Source: Methylobacterium nodulans ORS 2060
GTDB taxonomy: Bacteria; Pseudomonadota; Alphaproteobacteria; Rhizobiales; Beijerinckiaceae
Reading direction: 5' to 3'
Length of the DNA: 64,000 nt
NCBI RefSeq assembly: GCF_000022085.1
Contig: NC_011894.1
Coordinates: 4,145,001 to 4,209,000, forward strand
The notes under the pieces were generated by a model. That model was not told the DNA's origin, ran no database searches, and saw only the letters and a list, made by a program, of their open reading frames with translations. Position numbers and translations under genes: made by a program. This document shows, piece by piece, positions 1 through 64,000 of the stretch; positions within the stretch are counted from its first letter, which is position 1, and every line of letters begins with the position of its first letter.

Positions 1-1268
1 GCGGGGGCGGAGGGATTGAACGGGTCGGCCTGGGCGTCGCGCTTGGCCAGCGCCGCGAGGCTGAAATTCTGCTGCTGCAGGTAGACCGCGTTGCCGCCGG
101 TCACCGGCGGCAGCCCGAGCTTCGCCCGGCCCTCGTCCGGCTTCAGCAGGCCGCCCTTCACGCCCTCGGCGTAGGTCCGGATCTGGGTCGCGGTATCCAT
201 GCGCAGGAGGGTGTCGAGCTCGAACTCGGTCCCATACGGCGCCGGCAGAGCAAGCCCCTCATCGAGGCACAGCTCGATGCTCTCGATGTGGATCTGCAGG
301 CACTGCGCATAGTATTGCGCGTCCAAGGCCTCGATGTTGGTGTAGGCGGGCGGCGCGCCGACCCCGATCTTGTAGGCCGGCACCCCGAACACCGAGCAGA
401 CCGTCTCGGCGCTCCACTTCAGCTGCTCGATCAGCTGGGCATCGCTGGCCTTCACGGCCATGGGCTCGTAGCGCAGGCCGTCGCCCAGCACCGCCACCCG
501 GCCGACGTTCGGGCCCGTGAAGTTCTGCTCCCAATGCGCCTTCAGGCGCTTGGCGTTCTCCTCCGAGACCGGGCCGGGCGCCACCAGGATCCCGCTCGGC
601 TGCGAGCCGTTGCCGAAGAAGTGCGCGCTGTTGGTCTGGATCCGGATCCCCTGCACCGCGGCGAGACCGCAGGCGTAGATGGGGGAGGTGCCGACCAGCG
701 GGTGATGGAGCGTGTTCCAGCGGTCGTGGATGATCTCGCTGGCCGGCACGAGCAGGGCGGCATCCAGGTCGCTGACCCCGGCCAGATCGTCGCGGGAGAG
801 CTGGTAGAAGACCTCGCCGTCGGGGGCGACCAGCGGCTTCACGCGGGTGGGGTCGAGCACGGAGAGGGCGACCACCACGCGACGGCTGTCGCGCTCCTTG
901 AGCACGTAGGTGTTGCCGTGGATCAGCTTCGACTCGACCCAGCTCGTGATGAACTGGATCCGGTTCTGGAAGCGGTTCGGCTTGCGCAGGACCGGCGAGA
1001 AGGACGGGCTGCTGGTCTCGGTCCAGATCCCGTCCGCATCCTGCGACACGAGCCGCAGGCGCATCTTGGCGATATCCGAGGCGATGAGGGACACGCAGCG
1101 GAACACGGCGCTGTAGGTCAGCACCGTGTCGAGCCTCACCTCGACACTCTTCTGCCACGCCCCCGTGAAGGCCTCCCGGACAATGCCCCACCAGCCGCCG
1201 CGGGTGTCGACCGGAGAGGCAGTCGGGGCCGCCTTCTCGCGGGTGATCGTCAGCCCGAAGATGCGCAC
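1..1268 (-). CDS. Phage portal protein, HK97 family (3' end cut by window edge)
   Basis: The portal forms the dodecameric ring at the capsid vertex through which DNA is packaged. About 421 residues are readable from a GTG at 1268, which lies two bases past the stop of the upstream gene. The start reads VRIFGLTITREKA and the body contains AYKIGVGAPPAYTNIEA and GLLKPDEGRAKLGLPP, both typical of HK97-type portals. It follows the capsid gene rather than lying between terminase and protease, so the usual portal-protease-capsid order is altered. The C-terminus lies beyond base 1. Confidence 0.9.
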   Translation of the reverse strand, partial: MRIFGLTITREKAAPTASPVDTRGGWWGIVREAFTGAWQKSVEVRLDTVLTYSAVFRCVSLIASDIAKMRLRLVSQDADGIWTETSSPSFSPVLRKPNRFQNRIQFITSWVESKLIHGNTYVLKERDSRRVVVALSVLDPTRVKPLVAPDGEVFYQLSRDDLAGVSDLDAALLVPASEIIHDRWNTLHHPLVGTSPIYACGLAAVQGIRIQTNSAHFFGNGSQPSGILVAPGPVSEENAKRLKAHWEQNFTGPNVGRVAVLGDGLRYEPMAVKASDAQLIEQLKWSAETVCSVFGVPAYKIGVGAPPAYTNIEALDAQYYAQCLQIHIESIELCLDEGLALPAPYGTEFELDTLLRMDTATQIRTYAEGVKGGLLKPDEGRAKLGLPPVTGGNAVYLQQQNFSLAALAKRDAQADPFNPSAP

Positions 1269-1270
1269 GC

Positions 1271-1669
1271 TCAGCCCTCGGGGCGCAGATCACGACGCGA
1301 GTAGGTCTGGTTCGCGGATGCCGCGGACGCGATTGCCGTCTCCAGGCGCGGGATGCCCCAGCGCAGGTCGGGATCCTCGCCCGTCACCGCCCGGTACTGG
1401 CTCCGCAAGGCTTCAAGCCGCTCGGTTCTCTCCTGCTCCGCGTTCTTCGGCTCGGCCGGCCGCGGCGCTTCGGCCTCCTGCCGCTCCGGTTCCGAGAGCT
1501 CAGGCTCAGCGATGGCCGGTTTCTCAACGGTCGCCGGTTCGGGTTCCTTGGCCTTGCCGATGGCCGCGAGCGTTCGCGCATCGCGGCGCGACGCCCGGAA
1601 GGACTCGCCCGGCTGGAGGGCGCGGCCGCCATAGCGCATCGCCGTCGTGGCGATCAGATCAACCTTCAT
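1271..1669 (-). CDS. Small phage structural-region protein of unknown function
   Basis: A 132-residue protein. The first 30 residues (MKVDLIATTAMRYGGRALQP...) resemble short phage proteins found beside capsid and portal genes. The middle is rich in Pro, Glu and Ala and looks disordered. The C-terminal 40 residues (YRAVTGEDPDLRWGIPRLETAI) look folded. It sits between the capsid and portal genes and its stop is two bases from the portal start, so it belongs to the late operon. No specific function is assigned. Confidence 0.65.
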   Translation of the reverse strand: MKVDLIATTAMRYGGRALQPGESFRASRRDARTLAAIGKAKEPEPATVEKPAIAEPELSEPERQEAEAPRPAEPKNAEQERTERLEALRSQYRAVTGEDPDLRWGIPRLETAIASAASANQTYSRRDLRPEG

Positions 1670-1687
1670 CTCCGCCTCCGACTTGGG

Positions 1688-1709
1688 GCGGCCCGCCAGG
1701 ACGGGCCGC
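1688..1709 (-). other. GC-rich hairpin after the capsid gene
   Basis: A perfect 8-bp inverted repeat (GCGGCCCG, 6-base loop, CGGGCCGC) lies in the 56-base gap between the capsid stop and the next gene. No T run follows on the transcribed minus strand. An mRNA-stabilising or attenuating hairpin is more likely than a classical terminator. Confidence 0.45.
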
Positions 1710-1725
1710 GCTGTGCTGGTGTTGC

Positions 1726-3705
1726 TTAGGCGGAGCCGTAGTTGGCCGCGTCGATGTACTGCACGGCGCCATCCCGGCGCTTGCTCCAGTTGATGAACCG
1801 CTCGGCCTTGAGACCCACCAGGTTGTTCTGCCAGAGCGACACCAGCACGGTGCTGGCGCTCGGCGGGTTGTCGGGCGCGCTGTCCATCTGCAGGGAGGCC
1901 TCACGGCTGGCATCGAGCACCACCTCGCCGTCGTCGGCCAGCAGGATCTCGCTCGCCTTGGCCAGGATCAGGCGCGAGCCCGCGCCGGTCACGGGGGTGC
2001 CCGAACCGGGGTTGGCCGGGATGTTCTCGGACAGGATCACCGGCAGGCCGAAGAAGGTGCCGCCGCTGTTGCCGTTCACCACCAGGCCCGGGAATTCCGG
2101 CTGGCCGAGCGGGTTCAGCATCAGCGCCAGGCCGAGCGCCTGCATCTCGGTCATCATCCAGACGGCCCCGGCCAGCGACATGTTGGCGCTGATGAACCTG
2201 CCCATCACGGCGCGCACGTCGGCCCGCACCGCATCCGCATCGGTGCCGCTGGCGGTCACTGGCGTGACGCCATGGGTCACGGAGGCCGGCGACACGTCGG
2301 CCACCGCCGTCACGCTCGGATCGACGAACTGCTGGTCGAGGAACTGCGCGGTCTGGTCGATCATGTCCTGGCGGACGATCGCCTCGGCCGAGGGGTTGGA
2401 GGAGCGCACCAGCTCGTCCGACATCACCACGATGCCGGCCGTCTTGGCCATGCCGAGCGTGATCTGGTCGAACGAGAGCTTGCCGACCGGCTTCGGCGCC
2501 CCCTGGCCGACCCAGCCGATGGTCGAGCCGCCGGTCTGGCGCGGCACCTTGATGTTGAACGGCACCCGGCGCAGGCCCGGGATGCGGCCGAGGATGGTGG
2601 CCGGGCGGAGCAGCTCCGCGAACTCGGAGGCCATGGTCTGGTACTCGACCAGCGGCTTGGCCCAGGCGGTGTCCGTGGTCGTGCCGGCCGCCACCGCCGC
2701 CTTGAGCACGGTCTCCACCTCGGGCGTGCTGTCGTGCCAGCCCTTGGCGATCTGCTCGGCCTGCATCAGGTTGCCCTTGGCCCGCATCAGCGCCATGGCG
2801 TAGCGGGTGAAGGCGGTGCCTTTCGGCAGGGTGGGGCCCTTCACCTCGATGCGCGCGCCGCCGCGGATCTTCGACCCGGTCTCGGTGTCGCGGACCCCCT
2901 CGACCGGGGCCGCCGCGGCGCGGTTGGTCTTCTCCAGCGCCTCGAGCCGCTTCAGGTGCGCGTCGATCGCCTTCACCTCGCTCTCGAGGGTGTCGTACTC
3001 CTCGGTCTGCGCGGCATCGAGGGTGACGCCCTGCTCGGCCGCGTCGTTCATCAGCTCGGTCATCCGCGCGGACTTGGCCTGGCGCGTCGCCTCGAACGCG
3101 GCAACCTGTTCGGCAATGGTCTTCGGCATGATGCGTGCCCCTTTCGGCAAGCTCTGGTGTGGTTGGGATCCCGAAGCGCCGGGGGGTGAGGGCCGATCAT
3201 CCGCCCGCGGCTCCTTGCCGGACGCGGCGAGCAGCGGGCGATCGATCGACTTGATCAGGGAAATCTTGGCGTCCGCATTGGCCGGGACGGTCACAAGACT
3301 GAGCTCCAGCACCTCGGTCTTGAGATAGCGGATGCCGCCGTCCTGCATGATCTCGTAGCCGTCCGGCAGGGTGCGAAAGCCGATCGAGACGGCACGCACC
3401 AGGCCGGCCTTGATCTCGCCCCAGGCGGTCTCGACTCGGTCCTTGAGCGGGCCGGGTTCCGCGATCTTGGGCAGGGTGGCTTCGAAGGTGATGCCGTCCT
3501 TGGTCGGCTTGTCGAAGCGCACCGTGCCGACGGGCCGATCCGCATCGTGCTGGTGCAGCAGCGGCATCGGATTGGTGAACCTGACCCCGAGCGGCTCGAC
3601 GACGTCGCCGACCCGATCCGGCGAGGGCGTGGTCGCCACACCCCGGATGACGCGCTGCTCGTCCTCGACCGCTTTCACGGTCAGGATGGAATAAGCTCGG
3701 TTCAT
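1726..3705 (-). CDS. Fused HK97 prohead protease and major capsid protein
   Basis: A 659-residue fusion. Residues 1-155 are a prohead protease of the HK97/S78 type, with His51 in LLHQHD, the AVSIGF segment near 105-110 and the ELSLVTVPANADA segment near 134-146. Residues 160-195 form a Pro/Gly linker. From about 193 there is a coiled-coil scaffolding (delta-like) segment, then the HK97-fold capsid protein with FGLPVILSENIP and a C-terminal VGLKAERFINW. The protease should cleave the scaffolding region during prohead maturation. An internal ATG at 3129 with AGGGG upstream could give a separate capsid product. Confidence 0.9.
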   Translation of the reverse strand: MNRAYSILTVKAVEDEQRVIRGVATTPSPDRVGDVVEPLGVRFTNPMPLLHQHDADRPVGTVRFDKPTKDGITFEATLPKIAEPGPLKDRVETAWGEIKAGLVRAVSIGFRTLPDGYEIMQDGGIRYLKTEVLELSLVTVPANADAKISLIKSIDRPLLAASGKEPRADDRPSPPGASGSQPHQSLPKGARIMPKTIAEQVAAFEATRQAKSARMTELMNDAAEQGVTLDAAQTEEYDTLESEVKAIDAHLKRLEALEKTNRAAAAPVEGVRDTETGSKIRGGARIEVKGPTLPKGTAFTRYAMALMRAKGNLMQAEQIAKGWHDSTPEVETVLKAAVAAGTTTDTAWAKPLVEYQTMASEFAELLRPATILGRIPGLRRVPFNIKVPRQTGGSTIGWVGQGAPKPVGKLSFDQITLGMAKTAGIVVMSDELVRSSNPSAEAIVRQDMIDQTAQFLDQQFVDPSVTAVADVSPASVTHGVTPVTASGTDADAVRADVRAVMGRFISANMSLAGAVWMMTEMQALGLALMLNPLGQPEFPGLVVNGNSGGTFFGLPVILSENIPANPGSGTPVTGAGSRLILAKASEILLADDGEVVLDASREASLQMDSAPDNPPSASTVLVSLWQNNLVGLKAERFINWSKRRDGAVQYIDAANYGSA

Positions 3706-3724
3706 TCTCGATCTCGGGATGCGC

Positions 3725-5425
3725 CTAGGCGAAATACATGGCGTATTCCGGCTCGCGGTGAGCCTCGGGGGTGCGCGCCATCAGCACCACCGCGTTGAAC
3801 AGCGCCATGGCCAGGTCGATCTTGGCGTCGCCGGCATTCTGCTTGGTGGCCCGGATCGCGGTCGCGGTCGGCTCGATCTTGAGATTGGCCACGCACCACG
3901 CCGCCAGGGCAGAGCCGGCATGCCGGAGCGTGCCGTTGGCGAGCTTGCGCTCGGCGGTCTTGATGCCGGTCATCAGCCCGTAGCCCTGCGGCACCCCGAT
4001 CAGCAGGCCGGCCTCCTGCGTCACCCCGATCTCCGCGAAGGCCTCGATCAGCTCGCCGAGCCCGGCCGGATCGACCCCGACCCCGCCCAGCAGGCCCCGC
4101 TCCTTCACCGCCGCGACCAGGCCGACGATCGCCGAGATGTCGGCCAGCTCGTCGCCCACGATGGTGAGCTCGCCCGCCGCCTGGAAATCCCGCAGCCGCG
4201 AGGCGATCGCCGGCCGGCGCTCCAGCACGCCCGCGTGGCACCAGCCGTGGCTCCAGGCCAGCCAGTCGCGGCTCGCCCGCTCGCGGCCGAGCACGCACAA
4301 GCCGAACAGGTCGTCCAGGCCGCCCCCGTCGATGCCGACCACCACCACCTCGCAGCGCTCGAGCAGGGCCTGCAGACCCGCCCGCGGATCCTCGACAGGG
4401 GAGGCCAGAGCAGGATCGGCGCGGCGGGCCCAGAACTCGGCGCCCGGCCAGCGGTCCGCCCGCAGCCCCAGGCCGATCTCCACGTTGAGGTGCTTGGCCG
4501 CAAACCCCGCCAGCGAGGCCGGCCCGGCGGTCCGCGCCTCCTCCAGCTTCTCGCTGAGCCACTCCGGGTCGACCGACAGGCCCAGGTTCGGGTTGGTGAG
4601 GCGAAAGCTCGCCGGAGCGAGGTGCTCGCCGCGCTCCACCATCGCCCGGGGATGCTCGTAGAGCACGCCCAGGCTGCGCGGATCCGTGATCCGCCCGTCC
4701 CGCACGGCGCGGAAGTAGGCCAGCTTCTGCTTGAACACGCCCGCGGGCGGCTCGTCCGCATGCGTCGAGACGTAGATCACGAAGCCCTCGGGCCGCGAGA
4801 CCAGGCCGCCGGTCGCCTCGCGCAGCATGTTCTCGGCCTGCGGCCGCTTGCCAAACAGCCACAGCTCGTCGACCAGCACGCTGGTCGCCTTCTTGCCCGA
4901 CACGCTCTCGGTGTCGGCCGCGACCACCTTCAGCGCCGCGCCGGTGTGGCGGTGGGTGATGGTGCGGTAGTGGTCCTGCACGTGCAGCAGGGCGCGCAGC
5001 TCGTCATCGGCCTTGACCATGTCGCGCGCCGGCTGGAAGGCGTTGTTGGCCACCTCGATGGTCGGAGCCAGGATCAGGAACTCGGCCGAGCGCCGCCAGT
5101 TGCGGATCAGGGCGGTGAGCATGAGGCCGGCCGCCAGCGTCGACTTGCCGTTCTTCTTGGCGATGCAGAGGAAGAACTCGCGGATCAGCCGCCGCCCGCT
5201 GGCGTGATCGTAGGCGCCGAAGATCACCTCGGCGAACTCGGTGACCCAGGGCCGGCAGACCTCGCCGAGGGTGGGGCTGCCGAGCGCATCCACGATCCGC
5301 AGCGCGCGAAACACCTCCATGGCCGCGGCCGCCTCGGCCGGGAAGAGCGGCCCGCAGGGCAGCAGCGAGCGCCCGGCCCGGATGCGCTCCTCCCAATCCG
5401 GGCAGGCGGTGCTCCATTCCCTCAC
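3725..5425 (-). CDS. terL: Terminase large subunit
   Basis: A 566-residue packaging motor ATPase and nuclease. Walker A is the variant AKKNGKST (89-96) and Walker B is VLVDE (183-187), followed by LWLFGKRP. The RNase H-like nuclease domain starts at GIDGGGLDDL (364-373), which supplies metal-binding Asp candidates. Length and motif spacing suit HK97-type TerL. The start is a GTG at 5425, 16 bases after the small-subunit stop. Capsid and portal genes follow downstream. Confidence 0.93.
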   Translation of the reverse strand: MREWSTACPDWEERIRAGRSLLPCGPLFPAEAAAAMEVFRALRIVDALGSPTLGEVCRPWVTEFAEVIFGAYDHASGRRLIREFFLCIAKKNGKSTLAAGLMLTALIRNWRRSAEFLILAPTIEVANNAFQPARDMVKADDELRALLHVQDHYRTITHRHTGAALKVVAADTESVSGKKATSVLVDELWLFGKRPQAENMLREATGGLVSRPEGFVIYVSTHADEPPAGVFKQKLAYFRAVRDGRITDPRSLGVLYEHPRAMVERGEHLAPASFRLTNPNLGLSVDPEWLSEKLEEARTAGPASLAGFAAKHLNVEIGLGLRADRWPGAEFWARRADPALASPVEDPRAGLQALLERCEVVVVGIDGGGLDDLFGLCVLGRERASRDWLAWSHGWCHAGVLERRPAIASRLRDFQAAGELTIVGDELADISAIVGLVAAVKERGLLGGVGVDPAGLGELIEAFAEIGVTQEAGLLIGVPQGYGLMTGIKTAERKLANGTLRHAGSALAAWCVANLKIEPTATAIRATKQNAGDAKIDLAMALFNAVVLMARTPEAHREPEYAMYFA

Positions 5426-5441
5426 GGGGTGCTGCCCTTCG

Positions 5442-6023
5442 TCATGAGTTGCTCACCACCAGCTTGGGCGGGGCGGGTGCGGCGAAGCGGCCGCCGCCCT
5501 GCGCCAGCTTGGCTGCCGTATCGGCCTGCTGCGCCTTCTTGCCGTCGGGCAGCGCAGCCTCGGCCAGGGTCTTGGCCGCGAGCGCCAGGGCCTTCAGCGT
5601 GCCCGCCCGCGCCGGCAGGCTGACCGCCTTCAGCAGCGCCTCGCGCCGCCGGCCGCCGTCATCGTCCGCGGTCTCCCCGATGATCGCCGCCTCGATCTCG
5701 CCGAGATGGGCGGTGGTGGCCTCGAGCTCGTCGAGCATGCGCAGCACGAGGCCGCGGCCGCGCCCGAGAATGGCCTCCGGCCTGGCCATCTCCGGCGGCA
5801 CCGGGCTCACCCGCCCCGGGGCCGGCGCCGCGGGTGCGCCCATCGGGGCCGGCCTGCGCACATCGGCCTGCGCACGCCGCGTCCACTGGTGGCGCTTCGC
5901 GCGTGCCCGGATGCCGCTCTCGGCGACCCGGTGCCAGCGCGCCAAGTCCCTGATCGGCGTCGCGGTTTCGCGGTACTCGCGTTCGATCTCGGCCCAGTCG
6001 ATCGGCCGTCGCTTGCCTGCCAT
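5442..6023 (-). CDS. Probable terminase small subunit
   Basis: A 193-residue protein with a basic N-terminal helix-turn-helix-like segment (DWAEIEREYRETATPIRDLARWHRVAESGIRARAKRHQW), followed by a Pro/Ala linker and a helical C-terminal half. Its position directly before terL and the DNA-binding N-terminus suit a packaging-site recognition subunit. Phage small subunits diverge strongly, so the assignment rests mainly on context. Confidence 0.7.
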   Translation of the reverse strand: MAGKRRPIDWAEIEREYRETATPIRDLARWHRVAESGIRARAKRHQWTRRAQADVRRPAPMGAPAAPAPGRVSPVPPEMARPEAILGRGRGLVLRMLDELEATTAHLGEIEAAIIGETADDDGGRRREALLKAVSLPARAGTLKALALAAKTLAEAALPDGKKAQQADTAAKLAQGGGRFAAPAPPKLVVSNS

Positions 6024-6130
6024 CGCACCCGTGCGCGGATGTGCGCACCCTGGTTTTGCTCGGAGGGAATTTTTTGTCCGGATGAGACCCTGTGCGGTTC
6101 ACCGCCCCTGGCCCGCCAGACTCTCGACCA

Positions 6131-6142
6131 CCCCCCGGGGGG
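6131..6142. repeat. C6G6 palindrome at the end of the HNH gene
   Basis: A perfect CCCCCCGGGGGG palindrome, flanked by A and T to give a 14-base palindrome. It abuts the stop codon of the HNH gene on the minus-strand transcript. It may form a transcript-end hairpin. No T run follows. Confidence 0.5.
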
Positions 6143-6493
6143 TCAGCCACGGCCCGGCTCGGCCACCGCGCTCCGCTCCGCCATCCGCCGCGCCCGCTCG
6201 GCCGCGGTCTTTCGGCTGTGACAGGATCCGCATAGGCACCTGCCGTTGCTCGGATCCGTGAGCGCACCGCCGTCCTGGCGCTCGATCACGTGATCGGCGA
6301 AGAGGCGGACGCCGCCGCGGCCGCCCTGAGCGCCGCAATCCTCACAGCGCCAGCCGGCCCGCTGCAGGACGGCCAGGCGCCAGGCCCGGTGCTCCGGGGT
6401 CTGCAGCTCGGCATCCGCGGCCTTGGGGGCGGGTCGGGCGGTGCGTGGATCGAGCGTTGCGAGGCGGGGCTTGAGGGTGGAGAGGCGGGGCAT
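6143..6493 (-). CDS. HNH endonuclease
   Basis: A 116-residue HNH nuclease. Zinc-binding pairs CEDC and CGSC bracket the catalytic FADHVIERQDGG stretch, and a conserved Asn occurs in DPSNGRCLC. Phages with this layout place an HNH gene just before the terminase genes, where the enzyme assists terminase cutting at the packaging site. The gene overlaps the tiny upstream reading frame by its start context and is followed by a 119-base gap before the small-subunit gene. Confidence 0.9.
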   Translation of the reverse strand: MPRLSTLKPRLATLDPRTARPAPKAADAELQTPEHRAWRLAVLQRAGWRCEDCGAQGGRGGVRLFADHVIERQDGGALTDPSNGRCLCGSCHSRKTAAERARRMAERSAVAEPGRG

Positions 6494-6496
6494 GGA

Positions 6497-6589
6497 TCAC
6501 CGGTCTCCCCTCAGCATCCTGCCAACGAGCCCGGTCCGACCGATCAGGAGGATGCGGCCCAGGCCGATACCGCCGATGCAGCCGCTCAT
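6497..6589 (-). CDS. Possible 30-residue hydrophobic peptide
   Basis: An ATG at 6589 overlaps the stop of the 106-residue gene as ATGA. The frame runs 30 codons and stops just before the HNH start. It is Gly/Leu/Ile-rich (SGCIGGIGLGRILLIG). The coupled start is the main support; it could be a leader peptide for the HNH gene or chance. Confidence 0.35.
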   Translation of the reverse strand: MSGCIGGIGLGRILLIGRTGLVGRMLRGDR

Positions 6590-6906
6590 CCTTGCCGCTC
6601 CCGGCAGGGGGCTGGGAGACGCTGCTCATGAGGCCAGGGCCGCGGCGTCGGGATCGGAAGCAGATCGCTCTCGTCCTTCGGAGCGATGCTGTCCAAGCCG
6701 GCCATGTCGTAGACGGTCGCAGGACGCCAGCGGGTTTCGATGTGCTCGTCGTAGAGCGGCCCGCCGGACGGCGCGGCCATCGCGTAGCCGTGGCGACGCC
6801 CTTCGCACACTTCGACCACCAGGCGGCCGAAGACGGTCTGTCTGACGCGCGCCCGGCCGAGCAGCCGCCACGCCGAGGCGATGGATGGACCGACGATCAT
6901 GCGCAC
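6586..6906 (-). CDS. Small late-operon protein of unknown function
   Basis: A 106-residue reading frame on the operon strand (MRMIVGPSIASAWRLLG...). The central part (YAMAAPSGGPLYDEHIETRWRP) has ordinary protein composition. It starts within the last codons of the upstream 63-residue gene and ends in an ATGA overlap, so it looks translationally coupled. No family is recognised. Confidence 0.5.
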   Translation of the reverse strand: MRMIVGPSIASAWRLLGRARVRQTVFGRLVVEVCEGRRHGYAMAAPSGGPLYDEHIETRWRPATVYDMAGLDSIAPKDESDLLPIPTPRPWPHEQRLPAPCRERQG

Positions 6907-7088
6907 CCGTCACGGCCTCTCGCGGTAGGGGCCCTGGCCACGGATCTCGCAGGGCGGGGACACGGGCTGGCCTGCAGACACTTCGCGACAGAGCCATCCG
7001 GATCGGGCTTGGTGATGATGCGGCCGGTGGGGGCCCAGCACACGCAGAAGGTCTCCGGCGCGGGCGTGCGGTCCTGCTTCTTCTCCAT
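6897..7088 (-). CDS. Small late-operon protein, first gene after the terminator
   Basis: A 63-residue frame (MEKKQDRTPAPETFCVCWAPTGRI...) with three Cys residues. Its ATG is 12 bases beyond the T run of the intrinsic terminator at 7100-7132, so it would be the first gene reached by antiterminated transcripts. It overlaps the next gene by 10 bases. Function unknown. Confidence 0.5.
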   Translation of the reverse strand: MEKKQDRTPAPETFCVCWAPTGRIITKPDPDGSVAKCLQASPCPRPARSVARAPTARGRDGCA

Positions 7089-7099
7089 CTGGACACGCG

Positions 7100-7132
7100 A
7101 AAAAGCCCCGTCACGATCGCTCGCGCGGGGCT
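7100..7132 (-). terminator. Intrinsic terminator between nusG-like gene and late genes
   Basis: On the minus strand AGCCCCG, a 15-base loop and CGGGGCT are followed directly by TTTTT. This is a typical Rho-independent terminator. It lies after the NusG-like gene and before the packaging and capsid genes, so late transcription would have to pass it. Confidence 0.75.
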
Positions 7133-7158
7133 GGCAACCAATGCATCCGCACGGCGTG

Positions 7159-7174
7159 GTTGCAAAAATGCAAC
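7159..7174. promoter_or_regulatory. Inverted repeat GTTGCA-N4-TGCAAC
   Basis: A perfect 6-bp inverted repeat with an AAAA spacer lies 25 bases past the NusG-like gene stop and before the terminator. It could be a protein-binding site or a small RNA hairpin in the antitermination region. Confidence 0.4.
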
Positions 7175-7199
7175 AACGACCGTGCGCAGATGCAAGGTC

Positions 7200-7742
7200 T
7201 CATGTGGCAGCCAGCCTGTCAACATCGACGCTGAGGACATGCTTCTTGCCGAACGCCTTCAGCAGCACGGCAATGCGCCGGCCCTCCGGCGCCCGCATCA
7301 CCTCGCCGATCAGGCCCTGCCAGAGCTCGTCGCGGATCCGCACCTTGTCGCCCACCGCAAGCTGCGGTCGCGGGCGGTCGTACGCGGCCATCTCGTCAGC
7401 TGCGATCAGCATCTTCATCATCCACGGCGGCAGCTCGGTCGGAGCCTCGCCCGTCGTAACGAGCGCGCGGACGCCAGGCACCCGCAGGATGTCCCGCCAG
7501 GATTGCTCCGGCCGCTTGCCAACGAAGGCGTAGCCAGGGAACACCGGACGCCGCACGAGCCGCTTGCCGCTGGAGGCCTGTCGCACGACAGCCGTGCGGC
7601 TCGGCACCAGGGTGACGAAGCCGGCCTGCTGCAGCCACTCGCAGGCCCGATACTCGCCGTGACCGGCCACGGACGCGGCGTAGTAGGTCAGAGACGGGTC
7701 GTAAGCGGGGGCGGTGCCCACGGTGCTCTCCACAGTGCTCAA
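7200..7742 (-). CDS. NusG/RfaH-family transcription elongation factor (phage paralogue)
   Basis: A 180-residue protein with the two-domain layout of NusG and RfaH. The NGN domain covers about 18-115 and contains RRPVFPGYAFV (64-74), the hallmark of the family. A KOW domain covers about 128-170 (GDKVRIRDELWQGLIGEV). A host NusG would sit with secE and rplK; here it sits in a phage operon just upstream of an intrinsic terminator and the late genes. A role as a specialised antiterminator for late genes is inferred. Binding partners cannot be read from the sequence. Confidence 0.85.
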   Translation of the reverse strand: MSTVESTVGTAPAYDPSLTYYAASVAGHGEYRACEWLQQAGFVTLVPSRTAVVRQASSGKRLVRRPVFPGYAFVGKRPEQSWRDILRVPGVRALVTTGEAPTELPPWMMKMLIAADEMAAYDRPRPQLAVGDKVRIRDELWQGLIGEVMRAPEGRRIAVLLKAFGKKHVLSVDVDRLAAT

Positions 7743-7789
7743 CGTGGGGGAGATGAGGCGGCCGGGCGCATTCCGGCCGCCCCGGCACG

Positions 7790-8215
7790 TCAGGCGGCGG
7801 CCTTCGCCTCAGCTCTCCGGCCGAGGCCGAACTGTTTCGCGAGTTCCGAGCGCCGCTCGGCGTAGCTCTCAGCCACCATCGGGTAGGTCGGGGGGAGACC
7901 CCACTTCTCACGATACTGTTCGGGCGTCAGACCCCGCGTCGCGAGATGGCGCTTTAGCGACTTGTAGGGCCGGCCGTCCTCCAGGCTGATGATCGCGTCC
8001 GGGGTGACGGTCTTGCGGATCGGCACCGGCGGGACGAGGGCGGGCGCCTCGTGCTCGGCCGGCCGGCCCAGGGCGGCGAGCGCGCCGTGCACCGACGCGA
8101 TGAGCACGGGCAGCTCCGCGGTCGGGACGGCATTGTGGGCGACGTAGGCGCCGACGATGCGGGCGGTGAGGCCGGCGAGATCCTGAGCCGGTGGGGTGGT
8201 CGTGCTGTCGTTCAC
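7790..8215 (-). CDS. MucR/Ros-family transcriptional regulator lacking zinc ligands
   Basis: A 141-residue protein matching MucR through DAIISLEDGRPYKSLKRHL (73-91) and LTPEQYREKWGLP (96-108). The first zinc Cys of MucR (ICLEDG) is Ser77 and the second His after RHL is missing, so it should fold without zinc, as reported for the Ml proteins of Mesorhizobium. These proteins bind AT-rich DNA and act as regulators or nucleoid-like proteins. It lies between the repeat-rich spacer at 8216-8541 and the NusG-like gene, and may bind that spacer. Confidence 0.88.
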   Translation of the reverse strand: MNDSTTTPPAQDLAGLTARIVGAYVAHNAVPTAELPVLIASVHGALAALGRPAEHEAPALVPPVPIRKTVTPDAIISLEDGRPYKSLKRHLATRGLTPEQYREKWGLPPTYPMVAESYAERRSELAKQFGLGRRAEAKAAA

Positions 8216-8541
8216 CGTGCTATCTCCTAAGTCGTTGATCTCATTACGTTTCCCGTCTTTCCCGGATTTTTCCCGCGCTCGACACCTCCTAAGTTATTGA
8301 TCTGATTGCCTTTCCCGTTTTCCCGTTTTTTCCAGGAGTAGAGGAGATACTAAGGGGGTGATTTTCGTGCGGGTTCACGGGTCTCCATGGCTCTCTCACG
8401 CGTGCGCGCACGCGCGTCGTGTCTTCTCCGGCGGTGGAAAAAACGGGAAAACGGGAAACCCTTGTGGATCAATCACTTGACCCAATCCGTTTCCGGGAAA
8501 ATCGCGGGAAAACCGGGAAAACCGCCTATCCGGGGGTCGCG
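8216..8541. repeat. Repeat-rich spacer: candidate origin or control region
   Basis: This 326-base gap between the primase gene and the MucR-like gene holds three copies of a 45-50 bp element: 8224-8275 (+), 8286-8333 (+) and 8436-8481 (-). Each has AAGT-N2-TTGATC, then a short spacer and runs of TTTCCCG. More TTTTCCCG units follow at 8490-8523. The A/T tracts contrast with the GC-rich surroundings. Iterated elements beside a primase-helicase gene suggest a replication origin, while the adjacent MucR-like gene suggests regulator sites. No gene is seen here. Confidence 0.7.
8399..8414. promoter_or_regulatory. 16-bp perfect palindrome in the repeat-rich spacer
   Basis: CGCGTGCGCGCACGCG is self-complementary over 16 bases. 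It lies between the second and third copies of the spacer repeat. It may extrude as a hairpin or serve as a dimer-binding site. Confidence 0.5.
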
Positions 8542-11454
8542 TCATGAGGCGAATCTCCCCTGTCCCGGATAATCGACGATATTGGTGAAGACTTCGCGAC
8601 CGAAGTCGGGGCGCTTGAGCGCGTAGGCCTGCACCTTGCCGAGCCCTCTGACGTACCGCAGATAGGGGCGGCCATCCTTCTCCTCCTTGAACAGCAACGC
8701 GTTCCGGCGCAGCACGCCGGCCGTCGCCTCTTCCGTCATGACGTTGCCCGCGGCTGCGCGGAGCTTCTCCCGCAGCACGTAGACCGCGTCCTCGTCGAAC
8801 CAGCCCTCCGCCTCCCGCGGCCCCCCTCCGCTCGCGCCGACCTCCCGCAGGGTGACGTTCCAGCGTTGCACGACCCAGGCGCGCAGGTTGGCGACGACCT
8901 GCTCCTCGGGATCCAGGGCCCGCGCATCGCTCGAGTGCATGAATTGGTTCCACGCCCAGGCCACCGCCGCCGCGACCGGCGTCTCGGCCGGCAGGAGGCG
9001 GTAGCTCACCGCCAGTTCGCCAGCGCGGCGCAGAAGGGCGAAGGGAATCGCGGCCCGCATCTGCGTGCTGTCGGCTGCGGTCCCGGCGATCCGCTTCACA
9101 TCGGCCATGATCCGCTCGCGGAGAGCGACGGGATCTCGGTGCGCGCCATCGGCGACGAGCGCGCGCACGAAGGCCGGACCCGCATGGCCGAAGTTGCGCT
9201 CGATGGCGGCGATGCGATCCAGCGTCGGCCGGTCGACGGACCGGTTGACGGAGGTGACGTCGACGTCCGCGAAGCGCGCCGCCATGCCGGCGACCCACTC
9301 CGCGCGCTCGTCGGTCTTGACCTTCTCCTCCAGCGAGCATTCCGCCGACAGGATCGCAAAGGTGGACCAAGTGTAGCTCTCGCGCAGCGTGGCGTCCGCG
9401 GTCATGCGTCGGCGCCCGACGCCACCCGCGAAGGTGTAGATCATCCGCGCGACCTCGGCGCCGGTGACATGCGCGAGCTCATCGAGGGACAGGACGGTGC
9501 CGCTCGAGCGCGCGGCCAGCGCCTCCATGGCGTTCACCGTCGACTTCGCGGACTGCGCGAGGCCGGGCTTGCGGATGTCCGGCGTCGACCAGGCCGAGAC
9601 CGCGATCTTCTGCGCCGTGCTCTTCCCGCTCGACGACAAGCCGGAGAGGTTCAGGCCGCAGGTGTCGAGCCCGGTCAGCGAGACGAGCGGCCCAGCGAAC
9701 GCCGCGCAGGCCCCGAGCGTCCAGTGCTCGCAGGCTTCGACATTGATGGCGGCCTCGACCGCATCCGTCCAGCCGGGCAAGCTGCCCGAAGCCGCGACCG
9801 ACGGCGGCATCCTGGTCGAGACGGACAGCTCGTAGGCGGAGCCCTCGGGAGTGCCGATCACCTCGCCGCCGGGGCAGACGAAGAAGGGATCGGCGAGGTC
9901 GGGCAGTTCGTGCCAGCCCGGCTGCGACACGACCAGGATCTCGGCCTTCGGGTCGGCCGCCTTGAGCGCCCGCACCGCGATGTGCTCGCCGTCGTCCTCG
10001 GTGCGCAGCCCGGCCGCGAACAGGAGGGCGCGGATTTCACCGGCACCCTGCCGGGCGAGGTCGCCGCGCTCGATGTCGATGTAGCGGGGCCGCCCGCTCA
10101 TGTCCTCGACCGCGATGCGCAGCCCGTAGGCATCCTCGCGGTCGAGGTAGCGGATCCGCGCCGTCATCCCGAAAGGGGTCGCGACCGGCACGGCTACGGT
10201 GGCGGCGGCGGCGTCGCGCCGCTTCGCGGGCACCTCCTTGTGCACCATGACGCGGCCGCGGTGCCGCTCGTAGAACAGCGGCGGCGAGGCGAGACGCGGC
10301 AGCGGATAGAGCGCCGCGATGCGGTCGATCTCCGCGTCGCCGCAGCTCTCGTCCGCGGCTGCGTCGGCTTGATCGGCTCCGGACCCGCCCGCGCGGCGCT
10401 GGCGTCGCCGCTCGTCGCGGGCGGCACGCGCCCACACCTCGGACAGGTCGCGCGGGCGTCGCAGTCCGGCCCGCAACCCCGAGTCGATCGTATCGAGGAC
10501 GGATTTCAGCCCATCGTCTCCGACCAGGCCGCAGGCCTCCGCGGCGCTCCGCAGCGCCTCCCGCACCTCGCTCTCGACCAGCGCGCCCGCGGCGACGAGG
10601 CCGCCGAGCTTGAGCGCGGCCGCATTGAGCGCGTTGTTGCGGCCGCCGCTCGGCGCCGCTGCGACCGCCGCGATCTCCTTGTCGAGTGCGGCGCGGCCGT
10701 AGCGCACCACCGCCTCGTCCCCCTCCGCCAGCGATCGGGCCGGGTCGCTGCCGTCCGCCGGTCGCGGAGCCCAGGGACCGCGCGAGGCGGCCTCGGTCTG
10801 CGCGTCGCGAGCGGCTCGGGCCTCCTCCTTGCGCATCAGGCGCAGCAACGCCTCGGTCGGCGGGCTCAGCCCGTCCTCGGGTCCGGGGCACCACGTGTAG
10901 GCTCGGCCGTCCTCGCGCACCGAAGGCGGCACGATCACATAGCCGCCTTCGCCGCGCACATCGATCGCGGCGCCCTTGGCCTTGCGCCCATCGGCCCGCG
11001 TCGCGCCCTCAGTAGGCGGGATGAAGAGGGCCGGGCAGATGTTCGCGCCGTTCGCGATCGGCGCATCGGGATCGGCGCGGAACCACAGGTGCAGCCCGCC
11101 CGAGCCGGTCTCGGCGATGGCGGTCTCCGGAATCCCGCCGACGTGCTCGCGCAGGCGCTCCAGGTAGGCGGCACCCGTGATCACGGCCGGGTCGCCGAGG
11201 TCGAGGTCGAGCACGTTGCCGGTGCGCGCGCCGGTCGGGATCCCGATCATGGCGCGCGGGTGCTTCGTCCACCACGCCCGGATCTGGTCTTCGTCGGTAG
11301 TGGCGAGATGGAGGCCTCCGTCCTTCGCGCCGGGCGCGCTCTCCTTGCGGGTGAGCGGCTGCTTCGTCGTCGGCGAGCACGGGAACACGGGCCAGCCGCG
11401 GGTGGCATAGTCGAGCGCCGCGAGCAGCAGGGGATTGTCGGTCGGCGCCGTCAT
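8542..11454 (-). CDS. Prim-Pol / DUF927 primase-helicase
   Basis: A 970-residue replication protein. The N-terminal bifunctional primase/polymerase domain starts with YATRGWPVFPCSP. It has the metal-binding DLD at 83-85 in VLDLDLGD and a conserved His at 122 in GGLHLWF. After a charged linker (about 340-375), a DUF927-type ATPase carries Walker A GLSSSGKS (605-612) and Walker B VLSLDEL (654-660). It should prime and unwind phage DNA at the origin. It overlaps the upstream helicase stop by 4 bases, and the repeat-rich spacer lies immediately downstream. Confidence 0.9.
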   Translation of the reverse strand: MTAPTDNPLLLAALDYATRGWPVFPCSPTTKQPLTRKESAPGAKDGGLHLATTDEDQIRAWWTKHPRAMIGIPTGARTGNVLDLDLGDPAVITGAAYLERLREHVGGIPETAIAETGSGGLHLWFRADPDAPIANGANICPALFIPPTEGATRADGRKAKGAAIDVRGEGGYVIVPPSVREDGRAYTWCPGPEDGLSPPTEALLRLMRKEEARAARDAQTEAASRGPWAPRPADGSDPARSLAEGDEAVVRYGRAALDKEIAAVAAAPSGGRNNALNAAALKLGGLVAAGALVESEVREALRSAAEACGLVGDDGLKSVLDTIDSGLRAGLRRPRDLSEVWARAARDERRRQRRAGGSGADQADAAADESCGDAEIDRIAALYPLPRLASPPLFYERHRGRVMVHKEVPAKRRDAAAATVAVPVATPFGMTARIRYLDREDAYGLRIAVEDMSGRPRYIDIERGDLARQGAGEIRALLFAAGLRTEDDGEHIAVRALKAADPKAEILVVSQPGWHELPDLADPFFVCPGGEVIGTPEGSAYELSVSTRMPPSVAASGSLPGWTDAVEAAINVEACEHWTLGACAAFAGPLVSLTGLDTCGLNLSGLSSSGKSTAQKIAVSAWSTPDIRKPGLAQSAKSTVNAMEALAARSSGTVLSLDELAHVTGAEVARMIYTFAGGVGRRRMTADATLRESYTWSTFAILSAECSLEEKVKTDERAEWVAGMAARFADVDVTSVNRSVDRPTLDRIAAIERNFGHAGPAFVRALVADGAHRDPVALRERIMADVKRIAGTAADSTQMRAAIPFALLRRAGELAVSYRLLPAETPVAAAVAWAWNQFMHSSDARALDPEEQVVANLRAWVVQRWNVTLREVGASGGGPREAEGWFDEDAVYVLREKLRAAAGNVMTEEATAGVLRRNALLFKEEKDGRPYLRYVRGLGKVQAYALKRPDFGREVFTNIVDYPGQGRFAS

Positions 11455-12569
11455 GACAGCACCACCGTCACGCGCTCGGCGGCCCGGGTCAGGCCGGTGT
11501 AGAGGTGCCGCGCCCGGTTCTCACGGAACGCGCCGCTCTCATCGATGAGCAGCACGTCGTCCCACTGCGAGCCCTGCGCCTTGTGCACGGTGAGTGCGTA
11601 GCCGTAGGTGAACTCGTCGCTCTTCCGCCGCTCGGCCGGCGGGATGGTCTCCTCGCAGCCCTCGAAGAACTCGCGCCGCACGTAGACGTCGGCGCGCTGA
11701 CCCTCCACGTCGCAGGACGCGATGCGCAGGTCGACCCCATCCTCGTCGAAGCCCTCGACCTCGGCGATATCCCACAGGCCGCCGTTGAGCAGACCCTTGT
11801 CTTTGTTGTTCTTCAGGCAGACGAGGCGATCACCGGCCTCTGGGTAATTCGGGTCGCGCCCGAGCCGGCGCCGGGCCCGCGCATTGAGGGTGCGGCGGGT
11901 CCGATTCAGCCCGACCAGGATCTGATCGGAGCCGGCCTCGACCTCCTCCGTGAATCGCCCGAGGTCGATGACGCGGCTGTTGCCGTACTGGCCCCGGGCC
12001 AGCCGGCTGCCCTCCCGCACCTTCGTCGACAGGTGGATGATCGGATTGTCTGCCGCCTGCCGGTGGATCTCGGTCAGCATGACGTCGGGCTGCTCGGCGA
12101 TGAAGAACCCTTCGCCGCGCACCGGCGGCAGCTGCGCCGGATCGCCGAGCACCAGGATCGGCGTGCCGAACGCCAGGAGATCCCGGGCGAGCTTCTCGTT
12201 CACCATCGAGCACTCGTCGACGATGACGAGCGCGGCAGCCGCGACGGCGGAAAACGGGTCGAGGCCGTAGCGGATCTTCACGCCGACGACGTTGCCCTGC
12301 GCGTCGCGCTCCTCGATCTCGAAGGCGCGGTAGATCAGGCTGTGGATCGTGGACGCGCCCTCGCAGCCCTTCGAGCGCAGGACGAGGGCGGCTTTGCCGG
12401 TGAAGGCCGCGAACAGCACCGTGCCGCGCACCTCCGCCGCGGCCGCGCGCGCCAGCGTGGTCTTGCCGGTGCCGGCAAACCCGAACAGCCGGAAGATCTG
12501 CTGGCCGCGCCTGCGCCGCCACGCCGCGATCTCGCGCAGGGCGCGATCCTGTTGCCCGGACCAGGTCAC
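11451..12569 (-). CDS. SF1B DNA helicase, Dda/RecD2-like
   Basis: A 372-residue ATP-dependent helicase. Walker A is GFAGTGKTT (30-38), motif II VDECSMV begins at 117, and GDPAQLPPV (142-150) is the motif III typical of Dda and RecD. The C-terminal UvrD-like domain holds YGYALTVHKAQGSQW near 325-340 and HLYTGLTRA near the end. It is shorter than RecD2 and close to T4 Dda in length. Its GTG start overlaps the upstream stop (GTGA). It acts with the downstream primase in phage replication. Confidence 0.9.
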   Translation of the reverse strand: MTWSGQQDRALREIAAWRRRRGQQIFRLFGFAGTGKTTLARAAAAEVRGTVLFAAFTGKAALVLRSKGCEGASTIHSLIYRAFEIEERDAQGNVVGVKIRYGLDPFSAVAAAALVIVDECSMVNEKLARDLLAFGTPILVLGDPAQLPPVRGEGFFIAEQPDVMLTEIHRQAADNPIIHLSTKVREGSRLARGQYGNSRVIDLGRFTEEVEAGSDQILVGLNRTRRTLNARARRRLGRDPNYPEAGDRLVCLKNNKDKGLLNGGLWDIAEVEGFDEDGVDLRIASCDVEGQRADVYVRREFFEGCEETIPPAERRKSDEFTYGYALTVHKAQGSQWDDVLLIDESGAFRENRARHLYTGLTRAAERVTVVLS

Positions 12570-12886
12570 GCGGCGGCTCCGTCGACACGCGCGTCGAGGG
12601 CGCGCAGCACCGCCGCGCTGAAGGCATCGCTGACCGCCTTCGAATCGAACTCGACCACCGCCGCGTACTGGATCTTGCCGTCCTTGCGCACGAGCTCCTG
12701 GTCGCGCCCGATCTGCGCCTTCGAGGGCAGCCCGACCCAGCGCTTGCCGTGGCTCTCGTGCACGGTGCAGTCGCGGATGGTGAGCCGCATCGCCGGGATC
12801 CGGACCGTCACGAACCCCTTCAGGGTGTTGCGGTCCATCGCCTTGAAGGAGACGACCTCGACCGCGAGCTTCGCGCCCTCGCTCAT
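12566..12886 (-). CDS. Conserved phage replication-region protein, possibly SpoVG-like
   Basis: A 106-residue protein. The segment LKGFVTVRIPAMRLTIRDCTV followed by GKRWVGLPSK is conserved in many proteobacterial prophages beside helicase or RecT genes. A beta-rich pattern ending in GLPSK recalls SpoVG, a nucleic-acid-binding fold; that link is my inference. The ATG at 12886 overlaps the upstream stop as ATGA, and its own stop overlaps the helicase start. Confidence 0.65.
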   Translation of the reverse strand: MSEGAKLAVEVVSFKAMDRNTLKGFVTVRIPAMRLTIRDCTVHESHGKRWVGLPSKAQIGRDQELVRKDGKIQYAAVVEFDSKAVSDAFSAAVLRALDARVDGAAA

Positions 12887-13212
12887 GCGGCAGCCCCCGA
12901 GGTTGTCTGAGCCTGGGCCGCCTCGAGCTGCGCGATTTTCTCGCGGATGACCTCGCGCAGCCGCTGTTCCCCGCCCGGCATCAGCGCGGCGAGGCGGGCG
13001 AGATCGCCGATCAGGTCGGCAGCGTCCTGAAGCGCCTCGGGGATGTCGATCCAGCGCCAGGGATCGACCTTGTAGGCGTCGTTGTCCCCGAAGCGGGCCA
13101 TGTACGACCAGTAGCCGAGCGGCTTCGTCCGGATCGCGTAGGTCATGCAATCGACGATCCGGCCGATCGGCACGGGGCGGGTCGGGTGCTTCGGGTCGTA
13201 GGGCTCGGCCAT
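12883..13212 (-). CDS. Phage protein of unknown function
   Basis: 109 residues from the ATG at 13212. An N-terminal segment (AEPYDPKHPTRPVPIGRIVDC) leads to a Trp-rich stretch (DPWRWIDIPEALQDAADLIGDLA) and a helical C-terminal tail that may form a coiled coil. It begins 4 bases after the methyltransferase stop and overlaps the next gene by ATGA. No family is recognised. Confidence 0.6.
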   Translation of the reverse strand: MAEPYDPKHPTRPVPIGRIVDCMTYAIRTKPLGYWSYMARFGDNDAYKVDPWRWIDIPEALQDAADLIGDLARLAALMPGGEQRLREVIREKIAQLEAAQAQTTSGAAA

Positions 13213-13216
13213 GGCG

Positions 13217-13894
13217 CTACTCCGCGGCCATGAGGAGCGGCGCCGCGACTTCGGCTCCGAACCGTGCGGCATCATCGGGGCGAGTCAGGGTGCGCCGACA
13301 GCCAGGCGGGATGTGCAGGATCGGCTGCGGCTCGACGAAGGTGCTCCAGCAGAACCACGCGTAGGCGGTGGCGGTCGTGCCGTTCGGCTCCCACCGGCCG
13401 CGATGCATCGGAAGACGCTCGACGTAGGGGGCGAACAACGTGGGCGGCCGGCGCCTGAACAGGCGCTTGTAGCGGTCCGCGCCCTCGTTCCAGGCTGTCC
13501 GGCACAGGCAGGCGACGATGGGCGCGAGGTCGAGCGCGCGCAGCACGAAGTCGGCCGCCACGTTGAACGGCGGGTTGAACACGATCGCCTCGACGTCCCG
13601 CGGCGGCAGTGTCGCAGCATCAAGGAAGTCCGCGACCACGTACCCGCAGCCGTAGTCGAACACGTCTGAGGTGTGCACGTTGGGAATTGACTCGCGCAGC
13701 ACCTCGGCCATGTGTCCCGCGCCGCAGCACGGGTCCCACACGCTCGCGATCGGCCGCAGCGACAGGCGTGGCAGGACGTGGCGCACGAAGGCGCGCGTGC
13801 CCCACGGCGCCGTCGGGAAGAAGTCGAGGCTGTCCGGCGGCTCGCGCCGCGACGCCATGACGGCCGCGCCGCCCGCGGGGGCGATCACCGACAT
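13217..13894 (-). CDS. SAM-dependent DNA methyltransferase (probable N6-adenine)
   Basis: About 225 residues. The SAM-binding motif is VWDPCCGAGHMAEVL and the catalytic motif is VFNPPFN (NPPF type). The motif order suits an amino-methyltransferase such as N6-adenine enzymes. It has no restriction partner nearby, so a role in protecting phage DNA is likely. I chose the ATG at 13894 (MSVIAPAGG); an ATG at 13858 (MASRRE) is the alternative. It overlaps the upstream gene by 10 bases. Confidence 0.82.
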   Translation of the reverse strand: MSVIAPAGGAAVMASRREPPDSLDFFPTAPWGTRAFVRHVLPRLSLRPIASVWDPCCGAGHMAEVLRESIPNVHTSDVFDYGCGYVVADFLDAATLPPRDVEAIVFNPPFNVAADFVLRALDLAPIVACLCRTAWNEGADRYKRLFRRRPPTLFAPYVERLPMHRGRWEPNGTTATAYAWFCWSTFVEPQPILHIPPGCRRTLTRPDDAARFGAEVAAPLLMAAE

Positions 13895-14319
13895 CCGAGA
13901 ATCCCCTTGATCCGCTCGAAGGCGCGCGGCGGATCGCCGGGCACGCCGTCGTTGAAGGGCTCGAGCCCATTCCGCTCCCGCATCAGGGCGATGCGCCGCC
14001 CGATCAGGCTGAGGAGATCGTGGCGGGCGTCGCCGTCCATCTCCTGGATCCACGCCGCGGCCTCGACGCGGGCGATCAGGGCCGGCCCGTCGGCAAGCTC
14101 CATGCGGCGCATGAAGCGGTCGAGGTCGCGGATCTCCTCGCCGTGAGGACCGGCGAGCAGCGCCTCAAGCTTCTGCCGCTTCCAGGCCCGGTACTGCTTG
14201 GAGAGCTGCTCGTCCGCGCGCAGCTTCTTCTCGCCCTTCAACCCGAGCCGCATCTGCGCCGTCGCCTTGACGCGGGCAGGGCTGCGGCGGCTCTCGGAAT
14301 GGGACTGGAGCGCCGCCAC
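13885..14319 (-). CDS. Phage protein of unknown function
   Basis: A 144-residue, helix-rich, charged protein (KGEKKLRADEQLSKQYRAWKRQ). It starts at GTG 14319, two bases after the VRR-NUC stop, and ends inside the methyltransferase start. A role in replication is suggested only by its operon neighbours. Confidence 0.6.
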   Translation of the reverse strand: MAALQSHSESRRSPARVKATAQMRLGLKGEKKLRADEQLSKQYRAWKRQKLEALLAGPHGEEIRDLDRFMRRMELADGPALIARVEAAAWIQEMDGDARHDLLSLIGRRIALMRERNGLEPFNDGVPGDPPRAFERIKGILGCR

Positions 14320-14321
14320 GG

Positions 14322-14702
14322 TCAGAACTCCGTCGCCGGCTCGGGCGCAGGCCCACGGTGCGGCCCGAACCCAGCCTCGTGCATCGCCTGCACCGCGCCC
14401 TCGACGTCCCGCACCACGGCGACCGGGAAGCCGCGCTCACGCAGGTTCGGGATCAGGCGCCGCTGCACTGCGCTGAGCGAGCCGCCGGCCGCCTTGACCT
14501 CGAGCAGCAGGACCCGGCCGTCGCGGCCGTAGGCGATCAGATCGGGATGCCCGGGCTCGACGCCCTCCGCCCGCAGCTCCACCGCCTCGCGCTTGCCGCG
14601 CCGGCCGCCGTTCGGCACTGCAGCCACGATGGCATCGAAGCTGCCGCGCAGGCGCGCCACGATGGCGGCCTGGATGTGGTGCTCGGGGCGGGCGCGGGTC
14701 AT
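14322..14702 (-). CDS. VRR-NUC domain nuclease
   Basis: A 126-residue protein of the PD-(D/E)XK superfamily. The catalytic core is GHPDLIAYGRDGRVLLLEVK, followed by SLSAVQ, the signature of phage VRR-NUC proteins. Related phage enzymes cut branched DNA, so it may resolve replication or recombination intermediates before packaging. The ATG at 14702 overlaps the stop of a 31-codon frame as ATGA. Confidence 0.9.
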   Translation of the reverse strand: MTRARPEHHIQAAIVARLRGSFDAIVAAVPNGGRRGKREAVELRAEGVEPGHPDLIAYGRDGRVLLLEVKAAGGSLSAVQRRLIPNLRERGFPVAVVRDVEGAVQAMHEAGFGPHRGPAPEPATEF

Positions 14703-14794
14703 CGCTGGCCTCCCGCGCGGCCATCGGTCGGCGCCGGCCGGCCCGTCTCCGGCGGCGTGAAGTCGGGGGGCCTGAAATAGACGAAGCTAGTCAT
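14699..14794 (-). CDS. Possible 31-residue peptide
   Basis: The frame MTSFVYFRPPDFTPPETGRP... runs from ATG 14794 to a TGA sharing bases with the VRR-NUC start. It fills the gap between two operon genes with coupled spacing. It is too short for a family call. Confidence 0.4.
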   Translation of the reverse strand: MTSFVYFRPPDFTPPETGRPAPTDGRAGGQR

Positions 14795-14800
14795 CGCCGG

Positions 14801-15208
14801 TCACGCTCCGCGTGCTTCCGAAGCAAGACGGCGAAGCGTACGCGCCGCCTTCCACGCCTCATCTGCCGTAGACCGGAGCTGCTCCAGATCTTCGCCGCTT
14901 GAAGCAGGAGATGCTTGGGCAACCAGGCGCTCAAGGCGTTGAGCCAACGCCGCAGCTTTCTGAACTTCGGTCCGAAGCTCGCCGGCGCGGCGGGCATGCG
15001 CGGCCCGGATGGCGTCCATCTCGGCGGCGTCGATCCGGCGAGCCTCGCGCCGCCAGATATCCTCGGCACGGCCATAGCTCATCGGCTCCTGAAGAACGGC
15101 AGAGACCGCGCGCGCGGCGCGCGTGATGGCAGCTTTCACGGTGTCGCCGACCGGCCGCGGTTCGGCGAGTTCTCGCAGAAGCTGTGAGGCGTGATCGACC
15201 GTCGTCAT
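14801..15208 (-). CDS. Phage protein of unknown function, helical
   Basis: 135 residues from the ATG at 15208 (MTTVDHASQLLRELAEPRP), with GAGGG upstream. It continues as an almost entirely helical protein (AARRIDAAEMDAIRAAHARRAGELRTE). An upstream in-frame ATG at 15259 would add 17 residues translated from the direct repeats at 15219-15255, which look regulatory, so I prefer 15208. It is the first gene of the dense replication block. Confidence 0.6.
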   Translation of the reverse strand: MTTVDHASQLLRELAEPRPVGDTVKAAITRAARAVSAVLQEPMSYGRAEDIWRREARRIDAAEMDAIRAAHARRAGELRTEVQKAAALAQRLERLVAQASPASSGEDLEQLRSTADEAWKAARTLRRLASEARGA

Positions 15209-15218
15209 GCGACCGCCC

Positions 15219-15255
15219 TCGGAATACTTTTCCGAGCCCTCGGTATGTTTTCCCG
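15219..15255. promoter_or_regulatory. Paired operator-like repeats upstream of the replication block
   Basis: TCGGAATACTTTTCCGA (15219-15235) is a 6-bp inverted repeat with a 5-base spacer. A related CGGTATGTTTTCCCG lies at 15241-15255. On the minus strand the two read as direct repeats GGAAAA-N4-CCGAGGG. They sit just ahead of the 15208 start and could bind the phage regulator. Confidence 0.45.
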
Positions 15256-15490
15256 GCACGTCGGAAGGCTCCTGTGGTTCAACTCAGTTGAACCAGGGAG
15301 GCCAACGTTATGCAGGAGGTGGACAGGGATACGCAGCACAACGAGCGCGCGACCGACGATGCTTGCCGGCGAGCGGTCACGCGAAACCAGAAAAAGGGGA
15401 GCGCCCGCGCGGTCAGCGATGCGAGAGACCTTGATGGCGCGGGCGCACATGCCGCCGAACGCGGCACGTCGGAATTGCGGCCCCAAAAAG

Positions 15491-15517
15491 CCCCCCTCTC
15501 CGCCCAGGGAGAGGGGG
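15491..15517. repeat. REP-like inverted repeat (CCCCCTCTC...GAGAGGGGG)
   Basis: A 9-bp perfect stem with an 8-base loop. It matches chromosomal elements at 52973, 60357 and 60499 in this window. It lies in the 15209-15813 gap, where I see no convincing gene, and is the only prophage copy seen. Confidence 0.7.
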
Positions 15518-15691
15518 CCAGTCCGGGAGGAAACGCCCACGATGGGCAGTGCTCCAGCCGGGAACGCCAACGCCGGCCAGGGCCTCGGAGCGCGGGCCGG
15601 GCAGCCGGCGCGAACAGAATTGCTGACCTGAGCGACGCGAAGAGGGTTGCGCCCGGTCCGGCACGGACAGGGGCCGGTCATTGCCGGACCG

Positions 15692-15793
15692 GGCGCGCCG
15701 CCGGCTGGGCCAGGCTTGCTGGACCGGCGGGTCTCGGGGGCGGGCGCGCCGCCGGCTGGGCCAGGCTTGCTGGACCGGCGGGTCTCGGGGGCG
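15692..15793. repeat. Two perfect tandem copies of a 51-bp unit
   Basis: Copy 1 is 15692-15742 and copy 2 is 15743-15793, identical in all 51 positions. The unit starts GGCGCGCCGCCGGCTGGGCC. Its length is a multiple of three, so open frames pass through on both strands, but none has convincing composition. The perfect identity points to recent duplication. Confidence 0.85.
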
Positions 15794-15813
15794 GACGCGG
15801 AGCGCATGACGCC

Positions 15814-16140
15814 TCACGCCTCGCCGCGACTGGACGAGTGAAGACGCCGGGCTGGAGCGGGGCTGGTGCCACCGCTGAGAGTGTCGCCGGCCTTCTCGAA
15901 CACGGGTCGGTCGCCGTCGGCGCTGAGGCCGCGGACGAGGCGCAGGCCGGTCGGGCCGCTCCTTGCCGCCGCGGTGACGTCACTCGGCCGCTGACCGAGC
16001 CAGCGTTCCAGCGCCAGGTCCTGTTCGGGCGTGAGCAGCACCGTCGCGGCTGGGCCGGCTTCGGGGATGGCGAGCAGGGATCGGTTGCCGATCCTCGCGA
16101 CCCGCAGCGGACCAATCATCTGAGGAGCGGGCCGGATCAT
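15814..16140 (-). CDS. Phage early protein of unknown function
   Basis: 108 residues from the ATG at 16140. The core (IGPLRVARIGNRSLLAIPEAG and LLTPEQDLALERWLGQRPSD) has normal protein composition, while the C-terminal 25 residues look disordered. It lies between the 104-codon frame and the 600-base gap in the leftward unit. Function unknown. Confidence 0.5.
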   Translation of the reverse strand: MIRPAPQMIGPLRVARIGNRSLLAIPEAGPAATVLLTPEQDLALERWLGQRPSDVTAAARSGPTGLRLVRGLSADGDRPVFEKAGDTLSGGTSPAPARRLHSSSRGEA

Positions 16141-16189
16141 GCGGCGGCTCCCTTGCGGAGGGCATGAGATGACGCAAGCATGCCGTGGT

Positions 16190-16217
16190 GAGGGGCCGGG
16201 TAGCGGCCCGGCCCCTC
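16190..16217. other. Strong GC-rich hairpin
   Basis: An 11-bp perfect inverted repeat (GAGGGGCCGGG, TAGCGG loop, CCCGGCCCCTC) lies between the divergent starts at 16140 (-) and 16248 (+). No T run follows on either strand. It could block read-through or stabilise a transcript end. Confidence 0.5.
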
Positions 16218-16247
16218 GCGCAACCGCCCATGCCGCTGGAGGCATCC

Positions 16248-16526
16248 ATGAGCGACCGCAACGTGGATCCGGAGATGGCGCGCGGATCGCTGATCGCGAT
16301 CCGCAGCATTCTCACGGTGATCCTGACCGACATCGGCCGCGAGCAGGGCGAGACGGCCCTGAGGCGCCTGCACATCGCTGCGGACGAGCGTGTGGAAGCT
16401 GCGATTCATCGGATGTCCTCCGAGGATCGCGACAGGCAGGACGCCGAGGTGATCAAGCAGGTGTCATCGGACGCCGAAGGCTTCCTCGACGATACATTCG
16501 GCCCGGCATTCGACTCCTTGCTGTAG
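16248..16526 (+). CDS. Small phage protein, opposite to the leftward unit
   Basis: A 92-residue protein (MSDRNVDPEMARGSLIAIRS...). The ATG at 16248 is preceded by GGAGG at good spacing. The body is helical and acidic (RLHIAADERVEAAIHRMSSED). It is the only plus-strand gene within the leftward unit and overlaps the tail of a minus-strand frame. No family is recognised. Confidence 0.6.
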   Translation: MSDRNVDPEMARGSLIAIRSILTVILTDIGREQGETALRRLHIAADERVEAAIHRMSSEDRDRQDAEVIKQVSSDAEGFLDDTFGPAFDSLL

Positions 16527-16720
16527 CGGCGAGGACCCAGGTGGCGAATTCGGCTGGCCTCCAGGCAAGTGCCCGGGCGTCCGCCCGCCGCGATGATGGC
16601 GGCGATCTCCGAGGCCCGCGCCGAGCGACGAGCGTCCACCTCCGCGCGCCGCGCTGCTTCACGCGCCTCGATCCGCGCATCGATGCGCCGATCCAACCAG
16701 GAGACGAGGAAGCGGATCAC
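16406..16720 (-). CDS. Possible small protein downstream of the Cro-like gene
   Basis: A GTG at 16720 overlaps the stop of the upstream gene as GTGA. The first 60 residues (VIRFLVSWLDRRIDARIEAREAARRAEVD...) look like a short hydrophobic start followed by a charged helix. The last 40 codons are antisense to the better supported plus-strand gene and look random, so the true end or the gene itself is uncertain. Confidence 0.35.
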   Translation of the reverse strand: MIRFLVSWLDRRIDARIEAREAARRAEVDARRSARASEIAAIIAAGGRPGTCLEASRIRHLGPRRYSKESNAGPNVSSRKPSASDDTCLITSASCLSRSSEDIR

Positions 16721-17013
16721 GGCGCCGCCTCCGCCACCGAGGCAGCGGAGGGAGCGGCCAGCGCGGCCTCTACCTGTGCCGCTGACTTCGGCGGGCGCCG
16801 GATGTCATCGGGCCACGGGAGATTATCCGGCCAATGATCAGAGAAGAATTGCATCGCGCGCTCGTAGCGCCCGAGATACAGATCGCGGCCGCTTGCGATA
16901 ACGTCGAGCTTGTTAGTGTCCTGGAAGAGGCGCCAGCTTACGGTTGTCCGCTTCAGCCCTGTCGCGGAGCCGTAGAGGCCTGCCAAGCGAAGGATGTCTT
17001 CTCTGCCATTCAT
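16717..17013 (-). CDS. Cro-position early protein, possible DNA-binding regulator
   Basis: 98 residues from ATG 17013. The N-terminal half (NGREDILRLAGLYGSATGLKRTTVSWRLFQD) could form helix-turn-helix-like helices, and the rest contains RDLYLGRYERAMQFFSDHWP. It is transcribed away from the repressor gene across a region holding three operator-like sites, which is the position of Cro in lambdoid phages. Sequence alone does not prove DNA binding. Confidence 0.6.
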   Translation of the reverse strand: MNGREDILRLAGLYGSATGLKRTTVSWRLFQDTNKLDVIASGRDLYLGRYERAMQFFSDHWPDNLPWPDDIRRPPKSAAQVEAALAAPSAASVAEAAP

Positions 17014-17039
17014 ACCGAGGCGTCCGATCCAACGCACTC

Positions 17040-17068
17040 AGCATCGGTACTAATACCGCGGATGTCAA
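17040..17068 (-). promoter_or_regulatory. Leftward early promoter
   Basis: A perfect TTGACA (-35) lies at 17063-17068 on the minus strand. With a 17-base spacer the -10 is GATGCT at 17040-17045. Operator-like site O1 (17044-17059) fills the spacer, so bound repressor would block the promoter. Confidence 0.6.
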
Positions 17069-17117
17069 CGGCCTTATTACCGCTCGCAAACGGCCGTGTT
17101 GGCGGTCATTCTACCGC
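17044..17117. promoter_or_regulatory. Three 16-bp operator-like palindromes (O1-O3)
   Basis: O1 TCGGTACTAATACCGC (17044-17059), O2 ACGGCCTTATTACCGC (17068-17083) and O3 GCGGTCATTCTACCGC (17102-17117) share the pattern NCGG(T/C)-N6-TACCGC or close to it. They lie between the divergent repressor and Cro-like genes. O3 ends one base before the repressor ATG. Two similar sites occur at 18253 and 18281. Confidence 0.75.
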
Positions 17118-17118
17118 C

Positions 17119-17889
17119 ATGGAATTACGAGAGATTTTGGAGCGGATAGAGCGCCGGCTGGAGGCCACCGGCCTGTCGGAGCGTGCCGCTTCGGAGAAGG
17201 CCGGAAAGCCCGACGCAATCCGCAATCTGCGCCGTGCTCTAGAGAAGGATGGCCGCCAAGGGGTCAGCACGGCGACACTGAATGCGCTCGCGCCGGTCCT
17301 GGGTACGACATCTGTCTGGCTCTTTGCCGGAGCAGGCCCTGAGGAGCCAGCCAAGGCGCCTAGCTCTGGATCAACCTCTATCTCTTCTGCAGCAGGCGGA
17401 GAAGAGATCGTCCAAGCGACACAGCCGGCGGTTCGCGTTTTATATGGCGGCTTTGTCGAGGCGGGATCTTACCGCGAGATTTCAGAATTCATAGATGTCC
17501 CGCCCGAAGACATCTTTCTTCCACCCGATAGCGAATACCCACGGGTGCAGCAGGTTGCCTTCGACGTACGCGGGGACTCAATGAATGCTCTCACGCCGCG
17601 ACCAATTCTGCGCGGCGATCGCGTTGTGGCTCTAGACTTTGAAGGGTTGCATGGTCGTGTTGCACTCCACACCGGAATGGTCGTGATTGTCCAGCAAAGC
17701 CGAGAAGGCGGGCACTTGGTAGAGCGCTCAGTGAAGCAACTGGAGGTCTATGAGGACCGGTACGAGTTTCACCCGCGCTCGACAGTGTCGCGCTATAAGC
17801 CGATCGTGGTTCCCCACAGCATGGAGGCTGACGATGGACGCGAAGTTCGGATACTGGCTTGGGCTCGGAGCGTGTTGAACAAGCTTTAA
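17119..17889 (+). CDS. CI/C2-type phage repressor, S24 peptidase family
   Basis: A 256-residue lysogeny repressor. The N-terminal helix-turn-helix covers about 1-70 (LSERAASEKAGKPDAIRNL). The C-terminal LexA-like domain has catalytic Ser154 in RGDSM and Lys206 in ERSVKQ. The probable self-cleavage site is Ala115-Gly116 in VEAGS. RecA-stimulated cleavage would induce the prophage. No ribosome site precedes the ATG and operator O3 fills that space, so a leaderless mRNA, as for lambda cI from PRM, is possible. The gene looks more A/T-rich than the flanking phage DNA. Confidence 0.9.
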   Translation: MELREILERIERRLEATGLSERAASEKAGKPDAIRNLRRALEKDGRQGVSTATLNALAPVLGTTSVWLFAGAGPEEPAKAPSSGSTSISSAAGGEEIVQATQPAVRVLYGGFVEAGSYREISEFIDVPPEDIFLPPDSEYPRVQQVAFDVRGDSMNALTPRPILRGDRVVALDFEGLHGRVALHTGMVVIVQQSREGGHLVERSVKQLEVYEDRYEFHPRSTVSRYKPIVVPHSMEADDGREVRILAWARSVLNKL

Positions 17890-18137
17890 CAGGCCAGCCG
17901 AGTGGGCGGACTTTCGAAATAGGCTACTAGCTGAGAAGATTTGCCGGAGCATCTATGGCATTCAAACGGGATATTCTCTGCCATTTTTCTCACTCGCCTG
18001 TCAATTGTAGCAGCATCTCTGCGCTGCATTCCAAGTGATACAATCGGGTATGTCTCGTCCATACATGACAAACAACGCACCCTGAGCTTATACCGCAATT
18101 CAGATAGGCCGCCTGACGCATCATTGCGCCCGCACAT
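17886..18137 (-). CDS. Small zinc-ribbon-like protein convergent with the repressor
   Basis: 83 residues from ATG 18137, with GAGG upstream. Two pairs, CLSC (near 21-24) and CHRC (near 60-63), suggest a zinc ribbon. Its stop overlaps the repressor stop on the other strand by two bases. A TTG at 18194 would extend it by 19 residues. It looks A/T-richer than its surroundings, like the repressor. It could be a lysogenic-conversion or immunity-region gene; no family is recognised. Confidence 0.55.
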   Translation of the reverse strand: MCGRNDASGGLSELRYKLRVRCLSCMDETYPIVSLGMQRRDAATIDRRVRKMAENIPFECHRCSGKSSQLVAYFESPPTRLAC

Positions 18138-18252
18138 TCCAAGTTCCTCTGCGTCATATGCCCCTAGTTCGTTCTCTTTTGAGCTGCGTGTCAAGCGTCC
18201 CGGCCGCGGTGGAATGGCATTTTTTCCGCCGTGCGGGGTTGCACCCGCTTTC

Positions 18253-18304
18253 GCGGGTTTTATACCGCAAGCCTCTTGACGCGGTAAAATAACCGCAGTT
18301 AGTT
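18253..18304 (+). promoter_or_regulatory. Rightward early promoter with two operator-like sites (O4, O5)
   Basis: TTGACG (18276-18281), a 17-base spacer and TTAGTT (18299-18304) form a candidate promoter. O4 GCGGTAAAATAACCGC (18281-18296) fills the spacer and O5 GCGGGTTTTATACCGC (18253-18268) lies just upstream. Both match the O1-O3 pattern, so the same repressor probably controls both directions. The ACCCGC-TTTC-GCGGGT stem at 18243-18258, followed by TTTA, could also act as a terminator. Confidence 0.7.
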
Positions 18305-18309
18305 TCCGT

Positions 18310-18328
18310 CCATCGCCTCTCGCGATGG
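18310..18328 (+). other. Leader hairpin before the first rightward gene
   Basis: CCATCGC, CTCTC loop, GCGATGG forms a 7-bp stem. Its 3' arm covers part of the GGAG ribosome site (18327-18330) of the GTG start at 18338. It may limit translation of the first gene. Confidence 0.4.
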
Positions 18329-18337
18329 AGCCCCGCA

Positions 18338-18766
18338 GTGCTCACCCGCCCCCAACCCGACCTCGTTGCGCTGCTCGGCCGCCGCGAGCCGCCCCGCACC
18401 TACCTCGCCCACTTCGTCGATGCCTCGGGCCGGAAGTGGATCGAGGAAACCACCGTCGACAATGGCCTCACCGCGATTGCAGCGTTCCTTGCTGCCGACG
18501 AGCGCCAGGGCTCGACGCTCCGGGAGGTCTACGAGCTCGACATCACCGACCCGCTCGTGCCGGTCGCCCGCAACGTCACCGCGATGGTGCTCGGCAAGGT
18601 CGTCGACCTGATCGACCACGATGACGAGCGCGACGCGCTGCCTGCGAGCGTGGAGGACGCGGCCCGGCGCCATGGCGTCGTGGGTCCGGCCGAGAAGGCG
18701 CCCGCCGACGTGCTGCCCTTCACCCGCCTGACGCCCGCGTGCGTCGGCGTCGCGACCCGCTGGTGA
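18338..18766 (+). CDS. First gene of the rightward unit, unknown function
   Basis: A 142-residue protein starting at GTG 18338 with GGAG upstream. The body (YLAHFVDASGRKWIEETTVDNGLTAIAAF and MVLGKVVDLID) looks folded, with a disordered tail. It lies directly after the repressor-controlled promoter, in the position of lambda N or other early genes, but no similarity to an antiterminator is seen. Confidence 0.6.
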   Translation: MLTRPQPDLVALLGRREPPRTYLAHFVDASGRKWIEETTVDNGLTAIAAFLAADERQGSTLREVYELDITDPLVPVARNVTAMVLGKVVDLIDHDDERDALPASVEDAARRHGVVGPAEKAPADVLPFTRLTPACVGVATRW

Positions 18767-18776
18767 GGAGGGGCGG

Positions 18777-18902
18777 ATGCGCCTCGCTCTCCGCCTCGCC
18801 GCGCTCGACCGCGGCTGCCGCACCGCCGCCCAGATCACCGCCCGGGCCGGGCTTCTCGTCGTGATCGCCGCGGGCTGCGCGGCCATCGGGAGGTGGCTGT
18901 GA
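18777..18902 (+). CDS. Small single-pass membrane protein
   Basis: 41 residues with GGAGGGGCGG just before the ATG. The C-terminal half (ARAGLLVVIAAGCAAIGRWL) is a predicted membrane helix. It ends in a GTGA overlap with the next small gene, so the pair is coupled. Confidence 0.5.
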   Translation: MRLALRLAALDRGCRTAAQITARAGLLVVIAAGCAAIGRWL

Positions 18903-19069
18903 TCAGCACCGGCGACCTCGTCCTCATCGCGGCTGTCGTGCCGATCATCGTCGGCGCCCTGATCGGCCTCGCCGAATCCCGCCGCCTCACCAGTGAGGGC
19001 GCTGAGGCGACACCGGGGTGGTGCCTGCTCGGGCACCTGCAGGCGCTCTGGCGGAGGAGCCGGCCGTGA
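18899..19069 (+). CDS. Small single-pass membrane protein
   Basis: 56 residues from GTG 18899, overlapping the upstream stop. Residues 6-27 (DLVLIAAVVPIIVGALIGLAE) form a membrane helix, followed by a charged tail. It ends in another GTGA overlap. An early position argues against a holin; function unknown. Confidence 0.5.
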   Translation: MISTGDLVLIAAVVPIIVGALIGLAESRRLTSEGAEATPGWCLLGHLQALWRRSRP

Positions 19070-19380
19070 GCCCCTCCGAGCCCCAACAGCTCTTCGTGGA
19101 CCTGCTCCACGCTCTCGGCTGCCCGGCGCCCTGGCGCGTCGTAGAGTGCTCCGGCCGGATGATCGTCGACGCCGAGGGCAAGCCCTGCGCTTCGGCGATG
19201 CCGGTCGCCTCGGTGGCCATCGTGCACGAGCGGGCCGAGCTGATCTGCTCGGCGGTCAACGCGATGGCCGGTGTCCTGCCGGCGGGCGCCATGGCGCCGC
19301 TCGACCCGGCCCACCTCGACGCGCTGTCGGCCGAGACGGCGCACTTCCTCCGGCGCGTCGGCGCTGCGGTGGGGGAGTGA
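19066..19380 (+). CDS. Phage protein of unknown function
   Basis: 104 residues from GTG 19066, coupled to the previous gene. It contains PSEPQQLFVDLLHALGCPAP, WRVVECSGRMIVDAEGKP and a helical C-terminal half. Composition is convincing for a real protein; no family is recognised. Confidence 0.6.
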   Translation: MSPSEPQQLFVDLLHALGCPAPWRVVECSGRMIVDAEGKPCASAMPVASVAIVHERAELICSAVNAMAGVLPAGAMAPLDPAHLDALSAETAHFLRRVGAAVGE

Positions 19381-19385
19381 GCGCC

Positions 19386-20309
19386 ATGGCTCAGACCGCC
19401 GTCATCACCCCTGCCGATCCCTTCGCCTGGCACGCCGCGGCCCTGCGCAACGAGGCCTGGCCCCTGGAGCCGGGCAGGGCCCCCTGCGGCTTCTTCCGCC
19501 TTCAGCGGCGCGACGGCTCATTCGAGCCGGTCGCGGTGTGGCCCGAGGAGGACGGCGTCCTCTGGGCCAAGATCGGCGAAAAGGCCCCGCAGTGCCTTGC
19601 CGGCCATGCCGAAGAGGAGTTCTGCGAGCGCGTCATCGCGCGCTGCTGGCGCTCACCGATTCCCGAGCCGCTCTACTGGGCAGTGTGCGAGGGCGCGCCC
19701 TGGCCAGACCTGCCGCCGACGGCGCCGGCCGATTACGCCAACCTGCCGGGCGACGCCTTCGAGGCGCTGCGCATCGAGATCGAGAGCGAGCGCGACGAGA
19801 TCGAGCGCTGGCTGAAGGACGATCCGATCCAGGACCAAACCGCCTGCGACCGGGCCGCGAACTGGGCCTCGCGCCTTGCCGATCTGGAGAAGAAGGCGGG
19901 CAGCCTGCGCGTCGAGGAGAAGCGCGCGCACGATGAAGCCGCCAAGGCGGTGCAGGCGAAGTGGAAGCCGCTGGAGGACCTCGCCGCCAGCCTGAAGCGC
20001 CGGCTGAAGGAGGCGCAGTTGCCGTTCCAGCAGGAGCAGCGGCGCCGCGAGGCCGAGGCCCGGGCCGCAGCGGCCCAGGCCGGCGAGGCGGTGCGGCTCG
20101 CCAAGGCAACGGGTGCGGGCACGGTCGGCCGCCGCTCCAGCCTGCGCACGACCTACCGTGCCGAGATCGAGGACTTCGACGCCGCGCTCGCGGCGCTGAG
20201 GGACAACCCCGAGCTCCGCCAGCTCGTGCAGCGCCTCGCCGACAAGGTTGCGCGCACCGGTGCCACGCTGCCCGGTACCCGCTCCGTCCCCATCCAGTCC
20301 GTCGCCTGA
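19386..20309 (+). CDS. RecT-associated phage protein with coiled coil
   Basis: A 307-residue protein. The first 130 residues hold a Trp-rich domain (FFRLQRRDGSFEPVAVWPEEDG, EPLYWAVCEGAPWPD). From about 150 to 245 a long charged coiled coil occurs (IESERDEIERWLKDD, EEKRAHDEAAKAVQAKW). The C-terminal part resembles proteins encoded just before recT in other phages. It starts 5 bases after the previous stop and ends 9 bases before the recT-like gene. A role in recombination is inferred from position. Confidence 0.65.
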   Translation: MAQTAVITPADPFAWHAAALRNEAWPLEPGRAPCGFFRLQRRDGSFEPVAVWPEEDGVLWAKIGEKAPQCLAGHAEEEFCERVIARCWRSPIPEPLYWAVCEGAPWPDLPPTAPADYANLPGDAFEALRIEIESERDEIERWLKDDPIQDQTACDRAANWASRLADLEKKAGSLRVEEKRAHDEAAKAVQAKWKPLEDLAASLKRRLKEAQLPFQQEQRRREAEARAAAAQAGEAVRLAKATGAGTVGRRSSLRTTYRAEIEDFDAALAALRDNPELRQLVQRLADKVARTGATLPGTRSVPIQSVA

Positions 20310-20318
20310 GGACGCCCC

Positions 20319-21416
20319 ATGAACGCTCTTGTTCCGCACGACCCTGCCGCGCAGCCGACGCGCATGATGCTGGCGCAGACCGGCATCTTCTCGGATCCCG
20401 ACAAGTTCACGCAGGCCAACCGGGTCGCAAAGGTCTTCGCGGACTCACAGCTCGTCCCGGCGCACTTCCGCGGGAAGATCGCGGATTGCCTGATTGCATT
20501 GAACATTGCGGATCGGATGCAAGAAGATCCGCTCGTTGTGTTCCAGAACCTTGCGATCGTAAGCGGGCGCCCGTGCTGGGCCACGCAATACATGATCGGT
20601 CGCGCCAACAAGTCCGGGGTGTTCCGGGGGCGCATCACCTGGAAATCCGAAGGCCAGGACGAGGGGCTCACGGTCACCGCGCTCGCGGCACTGGCGGACA
20701 CCGGCGAGGTCGTCTCCGTCGCGGTCAGCATGGCGATGGCGAAGGCGGACGGCTGGACCAAGAACCCGAAGTACACCTCCATGCCCGAGCACATGCTGCG
20801 CTGGCGCTCGGCCGCGATGCTGGTCCGGCTCTACGCGCCGGAGGTGATGCTCGGGATCCCGACCGTCGAGGAGGTCGAGACCCCGGCGCCGGTCGCGCCG
20901 ATGCGCGACGTCACCCCTCCGTCGCAGCAGGTGCGCAGCGGCCCGGCACCGAGCGGCCCACCGCGGCGACTGACGGCGCCCACGCCTCAGCCGGAGCCCG
21001 CGCCCGGGCCGGCGAACGATGCGGCGGCCGAGCAGTCCGGGGAAGCCGGCGGGGAGGCCGATGTCGAGGCGCTCGTTGTCCAGGCCGAAGAGGCCGCGGC
21101 GGTCGCGCGCTCGCCGGAAGATCTCGACGAGGCCTTCGCAGCCTTGGAGGGCGTCCGGCTGAACGACGGCCAGGCCGAGCGGACGCAGAAGGCGCGCGAG
21201 GCGGCCGAGCTGCGGCTGATCCGCGAGATGCCGGCCGACACCCGCGACCTCGACGCAGAGGACGAGCCGGTCGATCCGCAGGACGAGGATTTCCAGCGCG
21301 GCGTGACCGCCAAGAAGCGCGGCCACACGAAGTGCCTCAACCAGGGCATCGTGTCCGACCCCGAGCGGATGCGCCGCTGGAAGGCTGGCTTCGACTCCGT
21401 CGAGGCGGAGGCCTGA
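20319..21416 (+). CDS. recT: RecT-family single-strand annealing protein
   Basis: A 365-residue protein. The N-terminal 185 residues carry the RecT/Bet features: YMIGRANKSGVFRGRITW, then KADGWTKNPKYTSMPEHMLRW and LVRLYAPEVMLGIPT. Annealing proteins of this kind pair complementary single strands in phage recombination. The C-terminal half is acidic and Pro/Glu-rich, perhaps for partner binding. No RecE or lambda-exo-like exonuclease is visible nearby. The VRR-NUC protein in the other unit is the only recombination nuclease candidate here. Confidence 0.82.
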   Translation: MNALVPHDPAAQPTRMMLAQTGIFSDPDKFTQANRVAKVFADSQLVPAHFRGKIADCLIALNIADRMQEDPLVVFQNLAIVSGRPCWATQYMIGRANKSGVFRGRITWKSEGQDEGLTVTALAALADTGEVVSVAVSMAMAKADGWTKNPKYTSMPEHMLRWRSAAMLVRLYAPEVMLGIPTVEEVETPAPVAPMRDVTPPSQQVRSGPAPSGPPRRLTAPTPQPEPAPGPANDAAAEQSGEAGGEADVEALVVQAEEAAAVARSPEDLDEAFAALEGVRLNDGQAERTQKAREAAELRLIREMPADTRDLDAEDEPVDPQDEDFQRGVTAKKRGHTKCLNQGIVSDPERMRRWKAGFDSVEAEA

Positions 21417-21419
21417 CCG

Positions 21420-21911
21420 ATGCGCGCCCTCCCCATCACGATCACGGCCGACGACTCGGGGCACTTCAACCTCGCTATCGGGAACGGCGAGAACACCCAG
21501 CACGCCACCGGCCTCGCGTGGGACGAGCTCCTCGGCATGGTGGGTGTGCTCACCCACCCCGAGATCCGGTCCGCGCCGTACGGCATCAGCAAGGTCCGCG
21601 CGGCGGCTGGTGCCAAGCGGGGCGATGCTGTGTCGGACGCGACGCCGTGCGTCCCGCGGCGTGGCGAGCCGTGGGCGCCGCAGTCTGCCGAGCCCGCCCT
21701 CACGCTCTCGCTCAGCATCCCCGCAGCCGAGCGCATCGCCGAGGAGATGGCCGACCTGCTGAGCTGGTGCCGCGGCTTCGCCGCCGGCGCGGGACCGCAC
21801 GGGATCGAAGGCCCCCGCGGCGTCGATGCGACCAGCGATTTCCGGATGACCCTCGTCAGCGCGATTTGCGCCGCCACGGGCCGGCCGGATCCCGCCGACA
21901 TCCCCTTCTGA
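21420..21911 (+). CDS. Phage protein of unknown function
   Basis: 163 residues. The N-terminal half begins ALPITITADDSGHFNLAIG and the C-terminal half is helical (AERIAEEMADLLSWCRGFAAG), ending in DPADIPF. The ATG follows the recT-like stop by three bases. No family is recognised. Confidence 0.6.
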   Translation: MRALPITITADDSGHFNLAIGNGENTQHATGLAWDELLGMVGVLTHPEIRSAPYGISKVRAAAGAKRGDAVSDATPCVPRRGEPWAPQSAEPALTLSLSIPAAERIAEEMADLLSWCRGFAAGAGPHGIEGPRGVDATSDFRMTLVSAICAATGRPDPADIPF

Positions 21912-21921
21912 GGGCGCTGCG

Positions 21922-22368
21922 ATGCTCGGCACCACCGCGCCCCAGGCCGTCCGCCACAACATCCGCTCGCGCCGCGCCCACGCCGCGCGCGAGGCGGCGG
22001 AGCGGCCCGTCCTGCCGCTGCCGACGATCATCATCGTGGAGGCCTGCGGCTACGACACCGCGCTCGCCAACCCCGGCGCCGTGGTGCTGGACCGGGCCTA
22101 CCGCTGCCTCCGGTGCGGCCGGCATCGCCTCGACCTCCGTCAGGTCGGCACGTTCGAGCTGCTCGCCTTCCTGTTCGGCGAGCGGGTCGGGCTGGCGGTG
22201 AGCCGCGCCGAGGCCATGGCTGCGGCCCGGCCCGGCAAGCCGATGAGCGACGCCCGGCAATCCCAGCTCGTGCGCCGCGCCAACGCGGTGCTCGCCCGTC
22301 TGCACCTGCACATCGAAACAATCTGGGGCGGCTCCCTCCGCCTCGTCGCCATCCCGGGAGATGCCTGA
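21922..22368 (+). CDS. Phage protein with a possible zinc knuckle
   Basis: 148 residues. A Cys pair (YRCLRCGRHRLDL) near residue 62 suggests half of a zinc site. The C-terminal part (RRANAVLARLHLHIETIWGGS) is helical. It lies in the tightly packed rightward unit. Function unknown. Confidence 0.55.
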   Translation: MLGTTAPQAVRHNIRSRRAHAAREAAERPVLPLPTIIIVEACGYDTALANPGAVVLDRAYRCLRCGRHRLDLRQVGTFELLAFLFGERVGLAVSRAEAMAAARPGKPMSDARQSQLVRRANAVLARLHLHIETIWGGSLRLVAIPGDA

Positions 22369-22370
22369 CC

Positions 22371-22790
22371 ATGCGCGCTGCTGACCTCCGCGAATTCGAC
22401 TTTCCGAGCCTCGCCGACGCCGCCCGCAAGGAAGCGGACAAGCATAGTGCGGAGCTCGCGCAGGCGTTCGAGTGGCAATCGACCCTCATCGGTAACTGGC
22501 CAGGCCAGCATCGAGACCTGAAGCGGATGCGCGCGCACGCCACGGCGCAACGGGACGACCTGCGCCGGCTCCAGGACTTTGCCGAGTTCTATGGGCTCTA
22601 CGCCGACCGGCTGCAGCCGATCCTCGAAGCCCTGGAGCGCGGCGCGGAGGTGACCATCCGCCAGAGCCGGGCGGCGGAGCTGGTGCGGTCGCGCAGCGCG
22701 GTCCCGGTGCGGGCCCACTGGCCGATGATGCGGCGGCCCGGGACGGTGATGGGGCCGGTCGTGGTCGCGATGGCGGCGGAGGTGCGGTGA
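22371..22790 (+). CDS. Phage protein of unknown function, helical
   Basis: 139 residues from ATG 22371, with GGGAG upstream. The helical core (ADAARKEADKHSAELAQAFEWQ, HRDLKRMRAHATAQRDDL) suggests a coiled coil. The last 30 residues are basic and may be disordered. Its TGA overlaps the next ATG (TGATG). Confidence 0.55.
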   Translation: MRAADLREFDFPSLADAARKEADKHSAELAQAFEWQSTLIGNWPGQHRDLKRMRAHATAQRDDLRRLQDFAEFYGLYADRLQPILEALERGAEVTIRQSRAAELVRSRSAVPVRAHWPMMRRPGTVMGPVVVAMAAEVR

Positions 22791-23032
22791 TGCGCTACCG
22801 CTGGCCCCGCACTCTCCATGGCTGGAAGACGCTGTTCTGGCTCTCGCTCGGTCGGTGTCCGATCCATCACACGCGGCTCTCGATCGACAACCCGCTCTAC
22901 GACAACGGCCGGTCTGCCTACTGCTTTCGCTGCGAAGGGGTCGCGATCTGGCCGCAGGGCGCCCGTGAGGCGTTGCGGCAGAACACGCTCGCTGTCGAAG
23001 CGCGCGAGGCGCCTGCCGAGGAGGGCCGCTGA
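22790..23032 (+). CDS. Small Cys-rich phage protein
   Basis: 80 residues. CPIHHTRLSIDN followed by YCFRCEG gives three Cys and a His pair that could bind zinc. The Trp-rich start (RYRWPRTLHGWKTLFWLSLG) is unusual. The TGATG overlap supports coupled translation. Confidence 0.55.
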   Translation: MRYRWPRTLHGWKTLFWLSLGRCPIHHTRLSIDNPLYDNGRSAYCFRCEGVAIWPQGAREALRQNTLAVEAREAPAEEGR

Positions 23033-23033
23033 A

Positions 23034-23231
23034 ATGCGCTCCGACCTCGTCGACCTCACCGTGCGCCTGCACCACGAGACCAATCGTGCGGTGCTCGTCT
23101 CGACGGACGGCGACCGCGAGAAGGCGGTCTGGATCCCGAAATCCACCTGCGAGATCGAGCCGGACGCGGGGAAGGCCACCCACACCCTGACGCTCCCCGA
23201 GCGGGTCGCAATCGAGAAGGGGCTGGTGTGA
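23034..23231 (+). CDS. Small conserved-type phage protein
   Basis: 65 residues (MRSDLVDLTVRLHHETNRAVLVSTDGDREKAVWIPKS...). The beta-strand pattern and KAVWIPKSTCEI recur in short early proteins of Rhizobiales prophages. The last base of its stop is shared with the next start. Confidence 0.6.
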   Translation: MRSDLVDLTVRLHHETNRAVLVSTDGDREKAVWIPKSTCEIEPDAGKATHTLTLPERVAIEKGLV

Positions 23232-23614
23232 TGACCCGCGAGCGCCTCCCGAACCGCCGCGAGCACGAGGTCTTCGACTTCGTGTTCTCCCGCGGCCCGC
23301 ACGATCCGGTCGGCACCCGCTACACCGCCGGCCTCGGCCGGGCCGCTCCCGGCGCGCCCGTCACCGAGATCTTTCTCGACTGCCACAAGCTGGCATCCGC
23401 GATGACCGACGACGCGCGCGACATCGCCGTCATCCTGTCGATCGCGCTCCAGCACGGCGTGCCGCTGGCGCCGATCCGCGCCGCGCTGACGAAGCTGGAG
23501 AGCGGCGAGCCGGCGGGCCTCGCCGGCCGGCTCCCGGTCGAGATCGAGGCGCGGGCGCCGGAAGCGTTCGATCCGCGGCCGGCCGCGGATCAGGCAGGGG
23601 AGGGCGCGCGCTGA
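23231..23614 (+). CDS. TSCPD/NrdJb-like phage protein
   Basis: 127 residues. VFDFVFSRGPHDP, VTEIFLDCHKLASAM and DIAVILSIALQHGVPL resemble the TSCPD domain of short NrdJb-type proteins found in phages and vitamin B12-dependent ribonucleotide reductases. The usual form has a Gly/Ser-rich stretch where this has DCHKLASAM. A metal- or nucleotide-linked role is possible, but no reductase gene is in the window. Confidence 0.55.
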   Translation: MTRERLPNRREHEVFDFVFSRGPHDPVGTRYTAGLGRAAPGAPVTEIFLDCHKLASAMTDDARDIAVILSIALQHGVPLAPIRAALTKLESGEPAGLAGRLPVEIEARAPEAFDPRPAADQAGEGAR

Positions 23615-24066
23615 TGGTCGCCTACAACTTCAAGCCGCGCTTCGTCGAGCCGATCGCCCTCGGCGCCAAGGCGCAGACGATCCGCGCGCACCGCGGCATC
23701 ACCAACCAGGGCCGCCACGCCCGGCCCGGCGAGCCGCTGCAGCTCTACACCGGCATGCGGACCCGCCACTGCAAGCTGATCGGCCGGACCACCTGCGAGA
23801 GCGTCGATCGGATCGTCCTGACCCTGCCCAGCCTCGCGCAGCGCCCGTCCGTGATCCTGACGAACAGCGCCGGCACGGTGATCGAGGACACCGACGATCC
23901 GGGCAAGCTGGACGCTTTTGCCAGGCGGGACGGATTCCGCGATTTCGACGACATGGCCGCGTTCTGGCGCGCGGAGCACCCGGACGTGTGGGTGTTCTCC
24001 GGAGTCGTGATCCGCTGGCCGCCCTTCCAGAACCTCGACGCCCTCGACCCAGCGAGGGCCGCATGA
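23614..24066 (+). CDS. ASCH-domain protein
   Basis: 150 residues. AYNFKPRFVEPIALGAKAQTIR near the start and PGEPLQLYTGMRT are typical of ASCH proteins, a PUA-like RNA- or nucleotide-binding fold common in phages. Related phage proteins are thought to sense or process modified nucleosides. The ATG overlaps the upstream TGA. The next ATG (24063) opens a frame that runs antisense to a membrane-protein gene and may be the stub of an interrupted gene. Confidence 0.8.
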   Translation: MVAYNFKPRFVEPIALGAKAQTIRAHRGITNQGRHARPGEPLQLYTGMRTRHCKLIGRTTCESVDRIVLTLPSLAQRPSVILTNSAGTVIEDTDDPGKLDAFARRDGFRDFDDMAAFWRAEHPDVWVFSGVVIRWPPFQNLDALDPARAA

Positions 24067-24121
24067 GCAGCCCTCTCGTGATCGACAGTTACGCGGTCAG
24101 GGCCGAACTCGGCCCCACCCC

Positions 24122-24358
24122 TCACAACACTGCGGCTGCCCCGGGGGGCGGGAGAAGTGCATCCACTGCCATGCTTCGGATGACTTGGTTCTGCACACTG
24201 GCGACTGTCAGTATCGCCAGGATCAGAAGCATGGCGATGCCCATAAGAAAAGGCGTGATCCGGTCCGCATACTGGCGGGACATCTGCAAGATGGCGCATC
24301 CAAGTGTGAAGATCGCCGCCGATGCAAGCGGCAGGGCGAGCGACTCCAGCAACTCCAT
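24122..24358 (-). CDS. Two-helix membrane protein, opposite-strand moron candidate 1
   Basis: 78 residues with a perfect GGAGG five bases before the ATG. Two membrane helices are predicted, LALPLASAAIFTLGCAIL near the start and FLMGIAMLLILAILTVASV in the middle. It is transcribed against the surrounding rightward unit and lies between the ASCH and methylase genes. A small membrane protein in this setting suggests a superinfection-exclusion or lysogenic-conversion role, but this is only context. Confidence 0.65.
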   Translation of the reverse strand: MELLESLALPLASAAIFTLGCAILQMSRQYADRITPFLMGIAMLLILAILTVASVQNQVIRSMAVDALLPPPGAAAVL

Positions 24359-24445
24359 GGGGTCCTCCGACGCTATGCACTGCAGCGGATGTAGGTGCAG
24401 TCACGGCACATCGCACTATTCTGCGACGCACGGAGGCGTGATCCC

Positions 24446-25349
24446 ATGACCTCCGCCGCCCTTGCGCCCACGTCCGAGCCGCCGCGTCCCGTCCTGCGCT
24501 GGCACAGCGGCAAGTGGCGCCTCGCCCCCTGGATCGTCCGGCACTTCGCGCCCCACCGCCTCTACACCGAGGCGTTCGGCGGCGCCGCCAGCGTCCTGCT
24601 GCGCAAGCCGCGCTCCTACGCCGAGATCTACAACGACCTCGACGACGACGTGGTGAACTTGTTTCAGGTGCTGCGGTCTGATCGCGCGCCGGAGCTGATC
24701 GCGGCTCTGCGGGCGACCCCCTTCGCTCGCGCGGAGTTCGAGCAGGCCTACGAGATCTCGAACGATCGGGTCGAGGAGGCTCGACGGCTCATCGTGCGGT
24801 CGTTCATGGGCTTCGGATCGAACGGCCATAACCGGCGGGCACCGACGGGCTTCCGGTCGAATGGCTTCCGATGCGGCACGACCCCGGCTCAAGATTGGGC
24901 CGGACTGCCCGACGCGCTGGGCCTCGTGATCGAGCGGCTGCGCGGCGTTGTGATCGAGCACCGCGACGCGGCCGAGGTCCTGGCCCAGCACGACAGCCCA
25001 GAGAGCCTGCACTACGTCGATCCGCCGTATCTGCCGGAGACGAGGTCTCTCCGGAACCCGTACGACATCAAGCATCGCGGTGGCATGTACGCTCACGAGC
25101 TGACGGCCGCCGACCACGCGCGCCTCCTCGACGCGTTGTGCGGCCTGAAGGGCATGGTGGTGCTCTCCGGCTACCCGTCGCCGGTCTATGACGCCGCGCT
25201 GCCGGGCTGGACGCGGGTCGAGCGCGCCGCCCATGCCGACGGCGCCCGGGCGCGCACCGAGGTGCTGTGGATCAACCCGCGCGGCCGCCCGCCTCTCCGC
25301 CTTCGGCAGCGTGCTCGCCCAGGCGCAGCTCTTCGAGGTGCCGGCATGA
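24446..25349 (+). pseudogene. Dam-type (D12) DNA adenine methylase with a frame disruption near its end
   Basis: The first 278 residues are a D12-class N6-adenine methylase: LRWHSGKWRLAPWI (SAM motif I region), TEAFGGAASVLL and the catalytic YVDPPY. After LWINP the frame is lost at 25280. Removing one base there restores AAARLSAFGSVLAQAQLFEV and a stop at 25347-25349. Read as given, the frame runs on antisense to the next gene as far as 26038. The catalytic core is intact, so a sequencing error, a recent mutation or a still active enzyme are all possible. The start is ATG 24446 with GGAGG upstream. Confidence 0.82.
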
Positions 25350-25369
25350 TTATTCAGCTAGTGAAAGGG

Positions 25370-25891
25370 TCAAACCTGGAGGTCATTTTCTATCTGTCGC
25401 ACGAGTTGTCTCACGATCTCGCGCCGGGTCGCAAGGTTTTGGAGCAAATTCTCAGAATAAGTGCCGCTCTGGATTCGGGCCAACGCATCTTCAAGAATGG
25501 ACCTGCATTCGATCATTTGCCGATGCATTTCAAGGGCTGCTCTTGTTGCAGCGCCTCTCGTCTTTCCGGACGAGAGAAGCGACCATATGAGATTGGCAAG
25601 AGATGTGAAATGAGGCGCCTGCCGCCGCAATGCGTATTCTCGGCCAGAAGTTACCGCCATTTCGTCACAAGCCAGCTCAAGCATCTGAGCCGCCTCATTG
25701 CAGACCGCGAGCAAGCCTCTGTGAAATTCAACATCGGAATAATTTTGCTGAGATCTCTGGAGTTTTTCGCTTCGTTTCGCTTGTTTGTCGCCGACGTAAA
25801 TTGCTACCACAAGGGCGAGAAGACTTCCTATTGCTTGAACCCATGCGGGGGCATTTGCACTCCCAAGTGTTTCAGAAACGATGCTCACCAT
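25370..25891 (-). CDS. Membrane-anchored coiled-coil protein, moron candidate 2
   Basis: 173 residues. One N-terminal membrane helix (WVQAIGSLLALVVAIYVG, about 17-35) is followed by a basic stop-transfer stretch (KQAKRSEKLQRS) and a helical cytoplasmic part. The DNA looks clearly more A/T-rich than its neighbours, and it is transcribed against the unit. It lies between the methylase end and the 26-kb gene. The architecture resembles small single-helix proteins found as accessory genes in prophages; no family is recognised. Confidence 0.65.
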   Translation of the reverse strand: MVSIVSETLGSANAPAWVQAIGSLLALVVAIYVGDKQAKRSEKLQRSQQNYSDVEFHRGLLAVCNEAAQMLELACDEMAVTSGREYALRRQAPHFTSLANLIWSLLSSGKTRGAATRAALEMHRQMIECRSILEDALARIQSGTYSENLLQNLATRREIVRQLVRQIENDLQV

Positions 25892-26120
25892 AGCCGCCTG
25901 CGTTTATTTCTGGGGCCTGCAGGAGAAGCCGACAACGCCGGCGCCTGCAAGCGATATCCACAACTAGTCGGGCGACAGACGACTTTCATTTCGGCCCGCG
26001 TTCCCGTTCGCCCCTCTATGGCTGGAGGTCGGCCATGACCTCCGCCCGCCTCACGGACCTGTGCGCAGAGGGCGCAAGCCGACCGGCGACGTGCCGCTCG
26101 ATGCCGTCTTTCCGGGCGGC

Positions 26121-26486
26121 TCAACCTAATCGCTGCGGGTGTGAGGTGGCGATGTCGGCTCCATTTCTCACCCACATCAAGGTCAGTGACCACGCTTTTC
26201 TCAAGCGGCTGCCGAAGGATGCTCGGCGTTTCATCAGTCGCAGCGTGCTTGCTTCGGTTGATGTGCTGCGCGTAATCTGTTCTTCATCTACAGCCAACCA
26301 CAGACCTACAGGCGCGCTGGCTCCATCAAAGCTGATAAAGAAATGTTCGAATTTTCTCTGCGGCTCTCCTTCTGAGTGTATGAGTGGAAGATTCTTCTCA
26401 GAGGCAGTAACCCGACCGAAGAACGTAACACCGTTCATGATCAGAATTGCGCATGAGGCTTCGTCGTCGCGACCCATCATGGTCAT
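26121..26486 (-). CDS. Opposite-strand protein of unknown function, moron candidate 3
   Basis: About 121 residues from the ATG at 26486; ATGs at 26480 and 26477 or a GTG at 26540 are alternatives. A beta-rich core (ASCAILIMNGVTFFGRVTASE, FEHFFISFDGASAPVGLWLAVDEE) is followed by a basic tail. The A/T-rich composition and orientation set it apart from the rightward genes. A short plus-strand stub (from 26035) and a tail (to about 26662) flank it, perhaps parts of a gene it interrupted. Confidence 0.55.
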   Translation of the reverse strand: MTMMGRDDEASCAILIMNGVTFFGRVTASEKNLPLIHSEGEPQRKFEHFFISFDGASAPVGLWLAVDEEQITRSTSTEASTLRLMKRRASFGSRLRKAWSLTLMWVRNGADIATSHPQRLG

Positions 26487-26665
26487 CCCCCCAGGATGTA
26501 GCCGCACCGACAACGTTTCCGGTTGCAGGCCGTGCCACACAATCAGGGGTTTTGATTAACGTAGCCTTGCCCGGAGAAGAAACGTCGGCGGAAGCACTTA
26601 GCGGCCTCTCCCGCCTCACCCCGCCCTCAGGGCGCACCGATCCCTCATCCGCAGGAGTCTGACCA

Positions 26666-27130
26666 GTGTCCCGTCGCATCTACGTCGCTTCGTCCTGGCG
26701 CAACCCGAAGCAGCCGGCGGTCGTCTCCGCGCTGCGTGAGGCGGGCCACGAGGTCTACGACTTCCGCAACCCCTTCAATGGCGTGCCGGGATTCGCGTGG
26801 TCGGAGATCGACCCGAATTGGGAGGCATGGTCGGCCGCCGAGTACCGGCGCCTGCTGACCTCGCATCCGATCGCCGCCCGCGGCTTTGTCAGCGATTTGC
26901 GCGGCATGCAGTGGGCCGACACCTGCGTCCTCGTCCTGCCGTGCGGGCGCAGCGCGCACCTGGAGGCCGGCTGGTTCTGCGGCGCCGGCAAGCGCTGCCT
27001 GATCCTGACCCAGGATGGCGAGGAGCCCGAGCTGATGGCGCTCCTCGCCACCGACATCTGCATCTCGCTCGAGGAGGTGCTGCAGCGGCTCGCGGGCAGT
27101 CCGGGCCCGCTCGCCATGGCTGCGGAGTGA
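26666..27130 (+). CDS. Nucleoside 2-deoxyribosyltransferase-like protein
   Basis: 154 residues. RRIYVASSWRNPKQPAVVSAL at the start, ADTCVLVLPCGRSAHLEAGW and AGKRCLILTQDGEEPELM match the nucleoside deoxyribosyltransferase/DUF4406 fold used in phage nucleotide metabolism. The CGRSAHLEAGW stretch holds the usual active-site Glu. The start is GTG 26666 after GGAG. The chemistry may differ from true transferases, since many family members are uncharacterised. Confidence 0.82.
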   Translation: MSRRIYVASSWRNPKQPAVVSALREAGHEVYDFRNPFNGVPGFAWSEIDPNWEAWSAAEYRRLLTSHPIAARGFVSDLRGMQWADTCVLVLPCGRSAHLEAGWFCGAGKRCLILTQDGEEPELMALLATDICISLEEVLQRLAGSPGPLAMAAE

Positions 27131-27134
27131 GGCC

Positions 27135-27575
27135 ATGACGACCGAGACCCAAGCCGCGGCCGCCACCGGTCCCGCCTTCCCCCGCTTCGACGGTGCCGAT
27201 GTGTGGGTCACCCTCACCAACGAGGAGAAGGCCGAGATCGGCGCTATCGCGGTCGAGCTCGTCGTCACCCGGCGGCTGTGGCAGCGCGTCTATGAGGATG
27301 GGCTGAGCGACATCATCCAGCGCGCCACGGGCGCCGCGCTCCAGTTGCTGCCGCATCTCCTCGATCAGGCCGTGTCCGACGTGCTGCCGGACGGCGCCCT
27401 GGAGGCGGAGGACGGCGTCACACCGCGCGTCCCGTCGCTGCTTGGCGGCATCTGCCGCGACTGCGGCTGCACCCAGGAGGACGCCTGCCCTGGGGGCTGC
27501 GGCTGGGCCGGCGAGGACCAGTGCACCACCTGCGCGGCCGAGAACGCCCCCGCGGCGGGCCGCGCCGAGCTCTGA
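27135..27575 (+). CDS. Phage protein with C-terminal Cys-rich zinc motif
   Basis: 146 residues. The C-terminal part has CRDCGC, CPGGCGW and CTTC, six or more Cys fit for zinc binding. The N-terminal half is helical (EEKAEIGAIAVELVVTRRLW). It is 4 bases from the previous gene. Function unknown. Confidence 0.6.
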   Translation: MTTETQAAAATGPAFPRFDGADVWVTLTNEEKAEIGAIAVELVVTRRLWQRVYEDGLSDIIQRATGAALQLLPHLLDQAVSDVLPDGALEAEDGVTPRVPSLLGGICRDCGCTQEDACPGGCGWAGEDQCTTCAAENAPAAGRAEL

Positions 27576-27590
27576 CCCTGAGGCCGCCCC

Positions 27591-27824
27591 ATGGCTGAGT
27601 ACTGGCGAGACATCGCGACCGCACCGCAGGACCCGACCCGCCGCATCCTGGTGCGCGGCGGTAGGTGGGAGCGCGGCAATCAGGAGGTCATCCCGCAGGC
27701 CTTCCCGAGTCTGGTGACCTGGGATGGCGAGTGGGTCGTCTGCGACAATCTCGGACCGCGCTCGACCATCCGAGATCCTGTGGAGTGGGCGCCGCTACCG
27801 GAGGACGCGCGCCATGTCGGCTGA
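27591..27824 (+). CDS. DUF551-like small phage protein
   Basis: 77 residues. The start YWRDIATAPQDPTRRILVRGG and the end DPVEWAPLPED fit DUF551-type early phage proteins, which end in a Trp followed by a PLP-like stretch. It overlaps the start of the next gene by 11 bases. Confidence 0.6.
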   Translation: MAEYWRDIATAPQDPTRRILVRGGRWERGNQEVIPQAFPSLVTWDGEWVVCDNLGPRSTIRDPVEWAPLPEDARHVG

Positions 27825-28521
27825 CCGCAATCGGAACGCTGCGGTGGCGAAACTCGCCTCAGGCTGTGTAGAGCAAGCCTCCAACGACGGCGAACAAGAA
27901 GCCCGCCAGATAGAGGATGCTGTTGGCTCTATCAGAGCGGTCCTCTCGGCCTACGAAGCCGACGATCAACACAGTCGCGCCGGATGCAGCCACAAGTCCA
28001 CCGAACAGGGTCACCGCAAAATCCTCTTCCCGTGTCCGGGGGAGCCGCATGGCTATGGCACAGCCGTCGCACCATCAAGCCCGGCCTATCCTGCTGACCC
28101 CGCCCGAGCCACCTACGAAGCCCGGTTCGCCGGGTTCACGCTCGGCCCCCGCGGCGCCGCCCCGGCCTGGGATGACCTCGGCGGCGAGGCCCGAGAGGTC
28201 TGCCGCGCCGCCGCGGCGGCCGCCCGCGAGGGCACACTCGACCCGCGCGACGCCTTCACCGACTCGATGATCCTGTTTGCCGTCCGTTACTGCCTCGGGC
28301 GCCATAGCTATGCGCCTGGACTGTGTTGCGACTGGCTTCGCGAGCACTGGCCGCATCTTCGGCCCAAGGGGCGTGATCTGATCCTGCGCGATATCCGCGA
28401 GCACGTGGAGAGGCAGGAATCCCGGCCTCCTGAGAGCCGGGACGCCATCGCCGGCTGGGAGATCGACCTCCAGATCTGGAAGAGCTTTCTCACCTGGGCG
28501 GAGGCCGCCGATGGCCGATAG
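27814..28521 (+). CDS. Phage protein with an opposite-strand gene embedded in its N-terminal half
   Basis: 235 residues if read from the coupled ATG at 27814. The C-terminal 130 residues are convincing (ATYEARFAGFTLGPRG, MILFAVRYCLGRHSYAPG, CCDWLREHWPHLRPKG). Residues 16-79 are antisense to a membrane-protein gene and have random composition, so that stretch may be an in-frame insertion. No other good start exists between 28050 and the conserved part. The end overlaps the next gene. Confidence 0.6.
   Translation: MSADRNRNAAVAKLASGCVEQASNDGEQEARQIEDAVGSIRAVLSAYEADDQHSRAGCSHKSTEQGHRKILFPCPGEPHGYGTAVAPSSPAYPADPARATYEARFAGFTLGPRGAAPAWDDLGGEAREVCRAAAAAAREGTLDPRDAFTDSMILFAVRYCLGRHSYAPGLCCDWLREHWPHLRPKGRDLILRDIREHVERQESRPPESRDAIAGWEIDLQIWKSFLTWAEAADGR
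27859..28050 (-). CDS. Two-helix membrane protein, moron candidate 4
   Basis: 63 residues from ATG 28050, or 51 from the GTG at 28014, which has GAGG upstream and may be the real start. Helices are LFGGLVAASGATVLIVGFVG and LYLAGFLFAVVGGLLYTA, joined by a charged loop (REDRSDRANS). It is embedded antisense within a rightward gene. Layout and size resemble moron candidate 1. Function unknown. Confidence 0.6.
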   Translation of the reverse strand: MRLPRTREEDFAVTLFGGLVAASGATVLIVGFVGREDRSDRANSILYLAGFLFAVVGGLLYTA

Positions 28522-28693
28522 CCCCTTCAGCACCGCCGACGGCTTCTGGTGCGATGAGTGCCAGAACCTCGGCACGACCGAGTGCCTGTGCGGCGGGGAT
28601 CTCTGTGTCTGCGACGCCTACGGCGAGCTGCCGTGCCCAAAGTGCAGCGGCCAGCTGTGGAGCATGGCCGACGATCGGGAGGAGGGGCCGTGA
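28511..28693 (+). CDS. Small Cys-rich zinc-binding phage protein
   Basis: 60 residues with CDEC, CLCGGDLCVC and CPKC, enough Cys for two zinc sites. It overlaps the upstream gene by 11 bases and the downstream GTG by 4 bases. Function unknown. Confidence 0.65.
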   Translation: MADSPFSTADGFWCDECQNLGTTECLCGGDLCVCDAYGELPCPKCSGQLWSMADDREEGP

Positions 28694-29151
28694 GCACCTT
28701 CGACACCATCCTGTTCGGCCTGATCGCGCTCGCCACCCTGTTCGCCTTCACGCGCTACGGCTGGCGGGCCGTGCACTGGCTGGGCTGTGGCATTGCCCTG
28801 ATCGGGCTCGCACTGGCGAACTTAGGACGCGGAAGGGGGAGGGGGAGGGAGACAATGAGACCAGGCGCTCTGACGGAGGACGAGGCCGATGCGATCTACA
28901 CCGCCCTGGTCGAGGAGGCTGGGGCACCTGACGACGAGTACGATCGCGAGATCTTCGTGCGCTCCGCAGCCGGCGTGCTGCCGCTGGAATGGCGCTTCCA
29001 GGGGCGGCTCGGGTTCGGCGGCAAGCTGTACTTCGACGGGGAGCGGCCGCCGCGTGTCGATTGCTATCCGCAGGATCGGAACGACGAGCGCCAGGCGATC
29101 ATCGCCCGCACCAACGAGCGGCTCACTGTACTGGAGATCCTCCGTGCGTGA
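28690..29151 (+). CDS. Membrane-helix segment fused to a small phage protein
   Basis: 153 residues from GTG 28690. Residues 1-48 have two hydrophobic stretches (LFGLIALATLFAFTRYG and VHWLGCGIALIGLALANL) and are duplicated as a separate gene at 29212. After an RG-rich joint the frame continues into MRPGALTEDEADAIYTALVEE, which has its own ATG (28855) and a GGGAGGG ribosome site. The cell may therefore make a fusion, a separate 98-residue protein, or both. Function unknown. Confidence 0.55.
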   Translation: MSTFDTILFGLIALATLFAFTRYGWRAVHWLGCGIALIGLALANLGRGRGRGRETMRPGALTEDEADAIYTALVEEAGAPDDEYDREIFVRSAAGVLPLEWRFQGRLGFGGKLYFDGERPPRVDCYPQDRNDERQAIIARTNERLTVLEILRA

Positions 29152-29215
29152 GTTCGTGCACATCGCGCTCGGGGCGCCGCTCGTGGTGTGGCGCAAGGGG
29201 GAGGCCGGCCGGTGA
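29144..29215 (+). CDS. Possible 23-residue peptide
   Basis: GTG 29144 overlaps the upstream stop and the frame ends at a TGA overlapping the next GTG. The sequence REFVHIALGAPLVVWRKG is hydrophobic. It fills the space between two coupled genes, but shortness limits support. Confidence 0.3.
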   Translation: MREFVHIALGAPLVVWRKGEAGR

Positions 29216-29373
29216 GCACCTTCGACACCATCCCGCTCGGCCTGATCGCGCTCGCAGTCCTGTTCGCCTTCACGCGCTACGGCTGGCGCGCCGTGCACTG
29301 GCTGGGCTGCGGCATCGGATTGATTGGGCTCGCGCTGGCGAGTCTCGGACGTGACAGAGGGGAGGGGAGGTGA
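29212..29373 (+). CDS. Small two-helix membrane protein (second copy)
   Basis: 53 residues from GTG 29212. It is a near copy of residues 1-52 of the protein at 28690 (TFDTIPLGLIALAVLFAFTR, VHWLGCGIGLIGLALASLG). Here it stops on its own. The excisionase ATG follows three bases later. Confidence 0.55.
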   Translation: MSTFDTIPLGLIALAVLFAFTRYGWRAVHWLGCGIGLIGLALASLGRDRGEGR

Positions 29374-29375
29374 AC

Positions 29376-29801
29376 ATGCGCAGGGCAGGGCGCATTCCCG
29401 ACAGGGCCGACGTCGCGGACGACACGCCGCTCCGCCTCGACGACGCCGCAGCGCTTGCGTTCCCGGCTGGCTCTGGTGTGTCCGCGCGCAGCTTGCGGCG
29501 AGAGGGGCAGCGTGGTCGCCTGCGAATCTTCGAGGTCGCTGGCAAGCACTTCACCACCCTGGCCGATATCAGGCGGATGATCGAACAATGCCCCGTCCAG
29601 CCAAAGGCGCGCGCCTCTATTACCGAAAATCACACGAGCGCTGGTTTGTCCGAGATTCCGGAGGCGTCGACTTCAGCACGGGCTGCCGCCATGGAGAGCG
29701 TGAGGCGGCTGAAAGAGCGTTGCAGGAATACCTCGCGCGCAAGCACAAGCCCGACTTCGGCCAAGGTGATCCCGCTCGGATCCTCATCGCCGACGTCTTG
29801 A
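29376..29801 (+). CDS. Excisionase-like DNA-binding protein overlapping the integrase gene
   Basis: 141 residues from ATG 29376 with GGAGG upstream. The first 75 residues (PLRLDDAAALAFPAGSGVS, SLRREGQRGRLRIFEVAGKH, LADIRRMIEQC) form a winged-helix excisionase-like domain. The rest is Ser/Thr-rich and overlaps the integrase start by about 210 bases in another frame. Long xis-int overlaps of this sort recur in Rhizobiales prophages. It should direct the integrase toward excision. Confidence 0.7.
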   Translation: MRRAGRIPDRADVADDTPLRLDDAAALAFPAGSGVSARSLRREGQRGRLRIFEVAGKHFTTLADIRRMIEQCPVQPKARASITENHTSAGLSEIPEASTSARAAAMESVRRLKERCRNTSRASTSPTSAKVIPLGSSSPTS

Positions 29802-30745
29802 GCCTCTACGCCGACGAGCGCGCCGCCGAGACGAAACGACCGGATGTGGTGTGGAGCGCGCTGCCACATTTGATCGACTTCTTCGACGGCCGGATGGTGG
29901 CACATGCCACACCGAACCTCTGCGCCGGCTATGTCCGCTGGCGGAGGGCGATGCCGCAGAAGCGCTTCAAGGATCCCGAGACGGCTCCGCGGGTCGGTAC
30001 GCAGACCGCCCGGCGCGAGCTCGAGGTGTTGGCCGCTGCGTTCGGCTACGCTCACAAGGAACACAAGCTCCTGTATCCCGTGGCCGTGACGCTACCGGAC
30101 AAGGCGCCCGCGCGCGATCGGTGGCTGACCCGGTCCGAGGCCGCGCGTCTGCTATGGGCTGCGCTCGGCTTCCGACGAGTCGGCACGCACCCGATCACCG
30201 GCCGAGAGATCTGGCGGCGGACGGGGGAGGCTCAGGGCAAGACGCGCCACGTCGCCCGCTTTATTCTCTTGGGCCTCTACACCGGCACGAGGCATGACGC
30301 GATCCTGCGCCTGAAGTGGCTGCCGAGTCCTATCGCGGGGTGGGTCGATCTGCGAGCCGGCATCCTGTATCGGCGCGGCACGGGGGAGGGGGAGAGCACG
30401 AAGCGCCGGACGCCCATCCCGCTGTCGCGCCGGCTCCTCGCCCACCTGACCCGCTGGCGATCGCAGAGCGTCGCCCACGTGGTCGAGTTCGAGGGGCTGC
30501 CGATCGCGAAGATGCGTCGGGGATGGCGCACTGCGCGAGAAGCGGCCGGCCTTGGGCCCGAGGTGACGCCCCACATCCTGCGCCACACCTTCGCAACCTG
30601 GGCTGTGCAGGGCGGGGCGCCGTTCGGCCTCGTCGCAGGCGCGCTCGGTACCACGGAAGCCATCGTGGCGAACGTGTATGGTCACCACGCGCCAGAGCAC
30701 CTGCGCGGCGTGGTCGAGACCGTGTCCGGCCGGCGCCGCTCGTGA
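29588..30745 (+). CDS. int: Prophage tyrosine integrase
   Basis: A 385-residue site-specific recombinase. Catalytic residues are Arg235 in LYTGTRHDAIL, His329 and Arg332 in HILRHTF and Tyr364 in NVYGHH. The N-terminal arm-binding and core-binding domains occupy about 1-175. The start is ATG 29588 (MPRPAKGARLYYRK). It ends 106 bases before the 3' end of tRNA-Val, which is the likely target of integration. Confidence 0.93.
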   Translation: MPRPAKGARLYYRKSHERWFVRDSGGVDFSTGCRHGEREAAERALQEYLARKHKPDFGQGDPARILIADVLSLYADERAAETKRPDVVWSALPHLIDFFDGRMVAHATPNLCAGYVRWRRAMPQKRFKDPETAPRVGTQTARRELEVLAAAFGYAHKEHKLLYPVAVTLPDKAPARDRWLTRSEAARLLWAALGFRRVGTHPITGREIWRRTGEAQGKTRHVARFILLGLYTGTRHDAILRLKWLPSPIAGWVDLRAGILYRRGTGEGESTKRRTPIPLSRRLLAHLTRWRSQSVAHVVEFEGLPIAKMRRGWRTAREAAGLGPEVTPHILRHTFATWAVQGGAPFGLVAGALGTTEAIVANVYGHHAPEHLRGVVETVSGRRRS

Positions 30746-30870
30746 ATCGAGCGTGGCTGTGGTGCAGCGCAGCAATTCTGGGTTTTTGGGAGGTATTTGG
30801 GAGCTGAGCCGTTCGCAGCTCGCCGGAAATCGCCTAAGTCCTTGAAGCCGTTGGTGGGCGGTGACGGGCT
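30746..30870. other. Probable prophage right attachment region
   Basis: The integrase gene ends beside the 3' end of tRNA-Val. Tyrosine integrases commonly use tRNA 3' ends as attachment cores. The core would lie around 30845-30870 (CCA end and T arm), and arm sites would lie in 30746-30850. The matching left copy is outside the window, so the exact core cannot be set. Confidence 0.6.
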
Positions 30871-30927
30871 CGAACCGCCGACCCTCTCGGTGTAAACGAG
30901 ATGCTCTACCAACTGAGCTAACCGCCC
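30852..30927 (-). tRNA. tRNA-Val (anticodon TAC)
   Basis: A 76-base cloverleaf on the minus strand. The acceptor stem GGGCGGT pairs with ACCGCCC, the D-loop reads GCTCAGTTGGTAGAGC, the anticodon loop is TTTACAC and the T arm GGTTCGAACCC. The CCA end is encoded. Its 3' end faces the prophage. Confidence 0.95.
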
Positions 30928-31008
30928 TCAGGGCGGCATGGTTAAGGGGAGCGTCCTGCGAGCGCAAGGCCTCGCGCGGGGCCGAGCGTTTTTCCGCGTA
31001 TCGCCTGC

Positions 31009-31037
31009 TTGACAGGCCGGGGCCGGCCTCATACACC
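31009..31037 (+). promoter_or_regulatory. Promoter for the tRNA-Asp genes
   Basis: TTGACA (31009-31014), a 17-base spacer and TACACC (31032-31037) precede the first tRNA-Asp by 29 bases. The spacing and perfect -35 are convincing; the -10 is weak. Confidence 0.55.
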
Positions 31038-31066
31038 GCCGCCATCGCAGCACAGCGATGCGCCGC

Positions 31067-31143
31067 GCGGACGTAGCTCAGTTGGTTAGAGTGCCGGCCT
31101 GTCACGCCGGAGGTCGCGGGTTCGAGCCCCGTCGTCCGCGCCA
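31067..31143 (+). tRNA. tRNA-Asp (anticodon GTC), copy 1
   Basis: A 77-base tRNA. The acceptor stem GCGGACG pairs with CGTCCGC, the anticodon loop is CTGTCAC (GTC) and CCA is encoded. It is 42 bases from a second, near-identical copy. Confidence 0.95.
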
Positions 31144-31185
31144 TTCTTCCCTTCGTCGGGTGATCGTCGTCGCACCGCGTCTCAC

Positions 31186-31262
31186 GCGGGCGTAGCTCAG
31201 TTGGTTAGAGTGCCGGCCTGTCACGCCGGAGGTCGCGGGTTCGAGCCCCGTCGCCCGCGCCA
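31186..31262 (+). tRNA. tRNA-Asp (anticodon GTC), copy 2
   Basis: Identical to copy 1 except for one compensatory acceptor-stem pair (GCGGGCG/CGCCCGC). The A-U to G-C change keeps the stem paired. CCA is encoded. Confidence 0.95.
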
Positions 31263-31337
31263 CGATCCCGAAATCTTCACAATTGATCGCCTAAAGGCCC
31301 GCCGCCCCGCCGAAGCGGGACGGGAGAATCGCCCTTG

Positions 31338-31823
31338 ATGCCGCGCTTGCGCCTCGCCGCCCTCGCCGCCTGCTTGCTGCTGGCCGGCTGCGGCGGACCG
31401 AACCTGCTGCCCCAGCCCGATCTCATGACGAGCCCGGTGATCCTGGACGAGGCGGCCGCCGCCGCCGCGATCTCCCGCTACCGGGCGAGCCATGGCCTGG
31501 GACCCGTGGCGATCGATCCGTCGCTCGTCCGGGCCGCCTCGCTCCAGGCCGCGGCCAATGCCCGGGCCGGCTATCTCTCGCACGAGGTCGGCGGCACCTT
31601 CGATGGTCGCCTCAGGCGCGCCGGCTTCGGCGGGCGCTACGCGGCCGAGAACCTGAGCGCCGGCTCCACCACCTTCGAGGAGGTGCTCAAGCGCTGGCAG
31701 GCCTCCCCGGAGCACAACCGCAACATGCTGATGCCGCAGGTGCGACGCGTCGGCATCGCCCGCGTCGACGCGCCGGGCAGCCGCTACAAGCGCTTCTGGG
31801 CCCTGATCCTCTCCGATTCCTGA
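31338..31823 (+). CDS. CAP-domain (SCP/PR1) lipoprotein
   Basis: 161 residues. The signal peptide ends in the lipobox LLLAGC, so the protein should be lipid-anchored in the envelope. The CAP fold is shown by ISRYRASHGLGPVAIDPSL, the conserved His in GYLSHEVGG, ENLSAG and WQASPEHNRNML. Bacterial CAP proteins are secreted, often of unknown function, some linked to cell-wall or lipid handling. It stands alone between the tRNA genes and the nuo operon. The ATG at 31338 follows an in-frame TTG that is unlikely to be used. Confidence 0.88.
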   Translation: MPRLRLAALAACLLLAGCGGPNLLPQPDLMTSPVILDEAAAAAAISRYRASHGLGPVAIDPSLVRAASLQAAANARAGYLSHEVGGTFDGRLRRAGFGGRYAAENLSAGSTTFEEVLKRWQASPEHNRNMLMPQVRRVGIARVDAPGSRYKRFWALILSDS

Positions 31824-32144
31824 CCGACCGGGCCGCGCCGCGGCCAAGCCCGCCCGTGCCGAATCCCGGCCCGCCGGGGCGCAAAAGCCCCGGAAAGGCA
31901 GGGGGGCTGCGACGAAACTCGTCAGGCGGCAGGCCCTTTACCGGTGTTGTGGACCGGATCCGCCATCTTATCTCCTGGACGGACGTTCGCGGTTTGTGCG
32001 CTGCGAACGCCCCTTGTTTCGGCATACCCGCTCGTTTAAGCCTCGCGGCATTCTCCGGGCCTTGGAACCGTTCCGAATGACGGGCCGAGCCGGCCGGGCC
32101 GTCCGCGAGTCCGCGCCGCCCTTACGACCAATGAGGGTTCTCCC
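31824..32144. other. Intergenic region upstream of the nuo operon
   Basis: No gene seen. A CCGGGGC-GCAAAA-GCCCCGG hairpin (31874-31893) may end the lipoprotein transcript, although no T run follows. A weak promoter candidate for nuo is TTGTTT (32014-32019), 16 bases, TTAAGC (32036-32041). GAGGG precedes the nuoA start. Confidence 0.4.
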
Positions 32145-32510
32145 ATGAACGGCCTCCTGTCGGACTACCTGCCGCTCGTGATCTTCATCGGGGTCTCGCT
32201 GGTGATCGCCCTGGCGCTCCTCGTGGCGCCCTTCCTGGTCGCCTACAGCAGCCCGGACCCGGAGAAGCTCTCGGCCTACGAGTGCGGGTTCAACGCCTTC
32301 GACGACGCGCGCATGAAGTTCGACGTGCGCTTCTACCTCGTCGCCATCCTGTTCATCATCTTCGACCTCGAGGTCGCCTTCCTGTTCCCGTGGGCGATCA
32401 CCTTCGGGGACCTCGGCTGGTTCGGCTTCTGGTCGATGATGTTCTTCCTCGGCGTGCTGACCGTCGGGTTCGTCTACGAGTGGCGCAAGGGCGCCCTCGA
32501 ATGGGATTGA
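32145..32510 (+). CDS. nuoA: NADH-quinone oxidoreductase subunit A
   Basis: 121 residues with three membrane helices ([55 protein letters not shown]). The signature [14 protein letters not shown] includes the Cys of the quinone-site loop, and the acidic FDLEVAF helix is conserved. It is part of the membrane arm of respiratory complex I. First gene of an unbroken nuoA-N operon in the standard order. Confidence 0.97.
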
Positions 32511-32542
32511 GCCGAGCCCCCGCCGCCTCTTGAGAGATCCGG

Positions 32543-33136
32543 ATGCCCATGGCCCTCGATACCTCCTTCTCCCGCGCCCCGGCGATCGCGCCCCAGCCGA
32601 AGGGCATCATCGACCCGGCGACCGGCCTGCCCGTCGGCGCGACCGATCCGACCTTCCTGTCGATCAACGACGAACTCGCCGACCGCGGCTTCCTCCTCAC
32701 CACCGCGGACGACCTCATCACCTGGGCCCGCACCGGCTCGCTGATGTGGATGACCTTCGGCCTCGCCTGCTGCGCGGTCGAGATGATGCAGATGTCGATG
32801 CCGCGCTACGACGCCGAGCGCTTCGGCTTCGCGCCCCGCGCCAGCCCACGCCAGTCGGACGTGATGATCGTCGCCGGGACGCTCACCAACAAGATGGCGC
32901 CCGCCCTGCGCAAGGTCTACGACCAGATGCCGGAGCCCCGCTACGTCATCTCGATGGGGTCCTGCGCCAACGGCGGCGGCTACTATCACTACTCCTACTC
33001 GGTGGTTCGCGGCTGCGACCGCGTCGTGCCGGTGGACATCTACGTGCCGGGCTGCCCGCCCAGCGCCGAGGCGCTGCTTTACGGCGTGCTGCTGCTGCAG
33101 AAGAAGATCCGCCGGACCGGGACGATCGAGCGCTAA
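32543..33136 (+). CDS. nuoB: NADH-quinone oxidoreductase subunit B
   Basis: 197 residues. Binds the terminal Fe-S cluster N2 next to the quinone site. Ligands are the adjacent Cys pair in [10 protein letters not shown], one Cys in [11 protein letters not shown] and one in [14 protein letters not shown]. The N-terminal 30 residues are a variable leader. It starts 32 bases after nuoA. Confidence 0.97.
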
Positions 33137-33147
33137 GGCTTCAGACG

Positions 33148-33795
33148 ATGACGAACGGCATCACGATCCGGCCCCACACGGAGGTCGCCCACGGGATCGA
33201 GGCGCTTCAGGCGCTGAGCGACCGTCTCGCCGAGGCGCTCGGCTCCGCCGTGACCGACCGCGTGATCGCCTTCGACGAGCTGACGCTCACCGTCGAGGCT
33301 CAGGAGATCGTGCGGGTGCTCACCCATCTGCGCGACGATCCCCTTTGCGCCTTCCGCTGCTTCATCGATATCTGCGGGGCGGATTATCCGGGCCGGGCCA
33401 GGCGCTTCGACGTCGTCTACCACCTGCTGTCCCTGCGCCATAACCTGCGCATCCGGGTGAAGGTGCAGACCGACGAGGCCACCCCCGTGCCCTCCGTCAT
33501 CGCGGTCTATCCGGCGGCCAACTGGTACGAGCGCGAGACCTACGACCTCTACGGCATCCTGTTCTCGGGCCATCCCGACCTGCGCCGCCTCCTGACCGAT
33601 TACGGCTTCGAGGGGCATCCCCTGCGCAAGGATTTTCCGCTGACCGGCTTCGTCGAGGTGCGCTACGACCAGGACGAGGGCCGGGTGGTCTACGAGCCGG
33701 TCAAGCTCACCCAGGAGTTCCGCAACTTCGACTTCCTGTCGCCCTGGGAAGGCACGGATTACGTGCTGCCCGGCGACGAGAAGGCCAAAGGCTAG
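33148..33795 (+). CDS. nuoC: NADH-quinone oxidoreductase subunit C
   Basis: 215 residues, a hydrophilic peripheral-arm subunit. The signature is the block [19 protein letters not shown], followed by [16 protein letters not shown]. The C-terminal end ([14 protein letters not shown]) is typical. NuoC and NuoD are separate genes here, not fused as in enterobacteria. Confidence 0.97.
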
Positions 33796-33873
33796 GGCGG
33801 CGGAGCGCGCGACGATGACGAAGCCTCCCTCTCCGACAGTCCCGAGCGCGTCCTCCCGCGCCGGAGGTGCCGC

Positions 33874-35064
33874 ATGACCGAGCACAGCATCCGCAACTTC
33901 TCGATCAATTTCGGGCCGCAGCACCCGGCGGCGCATGGCGTTCTGCGCCTCGTGCTGGAGCTCGACGGCGAGATCGTCGAGCGGGTGGACCCGCATATCG
34001 GGCTCCTGCATCGCGGCACCGAGAAGCTGATCGAGTACAAGACCTACCTGCAGGCGACGCCGTATTTCGACCGGCTCGACTACGTCGCGCCGATGAACCA
34101 GGAGCACGCCTTCTGCCTCGCGGTGGAGAAGCTGCTCGGCATCGAGGTGCCGCGGCGGGCCAAGCTGATCCGCACCCTGTACTGCGAAATCGGGCGGCTG
34201 CTCTCGCACCTGCTCAACGTCACCACGCAGGCGATGGATGTCGGCGCCCTCACGCCCCCGCTCTGGGGCTTCGAGGAGCGTGAGAAGCTGATGATCTTCT
34301 ACGAGCGCGCCAGCGGCGCGCGGCTCCACGCCAACTACTTCCGGCCGGGCGGCGTTCATCAGGACCTGCCGGCGGGGCTCCTCGACGACATCGAGGCCTT
34401 CTGCGAGACCTTCCCGCAGGTCGTCGACGATCTCGACGAGCTCGTGATCGGCAACCGCATCTTCAAGCAGCGCAACGTCGATATCGGCATCGTGACGGCC
34501 GACCAGGCGATGGCCTGGGGCTTCTCGGGCGTGATGGTGCGCGGCTCCGGGATCCCGTGGGACCTGCGCAAGGCGCAGCCCTACGAGTCCTACGAGGAGA
34601 TGGAATTCGAGATCCCGGTGGGGAAGAACGGCGACACCTACGATCGTCAGGTCATCCGCATGGAGGAGATGCGCCAGAGCGTGCGCATCATGAAGCAGTG
34701 CATCGCCAAGCTGCGCGCGCCGGACGGGCAAGGGCCCGTGGCGACGCAGGACGGCAAGGTGGCGCCGCCCTCGCGGCGCGAGATGAAGCGCTCGATGGAG
34801 GCGCTCATCCACCACTTCAAGCTCTACACAGAGGGCTTCCACGTGCCGGCCGGCGAGGTCTATGCCGCCGTCGAGGCGCCGAAGGGCGAGTTCGGCGTCT
34901 ATCTGGTCGCCGACGGCACCAACAAGCCCTACCGCTGCAAGATCCGCGCGCCGGGCTTCGCCCATCTGCAGGCGATGGACTGGATGTGCCGCGGGCACAT
35001 GCTGGCGGACGTCTCGTGCATTATCGGCACCCTCGACATCGTGTTCGGCGAGGTGGACCGGTGA
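33874..35064 (+). CDS. nuoD: NADH-quinone oxidoreductase subunit D
   Basis: 396 residues, the 49-kDa subunit that lines the quinone pocket. [14 protein letters not shown] holds the conserved His of the quinone loop, and [16 protein letters not shown] and the end DIVFGEVDR are diagnostic. A 78-base gap precedes the ATG at 33874, with GGAGG upstream. Confidence 0.97.
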
Positions 35065-35103
35065 GTGGCATGACGAGCGGCCGCGGCTGAGAGAACGAGA
35101 GCG

Positions 35104-36261
35104 ATGGCAAACCGCAGACTGGCGCCCACCGCCGAACAGCCCGAGAGCTTCGCGTTCACGCCCGAGAACGCCGAGTGGGCCAGGCAGCAGATCGCCAAAT
35201 ACCCCGAGGGCCGGCAGGCTTCGGCGGTGATCCCGCTCCTGTGGCGGGCGCAGGAGCAGAACGGCGGCTGGCTGCCCCAGAAGGCGATCGAGGCGGTCGC
35301 CGACCAGCTCGGCATGCCGCATATCCGCGTGCTCGAAGTCGCGACCTTCTACACGATGTTCGCGCTCGAGCCGGTCGGCCGATATTGGATTCAGGTCTGC
35401 GGCACCGTGCCCTGCGACGTCTGCGGCGCGAAGGACCTCAAGCGCATGCTGGAGGAGCGTCTCGGCCCCTCCGGTCATGTCAGCCCGGACGGCACCTTCT
35501 CCTGGATCGAGGTCGAGTGCCTGGGCGCCTGCTGCAACGCGCCCATGGTGCAGATCAACCACGACTATTACGAGGATCTCACGCCCGAGAGCCTGTCGAA
35601 GCTGATGGACGACCTCGCCGCGGGGCGCCCGGTGAAGACCGGCTCGCAGATCGGCCGGACCTCGTCGGAGCCGCTCGGCGCCGTGACCACGCTCACCGAC
35701 GAGACGCTGTTCGACGGCTCGCGCATCGGCGCATGGCGCAAGCGCTTCGAGGAGGAGCACCTGCGCGAGGCCGGGGCCGATACCCAGGCCGAGGATACTC
35801 AGGCGAAGGATACCCGGGCGAAGACCGAGGGCGCCACCGCCGCCGCCAAGAACGCTGCCGAGCCGAAGCCCGCCAAGCCCGATTCGGGCCGCGCGACGGA
35901 GAGCCCGGCCGCCGCCGCCCCCGCCCAGCGGGTGGCCGAGGGCAAGGCCCCGGTGGATCCTGCCGAGCGGGCCGGCCAGGCCCGTCCCGACCGCACCACG
36001 GTGGCCGAGCCGAAGAGCGGGCCCGAGCCGCAGCCCGGGCCGCAGAGCGGGCGCTCCTACACCGAGACGCCCTCGAAACCCGGGGAGGGGCGTCCCGTCG
36101 CCGAGGCGAAGGGCTCCGCCAAGCGGGCCGGTGCCGAGCCGAACGCCGCGCCCGGGCGCACGAACGCCGCGCAGGCCAAGCCCGTAGGGGCGGATCCGGG
36201 CGACAAGGGCCCGCCCGGCCCCGGCTCCAAGGGCCGCTCCAAGACCCCCTCGAACCGGTAG
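35104..36261 (+). CDS. nuoE: NADH-quinone oxidoreductase subunit E with long C-terminal extension
   Basis: 385 residues. Residues 1-190 are the thioredoxin-like 24-kDa subunit that binds [2Fe-2S] cluster N1a, with ligands in [10 protein letters not shown] and CLGACC. From about 205 to the end it is low-complexity, rich in Ala, Pro, Lys and Glu, with repeated [19 protein letters not shown] units. Ordinary NuoE is about 160-230 residues, so some 180 residues are extra and probably disordered. It works with NuoF in NADH oxidation. Confidence 0.95.
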
Positions 36262-36270
36262 GACGACGGC

Positions 36271-37572
36271 ATGCTCTCCGACCAGGATCGCATCTTCACG
36301 AATCTCTACGGGTTCCACTCCCCGGGCCTCGACGCTGCCAGGAAGCGCGGCGCCTGGGACGGCACCAAGTTCCTGCTGGAGCAGGGCCGCGACTGGATCG
36401 TCGAGGAGATGAAGCGGTCCGGCCTGCGCGGCCGCGGCGGCGCCGGCTTCTCGACCGGCCTCAAATGGTCGTTCATGCCGAAGAAGTCGGATGGAAGGCC
36501 GCACTACCTCGTGGTCAACGCCGACGAATCCGAGCCCGGCACCTGCAAGGACCGGGAGATTATGCGGCATGACCCGCATCTCCTGATCGAGGGCTGCCTG
36601 CTCGCATCCTTCGCGATGGGGGCGCATGCCGCCTATATCTATATCCGCGGCGAGTACGTGGCCGAGAAGCACGCCCTGCAGCGGGCGGTGGACGAGGCCT
36701 ACGAGGCGCGGCTGATCGGCCAGGACAACGTCCACGGCTACCCCTTCGACCTCTACGTCCATCACGGCGCCGGCGCCTATATCTGCGGCGAGGAGACGGC
36801 GCTGCTGGAGAGCCTGGAGGGCAAGAAGGGCATGCCGCGGCTGAAGCCGCCCTTCCCGGCCAATATGGGCCTGTATGGCTGCCCGACGACGGTGAACAAC
36901 GTCGAGTCGATCGCGGTGGCGGGCGCGATCCTGCGCCGGGGCGCCGAGTGGTTCGCGGGCATCGGCCGGCCGAACAACACGGGCACCAAGCTGTTCTGCG
37001 TGTCGGGGCACGTGAACCGGCCCTGCAACGTCGAGGAGGCGCTCGGCATCCCGTTCCGCGAGCTGATCGACCGCCATTGCGGCGGCATCCGCGGCGGCTG
37101 GGACAACCTGCTTTGCGTGATCCCGGGCGGCTCCTCGGTGCCGCTCGTGCCGGCCGAGCAGATCATCGATGCGCCGATGGATTTCGACACCCTGCGCGGC
37201 CTGCAATCCGGCCTCGGCACCGCGGCCGTGATGGTGCTCGACAAGTCCACCGACATCGTCTCGGCCATCGCCCGCATCTCGTACTTCTACAAGCACGAAT
37301 CCTGCGGGCAGTGCACGCCCTGCCGCGAGGGCACGGGCTGGATGTGGCGCGTGATGCTGCGCATGGCCGAGGGCCGGGCGCAGAAGCGCGAGATCGACAT
37401 GCTGCTCGACGTGACGAAGCAGATCGAGGGCCACACGATCTGCGCGCTCGGCGACGCCGCCGCCTGGCCGATCCAGGGCCTCATCCGCCATTTCCGCCCC
37501 GAGATCGAGAAGCGCATCGACCGCTACAGCGCCAACCCGCACAGCGACCCCGTGCCGATGGCGGCGGAGTGA
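36271..37572 (+). CDS. nuoF: NADH-quinone oxidoreductase subunit F
   Basis: 433 residues, the 51-kDa NADH- and FMN-binding subunit. [16 protein letters not shown] is the NADH/FMN site, and [12 protein letters not shown] plus a later Cys (HTICALGD) hold the N3 [4Fe-4S] cluster. The gene starts 9 bases after nuoE and its stop overlaps a GTG that may begin nuoG. Confidence 0.97.
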
Positions 37573-37610
37573 GCAGCGCTTCGCGCGTCGAACGCCTGGA
37601 GAAGACTAAA

Positions 37611-39692
37611 GTGACCAAGATCGTCGTCGACGGCACCGAGGTCGATGTCCCGCCGGACTACACGCTGCTGCAGGCCTGCGAGGCGGCCGGCGCGGAGATC
37701 CCGCGCTTCTGCTTCCACGAGCGGCTGTCGATCGCCGGCAATTGCCGCATGTGCCTCGTCGAGCTGAAGGGGGCGCCCAAGCCCGTGGCCTCCTGCGCCT
37801 GGGGCGTGCGCGACTGCCGGCCGGGGCCGAACGGCGAGCCGCCGCAGGTCTTCACCAAGTCGCCGCTGACCAAGAAGGCGCGCGAGGGGGTGATGGAGTT
37901 CCTCCTCATCAACCATCCGCTCGACTGCCCGATCTGCGACCAGGGCGGCCATTGCGACCTGCAGGACCAGGCCATGGCCTACGGGGTCGATTCGACCCGC
38001 TACGGCGAGAACAAGCGCGCCGTCGAGGACAAGTATATCGGCCCGCTGGTGCGGACGGCGATGAACCGCTGCATCCACTGCACCCGCTGCGTCCGCTTCC
38101 TGGCGGAGGTCGCCGGCGTGCCGGATCTCGGGGCGATCGGCCGCGGCGAGGACATGGAGATCACCTCCTACCTCGAACAGGCGATGGAATCGGAGCTGCA
38201 GGGCAACGTCGCGGATCTCTGCCCGGTCGGCGCGCTCGTGCACAAGCCGCAATCCTACAATGTGCGGCCCTGGGAACTCTCGAAGACCGAATCGATCGAC
38301 GTGATGGACGCGGTCGGCTGCGCCATCCGCGTGGATGCCCGCGGCCGCGAGGTCATGCAGATCGAGCCCCGGGTGAACGAGGCCGTCAACGAGGAGTGGA
38401 TCTCCGACAAGACCCGCTACGTGGTGGACGGCCTGCGCCTGCAGCGCCTCGACCGGCCCTACATCCGCGATAACGGGCGCCTGCGCCCCGCGAGCTGGGC
38501 GGAGGCGTTCTCTGCCATCGCGGCGAGGTTCAAGGGGGCGGATCCCAAGCGCGTCGGCGCCATCGTGGGCGACCTCGCGGGAGTCGAGGAAATCTACGCG
38601 CTGAAACGCCTGATGACGGCGCTCGGCGTCGCCAATCTCGATGCCCGCCAGGACGGCGCCGCGATCGATCCGGCCTGGGGCCGCGCCGCCTACATCTTCA
38701 ACCCGACCATCGCGGGGATCGAGCAGGCGGACGCGATCCTGCTCGTCGGCGCCAATCCGCGCATCGAGGCCTCGCTCCTCAACGTGCGGATCCGCAAGCG
38801 CTGGCGCCTGGGCCCGCTCCCGGTCGGCCTGATCGGCGAGCCGGCGGACCTCACCTATCCGCACACCTATCTGGGGGCAGGGCCCGAGACGCTGGCCGAT
38901 CTCGCCGCCGGGCGGCACAGCTTCGCCGAGGTGCTGAAGGGGGCCGAGCGCCCGCTGGTCATCGTCGGCATGGGCGCCCTCGCGCGCCCGGACGGCGCCG
39001 CGATCCTGTCGGCGGCGGCGAAGCTCGCTGAAAGTATCGGCGCGCTCGCCGAGGGCTGGACCGGCTTCGGGGTGCTGCACACGGCCGCCGCCCGGGTGGG
39101 CGCCCTCGATCTCGGCTTCGTGCCGGGGGAGGGGGGGCTCGACGTCGCCCGCATGACGGCTCCGGGCGCGCTCGACGTGCTCTACAACCTCGGCGCCGAC
39201 GAGGTGGACGTGGCGCCCGGCGCCTTCGTGATCTATCAGGGCACCCATGGCGACCGCGGTGCGCACCGGGCCGACGTGATCCTGCCGGGCGCGGCCTATA
39301 CGGAGAAGTCGGCGACCTTCGTGAATACGGAAGGGCGCGTGCAGCTCGCCAACCGGGCCGGCTTCCCGCCGGGCGACGCCCGCGAGGACTGGGCGATCCT
39401 GCGCGCCCTCTCCGAGACCCTCGGGCACAGGCTGCCCTTCGACTCGCTCGCCCAGCTGCGGCGCGCCCTCTACGCCGATCACCCGCACCTCGCGGCGGTG
39501 GATCAGGTGGCGGAGCAGGACGTGGCGGCGGCGGTCTCGGCGCTCGCGAGCCTCGGCGGCGAGCCGGCCCGCGAGCCCTTCCGCAGCCCCGTGCTCGATT
39601 TCTATCTCACCAATCCGATCGCCCGCGCCTCGCGGGTGCTGGCGGAGTGCTCCGGGCTCGCCCGCGAGCGCGCGCTCCAGGCCGCCGAATAG
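37611..39692 (+). CDS. nuoG: NADH-quinone oxidoreductase subunit G
   Basis: 693 residues from GTG 37611 ([14 protein letters not shown]); a GTG at 37569 overlapping the nuoF stop would add 14 residues, but the shorter form has better conservation and a GGAG. The N-terminal [2Fe-2S] domain has [15 protein letters not shown]. Further clusters use [17 protein letters not shown] and [10 protein letters not shown]. The C-terminal two thirds is a molybdopterin-enzyme-like fold without cofactor. Confidence 0.96.
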
Positions 39693-39702
39693 GACGAAGA
39701 CC

Positions 39703-40725
39703 ATGAGCGTCACCGACTTCCTGCTGACGGTCGGCCTCGTCGCGCTGAAGAGCGTGGTGCTGCTCGTCGCGCTCCTCCTCTTCATCGCCTATGCGCTGCT
39801 CGCCGACCGCAAGATCTGGGCGGCGGTGCAGCTGCGGCGGGGCCCGAACGTGGTCGGGCCGTTCGGCCTGTTCCAGTCCTTCGCCGACCTCTTGAAATTC
39901 GTCATCAAGGAGCCAGTGATTCCGGCGGGGGCCAACAAGGGCCTCTATCTCCTGGCCCCGTGCGTCTTCGCGATGCTGGCGCTCTCGGCCTGGGCGGTGA
40001 TCCCGCTCGCCGACGGCTGGGCGATCGCCGACATCAATGTTGGCGTGATCTATATCTTCGCGATCTCGTCGCTCGGCGTGTACGGCGTCATCATGGGCGG
40101 CTGGGCCTCGAACTCGAAATACGCCTTCCTCGGCGCGCTGCGCTCCACCGCCCAGATGGTCTCCTACGAGGTCTCGCTCGGCTTCGTGATCATCACCGTG
40201 CTGATGTGCGCCGGCTCCCTCAACCTGTCGCAGATCGTCCGCGCGCAGGATACCGCGCTCGGCCTCTTCGGCTGGTACTGGCTCTGGCTGCTCCCGATGT
40301 TCGTGGTCTTCTTCGTCTCGGCCATGGCCGAGACGAACCGCCCGCCCTTCGACCTGCCGGAGGCCGAATCGGAGCTCGTGGCGGGCTACATGGTCGAATA
40401 TTCATCGACCCCGTACCTGCTGTTCATGCTCGGCGAGTACGTGGCCATCATCACCATGTGCGCGCTCGGAACGATCCTGTTCCTCGGCGGCTGGCTCTCG
40501 CCGATTCCGTTCGCGCCCTTCACCTGGGTGCCGGGCGTGATCTGGTTCACCATCAAGGCGAGCTTCCTGTTCTTCCTCATCGCCATGGCCAAGGCGATGG
40601 TGCCGCGCTACCGCTACGACCAGCTCATGCGGCTGGGGTGGAAGGTGTTCCTGCCGCTCTCGCTCATCATGGTCTTCGTCGTCGCCCTGGTCCTGAAGCT
40701 GACCGGCCTCGCGCCGGTCTCCTGA
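39703..40725 (+). CDS. nuoH: NADH-quinone oxidoreductase subunit H
   Basis: 340 residues with about eight membrane helices. It joins the membrane and peripheral arms and forms part of the quinone entry. [34 protein letters not shown] and the end [10 protein letters not shown] are signatures. The acidic loop that lines the quinone channel is intact. Confidence 0.97.
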
Positions 40726-40750
40726 CGCACGTAAAATCGGAGATTGAGCG

Positions 40751-41239
40751 ATGAGGCTCGATCAGGTCGCCCGCAGCCTGCTGCTCAAGGAGTTCGTGTC
40801 GGGGTTCGCCCTCGCCATGCGCTACCTGTTCAAGCCCAAGGCGACGATCAACTATCCCTTCGAGATGGGCCATCGCAGCCCGCGCTTCCGCGGCGAGCAT
40901 GCGCTGCGCCGCTACCCGAACGGGGAGGAGCGCTGCATCGCCTGCAAGCTCTGCGAGGCGATCTGTCCGGCCCAGGCCATCACCATCGAGGCCGGCCCGC
41001 GCCGCAACGACGGCACGCGCCGCACCACCCGCTACGACATCGACATGGTGAAGTGCATCTATTGCGGCATGTGCCAGGAGGCCTGCCCGGTGGACGCCAT
41101 TGTCGAGGGGCCGAACTTCGAGTTCTCGGTCGAGACGCGCGAGGAACTGCTCTACGACAAGCAGAAGCTGCTCGCGAACGGCGACCGCTGGGAGCGCGAG
41201 ATCGCCCGCAACATCGCGGCGGACGCGCCCTACCGCTGA
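40751..41239 (+). CDS. nuoI: NADH-quinone oxidoreductase subunit I
   Basis: 162 residues. Two ferredoxin motifs, [14 protein letters not shown] and [15 protein letters not shown], bind clusters N6a and N6b that pass electrons to NuoB. The [22 protein letters not shown] region before the first motif is typical. Confidence 0.97.
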
Positions 41240-41376
41240 GGCGAAAGACCGGCCCGCATCCCGTGCAGGCCGTTGTGCGCCGCAGGAGCGGGATCTATAG
41301 ACGGGCCGCCGGGGAATCCGGGGCCGGACATCGGGACCAGGCAGGAGGCCGCCGCGAGGCGGCATGAACTCAGCGC

Positions 41377-41997
41377 ATGACCGCAGCCGCCGCCTTCTTC
41401 TATCTCTTCGCCGCGATCACCGTCGCCTCGGGCTTCATGGTGATCGCCTCCCGCAACCCTGTCACCTCGGTCCTGTTCCTGATTCTCGCCTTCGTGAACG
41501 CGGCGGGCCTGTTCGTGCTGATGGGCGCCGAGTTCCTGGCGATGATCCTCGTCGTCGTCTATGTCGGCGCCGTCGCCGTGCTGTTCCTGTTCGTGGTGAT
41601 GATGCTCGACGTCGATTTCGCCGAGCTGCGCCAGGGCTTCCAGGACTACCTGCCGGTGGGCGCGCTGATCGGCGCGGTGTTCCTGGTCGAGCTGCTCCTC
41701 GTCGTCGGTTCCTGGGCGATCGATCCGGGCCTGGTGCAGGCGCCGCTCGCCGTGGCGCCGGGCGGTGATCGCATCACCAACACGCAGGCCCTCGGCCTGG
41801 TGCTGTACACGAACTACTTCTTCTTCTTCCAGATCGCTGGCCTGGTGCTGCTGGTCGCGATGATCGGGGCGATCGTCCTGACCCTGCGCGAGCGCCCGGG
41901 CGTGAAGCGGCAGGACGTCACGGTGCAGAACGCCCGCACCCAGGCCATGGCCGTGGAGCTGCGCAACGTGCCGACGCGCCAGGGCGTCGAGGTGTGA
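41377..41997 (+). CDS. nuoJ: NADH-quinone oxidoreductase subunit J
   Basis: 206 residues, five membrane helices. The conserved third helix is MILVVVYVGAVAVLFLFVVM, with VMMLDVDF after it. It belongs to the proton-pumping chain between NuoH and NuoK. A 137-base gap follows nuoI, longer than elsewhere in the operon. Confidence 0.95.
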   Translation: MTAAAAFFYLFAAITVASGFMVIASRNPVTSVLFLILAFVNAAGLFVLMGAEFLAMILVVVYVGAVAVLFLFVVMMLDVDFAELRQGFQDYLPVGALIGAVFLVELLLVVGSWAIDPGLVQAPLAVAPGGDRITNTQALGLVLYTNYFFFFQIAGLVLLVAMIGAIVLTLRERPGVKRQDVTVQNARTQAMAVELRNVPTRQGVEV

Positions 41998-42114
41998 CGG
42001 CGCGGCCGAAAGACAGACCCGGAGGCGGGCTCTCCCGGGCGGGAGAGGGATGCCCGCATCCTTGGACTTGCACGCGCGTATGAGGCGGTCGCATCGCGGC
42101 CGAGAGGCAGACAG

Positions 42115-42420
42115 ATGATCGGTTTGAGCCACTACCTGACGGTCGCCGCGATCCTGTTCACGCTCGGCGTGCTCGGCATCTTCATCAATCGCAAGAACAT
42201 CATTGTGATCCTGATGTCGGTCGAGCTGATCCTGCTCGCCGTGAACATCAACCTCGTCGCCTTCTCGGCCTATCTAGGCGACATCGTGGGCCAGGTGTTC
42301 GCGCTGTTCGTGCTGACCGTGGCGGCCGCCGAGGCCGCGATCGGCCTCGCGATCCTGGTGGTGTTCTTCCGCAACCGCGGCTCGATCGCGGTCGAGGACG
42401 TCAACATGATGAAGGGCTAA
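42115..42420 (+). CDS. nuoK: NADH-quinone oxidoreductase subunit K
   Basis: 101 residues, three helices. The two conserved membrane Glu residues are in [12 protein letters not shown] and [11 protein letters not shown], both needed for proton translocation in the family. A 117-base gap precedes it. Confidence 0.97.
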
Positions 42421-42484
42421 AAGCCGCCTCAACCCTTCGATTCGATCAAACCCGAGCCGCTCACCACGAGGCCGGATCCCGAGC

Positions 42485-44590
42485 ATGTACCACGCGATCG
42501 TCTTCCTGCCCCTCATCGGCTCCCTCATCGCCGGCCTGTTCGGCCGCTGGATCGGGGCCAAGGCGAGCGAGGTCGTCACCACCTCGATCCTGTTCTTCGC
42601 GGCGCTCCTGTCCTGGGTGGCCTTCTTCCAGGTCACGGGCGGGGAGGGGCACGGTGCGGCCCGCATCCAGGTGGCGCACTGGTTCTCGGCCGGCGACCTC
42701 GTGGTCGACTGGGCCTTCCGGGTCGACGCGCTGACTGTGGTGATGCTCGTCGTCGTCACGACCGTGTCCTCCCTCGTGCATCTCTACTCCATGGGCTACA
42801 TGGAGGAGGATCCGCACCGGCCGCGCTTCTTCTCCTACCTGTCGCTGTTCACCTTCGCCATGCTGATGCTGGTGACGGCCGACAACCTGGTTCAGATGTT
42901 CTTCGGCTGGGAGGGCGTCGGCCTCGCCTCCTACCTGCTGATCGGCTTCTGGTACGAGAAGCCCTCCGCCAACGCCGCGGCCATCAAGGCCTTCATCGTC
43001 AACCGCGTCGGCGATTTCGGCTTCTCCCTCGGCATCTTCCTGGTCTTCGTCCTGTTCGGTACGGTCGCCTTCGACGGCATCTTCCCGCGGGTGGCGGAGT
43101 TCAAGGACGCCTCGTTCCACTTCCTCGGCACCGACTGGCACGCGCTGACGCTCGCCTGCCTGCTCCTGTTCATGGGCGCGATGGGCAAGTCGGCCCAGTT
43201 CCTGCTGCATACCTGGCTGCCCGACGCCATGGAGGGCCCGACCCCGGTCTCGGCCCTCATCCATGCGGCCACCATGGTGACGGCCGGCGTGTTCATGGTC
43301 GCGCGCCTCTCGCCGCTCTTCGAGGTGGCTCCCGCGGCCCTCACGGCCGTCACGGTGATCGGCGGCATCACGGCCTTCTTCGCTGCCACCGTCGGCCTCG
43401 TGCAGAACGACATCAAGCGGGTGATCGCCTACTCGACCTGCTCGCAGCTCGGCTACATGTTCGTGGCGCTTGGCGTCGGCGCCTATGCGGCGGGCATTTT
43501 CCACCTCTTCACCCACGCCTTCTTCAAGGCGCTGCTGTTCCTCGGCGCCGGCTCGGTCATCCACGCGATGCACCACGAGCAGGACATGCGGAACATGGGG
43601 GCGCTGCGCCGCTACATCCCCTTCACCGCGCTGATGATGGCGATCGGCACCCTGGCGCTGATCGGCTTCCCCTTCACCGCCGGCTACTACTCGAAGGACG
43701 CCATCATCGAGGCGGCCTACATGTCGACCCGCCCGGGCCACGTGCTGGCTTTCCTGGCGACCGTCACCGCGGCCTTCTTCACGTCCTTCTATTCCTGGCG
43801 CCTGTTCTTCCTCACCTTCGAGGGGCCGGCGCGCTGGGCGGACCATCACGCCGACGCCCACCATCAGGCCGCCGCCCACCATGCGGCGGCTTCCCTCGCC
43901 CACGAGGCCGATGGCGCGCCCGGCCACCACGAGGGCGTGGCCCATGACGACAAGGGTCACGACATCGAGCCGGTCTCCCACTCGGCGCTCGAGCCCCACG
44001 GCGACCACCACGCGCACACGCCGCACGAGAGCCCGCGGGTGATGACGATCCCGCTCGCCCTGCTCGCCATCGGCGCGCTGCTGGCCGGCCTCGGGTTCAA
44101 GAACCGCTTCATCGGCGAGGGCATGGACGAGTTCTGGAAGGGCGCGCTCGCGCACGGCCCCGACAATCACATCATGCACGACATCCACAGCGCTCCGGCC
44201 TGGGTCGCCTCCTCGCCCTTCGTGATGCTGGTGCTCGGCTTCCTCCTTGCCTACTGGATGTATATCCGCCGGCCGGAGCTGCCGAACCAGCTCGCCGAAA
44301 GCCAGCCGCTGCTCTACCGCTTCCTGCTCAACAAGTGGTACTTCGACGAGATCTACGACCGCATCTTCGTGCGGCCGGCCAAGGCCCTCGGCACCTTCCT
44401 GTGGAAGGTCGGCGACGGCGCGATCATCGACGGGCTCGGCCCCGACGGGATCGCGGCCCGGGTGGTCGACGTCACGCGCGGCGTCGTCCGGCTCCAGACC
44501 GGCTACGTCTATCACTACGCCTTCGTGATGCTGATCGGCGTCGCCGCCCTCGTGAGCTGGTACCTCGTGACCGGTGTGGGCGCTCACTGA
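42485..44590 (+). CDS. nuoL: NADH-quinone oxidoreductase subunit L
   Basis: 701 residues, an antiporter-like pumping subunit with about 16 helices and the long lateral amphipathic helix at the C-terminus. [17 protein letters not shown] carries the conserved Glu and [20 protein letters not shown] is the signature. Residues about 455-510 form a cytosolic His-rich loop ([17 protein letters not shown] and more) that is longer than in standard NuoL. Confidence 0.96.
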
Positions 44591-44630
44591 TGCGCGCCCG
44601 CCTCATCTCAACCGACCGGAGACGCGTCTG

Positions 44631-46151
44631 ATGTTCGGCCTCGGGATCCTCTCCGGCCTCCTCATCCTGCCCCTCGTCGGCGCCGCCTTCATCCTCACCC
44701 TGCAGGGCGACGAGGAGGGCGTGCAGCGCAATGCCCGCTGGGCGGCGCTCATCGCCACGGTCGCGACCTTCCTGCTCTCGCTCGTGGCCTGGGGCCGCTA
44801 CGATTCCTCGACCGCGGCCTTCCAGCTCGTCGAGAGCCATGCCTGGCTGACGGAGTCGATCCGCTTCAAGCTCGGCGTCGACGGCTTCGCGATGCCGCTC
44901 CTGCTCCTCACCACCTTCCTGATGCCGTTCTGCATCGCGGCCTCATGGCACTCGATCGGCGTCCGGGTGAAGGAGTATTTCGTCGCCTTCCTGGTCCTCG
45001 AGACCACGATGATCGGCGTGTTCTGCGCGCTCGACCTCGTGCTGTTCTACCTGTTCTTCGAGGCCGGCCTGATCCCGATGTTCCTGATCATCGGCATCTG
45101 GGGCGGCAAGCGCCGGATCTACGCCTCGTTCAAGTTCTTCCTGTATACGCTGCTCGGCTCGGTGCTGATGCTGCTGGCGATCCTCGCCATGTACTGGCAG
45201 GCTGGCACGACCGACATCCCGACTCTGCTGCAGCACCGCTTCCCGGCCAACCTGCAGACCTGGCTGTGGCTCGCCTTCTTCGCCTCGTTCGCGGTGAAGA
45301 TGCCGATGTGGCCGGTCCATACCTGGCTGCCGGACGCCCATGTCGAGGCGCCGACCGCGGGCTCGGTGATCCTGGCCGCCATCCTCCTGAAGATGGGCGG
45401 CTACGGCTTCATCCGGTTCTCGCTGCCGATGTTTCCGGATGCCTCGCACCTGTTCGCGCCGCTGATCTTCGCGCTCTCCATCGTGGCGATCATCTACACC
45501 TCGCTGGTGGCGCTGGCTCAGACCGACATCAAGAAGCTGATCGCCTATTCGTCGGTCGCCCATATGGGCTTCGTCACCCTTGGGCTTTTCACGATGACCG
45601 AGCAGGGCATCCAGGGCGCGCTGTTCCTGATGATCTCGCACGGGATCGTGTCGGGCGCGCTGTTCCTCTGCGTCGGCGTGATCTACGACCGGATGCATAC
45701 CCGCGAGATCGCCGCCTATGGCGGCCTCGTGAACCGCATGCCGCTCTACGCCGTGGCCTTGATGGTCTTCACTATGGCGAATGTCGGCCTGCCCGGCACT
45801 TCCGGCTTCGTCGGCGAGTTCCTGTCCATGGTCGGCGCCTTCCGGACCAACCCGATGGTGTCGTTCTTCTCCGTCTTCGGCATCATCCTCTCGGCGGCCT
45901 ACGCCCTCTGGCTGTACGCCCGGGTGATCTACGGCAAGCTCGAAAAGCCGAGCCTCCAGGCCATCACGGACCTCGACCGCCGCGAGATCGCGATCCTGGC
46001 GCCCCTCGTGGTACTCACGATCTATTACGGCTTCCACCCAAGCCCGGTCCTCGACGTCTTCGCCCCCTCGACCGAGGCGCTGATGCAGGGCCTGCGGGCC
46101 GCCCTCTCCTCGACCCAGACCGCCGCCGCGGCGCTGCCGGTCGCGCATTAG
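44631..46151 (+). CDS. nuoM: NADH-quinone oxidoreductase subunit M
   Basis: 506 residues, antiporter-like subunit with 14 helices. [20 protein letters not shown] has the pumping Glu and [20 protein letters not shown] is the signature. I chose the ATG at 44631 ([15 protein letters not shown]), which gives the family's usual start. Confidence 0.96.
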
Positions 46152-46160
46152 AGATCCCCG

Positions 46161-47609
46161 ATGAACGCCGCAGAGATCGTCATGCCCGCCCTCGGGCCCG
46201 CCCTGCCGGAGCTGATCCTCACGGTCGGCGCGCTGGTGCTGATCCTCTACGGGGCGCTCCGCGGCGAGCGCTCCACGGAGGGCGTCACGGTCGGCGCGAT
46301 CATCGTGCTGATCGTCGCGCTGTTCTCGGTGGTCAGCCAGCCCCTGGGCGCCAAGATCACGACCTTCAACGGCTCCTTCATCGTCGACGGCTTCGCCCGC
46401 GTGATGAAGACGCTGACGCTCGTCGGCTCGCTCGCGGCCCTGCTGCTCGCCCGCGACCTGTTCGCCCGTGAGCGCATCGAGCGCTTCGAGTACCCGATCC
46501 TGATCGTGCTCTCCTCGATCGGGATGCTGATCATGGCCTCGGCCAACGACCTGATCGGGCTCTATCTCGGCCTCGAGCTGCAATCGCTCGCCGCCTACGT
46601 CATCGCCTCGTTCCACCGCGACGACGTGCGCTCGACGGAGGCGGGCCTCAAGTACTTCGTGCTGGGCGCCCTGTCCTCGGGCATGCTGCTCTACGGCGCC
46701 TCGCTCGTCTACGGCTTCACCGGCAGCGTGTCCTTCCCGGGGATCGTCACGGCTTTGCGCGAGGCGCATGCGGGCCTCGGGCTCGTGCTCGGCATCGTGT
46801 TCGTCGCGGCGGGCGTCGCCTTCAAGCTCGCGGCGGTGCCCTTCCACATGTGGACGCCGGACGTCTACGAGGGCGCGCCCACCCCGGTCACCGCCTTCTT
46901 CGCCTCGGCGCCCAAGATGGCCGCCATGGCCATGACGGTGCGCGTCTTCATCGGCGCCTTCCCGGGCGTCGTAGCCGAGTGGCAGCAGATCATCGTCTTC
47001 ATCGCCATCGCCTCCATGGCGCTCGGCTCCTTCGCGGCGATCGGCCAGCGCAACCTCAAGCGCCTGATGGCCTATTCCTCGATCGGCAATGTCGGCTACG
47101 CGCTGATCGGGCTCGCCGCCGGGACGGAGGAGGGCGTGCGCGGCGTCGTCGTCTACATGGCGATCTACCTCGCCATGACGCTCGGTGCCTTCGCGGTCAT
47201 CCTCGGCATGCGGCGCGGCAACCGGATGTTCGAGACGATCGAGGATCTCTCGGGTCTGTCGCGCACCCATCCCTGGCTGGCCTTCTGCCTGGCCATGATG
47301 ATGTTCTCGCTCGCCGGCATCCCGCCGCTCGCCGGGTTCTTCGCCAAGTTCTACGTCTTCGCCGCAGCCATCAAGGCGGGGCTCAACGTGCTGGCAGTGA
47401 TCGGCGTGGTCACCAGCGTCGTGGGCGCCTACTACTATGTCCGCATCGTCAAGATCATGTATTTCGACGATGCGCAGGCGGCCTACGAGCCGCTGGCCCC
47501 GGGCCTGCGGATCGTGCTTGCGGCGTCGAGCGTGGTCGTCGTTCTGTTCTGGATCGTTCCGGCTCCGCTGGTCGCGGCCGCCGGAACAGCCGCCCGATCC
47601 CTGTTCTGA
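46161..47609 (+). CDS. nuoN: NADH-quinone oxidoreductase subunit N
   Basis: 482 residues, antiporter-like subunit. GLYLGLELQSLAAYVIASF and KYFVLGALSSGMLLYG are typical, as is HMWTPDVYEGAPTPVTAFFA. It ends the complex I gene set; birA follows 10 bases later and is probably in the same transcript. Confidence 0.96.
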   Translation: MNAAEIVMPALGPALPELILTVGALVLILYGALRGERSTEGVTVGAIIVLIVALFSVVSQPLGAKITTFNGSFIVDGFARVMKTLTLVGSLAALLLARDLFARERIERFEYPILIVLSSIGMLIMASANDLIGLYLGLELQSLAAYVIASFHRDDVRSTEAGLKYFVLGALSSGMLLYGASLVYGFTGSVSFPGIVTALREAHAGLGLVLGIVFVAAGVAFKLAAVPFHMWTPDVYEGAPTPVTAFFASAPKMAAMAMTVRVFIGAFPGVVAEWQQIIVFIAIASMALGSFAAIGQRNLKRLMAYSSIGNVGYALIGLAAGTEEGVRGVVVYMAIYLAMTLGAFAVILGMRRGNRMFETIEDLSGLSRTHPWLAFCLAMMMFSLAGIPPLAGFFAKFYVFAAAIKAGLNVLAVIGVVTSVVGAYYYVRIVKIMYFDDAQAAYEPLAPGLRIVLAASSVVVVLFWIVPAPLVAAAGTAARSLF

Positions 47610-47619
47610 CCCAGGCCGC

Positions 47620-48414
47620 ATGGCATTTTCCCTCGACCCGGCGGCGCTGGCCGCGGGGTACCGTCTTGAGACGCACGATACCCTCGGCTCGACGAGCACG
47701 CAGGCGATGGCGCGCGCCCGCGAGGGCGCCGAGGGGCCGCTCTGGGTGGTGACGCGTCGGCAGACGGAGGGGCGGGGACGCCGCGGCAGCGCCTGGTCCT
47801 CCCCGGAGGGCAATCTGGCGGCGAGCCTGTATTGGCCGGTTCCGCCGGGCCTCGCGCCGGACCGCATCGCCACGCTCGGCTTCGTGGCCGGACTCAGCCT
47901 GGAACGGGCGCTGCGCGAGGTCTGCGGGCCGGAGCGCGGCGCGGCGGATGCGTTTCGCCTCAAATGGCCGAACGACGTGCTGGCGGGCGGGGATAAGCTC
48001 GCCGGTATCCTTCTCGAGATGGAAACCCTGCCGCAGGGCGCCGCGGTGGTGGTCGGATTCGGGGTGAACGTGGCCGCCGCGCCCGAGGGGCTCGCCTATC
48101 CGGTGGCCTCGCTCGCCGGTCTCGGCCGCCCGGCCGATGCGGCCGGGCTGTTCCGGCGCCTCAGCGCGACCTGGATCGAGACCCTCCGGGTCTGGGACGA
48201 GGGGAGCGGGTTTCCGGCGATCCGAGCGGCCTGGCTCGCGACGGCGGCGGGCCTCGGCGGCCCCGTGGCGGTCGACACGGGATCCGAACGCCTCGCCGGC
48301 ACGTTCGACACGATCGATTCGAGCGGGCGCCTGGTGGTGCGCCTTGCGGATGGGACGCAGCGCACGGTGACGGCCGGAGCGGTGCATTTCGGTTCGGCCG
48401 CGACGGCGGCGTGA
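47620..48414 (+). CDS. birA: Biotin-[acetyl-CoA-carboxylase] ligase
   Basis: 264 residues. Attaches biotin to carboxylase carrier proteins through biotinyl-AMP. DTLGSTSTQAMARA binds ATP/biotin, RRQTEGRGRRGSAW is the biotinyl-AMP loop and KWPNDVL the signature. No N-terminal DNA-binding domain is present, so unlike the E. coli protein it should not act as a repressor. Placement right after nuoN is usual in Rhizobiales. Confidence 0.95.
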   Translation: MAFSLDPAALAAGYRLETHDTLGSTSTQAMARAREGAEGPLWVVTRRQTEGRGRRGSAWSSPEGNLAASLYWPVPPGLAPDRIATLGFVAGLSLERALREVCGPERGAADAFRLKWPNDVLAGGDKLAGILLEMETLPQGAAVVVGFGVNVAAAPEGLAYPVASLAGLGRPADAAGLFRRLSATWIETLRVWDEGSGFPAIRAAWLATAAGLGGPVAVDTGSERLAGTFDTIDSSGRLVVRLADGTQRTVTAGAVHFGSAATAA

Positions 48415-48608
48415 GGGACGGGCCGGACCGGCGCCTGAGCGGCGACGACGGCTCTCGATGAACAAGCGACAGGCGGGGGCGCCGACGCGCCGCCGCCCGG
48501 GGCCGCTCGCCTGCGGCCGGAACCGACATGACGGCGCCGTGACCGTGACGGCAGAAAGCCGTTCTTCGAGGAGGGCCGCGACGGCGGCCCATGAGGTGTT
48601 GTGTGTCC

Positions 48609-50279
48609 ATGGCGAAGGGAGATGAACTCGTCTTCGTGCCGCTCGGCGGCGTCGGCGAGATCGGGATGAATGCAGCGCTCTACGGATTCGGTCCGCCGAC
48701 GGCGCGCAAATGGATCATGGTCGATTGCGGCATGGGCTTCGCGAGCGAGGAGCACATGCCGGGCGTCGACCTGATGTATCCGGACCTGAGCTTCATCGAG
48801 CAACAGCGCGAGAACCTGCTCGGCATCCTGATCACCCACGGTCACGAGGACCATATCGGCGCGCTAGTCGAGCTGTGGCCCCGCCTGAAGGTGCCGGTCT
48901 ACGCGACGGGCTTCACCAAGAGCCTGATCGAGACGCGTCGCCTCGGCGAGCCGGGCGCGCCGAAGATCGACCTGCGCGAGGTCAGGCCGAACGAGCGCAT
49001 GAGCTTCGGTCCCTTCGAGGTCGAGTATGTCCCGGTGGCGCACTCGATCCCCGAGGCGAACGCGCTGGCGATCCGCACCGCGCACGGCCTCGTGGTGCAT
49101 ACGGGCGACTGGAAGCTCGACGACGCGCCGGTCGTCGGCAACGTCACCTCGGAGGAGGTGTTCACCCGCCTCGGCGAGGAGGGCGTGCTGGCGCTGGTCT
49201 GCGATTCGACCAACGTCACCCGCGAGGGCCGCTCGCCGAGCGAGGCCGAGGTCGCGGCCCATCTGGCGGAGCTCATCCGCTCGGCGCCGCACCGGGTCGC
49301 CGTCACCACCTTCGCGTCGAACGTCGCCCGCATCCGGGCGGTGGCGGATGCCGCGCAGGCCTGCGGGCGCGAGGTCGTGGCGGTCGGGCGCGCCATGGAC
49401 CGCGTCATCGATGTCGCGCGCGAATGCGGCTATCTCGACGGCCTGCCCGAGTTCCGCGAACCCGAGGCCTATGGCTATCTGCCGCGCGAGAAGGTGGTGG
49501 CCCTGCTCACCGGCTCGCAGGGCGAGCCGCGCGCGGCTTTGTCCCGCGTCTCCCGCGACGAGCATCCGGAGATCGCCCTGTCTCCCGGCGACCGGGTGAT
49601 CTTCTCGTCGCGGGCGATCCCCGGCAACGAGCGCGCGATCGGGGCCATCATCAACGACCTGGTCGAGGCCGGGGTCGAGGTCGTCACCGACCGTACGGAA
49701 CTTGTCCACGTCTCGGGCCATCCGCGCCGGGACGAACTCGCCGCCATGTATCGCTGGACGAAGCCGCGCATCGCCGTGCCGGTGCATGGCGAGCCGCTGC
49801 ACCTCGCCGAGCACGCCACCTTCGCGCGCAAGCAGGGCGTCGAGGACGTGGTGAAGGCCCGCAACGGCACCCTGATCCGCCTCGCGCCGGGCGCGCCTCA
49901 GATCATCGACCATGTCAGCCACGGGCGCCTCTACAAGGACGGCATGGTGCTGATCACCGAGACGGACCGGGCGCTGCCCGAGCGCCGCAAGCTCTCCTTC
50001 ACGGGGATCATCTCGGTGGCGATCGCCATCGATCAGCATGGGGAGATGAAGGGCGAGCCGGCGATCGACCTCATGGGCCTGCCGACCTACGGCCGGAACG
50101 GCGAGGCGATCATCGACATCGTCGAGGACGTGGTGGAGCGGACCTTCGGCGGGTTGTCGCGCCAGAAGCGGCGCGATTCCGAGGCCGTCGAGAACGCCGT
50201 CGACCGCGCGATCCGCGCGGCCGTCAACGAGGTCTGGGGCAAGAAGCCCGCCTGCCACGTCCAGGTGGTGGAGATCTGA
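48609..50279 (+). CDS. rnj: Ribonuclease J
   Basis: 556 residues from ATG 48609 (MAKGDELVFVPLGGVGEIGMN); an upstream ATG at 48591 adds six residues. The metallo-beta-lactamase motif THGHEDHIGA binds the zinc ions and a beta-CASP domain follows, with CDSTNVTREGRSPSE and SGHPRRDEL. The enzyme has 5' exo- and endonuclease activity in mRNA decay and rRNA maturation; in alphaproteobacteria it acts beside RNase E. Confidence 0.95.
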   Translation: MAKGDELVFVPLGGVGEIGMNAALYGFGPPTARKWIMVDCGMGFASEEHMPGVDLMYPDLSFIEQQRENLLGILITHGHEDHIGALVELWPRLKVPVYATGFTKSLIETRRLGEPGAPKIDLREVRPNERMSFGPFEVEYVPVAHSIPEANALAIRTAHGLVVHTGDWKLDDAPVVGNVTSEEVFTRLGEEGVLALVCDSTNVTREGRSPSEAEVAAHLAELIRSAPHRVAVTTFASNVARIRAVADAAQACGREVVAVGRAMDRVIDVARECGYLDGLPEFREPEAYGYLPREKVVALLTGSQGEPRAALSRVSRDEHPEIALSPGDRVIFSSRAIPGNERAIGAIINDLVEAGVEVVTDRTELVHVSGHPRRDELAAMYRWTKPRIAVPVHGEPLHLAEHATFARKQGVEDVVKARNGTLIRLAPGAPQIIDHVSHGRLYKDGMVLITETDRALPERRKLSFTGIISVAIAIDQHGEMKGEPAIDLMGLPTYGRNGEAIIDIVEDVVERTFGGLSRQKRRDSEAVENAVDRAIRAAVNEVWGKKPACHVQVVEI

Positions 50280-50396
50280 GCCCCGCCCCGGGAGCGCCTG
50301 CGGCGGTCCCGGCCCCGTCTCGGACGAAAGACCCGGGTGGCCTTTCGCGGCCTCGTGTACAACGAGCGCGACCACCCGGAGAGGAGCCAGAGGAAC

Positions 50397-50801
50397 ATGA
50401 TCGGCCGGTTGAATCACGTCGCCATCGCGGTGAAGGACCTGGAGGCCGCCGCGAAGATCTATCGCGACACCCTCGGCGCGACGCTGTCGCCGCCGCTGGC
50501 CCAGCCCGAGCACGGCGTCACGGTCATCTTCGTCGAATTGCCCAACAGCAAGATCGAGCTCCTGGAGCCCCTCGGCGCCGATTCCCCGATCGCGTCCTTC
50601 CTGGAGCGCAACCCGGGCGGCGGCATCCACCATGTCTGCTACGAGGTGGACGACATCCTGGCTGCCCGCGATCGCCTGAAGGGGGAGGGCGCCCGGATCC
50701 TGGGCAGCGGTGAACCCCGCATCGGCGCGCATGGCAAGCCGGTGCTGTTCCTGCACCCGAAGGACTTCCTCGGCACCCTCGTCGAGCTGGAACAGGCCTG
50801 A
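50397..50801 (+). CDS. mce: Methylmalonyl-CoA epimerase
   Basis: 134 residues, VOC superfamily. Starts GRLNHVAIAVKDLEAAAKIYRD with the metal-binding His. Further ligands lie in GIHHVCYEVDD and LVELEQA. It interconverts the (R) and (S) forms of methylmalonyl-CoA in propionyl-CoA metabolism, and in methylotrophs in the ethylmalonyl-CoA pathway. Its ATG follows GGAGAGGAGCCAGAGG. Confidence 0.95.
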   Translation: MIGRLNHVAIAVKDLEAAAKIYRDTLGATLSPPLAQPEHGVTVIFVELPNSKIELLEPLGADSPIASFLERNPGGGIHHVCYEVDDILAARDRLKGEGARILGSGEPRIGAHGKPVLFLHPKDFLGTLVELEQA

Positions 50802-50806
50802 CGCCT

Positions 50807-51142
50807 ATGTTCGCCTCCACCGTCGAGGTCGCCACCGCCTCGATTCCGCGCACGCTCCTCGCCTGCACCGCCGTGATGGTGCCCGCCCTCGCGGTGGCGA
50901 CGGGCCCCTTCGGCCTCACCTGGTTCGGAGCGGTCGCGCTCTATTTCGTGGTCTGGTGGACGCTGCTTTTCGCCGTGCTGCCCTTCCGGGCGAAGGACGA
51001 CGGTTCGCAGCCCTACGTGCCCGGGCAGGATCCGGGCGCGCCGCCCCTGCCGCAGATGCGCCGCAAGGCTCTGTGGACCACACTGCTCTCCGACGTTGTA
51101 TTCCTGGCGGCCATCGCGGCTTTCCCGCTCGCCGGCCTCTGA
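50807..51142 (+). CDS. DUF1467 family membrane protein
   Basis: 111 residues. Two membrane helices, FGLTWFGAVALYFVVWWTLLF and WTTLLSDVVFLAAIAAFPL, flank a soluble loop with YVPGQDPGAPPLPQM. The family is found in alphaproteobacteria between mce and proS; its function is not known. It starts 5 bases after mce. Confidence 0.9.
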   Translation: MFASTVEVATASIPRTLLACTAVMVPALAVATGPFGLTWFGAVALYFVVWWTLLFAVLPFRAKDDGSQPYVPGQDPGAPPLPQMRRKALWTTLLSDVVFLAAIAAFPLAGL

Positions 51143-51628
51143 TGTCGGCCGCAGGTTGTTAGCCGGATCACGATGATCCGGACGGTCCCGGCCGACAATA
51201 AAAAAGCAAGGCTCGGGAGCCTTGCTTAAAAAGCTTCTGGATGTTTTCGTCAGCCACTCGATTGGTCTTGCGCCGCATCCGGCGTTTCGGCTGACCGTTC
51301 CTCCCGAGACTCGGACCTTGCGCGTCGGCCTTTGTGGCCGACTGCGCATCATCGCAAGGCCGCTTATAGGAAGAAGAGTACGCATTGTCACGCCTTTCGG
51401 AGCAGGGCGATGCGATTTTTTGCATGGACCGCACCGAAATCCTCTCCCCGGCCCGCCGGCGCGTCCGATCCGGCTCCGATCGGTCCATTTCGGCGCCGGC
51501 GGTTGCAATGGTTGCAGGCAGGCCGGACCATGCGCCGCTTGTCTTTTGCCGGTGCAATGTGTTGTGTGCCGGGGCGAGTCGGCCATCCGCCGTGCCTCGC
51601 GCGCCCACCATGCTCGGCAAGGTTCTGC
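51143..51628. other. Long intergenic region before proS
   Basis: No convincing gene on either strand. It holds the terminator hairpin at 51204-51227 and a perfect GTCGGCC-TTTGT-GGCCGAC stem at 51324-51342. It is noticeably less GC-rich near 51200-51420. A small RNA on the minus strand ending at the hairpin is possible. The proS promoter should lie here. Confidence 0.4.
51204..51227 (-). terminator. Strong hairpin with T run on the minus strand
   Basis: AAGCAAGGCTC, GG, GAGCCTTGCTT gives an 11-bp stem. On the minus strand it is followed by TTTTTTATTG, a classical intrinsic terminator. On the plus strand A's follow instead. No minus-strand protein gene is seen upstream of it. Confidence 0.7.
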
Positions 51629-52960
51629 ATGCGTCTCAGCCGCTACTTCCTGCCCATCCTGCGTGAGACTCCCAAGGAAGCGGAGATCGTCTCGCACCGG
51701 CTGATGCTCCGCGCCGGCATGATCCGCCAGGAGGCGGCCGGCATCTACGCGTGGCTCCCGCTCGGCCTGCGCGTCCTCAACCGGGTCACGGAGGTGATCC
51801 GCGCCGAGCAGGACCGCAGCGGCGCCATCGAGCTCCTGATGCCGACCATCCAGTCGGCGGAGCTCTGGCGCGAATCCGGCCGCTACGAGGCCTACGGCAA
51901 GGAGATGCTGCGCATCCGCGACCGGCACGAGCGCGAGATGCTGTTCGGGCCGACCAACGAGGAGATGATCACGGCGATCTTCCGCTCGGCGGTGCGCTCC
52001 TACAAGGATCTTCCGAAGAACCTCTACCACATCCAGTGGAAGTTCCGGGACGAGGTCCGGCCGCGCTTCGGGACCATGCGCTCGCGCGAGTTCCTGATGA
52101 AGGACGCCTATTCCTTCGACCTCGACGAGGCGGGGGCGCGGCACGCCTACAACAAGATGTTCGTGGCCTATCTGCGCACCTTCGCGCGGCTCGGGCTCAA
52201 GGCGATCCCGATGCGGGCCGAGACCGGGCCGATCGGCGGCAATCTCTCGCACGAATTCATCATCCTGGCGCAGACCGGCGAGAGCGAGGTGTTCTGCGAC
52301 CGCGCCTATCTCGGCTTCCCGATCCCGCCCGCCTCGATCGATTTCGACGACGTGGCGGCATTGCAGGCGACGGTCGATCACTGGACCTCCCGCTACGCCG
52401 CGACCTCCGAGATGCACGAGCCGGCCGCCTTCGAGGCGGTGCCCGAGGAGGCCCGCATGGCCGCCCGCGGCATCGAGGTCGGGCACATCTTCTATTTCGG
52501 CACCAAGTATTCCGAGCCGATGGGTGCCCGCGTCACCGGCCCGGACGGGCAGGAGCGGCCGGTGCATATGGGCTCCTACGGGATCGGCCCGAGCCGTCTC
52601 GTCGCGGCGATCATCGAGGCGAGCCACGACGAAGCCGGGATCGTCTGGCCCGATTCGGTCGCGCCCTTCGACGTCGCGCTGCTCAATCTGAAGGTGGGCG
52701 ATGCGGCGACCGACGCGGCCTGTGCGAAGCTCCAGGAGGAACTGGAGGCGGCGGGCCTGACGGTGCTCACCGACGATCGCGACGAGCGGCCCGGCGCCAA
52801 GTTCGCGACCGCCGACCTGATCGGCCTGCCCTGGCAGGTCATCGTCGGCCCCAAGGGGCTTGCGGAAGGCACGATCGAACTCAAGCGCCGCGCCACCGGC
52901 GAGCGGGAGATCGTTGCGGTCGACGCGGTGGCGCCCCGCCTGCGGGGGGCGAAGGAGTGA
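51629..52960 (+). CDS. proS: Prolyl-tRNA synthetase, short bacterial form
   Basis: 443 residues, class II aminoacyl-tRNA synthetase. Motif 2 is [21 protein letters not shown], motif 3 is [14 protein letters not shown], and the anticodon-binding domain ends the protein. The editing insertion of E. coli ProS (about 570 residues) is missing, as is normal for alphaproteobacteria. The ATG at 51629 starts [15 protein letters not shown], the conserved N-terminus. Confidence 0.96.
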
Positions 52961-52972
52961 ATGCAGGATCCC

Positions 52973-52994
52973 CCCTCTCCCACCCGGGAGAGGG
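52973..52994. repeat. REP-like inverted repeat between proS and lolC/E
   Basis: CCCTCTCCC and GGGAGAGGG form a 9-bp stem with a 4-base loop, 13 bases after the proS stop. It belongs to the same family as 15491, 60357 and 60499. Confidence 0.75.
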
Positions 52995-53034
52995 ACTGCC
53001 GCGCATCATGCGCCGAGGAAAGGCAGGGGCATCG

Positions 53035-54321
53035 ATGATCACGGCCCTGGTGCGCGAACGCCTGCGCTTCTCCTCGGGCGGCACCCCGCCCTTCGCGCCC
53101 TTCGAATGGGTGATCGCCGGACGCTACCTCCGGACGCGCCGGAAGGAGGGCTTCGTCTCGGCGATCGCGCTGTTCTCGTTCCTCGGCATCATGCTGGGCG
53201 TCGCCACGCTGATCATCGTCCTGTCGGTGATGAGCGGGTTCCGCAAGGAGCTTCTGTCGAAGATCGTCGGCATCAACGGCCACGTGTTCGTCGCGCCGAT
53301 CGACAAGCCGTTGACGGATTACGCCGATCTGTCGGAGCGCCTGTCGAAGGTGGCGGGCGTCTCGCTCGCGCTGCCGATGGTGGAGGGGCAGGCCTTCGCC
53401 TCCTCGCCCTATGGCGGCTCGGGCGTGCTGGTGCGCGGCGTGCGGGCGGAGGACCTGAAGAAGATCCAGGCGGTGTCGGGCAACATCCGCGGCGGCACGC
53501 TCGAAGGTTTCGACACGGCCGGCGGCGTCGCCATCGGCCGACGGCTTGCCGAGGCGCTCGGCCTCCAGGCCGGCGACACCATCACGCTCGCGACCCCGAA
53601 GGGCGCGACGACGCCCTTCGGCACGGCGCCGCGGATCAAGGGCTACAACGTCGCGGCCATCTTCGAGGTCGGCATGTCGGAATTCGACGCCACCTTCGTG
53701 TACATGCCCCTCTCGGAGGCGCAGGGCTTCTTCAACCGCGACGGCGACGTGACGGTGATCGAGGTCTTCCTCGACAATGCCGACAGCGTCGGCGAGCTGC
53801 GCTCCGCCCTCGAACTCGCGGCCGAGCGGCCCGTCGTGCTGACCGACTGGCGCCAGCGCAACCGCACCTTCTTCTCGGCGCTCGAGGTCGAGCGCAACGT
53901 GATGTTCATCATCCTCACCCTGATCGTACTGGTGGCCGCGCTCAACATCGTGTCGAGCCTGATCATGCTGGTGAAGGACAAGTCGAGCGACATCGCCATC
54001 CTGCGCACCATGGGGGCGACGCGGGGCACGATCATGCGCGTGTTCCTGATCACGGGTGCGTCGATCGGCTTCGTCGGAACCTTCGTGGGCTGCCTGCTCG
54101 GCATCGTGTTCGCGGCGAACATCACGGTGATCCAGCGCACGCTGCTGCCGGGCGTGTGGGATCCGACGGTGCGCTTCCTCTCGGAGATCCCCTCGGAGAT
54201 CAATCCGGGCGAGGTGGTGGCCGTGGTGCTGATGTCCCTCGTCCTGTCGCTCCTTGCCACCCTGTACCCGTCCTGGCGGGCCGCACGGCTCGACCCGGTG
54301 CAGGCACTGCGCTACGGCTGA
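53035..54321 (+). CDS. lolC: Lipoprotein-releasing ABC transporter permease (LolC/LolE type)
   Basis: 428 residues with four membrane helices (one near 45-70, three after 280) and a large periplasmic domain. VSAIALFSFLGIMLGVATLIIVLSVMSGF and SSDIAILRTMGATRGTIMRVF are characteristic. With LolD it extracts lipoproteins from the inner membrane and hands them to LolA. Only one permease gene is present, so a homodimer is likely. ATGs at 53008 and 53035 are both possible; I prefer 53035. Confidence 0.93.
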   Translation: MITALVRERLRFSSGGTPPFAPFEWVIAGRYLRTRRKEGFVSAIALFSFLGIMLGVATLIIVLSVMSGFRKELLSKIVGINGHVFVAPIDKPLTDYADLSERLSKVAGVSLALPMVEGQAFASSPYGGSGVLVRGVRAEDLKKIQAVSGNIRGGTLEGFDTAGGVAIGRRLAEALGLQAGDTITLATPKGATTPFGTAPRIKGYNVAAIFEVGMSEFDATFVYMPLSEAQGFFNRDGDVTVIEVFLDNADSVGELRSALELAAERPVVLTDWRQRNRTFFSALEVERNVMFIILTLIVLVAALNIVSSLIMLVKDKSSDIAILRTMGATRGTIMRVFLITGASIGFVGTFVGCLLGIVFAANITVIQRTLLPGVWDPTVRFLSEIPSEINPGEVVAVVLMSLVLSLLATLYPSWRAARLDPVQALRYG

Positions 54322-54430
54322 GGCTTGTCCGCGGCCCGTCCGGGCCGCCGCGAGGTGTTCGAGTTCATGGTATCCGTGACCTACGACCGTCCCGTTCCGC
54401 TCACGCCGTTCCCCTGGGCTTGAGGCCGCC

Positions 54431-55135
<705 letters not shown>

Positions 55136-55177
55136 GGGCCGCGATCGTATAAGCGCTCCCGTCCGTGGCAGCCGCCG

Positions 55178-56365
55178 CTACCGGAAGGTCTTGCGCGGAT
55201 CGAAGGCGTCGCGCACCGCCTCGCCCGCGAAGATCAGCAGGCTCAGCATCACGGCGATGACGGCGAAGCCCGTGAGCCCGAGCCAGGGCGCCTGCAGGTT
55301 CGCCTTGCCCTGGGCCAGCAGCTCGCCCAGTGAGGGCGAGCCCGGCGGCAGGCCGAAGCCGAGGAAATCGAGCGAGGTCAGCGTCGTGATCGAGCCGTTG
55401 AGCACGAAGGGCAGGAAGGTGAGCGTCGCCACCATCGCGTTCGGCAACAGGTGCTTGAACATGATGCGGGCATTCGAGAGCCCGAGCGCGCGCGCCGCCC
55501 GCACGTATTCGAAGTTGCGCGCCCGCAGGAACTCCGCCCGCACCACCCCGACCAGCGACACCCAGGAGAACAGCAGCAGGATGCCGAGCAGCACGAAGAA
55601 GCTCGGCGTGATGATCGACGAGATGATGATCAGCAGATAGAGCGAGGGGATCGCGGTCCAGATCTCGATCACCCGCTGAAAGGTCAGGTCGATCCAGCCG
55701 CCGAAATAGCCCTGGACGGCGCCGGCCAGCACGCCGATCACCGAGGAGATGATCGCGAGCGTCAGGCCGAACAGGACCGAGAGGCGGAAGCCGTAGATCA
55801 GGCGCGCGACGACGTCCCGGCCCTGGTCGTCGGTGCCGAGCCAGTTCCACTCGATGTCGCGGCAGGACGAGCCCCCGGTCTTCTCGGCGATCGGGCGGCA
55901 CTGGGCATCCGTGAGCAGCCAGGTGGGCGGGGCCGGCGCCGGCACGGGCAGGTCGAGGTTGTGCGTGTCGTAGGAGAAGCGGATCGGGGGCCAGATCGCC
56001 CAGCCGTTCTCGGCGATCTCCTTCCTGATGACCGGATCGCGGTAGTCGGTCCGGGCCAGGAAGCCGCCGAACTTCTCCTCCGGGTAGTCGACGAAGATCG
56101 GGGTCAGCCACTCGCCCTTGTAGGAGACCAGGATCGGCCGGTCGTTGGCGATGAAGTCGGCGAACAGGCTGACGACGAACAGGACGACGAAGATCAGGAA
56201 GGACCAGGAGCCGCGCCGATTCGCCCGGAAATTGGCGAGCCGCCGCCGGTTCAGCGGCGAGAGGCGCCGCGTCCCGATCTCGGGCAGCGGCACCGCCACG
56301 GGGGCCGCCGCCGGCGAGGTGAGCGGAACCGCATCGAGCTCCGCGGGGCGGGGACGCTCGTTCAT
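55178..56365 (-). CDS. yejE: YejE-type peptide ABC transporter permease
   Basis: 395 residues. A proline-rich cytoplasmic start is followed by the first helix (WSFLIFVVLFVVSLFADFIA), a periplasmic insert with FLARTDYRDPVIRKEIAENG that is particular to YejE, and the binding-protein-dependent transport fold with LGLSNARIMFKHLLPNAM (EAA-type loop). YejE pairs with YejB, YejF and the binding protein YejA to import peptides such as microcin C. None of those genes adjoins it here. Confidence 0.9.
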   Translation of the reverse strand: MNERPRPAELDAVPLTSPAAAPVAVPLPEIGTRRLSPLNRRRLANFRANRRGSWSFLIFVVLFVVSLFADFIANDRPILVSYKGEWLTPIFVDYPEEKFGGFLARTDYRDPVIRKEIAENGWAIWPPIRFSYDTHNLDLPVPAPAPPTWLLTDAQCRPIAEKTGGSSCRDIEWNWLGTDDQGRDVVARLIYGFRLSVLFGLTLAIISSVIGVLAGAVQGYFGGWIDLTFQRVIEIWTAIPSLYLLIIISSIITPSFFVLLGILLLFSWVSLVGVVRAEFLRARNFEYVRAARALGLSNARIMFKHLLPNAMVATLTFLPFVLNGSITTLTSLDFLGFGLPPGSPSLGELLAQGKANLQAPWLGLTGFAVIAVMLSLLIFAGEAVRDAFDPRKTFR

Positions 56366-56384
56366 GCCGGCTCCCCGTTGCGGG

Positions 56385-56849
56385 TCAGTCGAGGCGCGTT
56401 GCCATCCCGTCGATGACGGAGGGCCGCACGCTGCCGCTCCGCTCCAGGTGGCGGCGCAGCAGGCGCACGTTGCGCTTGTTGGCCTTGAAGGCCGCGTCGA
56501 ACAGGTCGCCGATCAGCGGCACCGCGCCGACGACGCCGTCGAAGGCCACGTTCGCCGCCATCCGGGCGATCAGCCAGCGCGGCACGCCGAGCCGGCGCGC
56601 CTCCCAGATGATGTAGGAGGAAATCGCCGTGGTGATCGCGTCGCCGATCACCGGCACGAGGCCGATCAGCGCGTCGATGCCGACGCGGCGGTTGATCCCC
56701 GGCAGCACGAAGGCAGAATCGAGGAGATGCGCCAGGAGTTCGAGCCGGGCCAAGGTCCGCTCGACATCGTCCGGCTGTGCGCGGGCGGACCGGAAGGGCG
56801 GCATCTCCGACGCGGAGAAGCGGCCGCCGGCCGTCTGCATGAACTCCAT
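56385..56849 (-). CDS. DUF4112 family membrane protein
   Basis: 154 residues from ATG 56849; ATGs at 56876 and 56912 are alternatives. LLDSAFVLPGINRRVGIDALIGLVPVIGDAITTAISSYIIW and a second hydrophobic GAVPLIGDLFDAAFKANKRN match DUF4112, small membrane proteins of unknown role. It ends 19 bases before yejE. Confidence 0.85.
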   Translation of the reverse strand: MEFMQTAGGRFSASEMPPFRSARAQPDDVERTLARLELLAHLLDSAFVLPGINRRVGIDALIGLVPVIGDAITTAISSYIIWEARRLGVPRWLIARMAANVAFDGVVGAVPLIGDLFDAAFKANKRNVRLLRRHLERSGSVRPSVIDGMATRLD

Positions 56850-56924
56850 TGCGGGGCTCCGATGCGGAATCGTCATGATCCCGCATGTGGCCCCGGCCCC
56901 GGGGCAGAACAAGGAGCGCCCGCA

Positions 56925-58079
56925 TCAGGCGGTCCGGCGGGCGAGGCCGCTCAGCCGGTCCAGGGCCCGGTCGAGGGTCTCGTCGGTCTTGGCGAAGCAG
57001 AAGCGCACCACCTGGCGCACCGGATCCTCGGCGTAGAAGGCGCTCACCGGGATCGCCGCCACCCCGTGCCGGCGCACCAGCCGCTCGCAGAAGGCGACGT
57101 CGTCGCTCTCGCCGAGGGGCGCGATGTCGATGTTGAGGAAGTAGGTTCCGGCACTGGGCAGCACCGAGAAGCCGAGGTCGCGCAGGCCCGCGGAGAACCG
57201 GTCGCGCGAGCGGGCGAGCCCCGCCCGCATCGCCTCGAAGTAGGAATCCTCCTTGCCCAGCCCGTAGGCCACCGCTGCCTGGAGGTTCGGCGGCGTGGTG
57301 AAGGTGAGAAACTGATGGGCCTTGGCCAGGACCCGCATCAGCGGCGGGGAGGCGAGCACAAAGCCGACCTTCCAGCCCGTGAGCGAAAAAATCTTGCCCG
57401 CCGAGCCGATCTTGACGGTGCGCTCGCGCATCCCCGGCAGCGCCATCAGCGGCCGGTGCCGCCGTCCATCGAACACCACGTGCTCCCAGACCTCATCGCA
57501 GACCGCCACCGCGTCGAAGCGGCGGCAGAATTCCGCCAGCAGCGCGAGATCCTCCTCGGGAAAGACCGTGGCGGTCGGGTTGAGAGGATTGTTGAACAGG
57601 ACCACCCGGGTGCGCGCCGAGAAGGCGGCCGCGAGCGCGGCCTCGTCGAGCCGGAAATGGGGCGGGGTCAGGCGCACCATGCGGGGCACGCCGCCGGCCC
57701 GTCGCACCAGCGGCAGGTAGGCGTCGTAGAGGGGCGCGAACAGCACGACCTCGTCGCCCGGCTCGACCAGCGCCATCAGCGCGCCCGCGAGCGCCTCCGT
57801 CGCGCCGGAGGTCACCATCACCTCGGTGCCCGGATCGACGGACAGGCCCTGCCAGCGCGCATAATGGGCGGCCACCGCCTCGCGCAGCTCGGGCAGGCCC
57901 ATCATCGGCGGGTACTGGTTCCAGCCGTGGATCACGGCTTCGGCCGCCTTTCGCCGGACGTCCTCGGGCCCGGGATCGTCGGGGAAGCCCTGGCCCAGAT
58001 TCACGGCGCCGGTCTCGCGGGCGAGGGCGGACATGACCTCGAACACGGTGGTCGGCAGGTCGGCGAAGATCGGGTTCAT
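56925..58079 (-). CDS. PLP-dependent aminotransferase, class I/II
   Basis: 384 residues. VNLGQGFPDDPGPEDVRRKA, the NNPLNPTA loop, VCDEVWEHVVFDG and the lysine in GSAGKIFSLTGWKVGF that binds PLP place it in the fold-type I subgroup of YbdL and kynurenine aminotransferases. A methionine- or aromatic-amino-acid transaminase is likely; the exact substrate cannot be read. It begins a minus-strand unit with the DUF4112 gene. Confidence 0.88.
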   Translation of the reverse strand: MNPIFADLPTTVFEVMSALARETGAVNLGQGFPDDPGPEDVRRKAAEAVIHGWNQYPPMMGLPELREAVAAHYARWQGLSVDPGTEVMVTSGATEALAGALMALVEPGDEVVLFAPLYDAYLPLVRRAGGVPRMVRLTPPHFRLDEAALAAAFSARTRVVLFNNPLNPTATVFPEEDLALLAEFCRRFDAVAVCDEVWEHVVFDGRRHRPLMALPGMRERTVKIGSAGKIFSLTGWKVGFVLASPPLMRVLAKAHQFLTFTTPPNLQAAVAYGLGKEDSYFEAMRAGLARSRDRFSAGLRDLGFSVLPSAGTYFLNIDIAPLGESDDVAFCERLVRRHGVAAIPVSAFYAEDPVRQVVRFCFAKTDETLDRALDRLSGLARRTA

Positions 58080-58442
58080 GCCGGAATCGTCAGCGCCATC
58101 GCGAGAACCAGGGGAAGTCCCGTCTGGCTACCACGCGTCCGGCACGTGCGAAACCGCACATCGGCCGCACCCTGTGAACTGACGAATGTTGACATTCGTC
58201 AGTCATCGAATAGCTTTCGGCCATGCGGTCGGGCTGGCCGCTGTCAGTGATGCGGGGCTCCGCCCCCTCGCCCCGCATCGCGAATGGCAGTCGGCCCGGC
58301 CGTACCTTTTGCGGCCCGCCTTGCGGAACCCGCGAGGGTCGGGCATCACGGCCCCATGCTTCGGGCGGCCCCGTGCCCCGGCCGGGGCGCGCCGCCCCGC
58401 TTCGGGCGACGGGAGCCCGTCAGCCTCCAAGTTCCAGCTTTC
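58080..58442. other. Intergenic region between aminotransferase and small membrane gene
   Basis: No convincing gene. It contains the palindrome and promoter candidate at 58179-58216. Downstream of that, 58223-58442 is GC-rich with open frames of poor composition, perhaps a decayed gene. Confidence 0.4.
58179..58216 (+). promoter_or_regulatory. Palindromic operator overlapping a candidate promoter
   Basis: CTGACGAATGT-TG-ACATTCGTCAG is an inverted repeat with 11-bp perfect arms (58179-58202). It overlaps TTGACA (58189-58194), which is 16 bases from TAGCTT (58211-58216). The size and symmetry suit a TetR-family repressor site. The RND efflux genes lie about 700 bases downstream; no repressor gene is in the window. 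Confidence 0.65.
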
Positions 58443-58604
58443 ATGTCCGTCCGCACCTGCATCATCCTCGGCTGCCTGACGGCGGCGCTCGGCCTCTCCT
58501 TGCGTCTCGCCGTGCCGGTGCGTCCGGTGGACGATGCCTATCGGGCCATCGTGCGGGACGTGCTCGCGCAACGCCGCGCCCTCGTCGAGCAGGGCCTGCG
58601 CTAG
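58443..58604 (+). CDS. Small single-helix membrane or secreted peptide
   Basis: 53 residues from ATG 58443. SVRTCIILGCLTAALGLSLRL is a membrane helix or uncleaved signal, followed by a helical tail (DDAYRAIVRDVLAQRRALVEQ). Composition is sensible. No family is recognised. Confidence 0.5.
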   Translation: MSVRTCIILGCLTAALGLSLRLAVPVRPVDDAYRAIVRDVLAQRRALVEQGLR

Positions 58605-58921
58605 AGCGCTCCCCGTCGAAGTGGATGCCGGTTCGGCGCAAGGGAGCGCGTCACATCAAAGCTTTAGAGCCGCCGGCCCGATGCAGTCAGGTCGGGAACG
58701 GCTCTAAGCTGCTTCCCGCGCCGCGCTCGGCCTGCGTTCAGTAATCAAGGCGCAACATCGCGGCCGTACTGGCGACGCATTGCCGTGGCGGATGGGGCCG
58801 GGCGATGGCGTGACGCAGCGGCTCTCCGTGTGTCGCGCCCTATACCGCTTAGGCAAGGCGAGACCATGGGGTGCGGCTGGCGGGGGGCGCCGCCTGAGTG
58901 CAAGAGTCACGGGTCGAGGCG
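58605..58921. repeat. Intergenic region with a Rhizobiales-type dispersed repeat
   Basis: 58603-58708 begins AGAGCGCTCCCCGTCGAAGT and runs to GGGAACGGCTCTAAGC. It resembles a very common intergenic element of Rhizobiales genomes, as I remember it. TTTAGAGCC near 58662-58670 and GGCTCTAAGC near 58699 form its closing stem. No gene is seen in the remainder; the adaptor promoter should be here. Confidence 0.5.
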
Positions 58922-60277
58922 ATGAACGAACTCTCTCCCATCCGCACCGACGACGCCGTCGAGACGGTGTCGCCGCGCCGCCGCAGGAGGTGGCCGTTCT
59001 GGCTGCTCCTGCTGCTCGCGCTGGGAGCGGCCGGGGCCTGGGGCTACCGCACCTATCTGCCGAACGGGTTCCAGTTCCAGGCGAAGCAGGCCGCCAAGTC
59101 CGAGACGGGCCGCCGCGGCGGCCGACGCGGCGGGGGCGGGGAGGGGCCGCAGGCAGTCGGCGTCGCCACCGTGACGACGGGCGACATGCCGGTGGTGCTA
59201 TCCGGTCTCGGCACTGTGACGCCGCTCGCCACCGTGACCGTGCGCTCGCAGGTCAGCGGCTACCTGACCCAGATCGGCTTCCGCGAGGGCCAGCTCGTCA
59301 AGCAGGGCGATTTCCTGGCGCAGATCGACGTGCGGCCCTACGAGGCGCTGCTCGCGCAGTACCAGGGCCAGCTCCAGCGCGACCAGGCGCTCCTGCAGAA
59401 TGCCCGGCTCGATCTCACCCGCTACCAGACCCTCAACCGCCAGGATTCGATCTCGAAGCAGAACGTCGACACCCAGGCCGCGACGGTGAAGCAGTACGAG
59501 GGCATCGTCGCCTCGGACCAGGCGCAGATCGACCAGCAGAAGCTCAACATCCAGTACGGGCGCATCACCTCGCCGGTGGACGGCCGGGTCGGCCTGCGCC
59601 AGATCGACCAGGGCAACTACGTCACGGCGGCTTCCACCAACATCGTAGTGGTGACGCAGCTGCAGCCGATCTCGGTCCTGTTCACGCTGCCGGAGGACGT
59701 GCTGGCACGGGTGATGGACCGTCTGCGCACGGGCGCGAAGCTTCCGGTGCGGATCTTCGACCGCAGCGACACGACCGAGCTCGCGAGCGGCATGCTCGAC
59801 ACCGTCGACAACCAGATCGACGTGACCACCGGCACCGTGAAACTGCGCGCGCTCTTCCCGAACAAGGACGACCGGCTGTTCCCGAACCAGTTCGTGAACG
59901 CGAAGCTCCTCGTCGACACGGTCCGCGATGCACCGATCGTCCCGGCCTCCGCGGTCCTGCGGGGAACGCCCGGCACCTTCGTCTACCTGCTGGGCGAGGA
60001 CAGCAAGGTCACGATCCGGCCGATTACGATTGGCGAGACGGACGGCACTCGGACCGTGGTGACCGCCGGGCTCAAGGCCGGCGATCAGGTCGTGGTCGAC
60101 GGCACCGACCGCCTGCGCGACGGGGCCGAGGTGCGCGTGACCGGGCGCGGCGCGGCGGAGGCGAAGGCGGCCGATGCGGAACCGGCCGCCCCACCCGCCG
60201 AGACGCGCCCCCGTGCGGAAGGCGAGGCTGCGGCCGAGGGCGAGCGCCCGCACCGGCGCCGCCGGCAGGCTCAGTGA
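58922..60277 (+). CDS. RND efflux periplasmic adaptor, MdtA-like
   Basis: 451 residues. An N-terminal anchor (WPFWLLLLLALGAAGAWGY) follows a basic stretch. The lipoyl/hairpin region includes VKQGDFLAQIDVRPYEALLAQYQ and the barrel domain holds GRITSPVDGRVGLRQID. The C-terminal 60 residues are acidic and disordered. It links the two inner-membrane pumps downstream to an outer-membrane channel. ATG 58922 gives the usual start. Confidence 0.92.
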   Translation: MNELSPIRTDDAVETVSPRRRRRWPFWLLLLLALGAAGAWGYRTYLPNGFQFQAKQAAKSETGRRGGRRGGGGEGPQAVGVATVTTGDMPVVLSGLGTVTPLATVTVRSQVSGYLTQIGFREGQLVKQGDFLAQIDVRPYEALLAQYQGQLQRDQALLQNARLDLTRYQTLNRQDSISKQNVDTQAATVKQYEGIVASDQAQIDQQKLNIQYGRITSPVDGRVGLRQIDQGNYVTAASTNIVVVTQLQPISVLFTLPEDVLARVMDRLRTGAKLPVRIFDRSDTTELASGMLDTVDNQIDVTTGTVKLRALFPNKDDRLFPNQFVNAKLLVDTVRDAPIVPASAVLRGTPGTFVYLLGEDSKVTIRPITIGETDGTRTVVTAGLKAGDQVVVDGTDRLRDGAEVRVTGRGAAEAKAADAEPAAPPAETRPRAEGEAAAEGERPHRRRRQAQ

Positions 60278-60356
60278 GGCGAGCCATGCGGGCCGCGTGG
60301 TCCACCGGACAATCCCCCTTCCCGTCCGCGCACGGGAACCCCTCTCCGTATGGAAA

Positions 60357-60380
60357 CCCCTCTCCCGTGCGGGAGAGGGG
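60357..60380. repeat. REP-like inverted repeat
   Basis: CCCCTCTCCCG-TG-CGGGAGAGGGG, an 11-bp perfect stem. Followed by TAGGGGTGAGG. Confidence 0.85.
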
Positions 60381-60498
60381 TAGGGGTGAGGGCCTAGGTG
60401 GTTCAGCAAGTATCCTGAACCGTGCCGTTGCCAGCACTACCGTCTCAGCCATATGGCGGATCCGTCCGGGACCCTCACGCGCGATCTTCGATCGCCTG

Positions 60499-60522
60499 CC
60501 CCTCTCCCGCACGGGAGAGGGG
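60499..60522. repeat. REP-like inverted repeat
   Basis: CCCCTCTCCCG-CA-CGGGAGAGGGG, the same 11-bp stem as at 60357 with a different loop. Confidence 0.85.
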
Positions 60523-60581
60523 TTCTCGGTGCTGCCCGCGCTGAACAGAAGAGGCGTGGGACGATCTGATCGGAGGGCGGC

Positions 60582-63500
60582 ATGAACCCCTCCCGCCTCT
60601 TCATCCTGCGGCCGGTCGCCACCACGCTCCTGATGCTGGCGATCCTGCTCAGCGGCATCCTGTCCTACCTCAACCTGCCGCTCTCGGCGCTGCCGGCCGT
60701 CGACTACCCGACGATCCAGGTCCAGACCTTCTATCCGGGCGCGAGCCCCGAGGTGATGACCTCCGCCGTGACGGCGCCGCTGGAGCGGCAGTTCGGGCAG
60801 CTCGCCAATCTCAACCAGATGACCTCGCAATCCTCCGCGGGAGCCTCGGTCATCACGCTGCAATTCGACCTCGACCTCTCCCTCGACATCGCCACGCAGG
60901 AGGTGCAGGCGGCGATCAACGCGGCCGGCAACCTGCTCCCGAGCGACCTGCCGGCGCCGCCCGTCTACGCCAAGGTAAACCCGGCCGACGCGCCGATCCT
61001 GACGCTCGCCCTGACCTCGAAGGCCCTGGCGCTCACTGAGGTGCGCGATCTCGCCGAGACGCGGCTCGCGCAGAAGATCTCGCAGGTGGCGGGCGTCGGC
61101 CTCGTCACGATGGCCGGCGGGCAGCGGCCGGCCGTGCGGGTGCGTTTCAACTCGCGGGCGCTCGCCGCCTACGGCCTCAACATCGACGACCTGCGCACCA
61201 CCATCGCCAACCTCAACGTCAACACGCCGAAGGGGACGATCGACGGGCCGAGCCAGTCCTTCGCCATCAACGCCAACGACCAGATCCGCGACCCCGCCAC
61301 CTACCGGGACGCGGTCATCGCCTACCGCAACGGTGCGCCGGTCAAGCTCTCGGCGGTCGCCGACGTGGTGGAGGGCCCGGAGAACACCAAGCTCGGCGCC
61401 TGGATGGACACCACCCCGGCGGTGATCCTCAACATCCAGCGCCAGCCCGGCGCCAACGTCATCGCGGTCGTGGACCGGATCAAGGCGCTGCTGCCGCAGC
61501 TTCAGGCCACGCTGCCGGCGGCGATCCAGGTCACGCCGCTCACCGACCGCACCGTCACCATCCGCGCCTCCGTGCACGACGTGCAGATGGAGCTTCTTCT
61601 CGCCATCGCCCTCGTGGTGCTGGTGATCTTCCTGTTCCTGCGCTCGCTGCCCGCGACCCTGATCCCGAGCCTGTCGGTGCCGCTCTCCCTCGTCGGGGCG
61701 CTCGCGGTGATGGACCTGTGGGACTTCTCCCTCGACAACCTCTCGCTGATGGCGCTCACCATCGCCACGGGCTTCGTGGTCGACGACGCCATCGTGGTGA
61801 TCGAGAACATCGCCCGCCACGTGGAGGAGGGCGCCTCGCCCCTGGAGGCGGCGCTCAAAGGCTCCGCGGAGATCGGCTTCACCATCATCTCGCTCACGGT
61901 CTCGCTGCTCGCGGTGCTGATCCCGCTCCTGTTCATGGGCGAGGTGGTGGGCCGGCTGTTCCATGAATTCGCCATCACGCTCGCCGCGACGATCGTCATC
62001 TCAGGGATCGTCTCGCTCACCCTCGTGCCGATGCTCTGCGCCCGGCTCCTGCGCCACGAGCCGGCGCGGGCGCGCCAGGCCGGCCTCATAGCCCGGGCAG
62101 GGCGCTGGACGATGGAGGCCGGGATCCGGCTCTACGGACGCACGCTGCGCGGGGTCCTCAACCACCAGCCGCTGACCCTGCTCGTGGCGGTCGGGACCCT
62201 GATCCTGACGGTCCATCTCTACGCGGTCATCCCGAAGGGCTTCTTCCCGGTCCAGGATACGGGCGTGATCCAGGGCGTCAGCCAGGCCGACCAGACCGTG
62301 TCCTTCGCGGCCATGGCCGAGCGCCAGCGGCGGCTCGCCGAGGAGATCCTGAAGGATCCGGACGTGGTGAGCCTGTCCTCCTTCATCGGGGTCGACGGGC
62401 AGAACGTCACGCTCAATTCCGGGCGCTTCCTCATCAACCTGCGCCCGCGCGACGAGCGCTCCGAGACGGCGAGCGCGATCATCCGGCGCATCGGCGCCCG
62501 CACGGCGGAGGTGCCGGGCATCACCCTGTTCATGCAGCCGGTGCAGGACCTCACCATCGACACGGCGGTGAGCCCGACGCAGTACCAGTTCATCCTGGAG
62601 AATCCCGATCCCGAAGCCTTCGATACCTGGGTGCCGCGCTTCGTCGACCGCCTGCGGCAGATCCCCGACCTCGCCGACGTGGCGAGCGACCGGCAGGCGA
62701 ACGGTCTTGCGGCCTACATCACCATCGACCGCGCCACGGCAGGCCGCTACGGCATCACCCCGGCCTCGGTCGACAACGCGCTCTACGACGCCTTCGGGCA
62801 GCGCATCGTCTCGACGATCTTCACCCCGTCGAACCAGTACCGGGTGATCCTGGAGGCCGATCCCGACCTCCACCGCAGCCTACCCTCCCTCAACCAGATC
62901 TACCTGCCCTCCTCGACGGCGACGAACGGGCAGGTGCCACTCTCGGCCATCGCCACGGTGACCGAGAAGCGCGCGCCGCTCCTCATCAGCCATCTCGGCC
63001 AGTTCCCGGCGGCCACGATCTCCTTCAACCTCGCGCCCGGCGCCTCGCTCGGACCGGCGGTCGCGGCGATCCAGGCGGCGAAGGCCGAGATCGGATTGCC
63101 CGACAGCTTCCAGCTTGTCTTCCAGGGCTCGGCCCTGGCCTTCCAGGCCTCGCTCAACAACACGCTGTTCCTGGTGCTCGCCGCGATCGTGACGGTCTAC
63201 ATCGTGCTCGGCGTGCTCTACGAGAGCTTCATCCACCCGATCACGATCCTCTCGACGCTGCCCTCGGCCGGCATCGGCGCGCTCGCCGGGCTGATGCTGT
63301 TCGGGCTCGACCTCGACATCATCGGCATCATCGGCATCGTGCTCTTGATCGGCATCGTGAAGAAGAACGCCATCATGATGATCGACTTCGCGCTCCAGGC
63401 CGAGCGCGAGGAGGGCCGGTCGCCCCGCGACGCCATCTACGAGGCCTGCCTGCTGCGGTTCCGCCCGATCATGATGACGACCTTCGCGGCCCTGTTCGCG

Positions 63501-63701
63501 GCGGTGCCGATGATCCTCGGCACGGGCACGGGCTCGGAACTGCGCCAGCCGCTCGGCATCTCGATCGCGGGCGGGCTGATCGTGAGCCAGGTGCTGACCC
63601 TCTACACGACGCCGGTGATCTATCTCGCCTTCGACCGCCTGGGCCGGCGCCTGAGCGGCCGGCGGCGCAGCGGGCTCGCGCCCGGCGAGGCGGTGCCGTG
63701 A
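60582..63701 (+). CDS. RND multidrug efflux permease, MdtB-like
   Basis: 1039 residues, a full-length RND pump with 12 helices and two large periplasmic loops. It starts [20 protein letters not shown], typical of MdtB and MdtC. The proton-relay Asp pair is in [13 protein letters not shown] near residue 400, and the second half has [16 protein letters not shown]. In the MdtBC type, two different permeases combine into one trimer; the second gene follows. Confidence 0.94.
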
Positions 63702-63750
63702 ATCGCGCTCGGTTCCCCGCGCGACCCGCGCCCTATGCGGGTGCCGCGCG

Positions 63751-64000
63751 ATGAACCTCTCGGCCCCCTTCATTCTGCGGCCGGTCGCGACGACGCTGCT
63801 CACCCTCGGCGTCCTGCTCGCGGGCCTGTTCGCCTTCGTGCGGCTGCCCGTGGCGCCCCTGCCGCAGGTCGATTTCCCGACGATCCTCGTCCAGGCCCAG
63901 ATGGCGGGGGCCAGCCCCGAGACCATGGCGGCGACCGTCGCCGCGCCCCTCGAACGGCGCCTCGGCCAGATCGCCGATGTCGACCAGATGACCTCGACGA
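63751..64000 (+). CDS. RND multidrug efflux permease, MdtC-like (3' end cut by window edge)
   Basis: The first 83 residues are visible ([20 protein letters not shown]..., then [20 protein letters not shown]). They parallel the N-terminus of the upstream pump and match the MdtC position. It starts 49 bases after the MdtB-like gene. Confidence 0.9.

Follow-up and report, generated by a model that had tools for sequence, protein, structure and literature searches.

Accessory genes set against the early operon of a Methylobacterium prophage include a membrane protein class that may keep rival phages out

We analysed a window of 64,000 nt from Methylobacterium nodulans ORS 2060 (contig NC_011894.1, positions 4,145,001 to 4,209,000), in which a prophage carries four minus-strand genes within an operon running from recT to the integrase (Table 1). 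All four open frames named in the initial annotation were present, and the plus-strand genes that they oppose, put there at about 30, came to 23 called genes from the repressor through the integrase. No Pfam match at E<=0.001 was found for the RecT-like protein. The A+T-richness suggested for two of the four genes extends to all of them (G+C 0.51 to 0.60 vs a plus-gene mean of 0.70). Three of the proteins show, by inspection, the hydrophobic stretches expected of the proposed membrane proteins, and the N-terminal helix of g25370 is long in an AlphaFold2 model (mean pLDDT 81.7). The plus-strand neighbours are stubbed or extended as had been described, with methyltransferase gene starts of dcm type before g24122 and of dam type before g26121, and short starts before g25370 and g27859. 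A full-length gene with the MSSPLVIDSYA-type start is found in the related prophage interval L015 (7706-8848; PHROG DNA methyltransferase, E 1.4e-80). The dam open frame of the window extends to 26038 because its C-terminal frame differs from that of the L011 and L012 copies, and this frame-shifted tail crosses g25370. The two border elements around g26121 recur in the genome, LB in 14 copies at 0-1 mismatch and 26 at <=3 (vs 2 for a reversed-pattern control), and RB in 12 matches at E<=0.001, the window copy included.

Table 1. Genes and border elements of the early operon, in window coordinates
Feature	Position	Strand	Match or remark
Repressor-like phage gene	17119..17889	+	phrog_4, E 2.5e-10
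Phage exonuclease of the operon	19386..20309	+	phrog_10477, E 1.8e-17
RecT-like single-strand annealing protein	20319..21416	+	phrog_561, E 2.1e-66
Stub, start of dcm-type methyltransferase gene (MSSPLVIDSYA...)	24063..24121	+	convergent with g24122
g24122 (cassette 1), 78-aa membrane protein	24122..24358	-	Methylobacterium small-membrane-protein family
dam-type N6-adenine methyltransferase	24446..25349	+	MethyltransfD12, E 1.9e-13
Short start (MIIQLVKG)	25346..25369	+	overlaps dam stop; convergent with g25370
g25370 (cassette 2), 173-aa membrane-anchored helical protein	25370..25891	-	SANAPAWVQAIGS motif
LB element, MTSARLTDL-type dam gene start	26035..26080	+	recurs at cassette borders
g26121 (cassette 3), 119-aa protein without evident membrane helix	26121..26480	-	GTG-start open frame reaches 26540
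RB element, right cassette border	26602..26657	+	directly before next plus gene start
Short start (MSADRNRN...)	27814..27858	+	convergent with g27859; gene calling extends frame to 28521
g27859 (cassette 4), 63-aa membrane protein	27859..28050	-	
Integrase, end of operon	29720..30745	+	Phage_integrase, E 5.9e-9; adjoins tRNA-Val

Reverse genes are common in this prophage family. They occur in 9 of 11 related early intervals, 26 genes in all, and L015 and L018 hold none above the length filter. The 26 reverse genes have a mean G+C of 0.538, as against 0.701 in the 128 plus genes (p 6e-14, Mann-Whitney test); because the overlap rule of the gene caller discards three of the four reverse genes of the window, these were entered into the set by hand. 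Judged by eye, 16 of 23 reverse genes end against what is left of a DNA-methyltransferase gene on the plus strand, its truncated start; in sister prophages this slot holds other cassettes. The LB-RB slot likewise varies across L010-L016, containing g26121, a member of family F0, plus-strand genes or filler only. F0 is the largest protein family of the set (11 members of 74-83 aa, all reverse). The distance from its start codon to that of LB is exactly 77 nt in 7 of 13 F0 upstream regions, despite an identity of only 20-31% between the aligned proteins and the first row of the alignment. The g25370 insert is cleanly absent from L011, L012 and L016, where dam adjoins an LB-type start. The clean presence and absence expected of moron-like insertions is thus seen among related prophages. 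The description of the four genes as a cluster did not hold, since they are separate insertions whose relatives differ cassette by cassette.

The frames are genes rather than random antisense frames, as had been supposed, in that homologs were found; the case is weakest for g26121. Frame length taken by itself exceeds chance for g25370 only: among 1000 dinucleotide shuffles made of each gene's interval, a frame of equal or greater length arose in 9 for g25370, 110 for g26121 (119-aa form), 283 for g27859 and 438 for g24122. A home-made codon score, which picks its own start, was attained by 0 of the 400 shuffles of g24122, 7 of those of g27859, 48 of g25370 and 234 of g26121, and therefore backs g24122 and g27859 only. 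The g24122 protein has a second genomic copy in L019 (63% identical, frame preserved) and eight database matches at E<=0.1, two in this genome and six elsewhere; six homologs from outside it reach E<=1e-12. Within the genus it is matched in 65 of 111 genomes (own included) at E<=1e-6, many of the matches being partial. For g27859, a reverse homolog lies in the sister prophage L009 (50% identity over 50 aa), and matches in 2 of the 111 genomes, own included, leave one homolog in another genome. The g26121 gene, more likely to start at an internal ATG (118-119 aa) than at the GTG, is intact in three prophages, all of this genome, and was found nowhere else. Its dN/dS values of 0.42, 0.53 and 0.70, vs 0.12-0.27 for five plus-gene controls, indicate weak constraint, and its differences do not cluster at third codon positions. 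Together, the four are genuine accessory genes, exchanged among a family of prophages in one genome.

The g25370 protein appears to consist of one membrane helix followed by a helical cytoplasmic part. The gene is single-copy, with no second copy in this genome and none in 247 relatives searched, and neither g25370 itself nor any homolog appears in the protein collection. Its N-terminal membrane region is common to phage proteins of 10 other loci (tblastn E about 1e-6, calculated over candidate stretches only). It is also matched by phrog_33632, a phage family of 208 positions without assigned function, whose likeness to g25370 is confined to the N-terminus (residues 8-48 only, E 0.0085); the same family matches relatives of g25370 at 6e-6 (L122), 5e-4 (L114), 0.017 (L115) and 0.066 (L123). 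The N-terminal membrane signature of g25370, NAPAWVQA, recurs on 19 other viral contigs (11 other protein groups), in prophages whose hosts we take from their names to be alpha-, beta- and gammaproteobacteria. The motif is invariant by construction, since the search was made with it. The residues after it formed no part of the query, and in 20 of 20 viral loci, g25370 included, they read [IVL]G[SA], followed by a hydrophobic helix. Beyond this region, similarity between the C-terminal parts of different types was not above that of shuffled sequence (identity 20.1% vs 19.5%).

Of the viral loci with this motif, 19 have both flanks called, and in 15 of these the two flanking genes are read against the motif gene, vs 8 of 210 control triplets. 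Six of the 15 are one near-identical group; counted by group, 9 of 12 include a conforming locus. The exceptions are L136, L143, L154 and the window itself (L149), which is scored so because g24122, itself reverse, is the nearest called neighbour on one side; to either side of g25370 the operon genes nevertheless run the opposite way. Among five named bacterial loci judged true, opposite genes on both sides were found only in L158. The G+C of the gene is below that of its locus in 20/20 viral loci. Of the 7 loci tested, 6 have a methylase or PAPS-reductase gene in the vicinity, and 7 of 10 neighbouring proteins scanned from seven loci are methylases or PAPS-reductase-like.

Database scans did not assign any of the four proteins to a described system. 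None was above a Pfam family cut-off, none matched a functionally annotated PHROG at E<=1, and PADLOC-DB 2.0.0 gave no significant match (best E 0.023 for g25370 and 0.077 for g24122, none for g26121 and g27859). Consensus scans of 23600-28700 found no terminator-like sites (2.4 expected in shuffles) and two promoter-like sites, neither at the start of a reverse gene. In sister prophages a spaced box lies upstream of 4 of 13 F0 genes (two of the four being near-identical copies) vs 10 of 4000 base shuffles of eight of these regions, the pattern having been picked after looking.

Morons are extra single genes found between conserved phage genes, absent from relatives and of different composition, and some of those in lambdoid and other temperate phages encode membrane exclusion proteins; gp15 of HK97 is reportedly to be placed alongside them. 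The window genes resemble morons in being single insertions between phage genes, absent from relatives and deviant in composition. They differ in being reversed, in lying at truncated methyltransferase starts, in recurring across the sister prophages and in that the consensus scans recognised no promoter or terminator for them. Also comparable are the actinobacteriophage genes Sbash 30/31, CarolAnn 43/44 and Butters 30/31, which are reported to encode small membrane proteins from a temperate-phage accessory region that are expressed in lysogeny (for Sbash including a separate promoter) and give specific defence against unrelated phages (PMC6426596, PMC6426606, PMC7542560). Accessory region and small membrane proteins are what the window shares with them, as far as sequence goes. 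As described there, these are two-gene RexAB-like pairs with a DUF4747 partner, unlike the single genes here. We considered the type of RexAB, Sbash 30-31 and CarolAnn 43-44 for g25370 and set it aside: the gene stands alone, with no cytoplasmic DUF4747-type partner among the ten proteins scanned (four reverse and six plus-strand, 23614-28521). SieA of P22 is described as a prophage-expressed inner-membrane protein that prevents superinfection by P22 and related phages (PMC10883804). Compared with SieA and SieB, g25370 has no Pfam match above cut-off and apparently combines a single helix with a helical cytoplasmic part.

We favour, at a probability of about 0.55, a reading in which the four genes are reverse morons: the lysogen would express them, early transcription antisense to them would silence them upon induction, and g25370 would act as a membrane-anchored exclusion protein. 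Single-gene cassettes would have entered the early operon between RecT and the integrase, against its transcription, at slots that in sister prophages hold DNA-methyltransferase genes or other cassettes. Exchange between prophages would occur at short conserved borders, the starts of dam- and dcm-type genes, probably through the RecT-type annealing protein that the phage itself encodes. Phage recombinases of the Rad52-like kind, among them RecT types, are reported to promote mosaics between diverged phages and prophages (PMC3945230). In the lysogen the early operon would be shut and the reverse genes expressed from promoters of their own; at induction the early transcript would run antisense through them and turn them off. 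A phage-hostile function would in this way be active only in the lysogen. On this reading g24122 and g27859 are small membrane proteins with relatives elsewhere on Methylobacterium chromosomes, and g26121 is a protein lacking an evident membrane helix. For g25370 the most likely job would be excluding other phages, its conserved N-terminal membrane anchor (SANAPAWVQAIGS and helix) bearing a cytoplasmic helical part that varies from phage to phage, as would be expected if that part recognised different invaders.

The same genes could instead be host-interaction morons without an anti-phage role, either lysogen-expressed proteins of membrane or cytoplasm that alter host physiology or selfish passengers of a host gene pool. 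We regard this as possible if unlikely. It would account for relatives of g24122 and g27859 in apparently non-phage chromosomal locations of Methylobacterium: the family to which g24122 is related has several matches per genome (5 in G036, 7 in G359), by inspection the settings of g24122 in G036 and G359 and of the g27859 relative in G342 are without evident phage genes, and an F0 gene of L106 is outside any recognisable prophage. What it leaves unexplained is that the g25370 class recurs in unrelated phage contigs, reversed and near DNA-modification genes.

It is improbable, in our view, that the transcripts matter more than the proteins, as antisense RNA or as modulators that restrain the early operon. 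All the reverse genes are antisense to an operon that needs to stay shut, and an antisense RNA of prophage BTP1 is reported to mediate exclusion (PMC7067206). Against this, the frames are conserved, and dN/dS points to constraint in four F0 pairs (0.08-0.37) and, at 0.50, to a weaker one in g24122; the proteins are thus evidently made and kept. We give very little credence to the idea that the cassettes are remnants of insertion events that disrupted methyltransferase genes, with accidental frames. Truncated plus-strand starts, the shifted C-terminal frame of the window dam, an internal stop in the L012 dam copy and, for g26121, the poor codon score and weak constraint would all fit such decay. 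Yet the frame is preserved in homologs of 20-63% identity from other prophages, phage contigs or genomes, and most of the 11 prophages keep such genes, so that decay is already largely refuted for g24122, g25370 and F0, with g26121 excepted.

Under the favoured reading of lysogen-expressed reverse morons, the g25370 class of backward membrane proteins may keep rival phages out, to judge from sequence. A bolder version, which we hold to be rather doubtful, is that the NAPAWVQA proteins form an undescribed modular phage-exclusion system, in which the constant anchor would be the effector, the exchangeable helical part the sensor of the invader and the reverse orientation an off-switch at induction, the methyltransferase slots being general islands of defence and counter-defence. 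If true, orientation against the operon together with low G+C would provide a simple signature for lysogen-expressed phage-exclusion genes, and the NAPAWVQA signature would already point to a set of candidates in which a division of labour between constant anchor and variable sensor can be tested. Sister prophages, numerous within this single bacterium, offer a natural experiment on the trading of methyltransferases for reverse accessory genes.

In the 8.84-Mb, eight-contig genome of Methylobacterium nodulans ORS 2060, the window (contig C7, 4145001-4209000) holds a prophage whose minus-strand genes extend leftward, replication genes first and terminase and capsid genes further on; its right arm resembles the pL operon of lambda. 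Next to the integrase lies a tRNA-Val; two Synechococcus phages share 40 of its bases exactly (30888-30927), perhaps a common attachment core. All four minus-strand frames of the initial annotation, g24122, g25370, g26121 and g27859 (named by position), are present within the rightward operon, and its impression that g25370 and g26121 are A+T-rich was correct (G+C 0.51 and 0.54, or 0.525 for a 119-aa form of g26121; g24122 and g27859 are both at 0.60).

Features of the prophage and of sister-prophage stretches (L numbers) in the same genome
Feature	Position	Remarks
Repressor-like gene	17119	rightward
Exonuclease	19386	rightward
RecT-like annealing protein	20319	rightward; small genes downstream
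Dam-type methylase	24446-26038	rightward
g25370 insert	~25350-26034	
Left border (LB)	26035-26080	dam-type gene start, MTSARLTDL...
Right border (RB)	26602-26657	
Small membrane-protein start MSTFDTI...	28690-29151, 29212-29373	two tandem copies directly upstream of integrase
Integrase	29720	rightward; adjoins tRNA-Val
tRNA-Val	30852-30927	
Full-length gene with LB start	L016:8257-9201	
Full-length dcm-type gene	L015:7706-8848	
F0 + F32 pairs	L009:5674-8718 (reverse-complement)	two, both reversed
F42 genes	L012:7644-8525, L013:8118-8972 (reverse-complement)	reverse; adjoin methyltransferase genes

Among the four, frame length is informative for g25370 only: chance frames at least as long arose in 9/1000 shuffles, against 110/1000 for g26121, 283/1000 for g27859 and 438/1000 for g24122. 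A home-made codon score was matched in 0/400 shuffles for g24122, 7/400 for g27859, 48/400 for g25370 and 234/400 for g26121. Homology adds, for g24122, a second copy in the genome (L019, 63% identical) and, outside it, six homologs at E<=1e-12, of which three come from named Methylobacterium strains. For g27859 there is one matching gene in a related genome (G342), and 25 of 50 residues are identical to a reverse gene of sister prophage L009. Three prophages carry g26121 intact (94% and 85% identity), with just two entries for it in the protein collection, both on a contig that equals this genome's in length. The three g26121 pairs gave dN/dS of 0.42-0.70 and the g24122 pair 0.50, compared with 0.08-0.37 for four pairs of the reverse family F0 and 0.12-0.27 for five plus-gene controls; F32 and F42 pairs were saturated. 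Differences in g26121 showed no third-position concentration (3, 6 and 4 at codon positions 1, 2 and 3 against L013; 8, 12 and 10 against L014), and it is the weakest case for constraint.

A search of the genome with window positions 24000-28100 gave 35 matches. We fetched 12 stretches and left out L019 and L020, which show no comparable early region. With the window, at least 11 related and heavily mosaic prophage early regions lie in one genome. In these eleven intervals, the window and L009-L018 (bounds set by hand; genes called by a home-made score, then clustered), a 150-nt length cut-off leaves 26 minus-strand genes, spread over nine intervals. The set includes three of the window's four genes by manual addition, since the caller discards frames overlapping higher-scoring ones. 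None passed the cut-off in L015, where the two minus-strand calls are of 49 and 32 aa, or in L018. The composition of these reverse cassettes is foreign: the 26 reverse genes average 0.538 G+C against 0.701 for 128 plus-strand genes (Mann-Whitney p 6e-14). Retained in the count are L012:10748 (0.72) and L017:7616 (0.66), which look atypical and could be ordinary genes or miscalls.

The reverse genes lie at recurrent borders. By eye, 16 of 23 end at a dam-type (9) or dcm-type (7) start, at least one of the seven being a weak resemblance. LB has 14 genomic copies at 0-1 mismatch and 26 at up to three (control, 2), and RB has 12 matches. Between these conserved borders one slot holds differing contents: g26121 in the window, L013 and L014, F0 in L010 and L012, plus-strand genes in L015 and L016, and about 85 bases of filler in L011. 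The clean presence or absence sought by the initial annotation was seen for the g25370 insert, which is missing from L011, L012 and L016, where dam directly abuts the LB-type start. In the window, the dam frame near the C-terminus is unlike sister copies and thus continues open through the g25370 cassette to 26038; in L012 a stop codon interrupts the gene.

F0 is the largest clustered family (11 members, 74-83 aa, all reverse). Its profile found 13 places in the genome, one with a stop, among them L009, L010, L011, L012, L014, L016, L017, L105 and L106, and one, with a stop, in 247 relatives; no significant fold match was found. The start codons of F0 and LB are exactly 77 nt apart in 7 of 13 upstream regions (for L016:9294 the start was chosen to match its homolog). 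Since this spacing recurs despite diverged F0 proteins (20-31% identity to the first aligned row, some pairs >90%), we infer that the exchange unit comprises the reverse gene, the divergent control region and the next plus-strand start. F0 (83 aa) is paired in L009 with F32, a membrane protein of ~180 aa. F42 proteins (284-293 aa) share 26% identity, and PADLOC weakly matches the L012 member to DruC (E 0.0013) and AbiEi (0.013). A small chromosomal gene (TYDRFVRDRSF...) adjoins a g24122 relative in the related genome G036 and, in the genome of the window, an F0 gene (L104, L106), as if host chromosomes also had cassette slots.

Protein search of the collection found no g25370 homolog, and there was no second copy in the genome or in 247 relatives. 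Scanning viral contigs placed its N-terminus at 10 other loci, and a degenerate DNA pattern for NAPAWVQA, its membrane signature, gave 20 viral loci including the window (12 protein groups). In every one of the 20, [IVL]-G-[SA] and then a hydrophobic run follow the motif, residues not required by the pattern, and the gene has a higher A+T content than the locus around it. The first 20 residues after the motif average 33.1% identity (120 pairs); the remaining C-terminus is at 20.1%, versus 19.5% in shuffled C-termini. Scored on the nearest confident gene each side (19 loci; L144 lacks one), both flanks are opposite in 15 of 19, compared with 8/210 triplets of other genes (all 36 loci, both collections) or 4/127 with 100-300 aa middle genes. 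Six of the 15 are near-identical to one another and count as a single group; in 9 of the 12 groups at least one locus follows the rule. It fails in L136, L143 and L154, and in the window, which is scored this way because its neighbour is the reverse g24122. The same pattern gave 16 places in genome contigs; going by the residues after the motif, we dropped 11 as chance matches and judged five to be true: L156 (Pseudorhodoferax), L157 (Hydrogenophaga), L158 (Pseudomonas panipatensis), L162 (Janthinobacterium) and L169 (Curvibacter). Only L158 has both flanks opposite (visible flanks elsewhere: L162 1/1, L157 1/2, L156 0/1, L169 0/2); the reverse-orientation rule therefore applies to the majority of viral contigs and is not established for chromosomal loci. 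Among 10 larger neighbours (>=140 aa; seven loci, hand-picked, sometimes not the nearest gene), seven, spread over six loci, encode DNA methylases (3) or PAPS-reductase-like proteins (4); dam takes this place in the window.

By the testable structural features, promoter and terminator excepted, the four genes fit the pattern of morons, accessory genes of temperate phages. No PADLOC model or Pfam family above cut-off matched them, and below E 0.01 PHROG gave only phrog_33632 (function unknown) for g25370 (E 0.0085). The AlphaFold2 model of g25370, a long N-terminal helix then three helices, had no significant fold match, and our literature search found no title on the NAPAWVQA class. Cassettes are probably exchanged by the RecT-like protein; Rad52-like phage recombinases, RecT types included, are described as generating mosaics between diverged phages or prophages (PMC3945230). 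The reverse genes could be expressed in the lysogen, with an antisense early transcript silencing them, and may exclude other phages, as the prophage-expressed inner-membrane protein SieA of P22 is described as blocking superinfection (PMC10883804). The four genes showed no recognisable promoter or terminator, which speaks against independent expression, though weakly, given that the scan used no model of host promoters. With at least 11 mosaic early regions, this one genome is a natural set for the study of module exchange.
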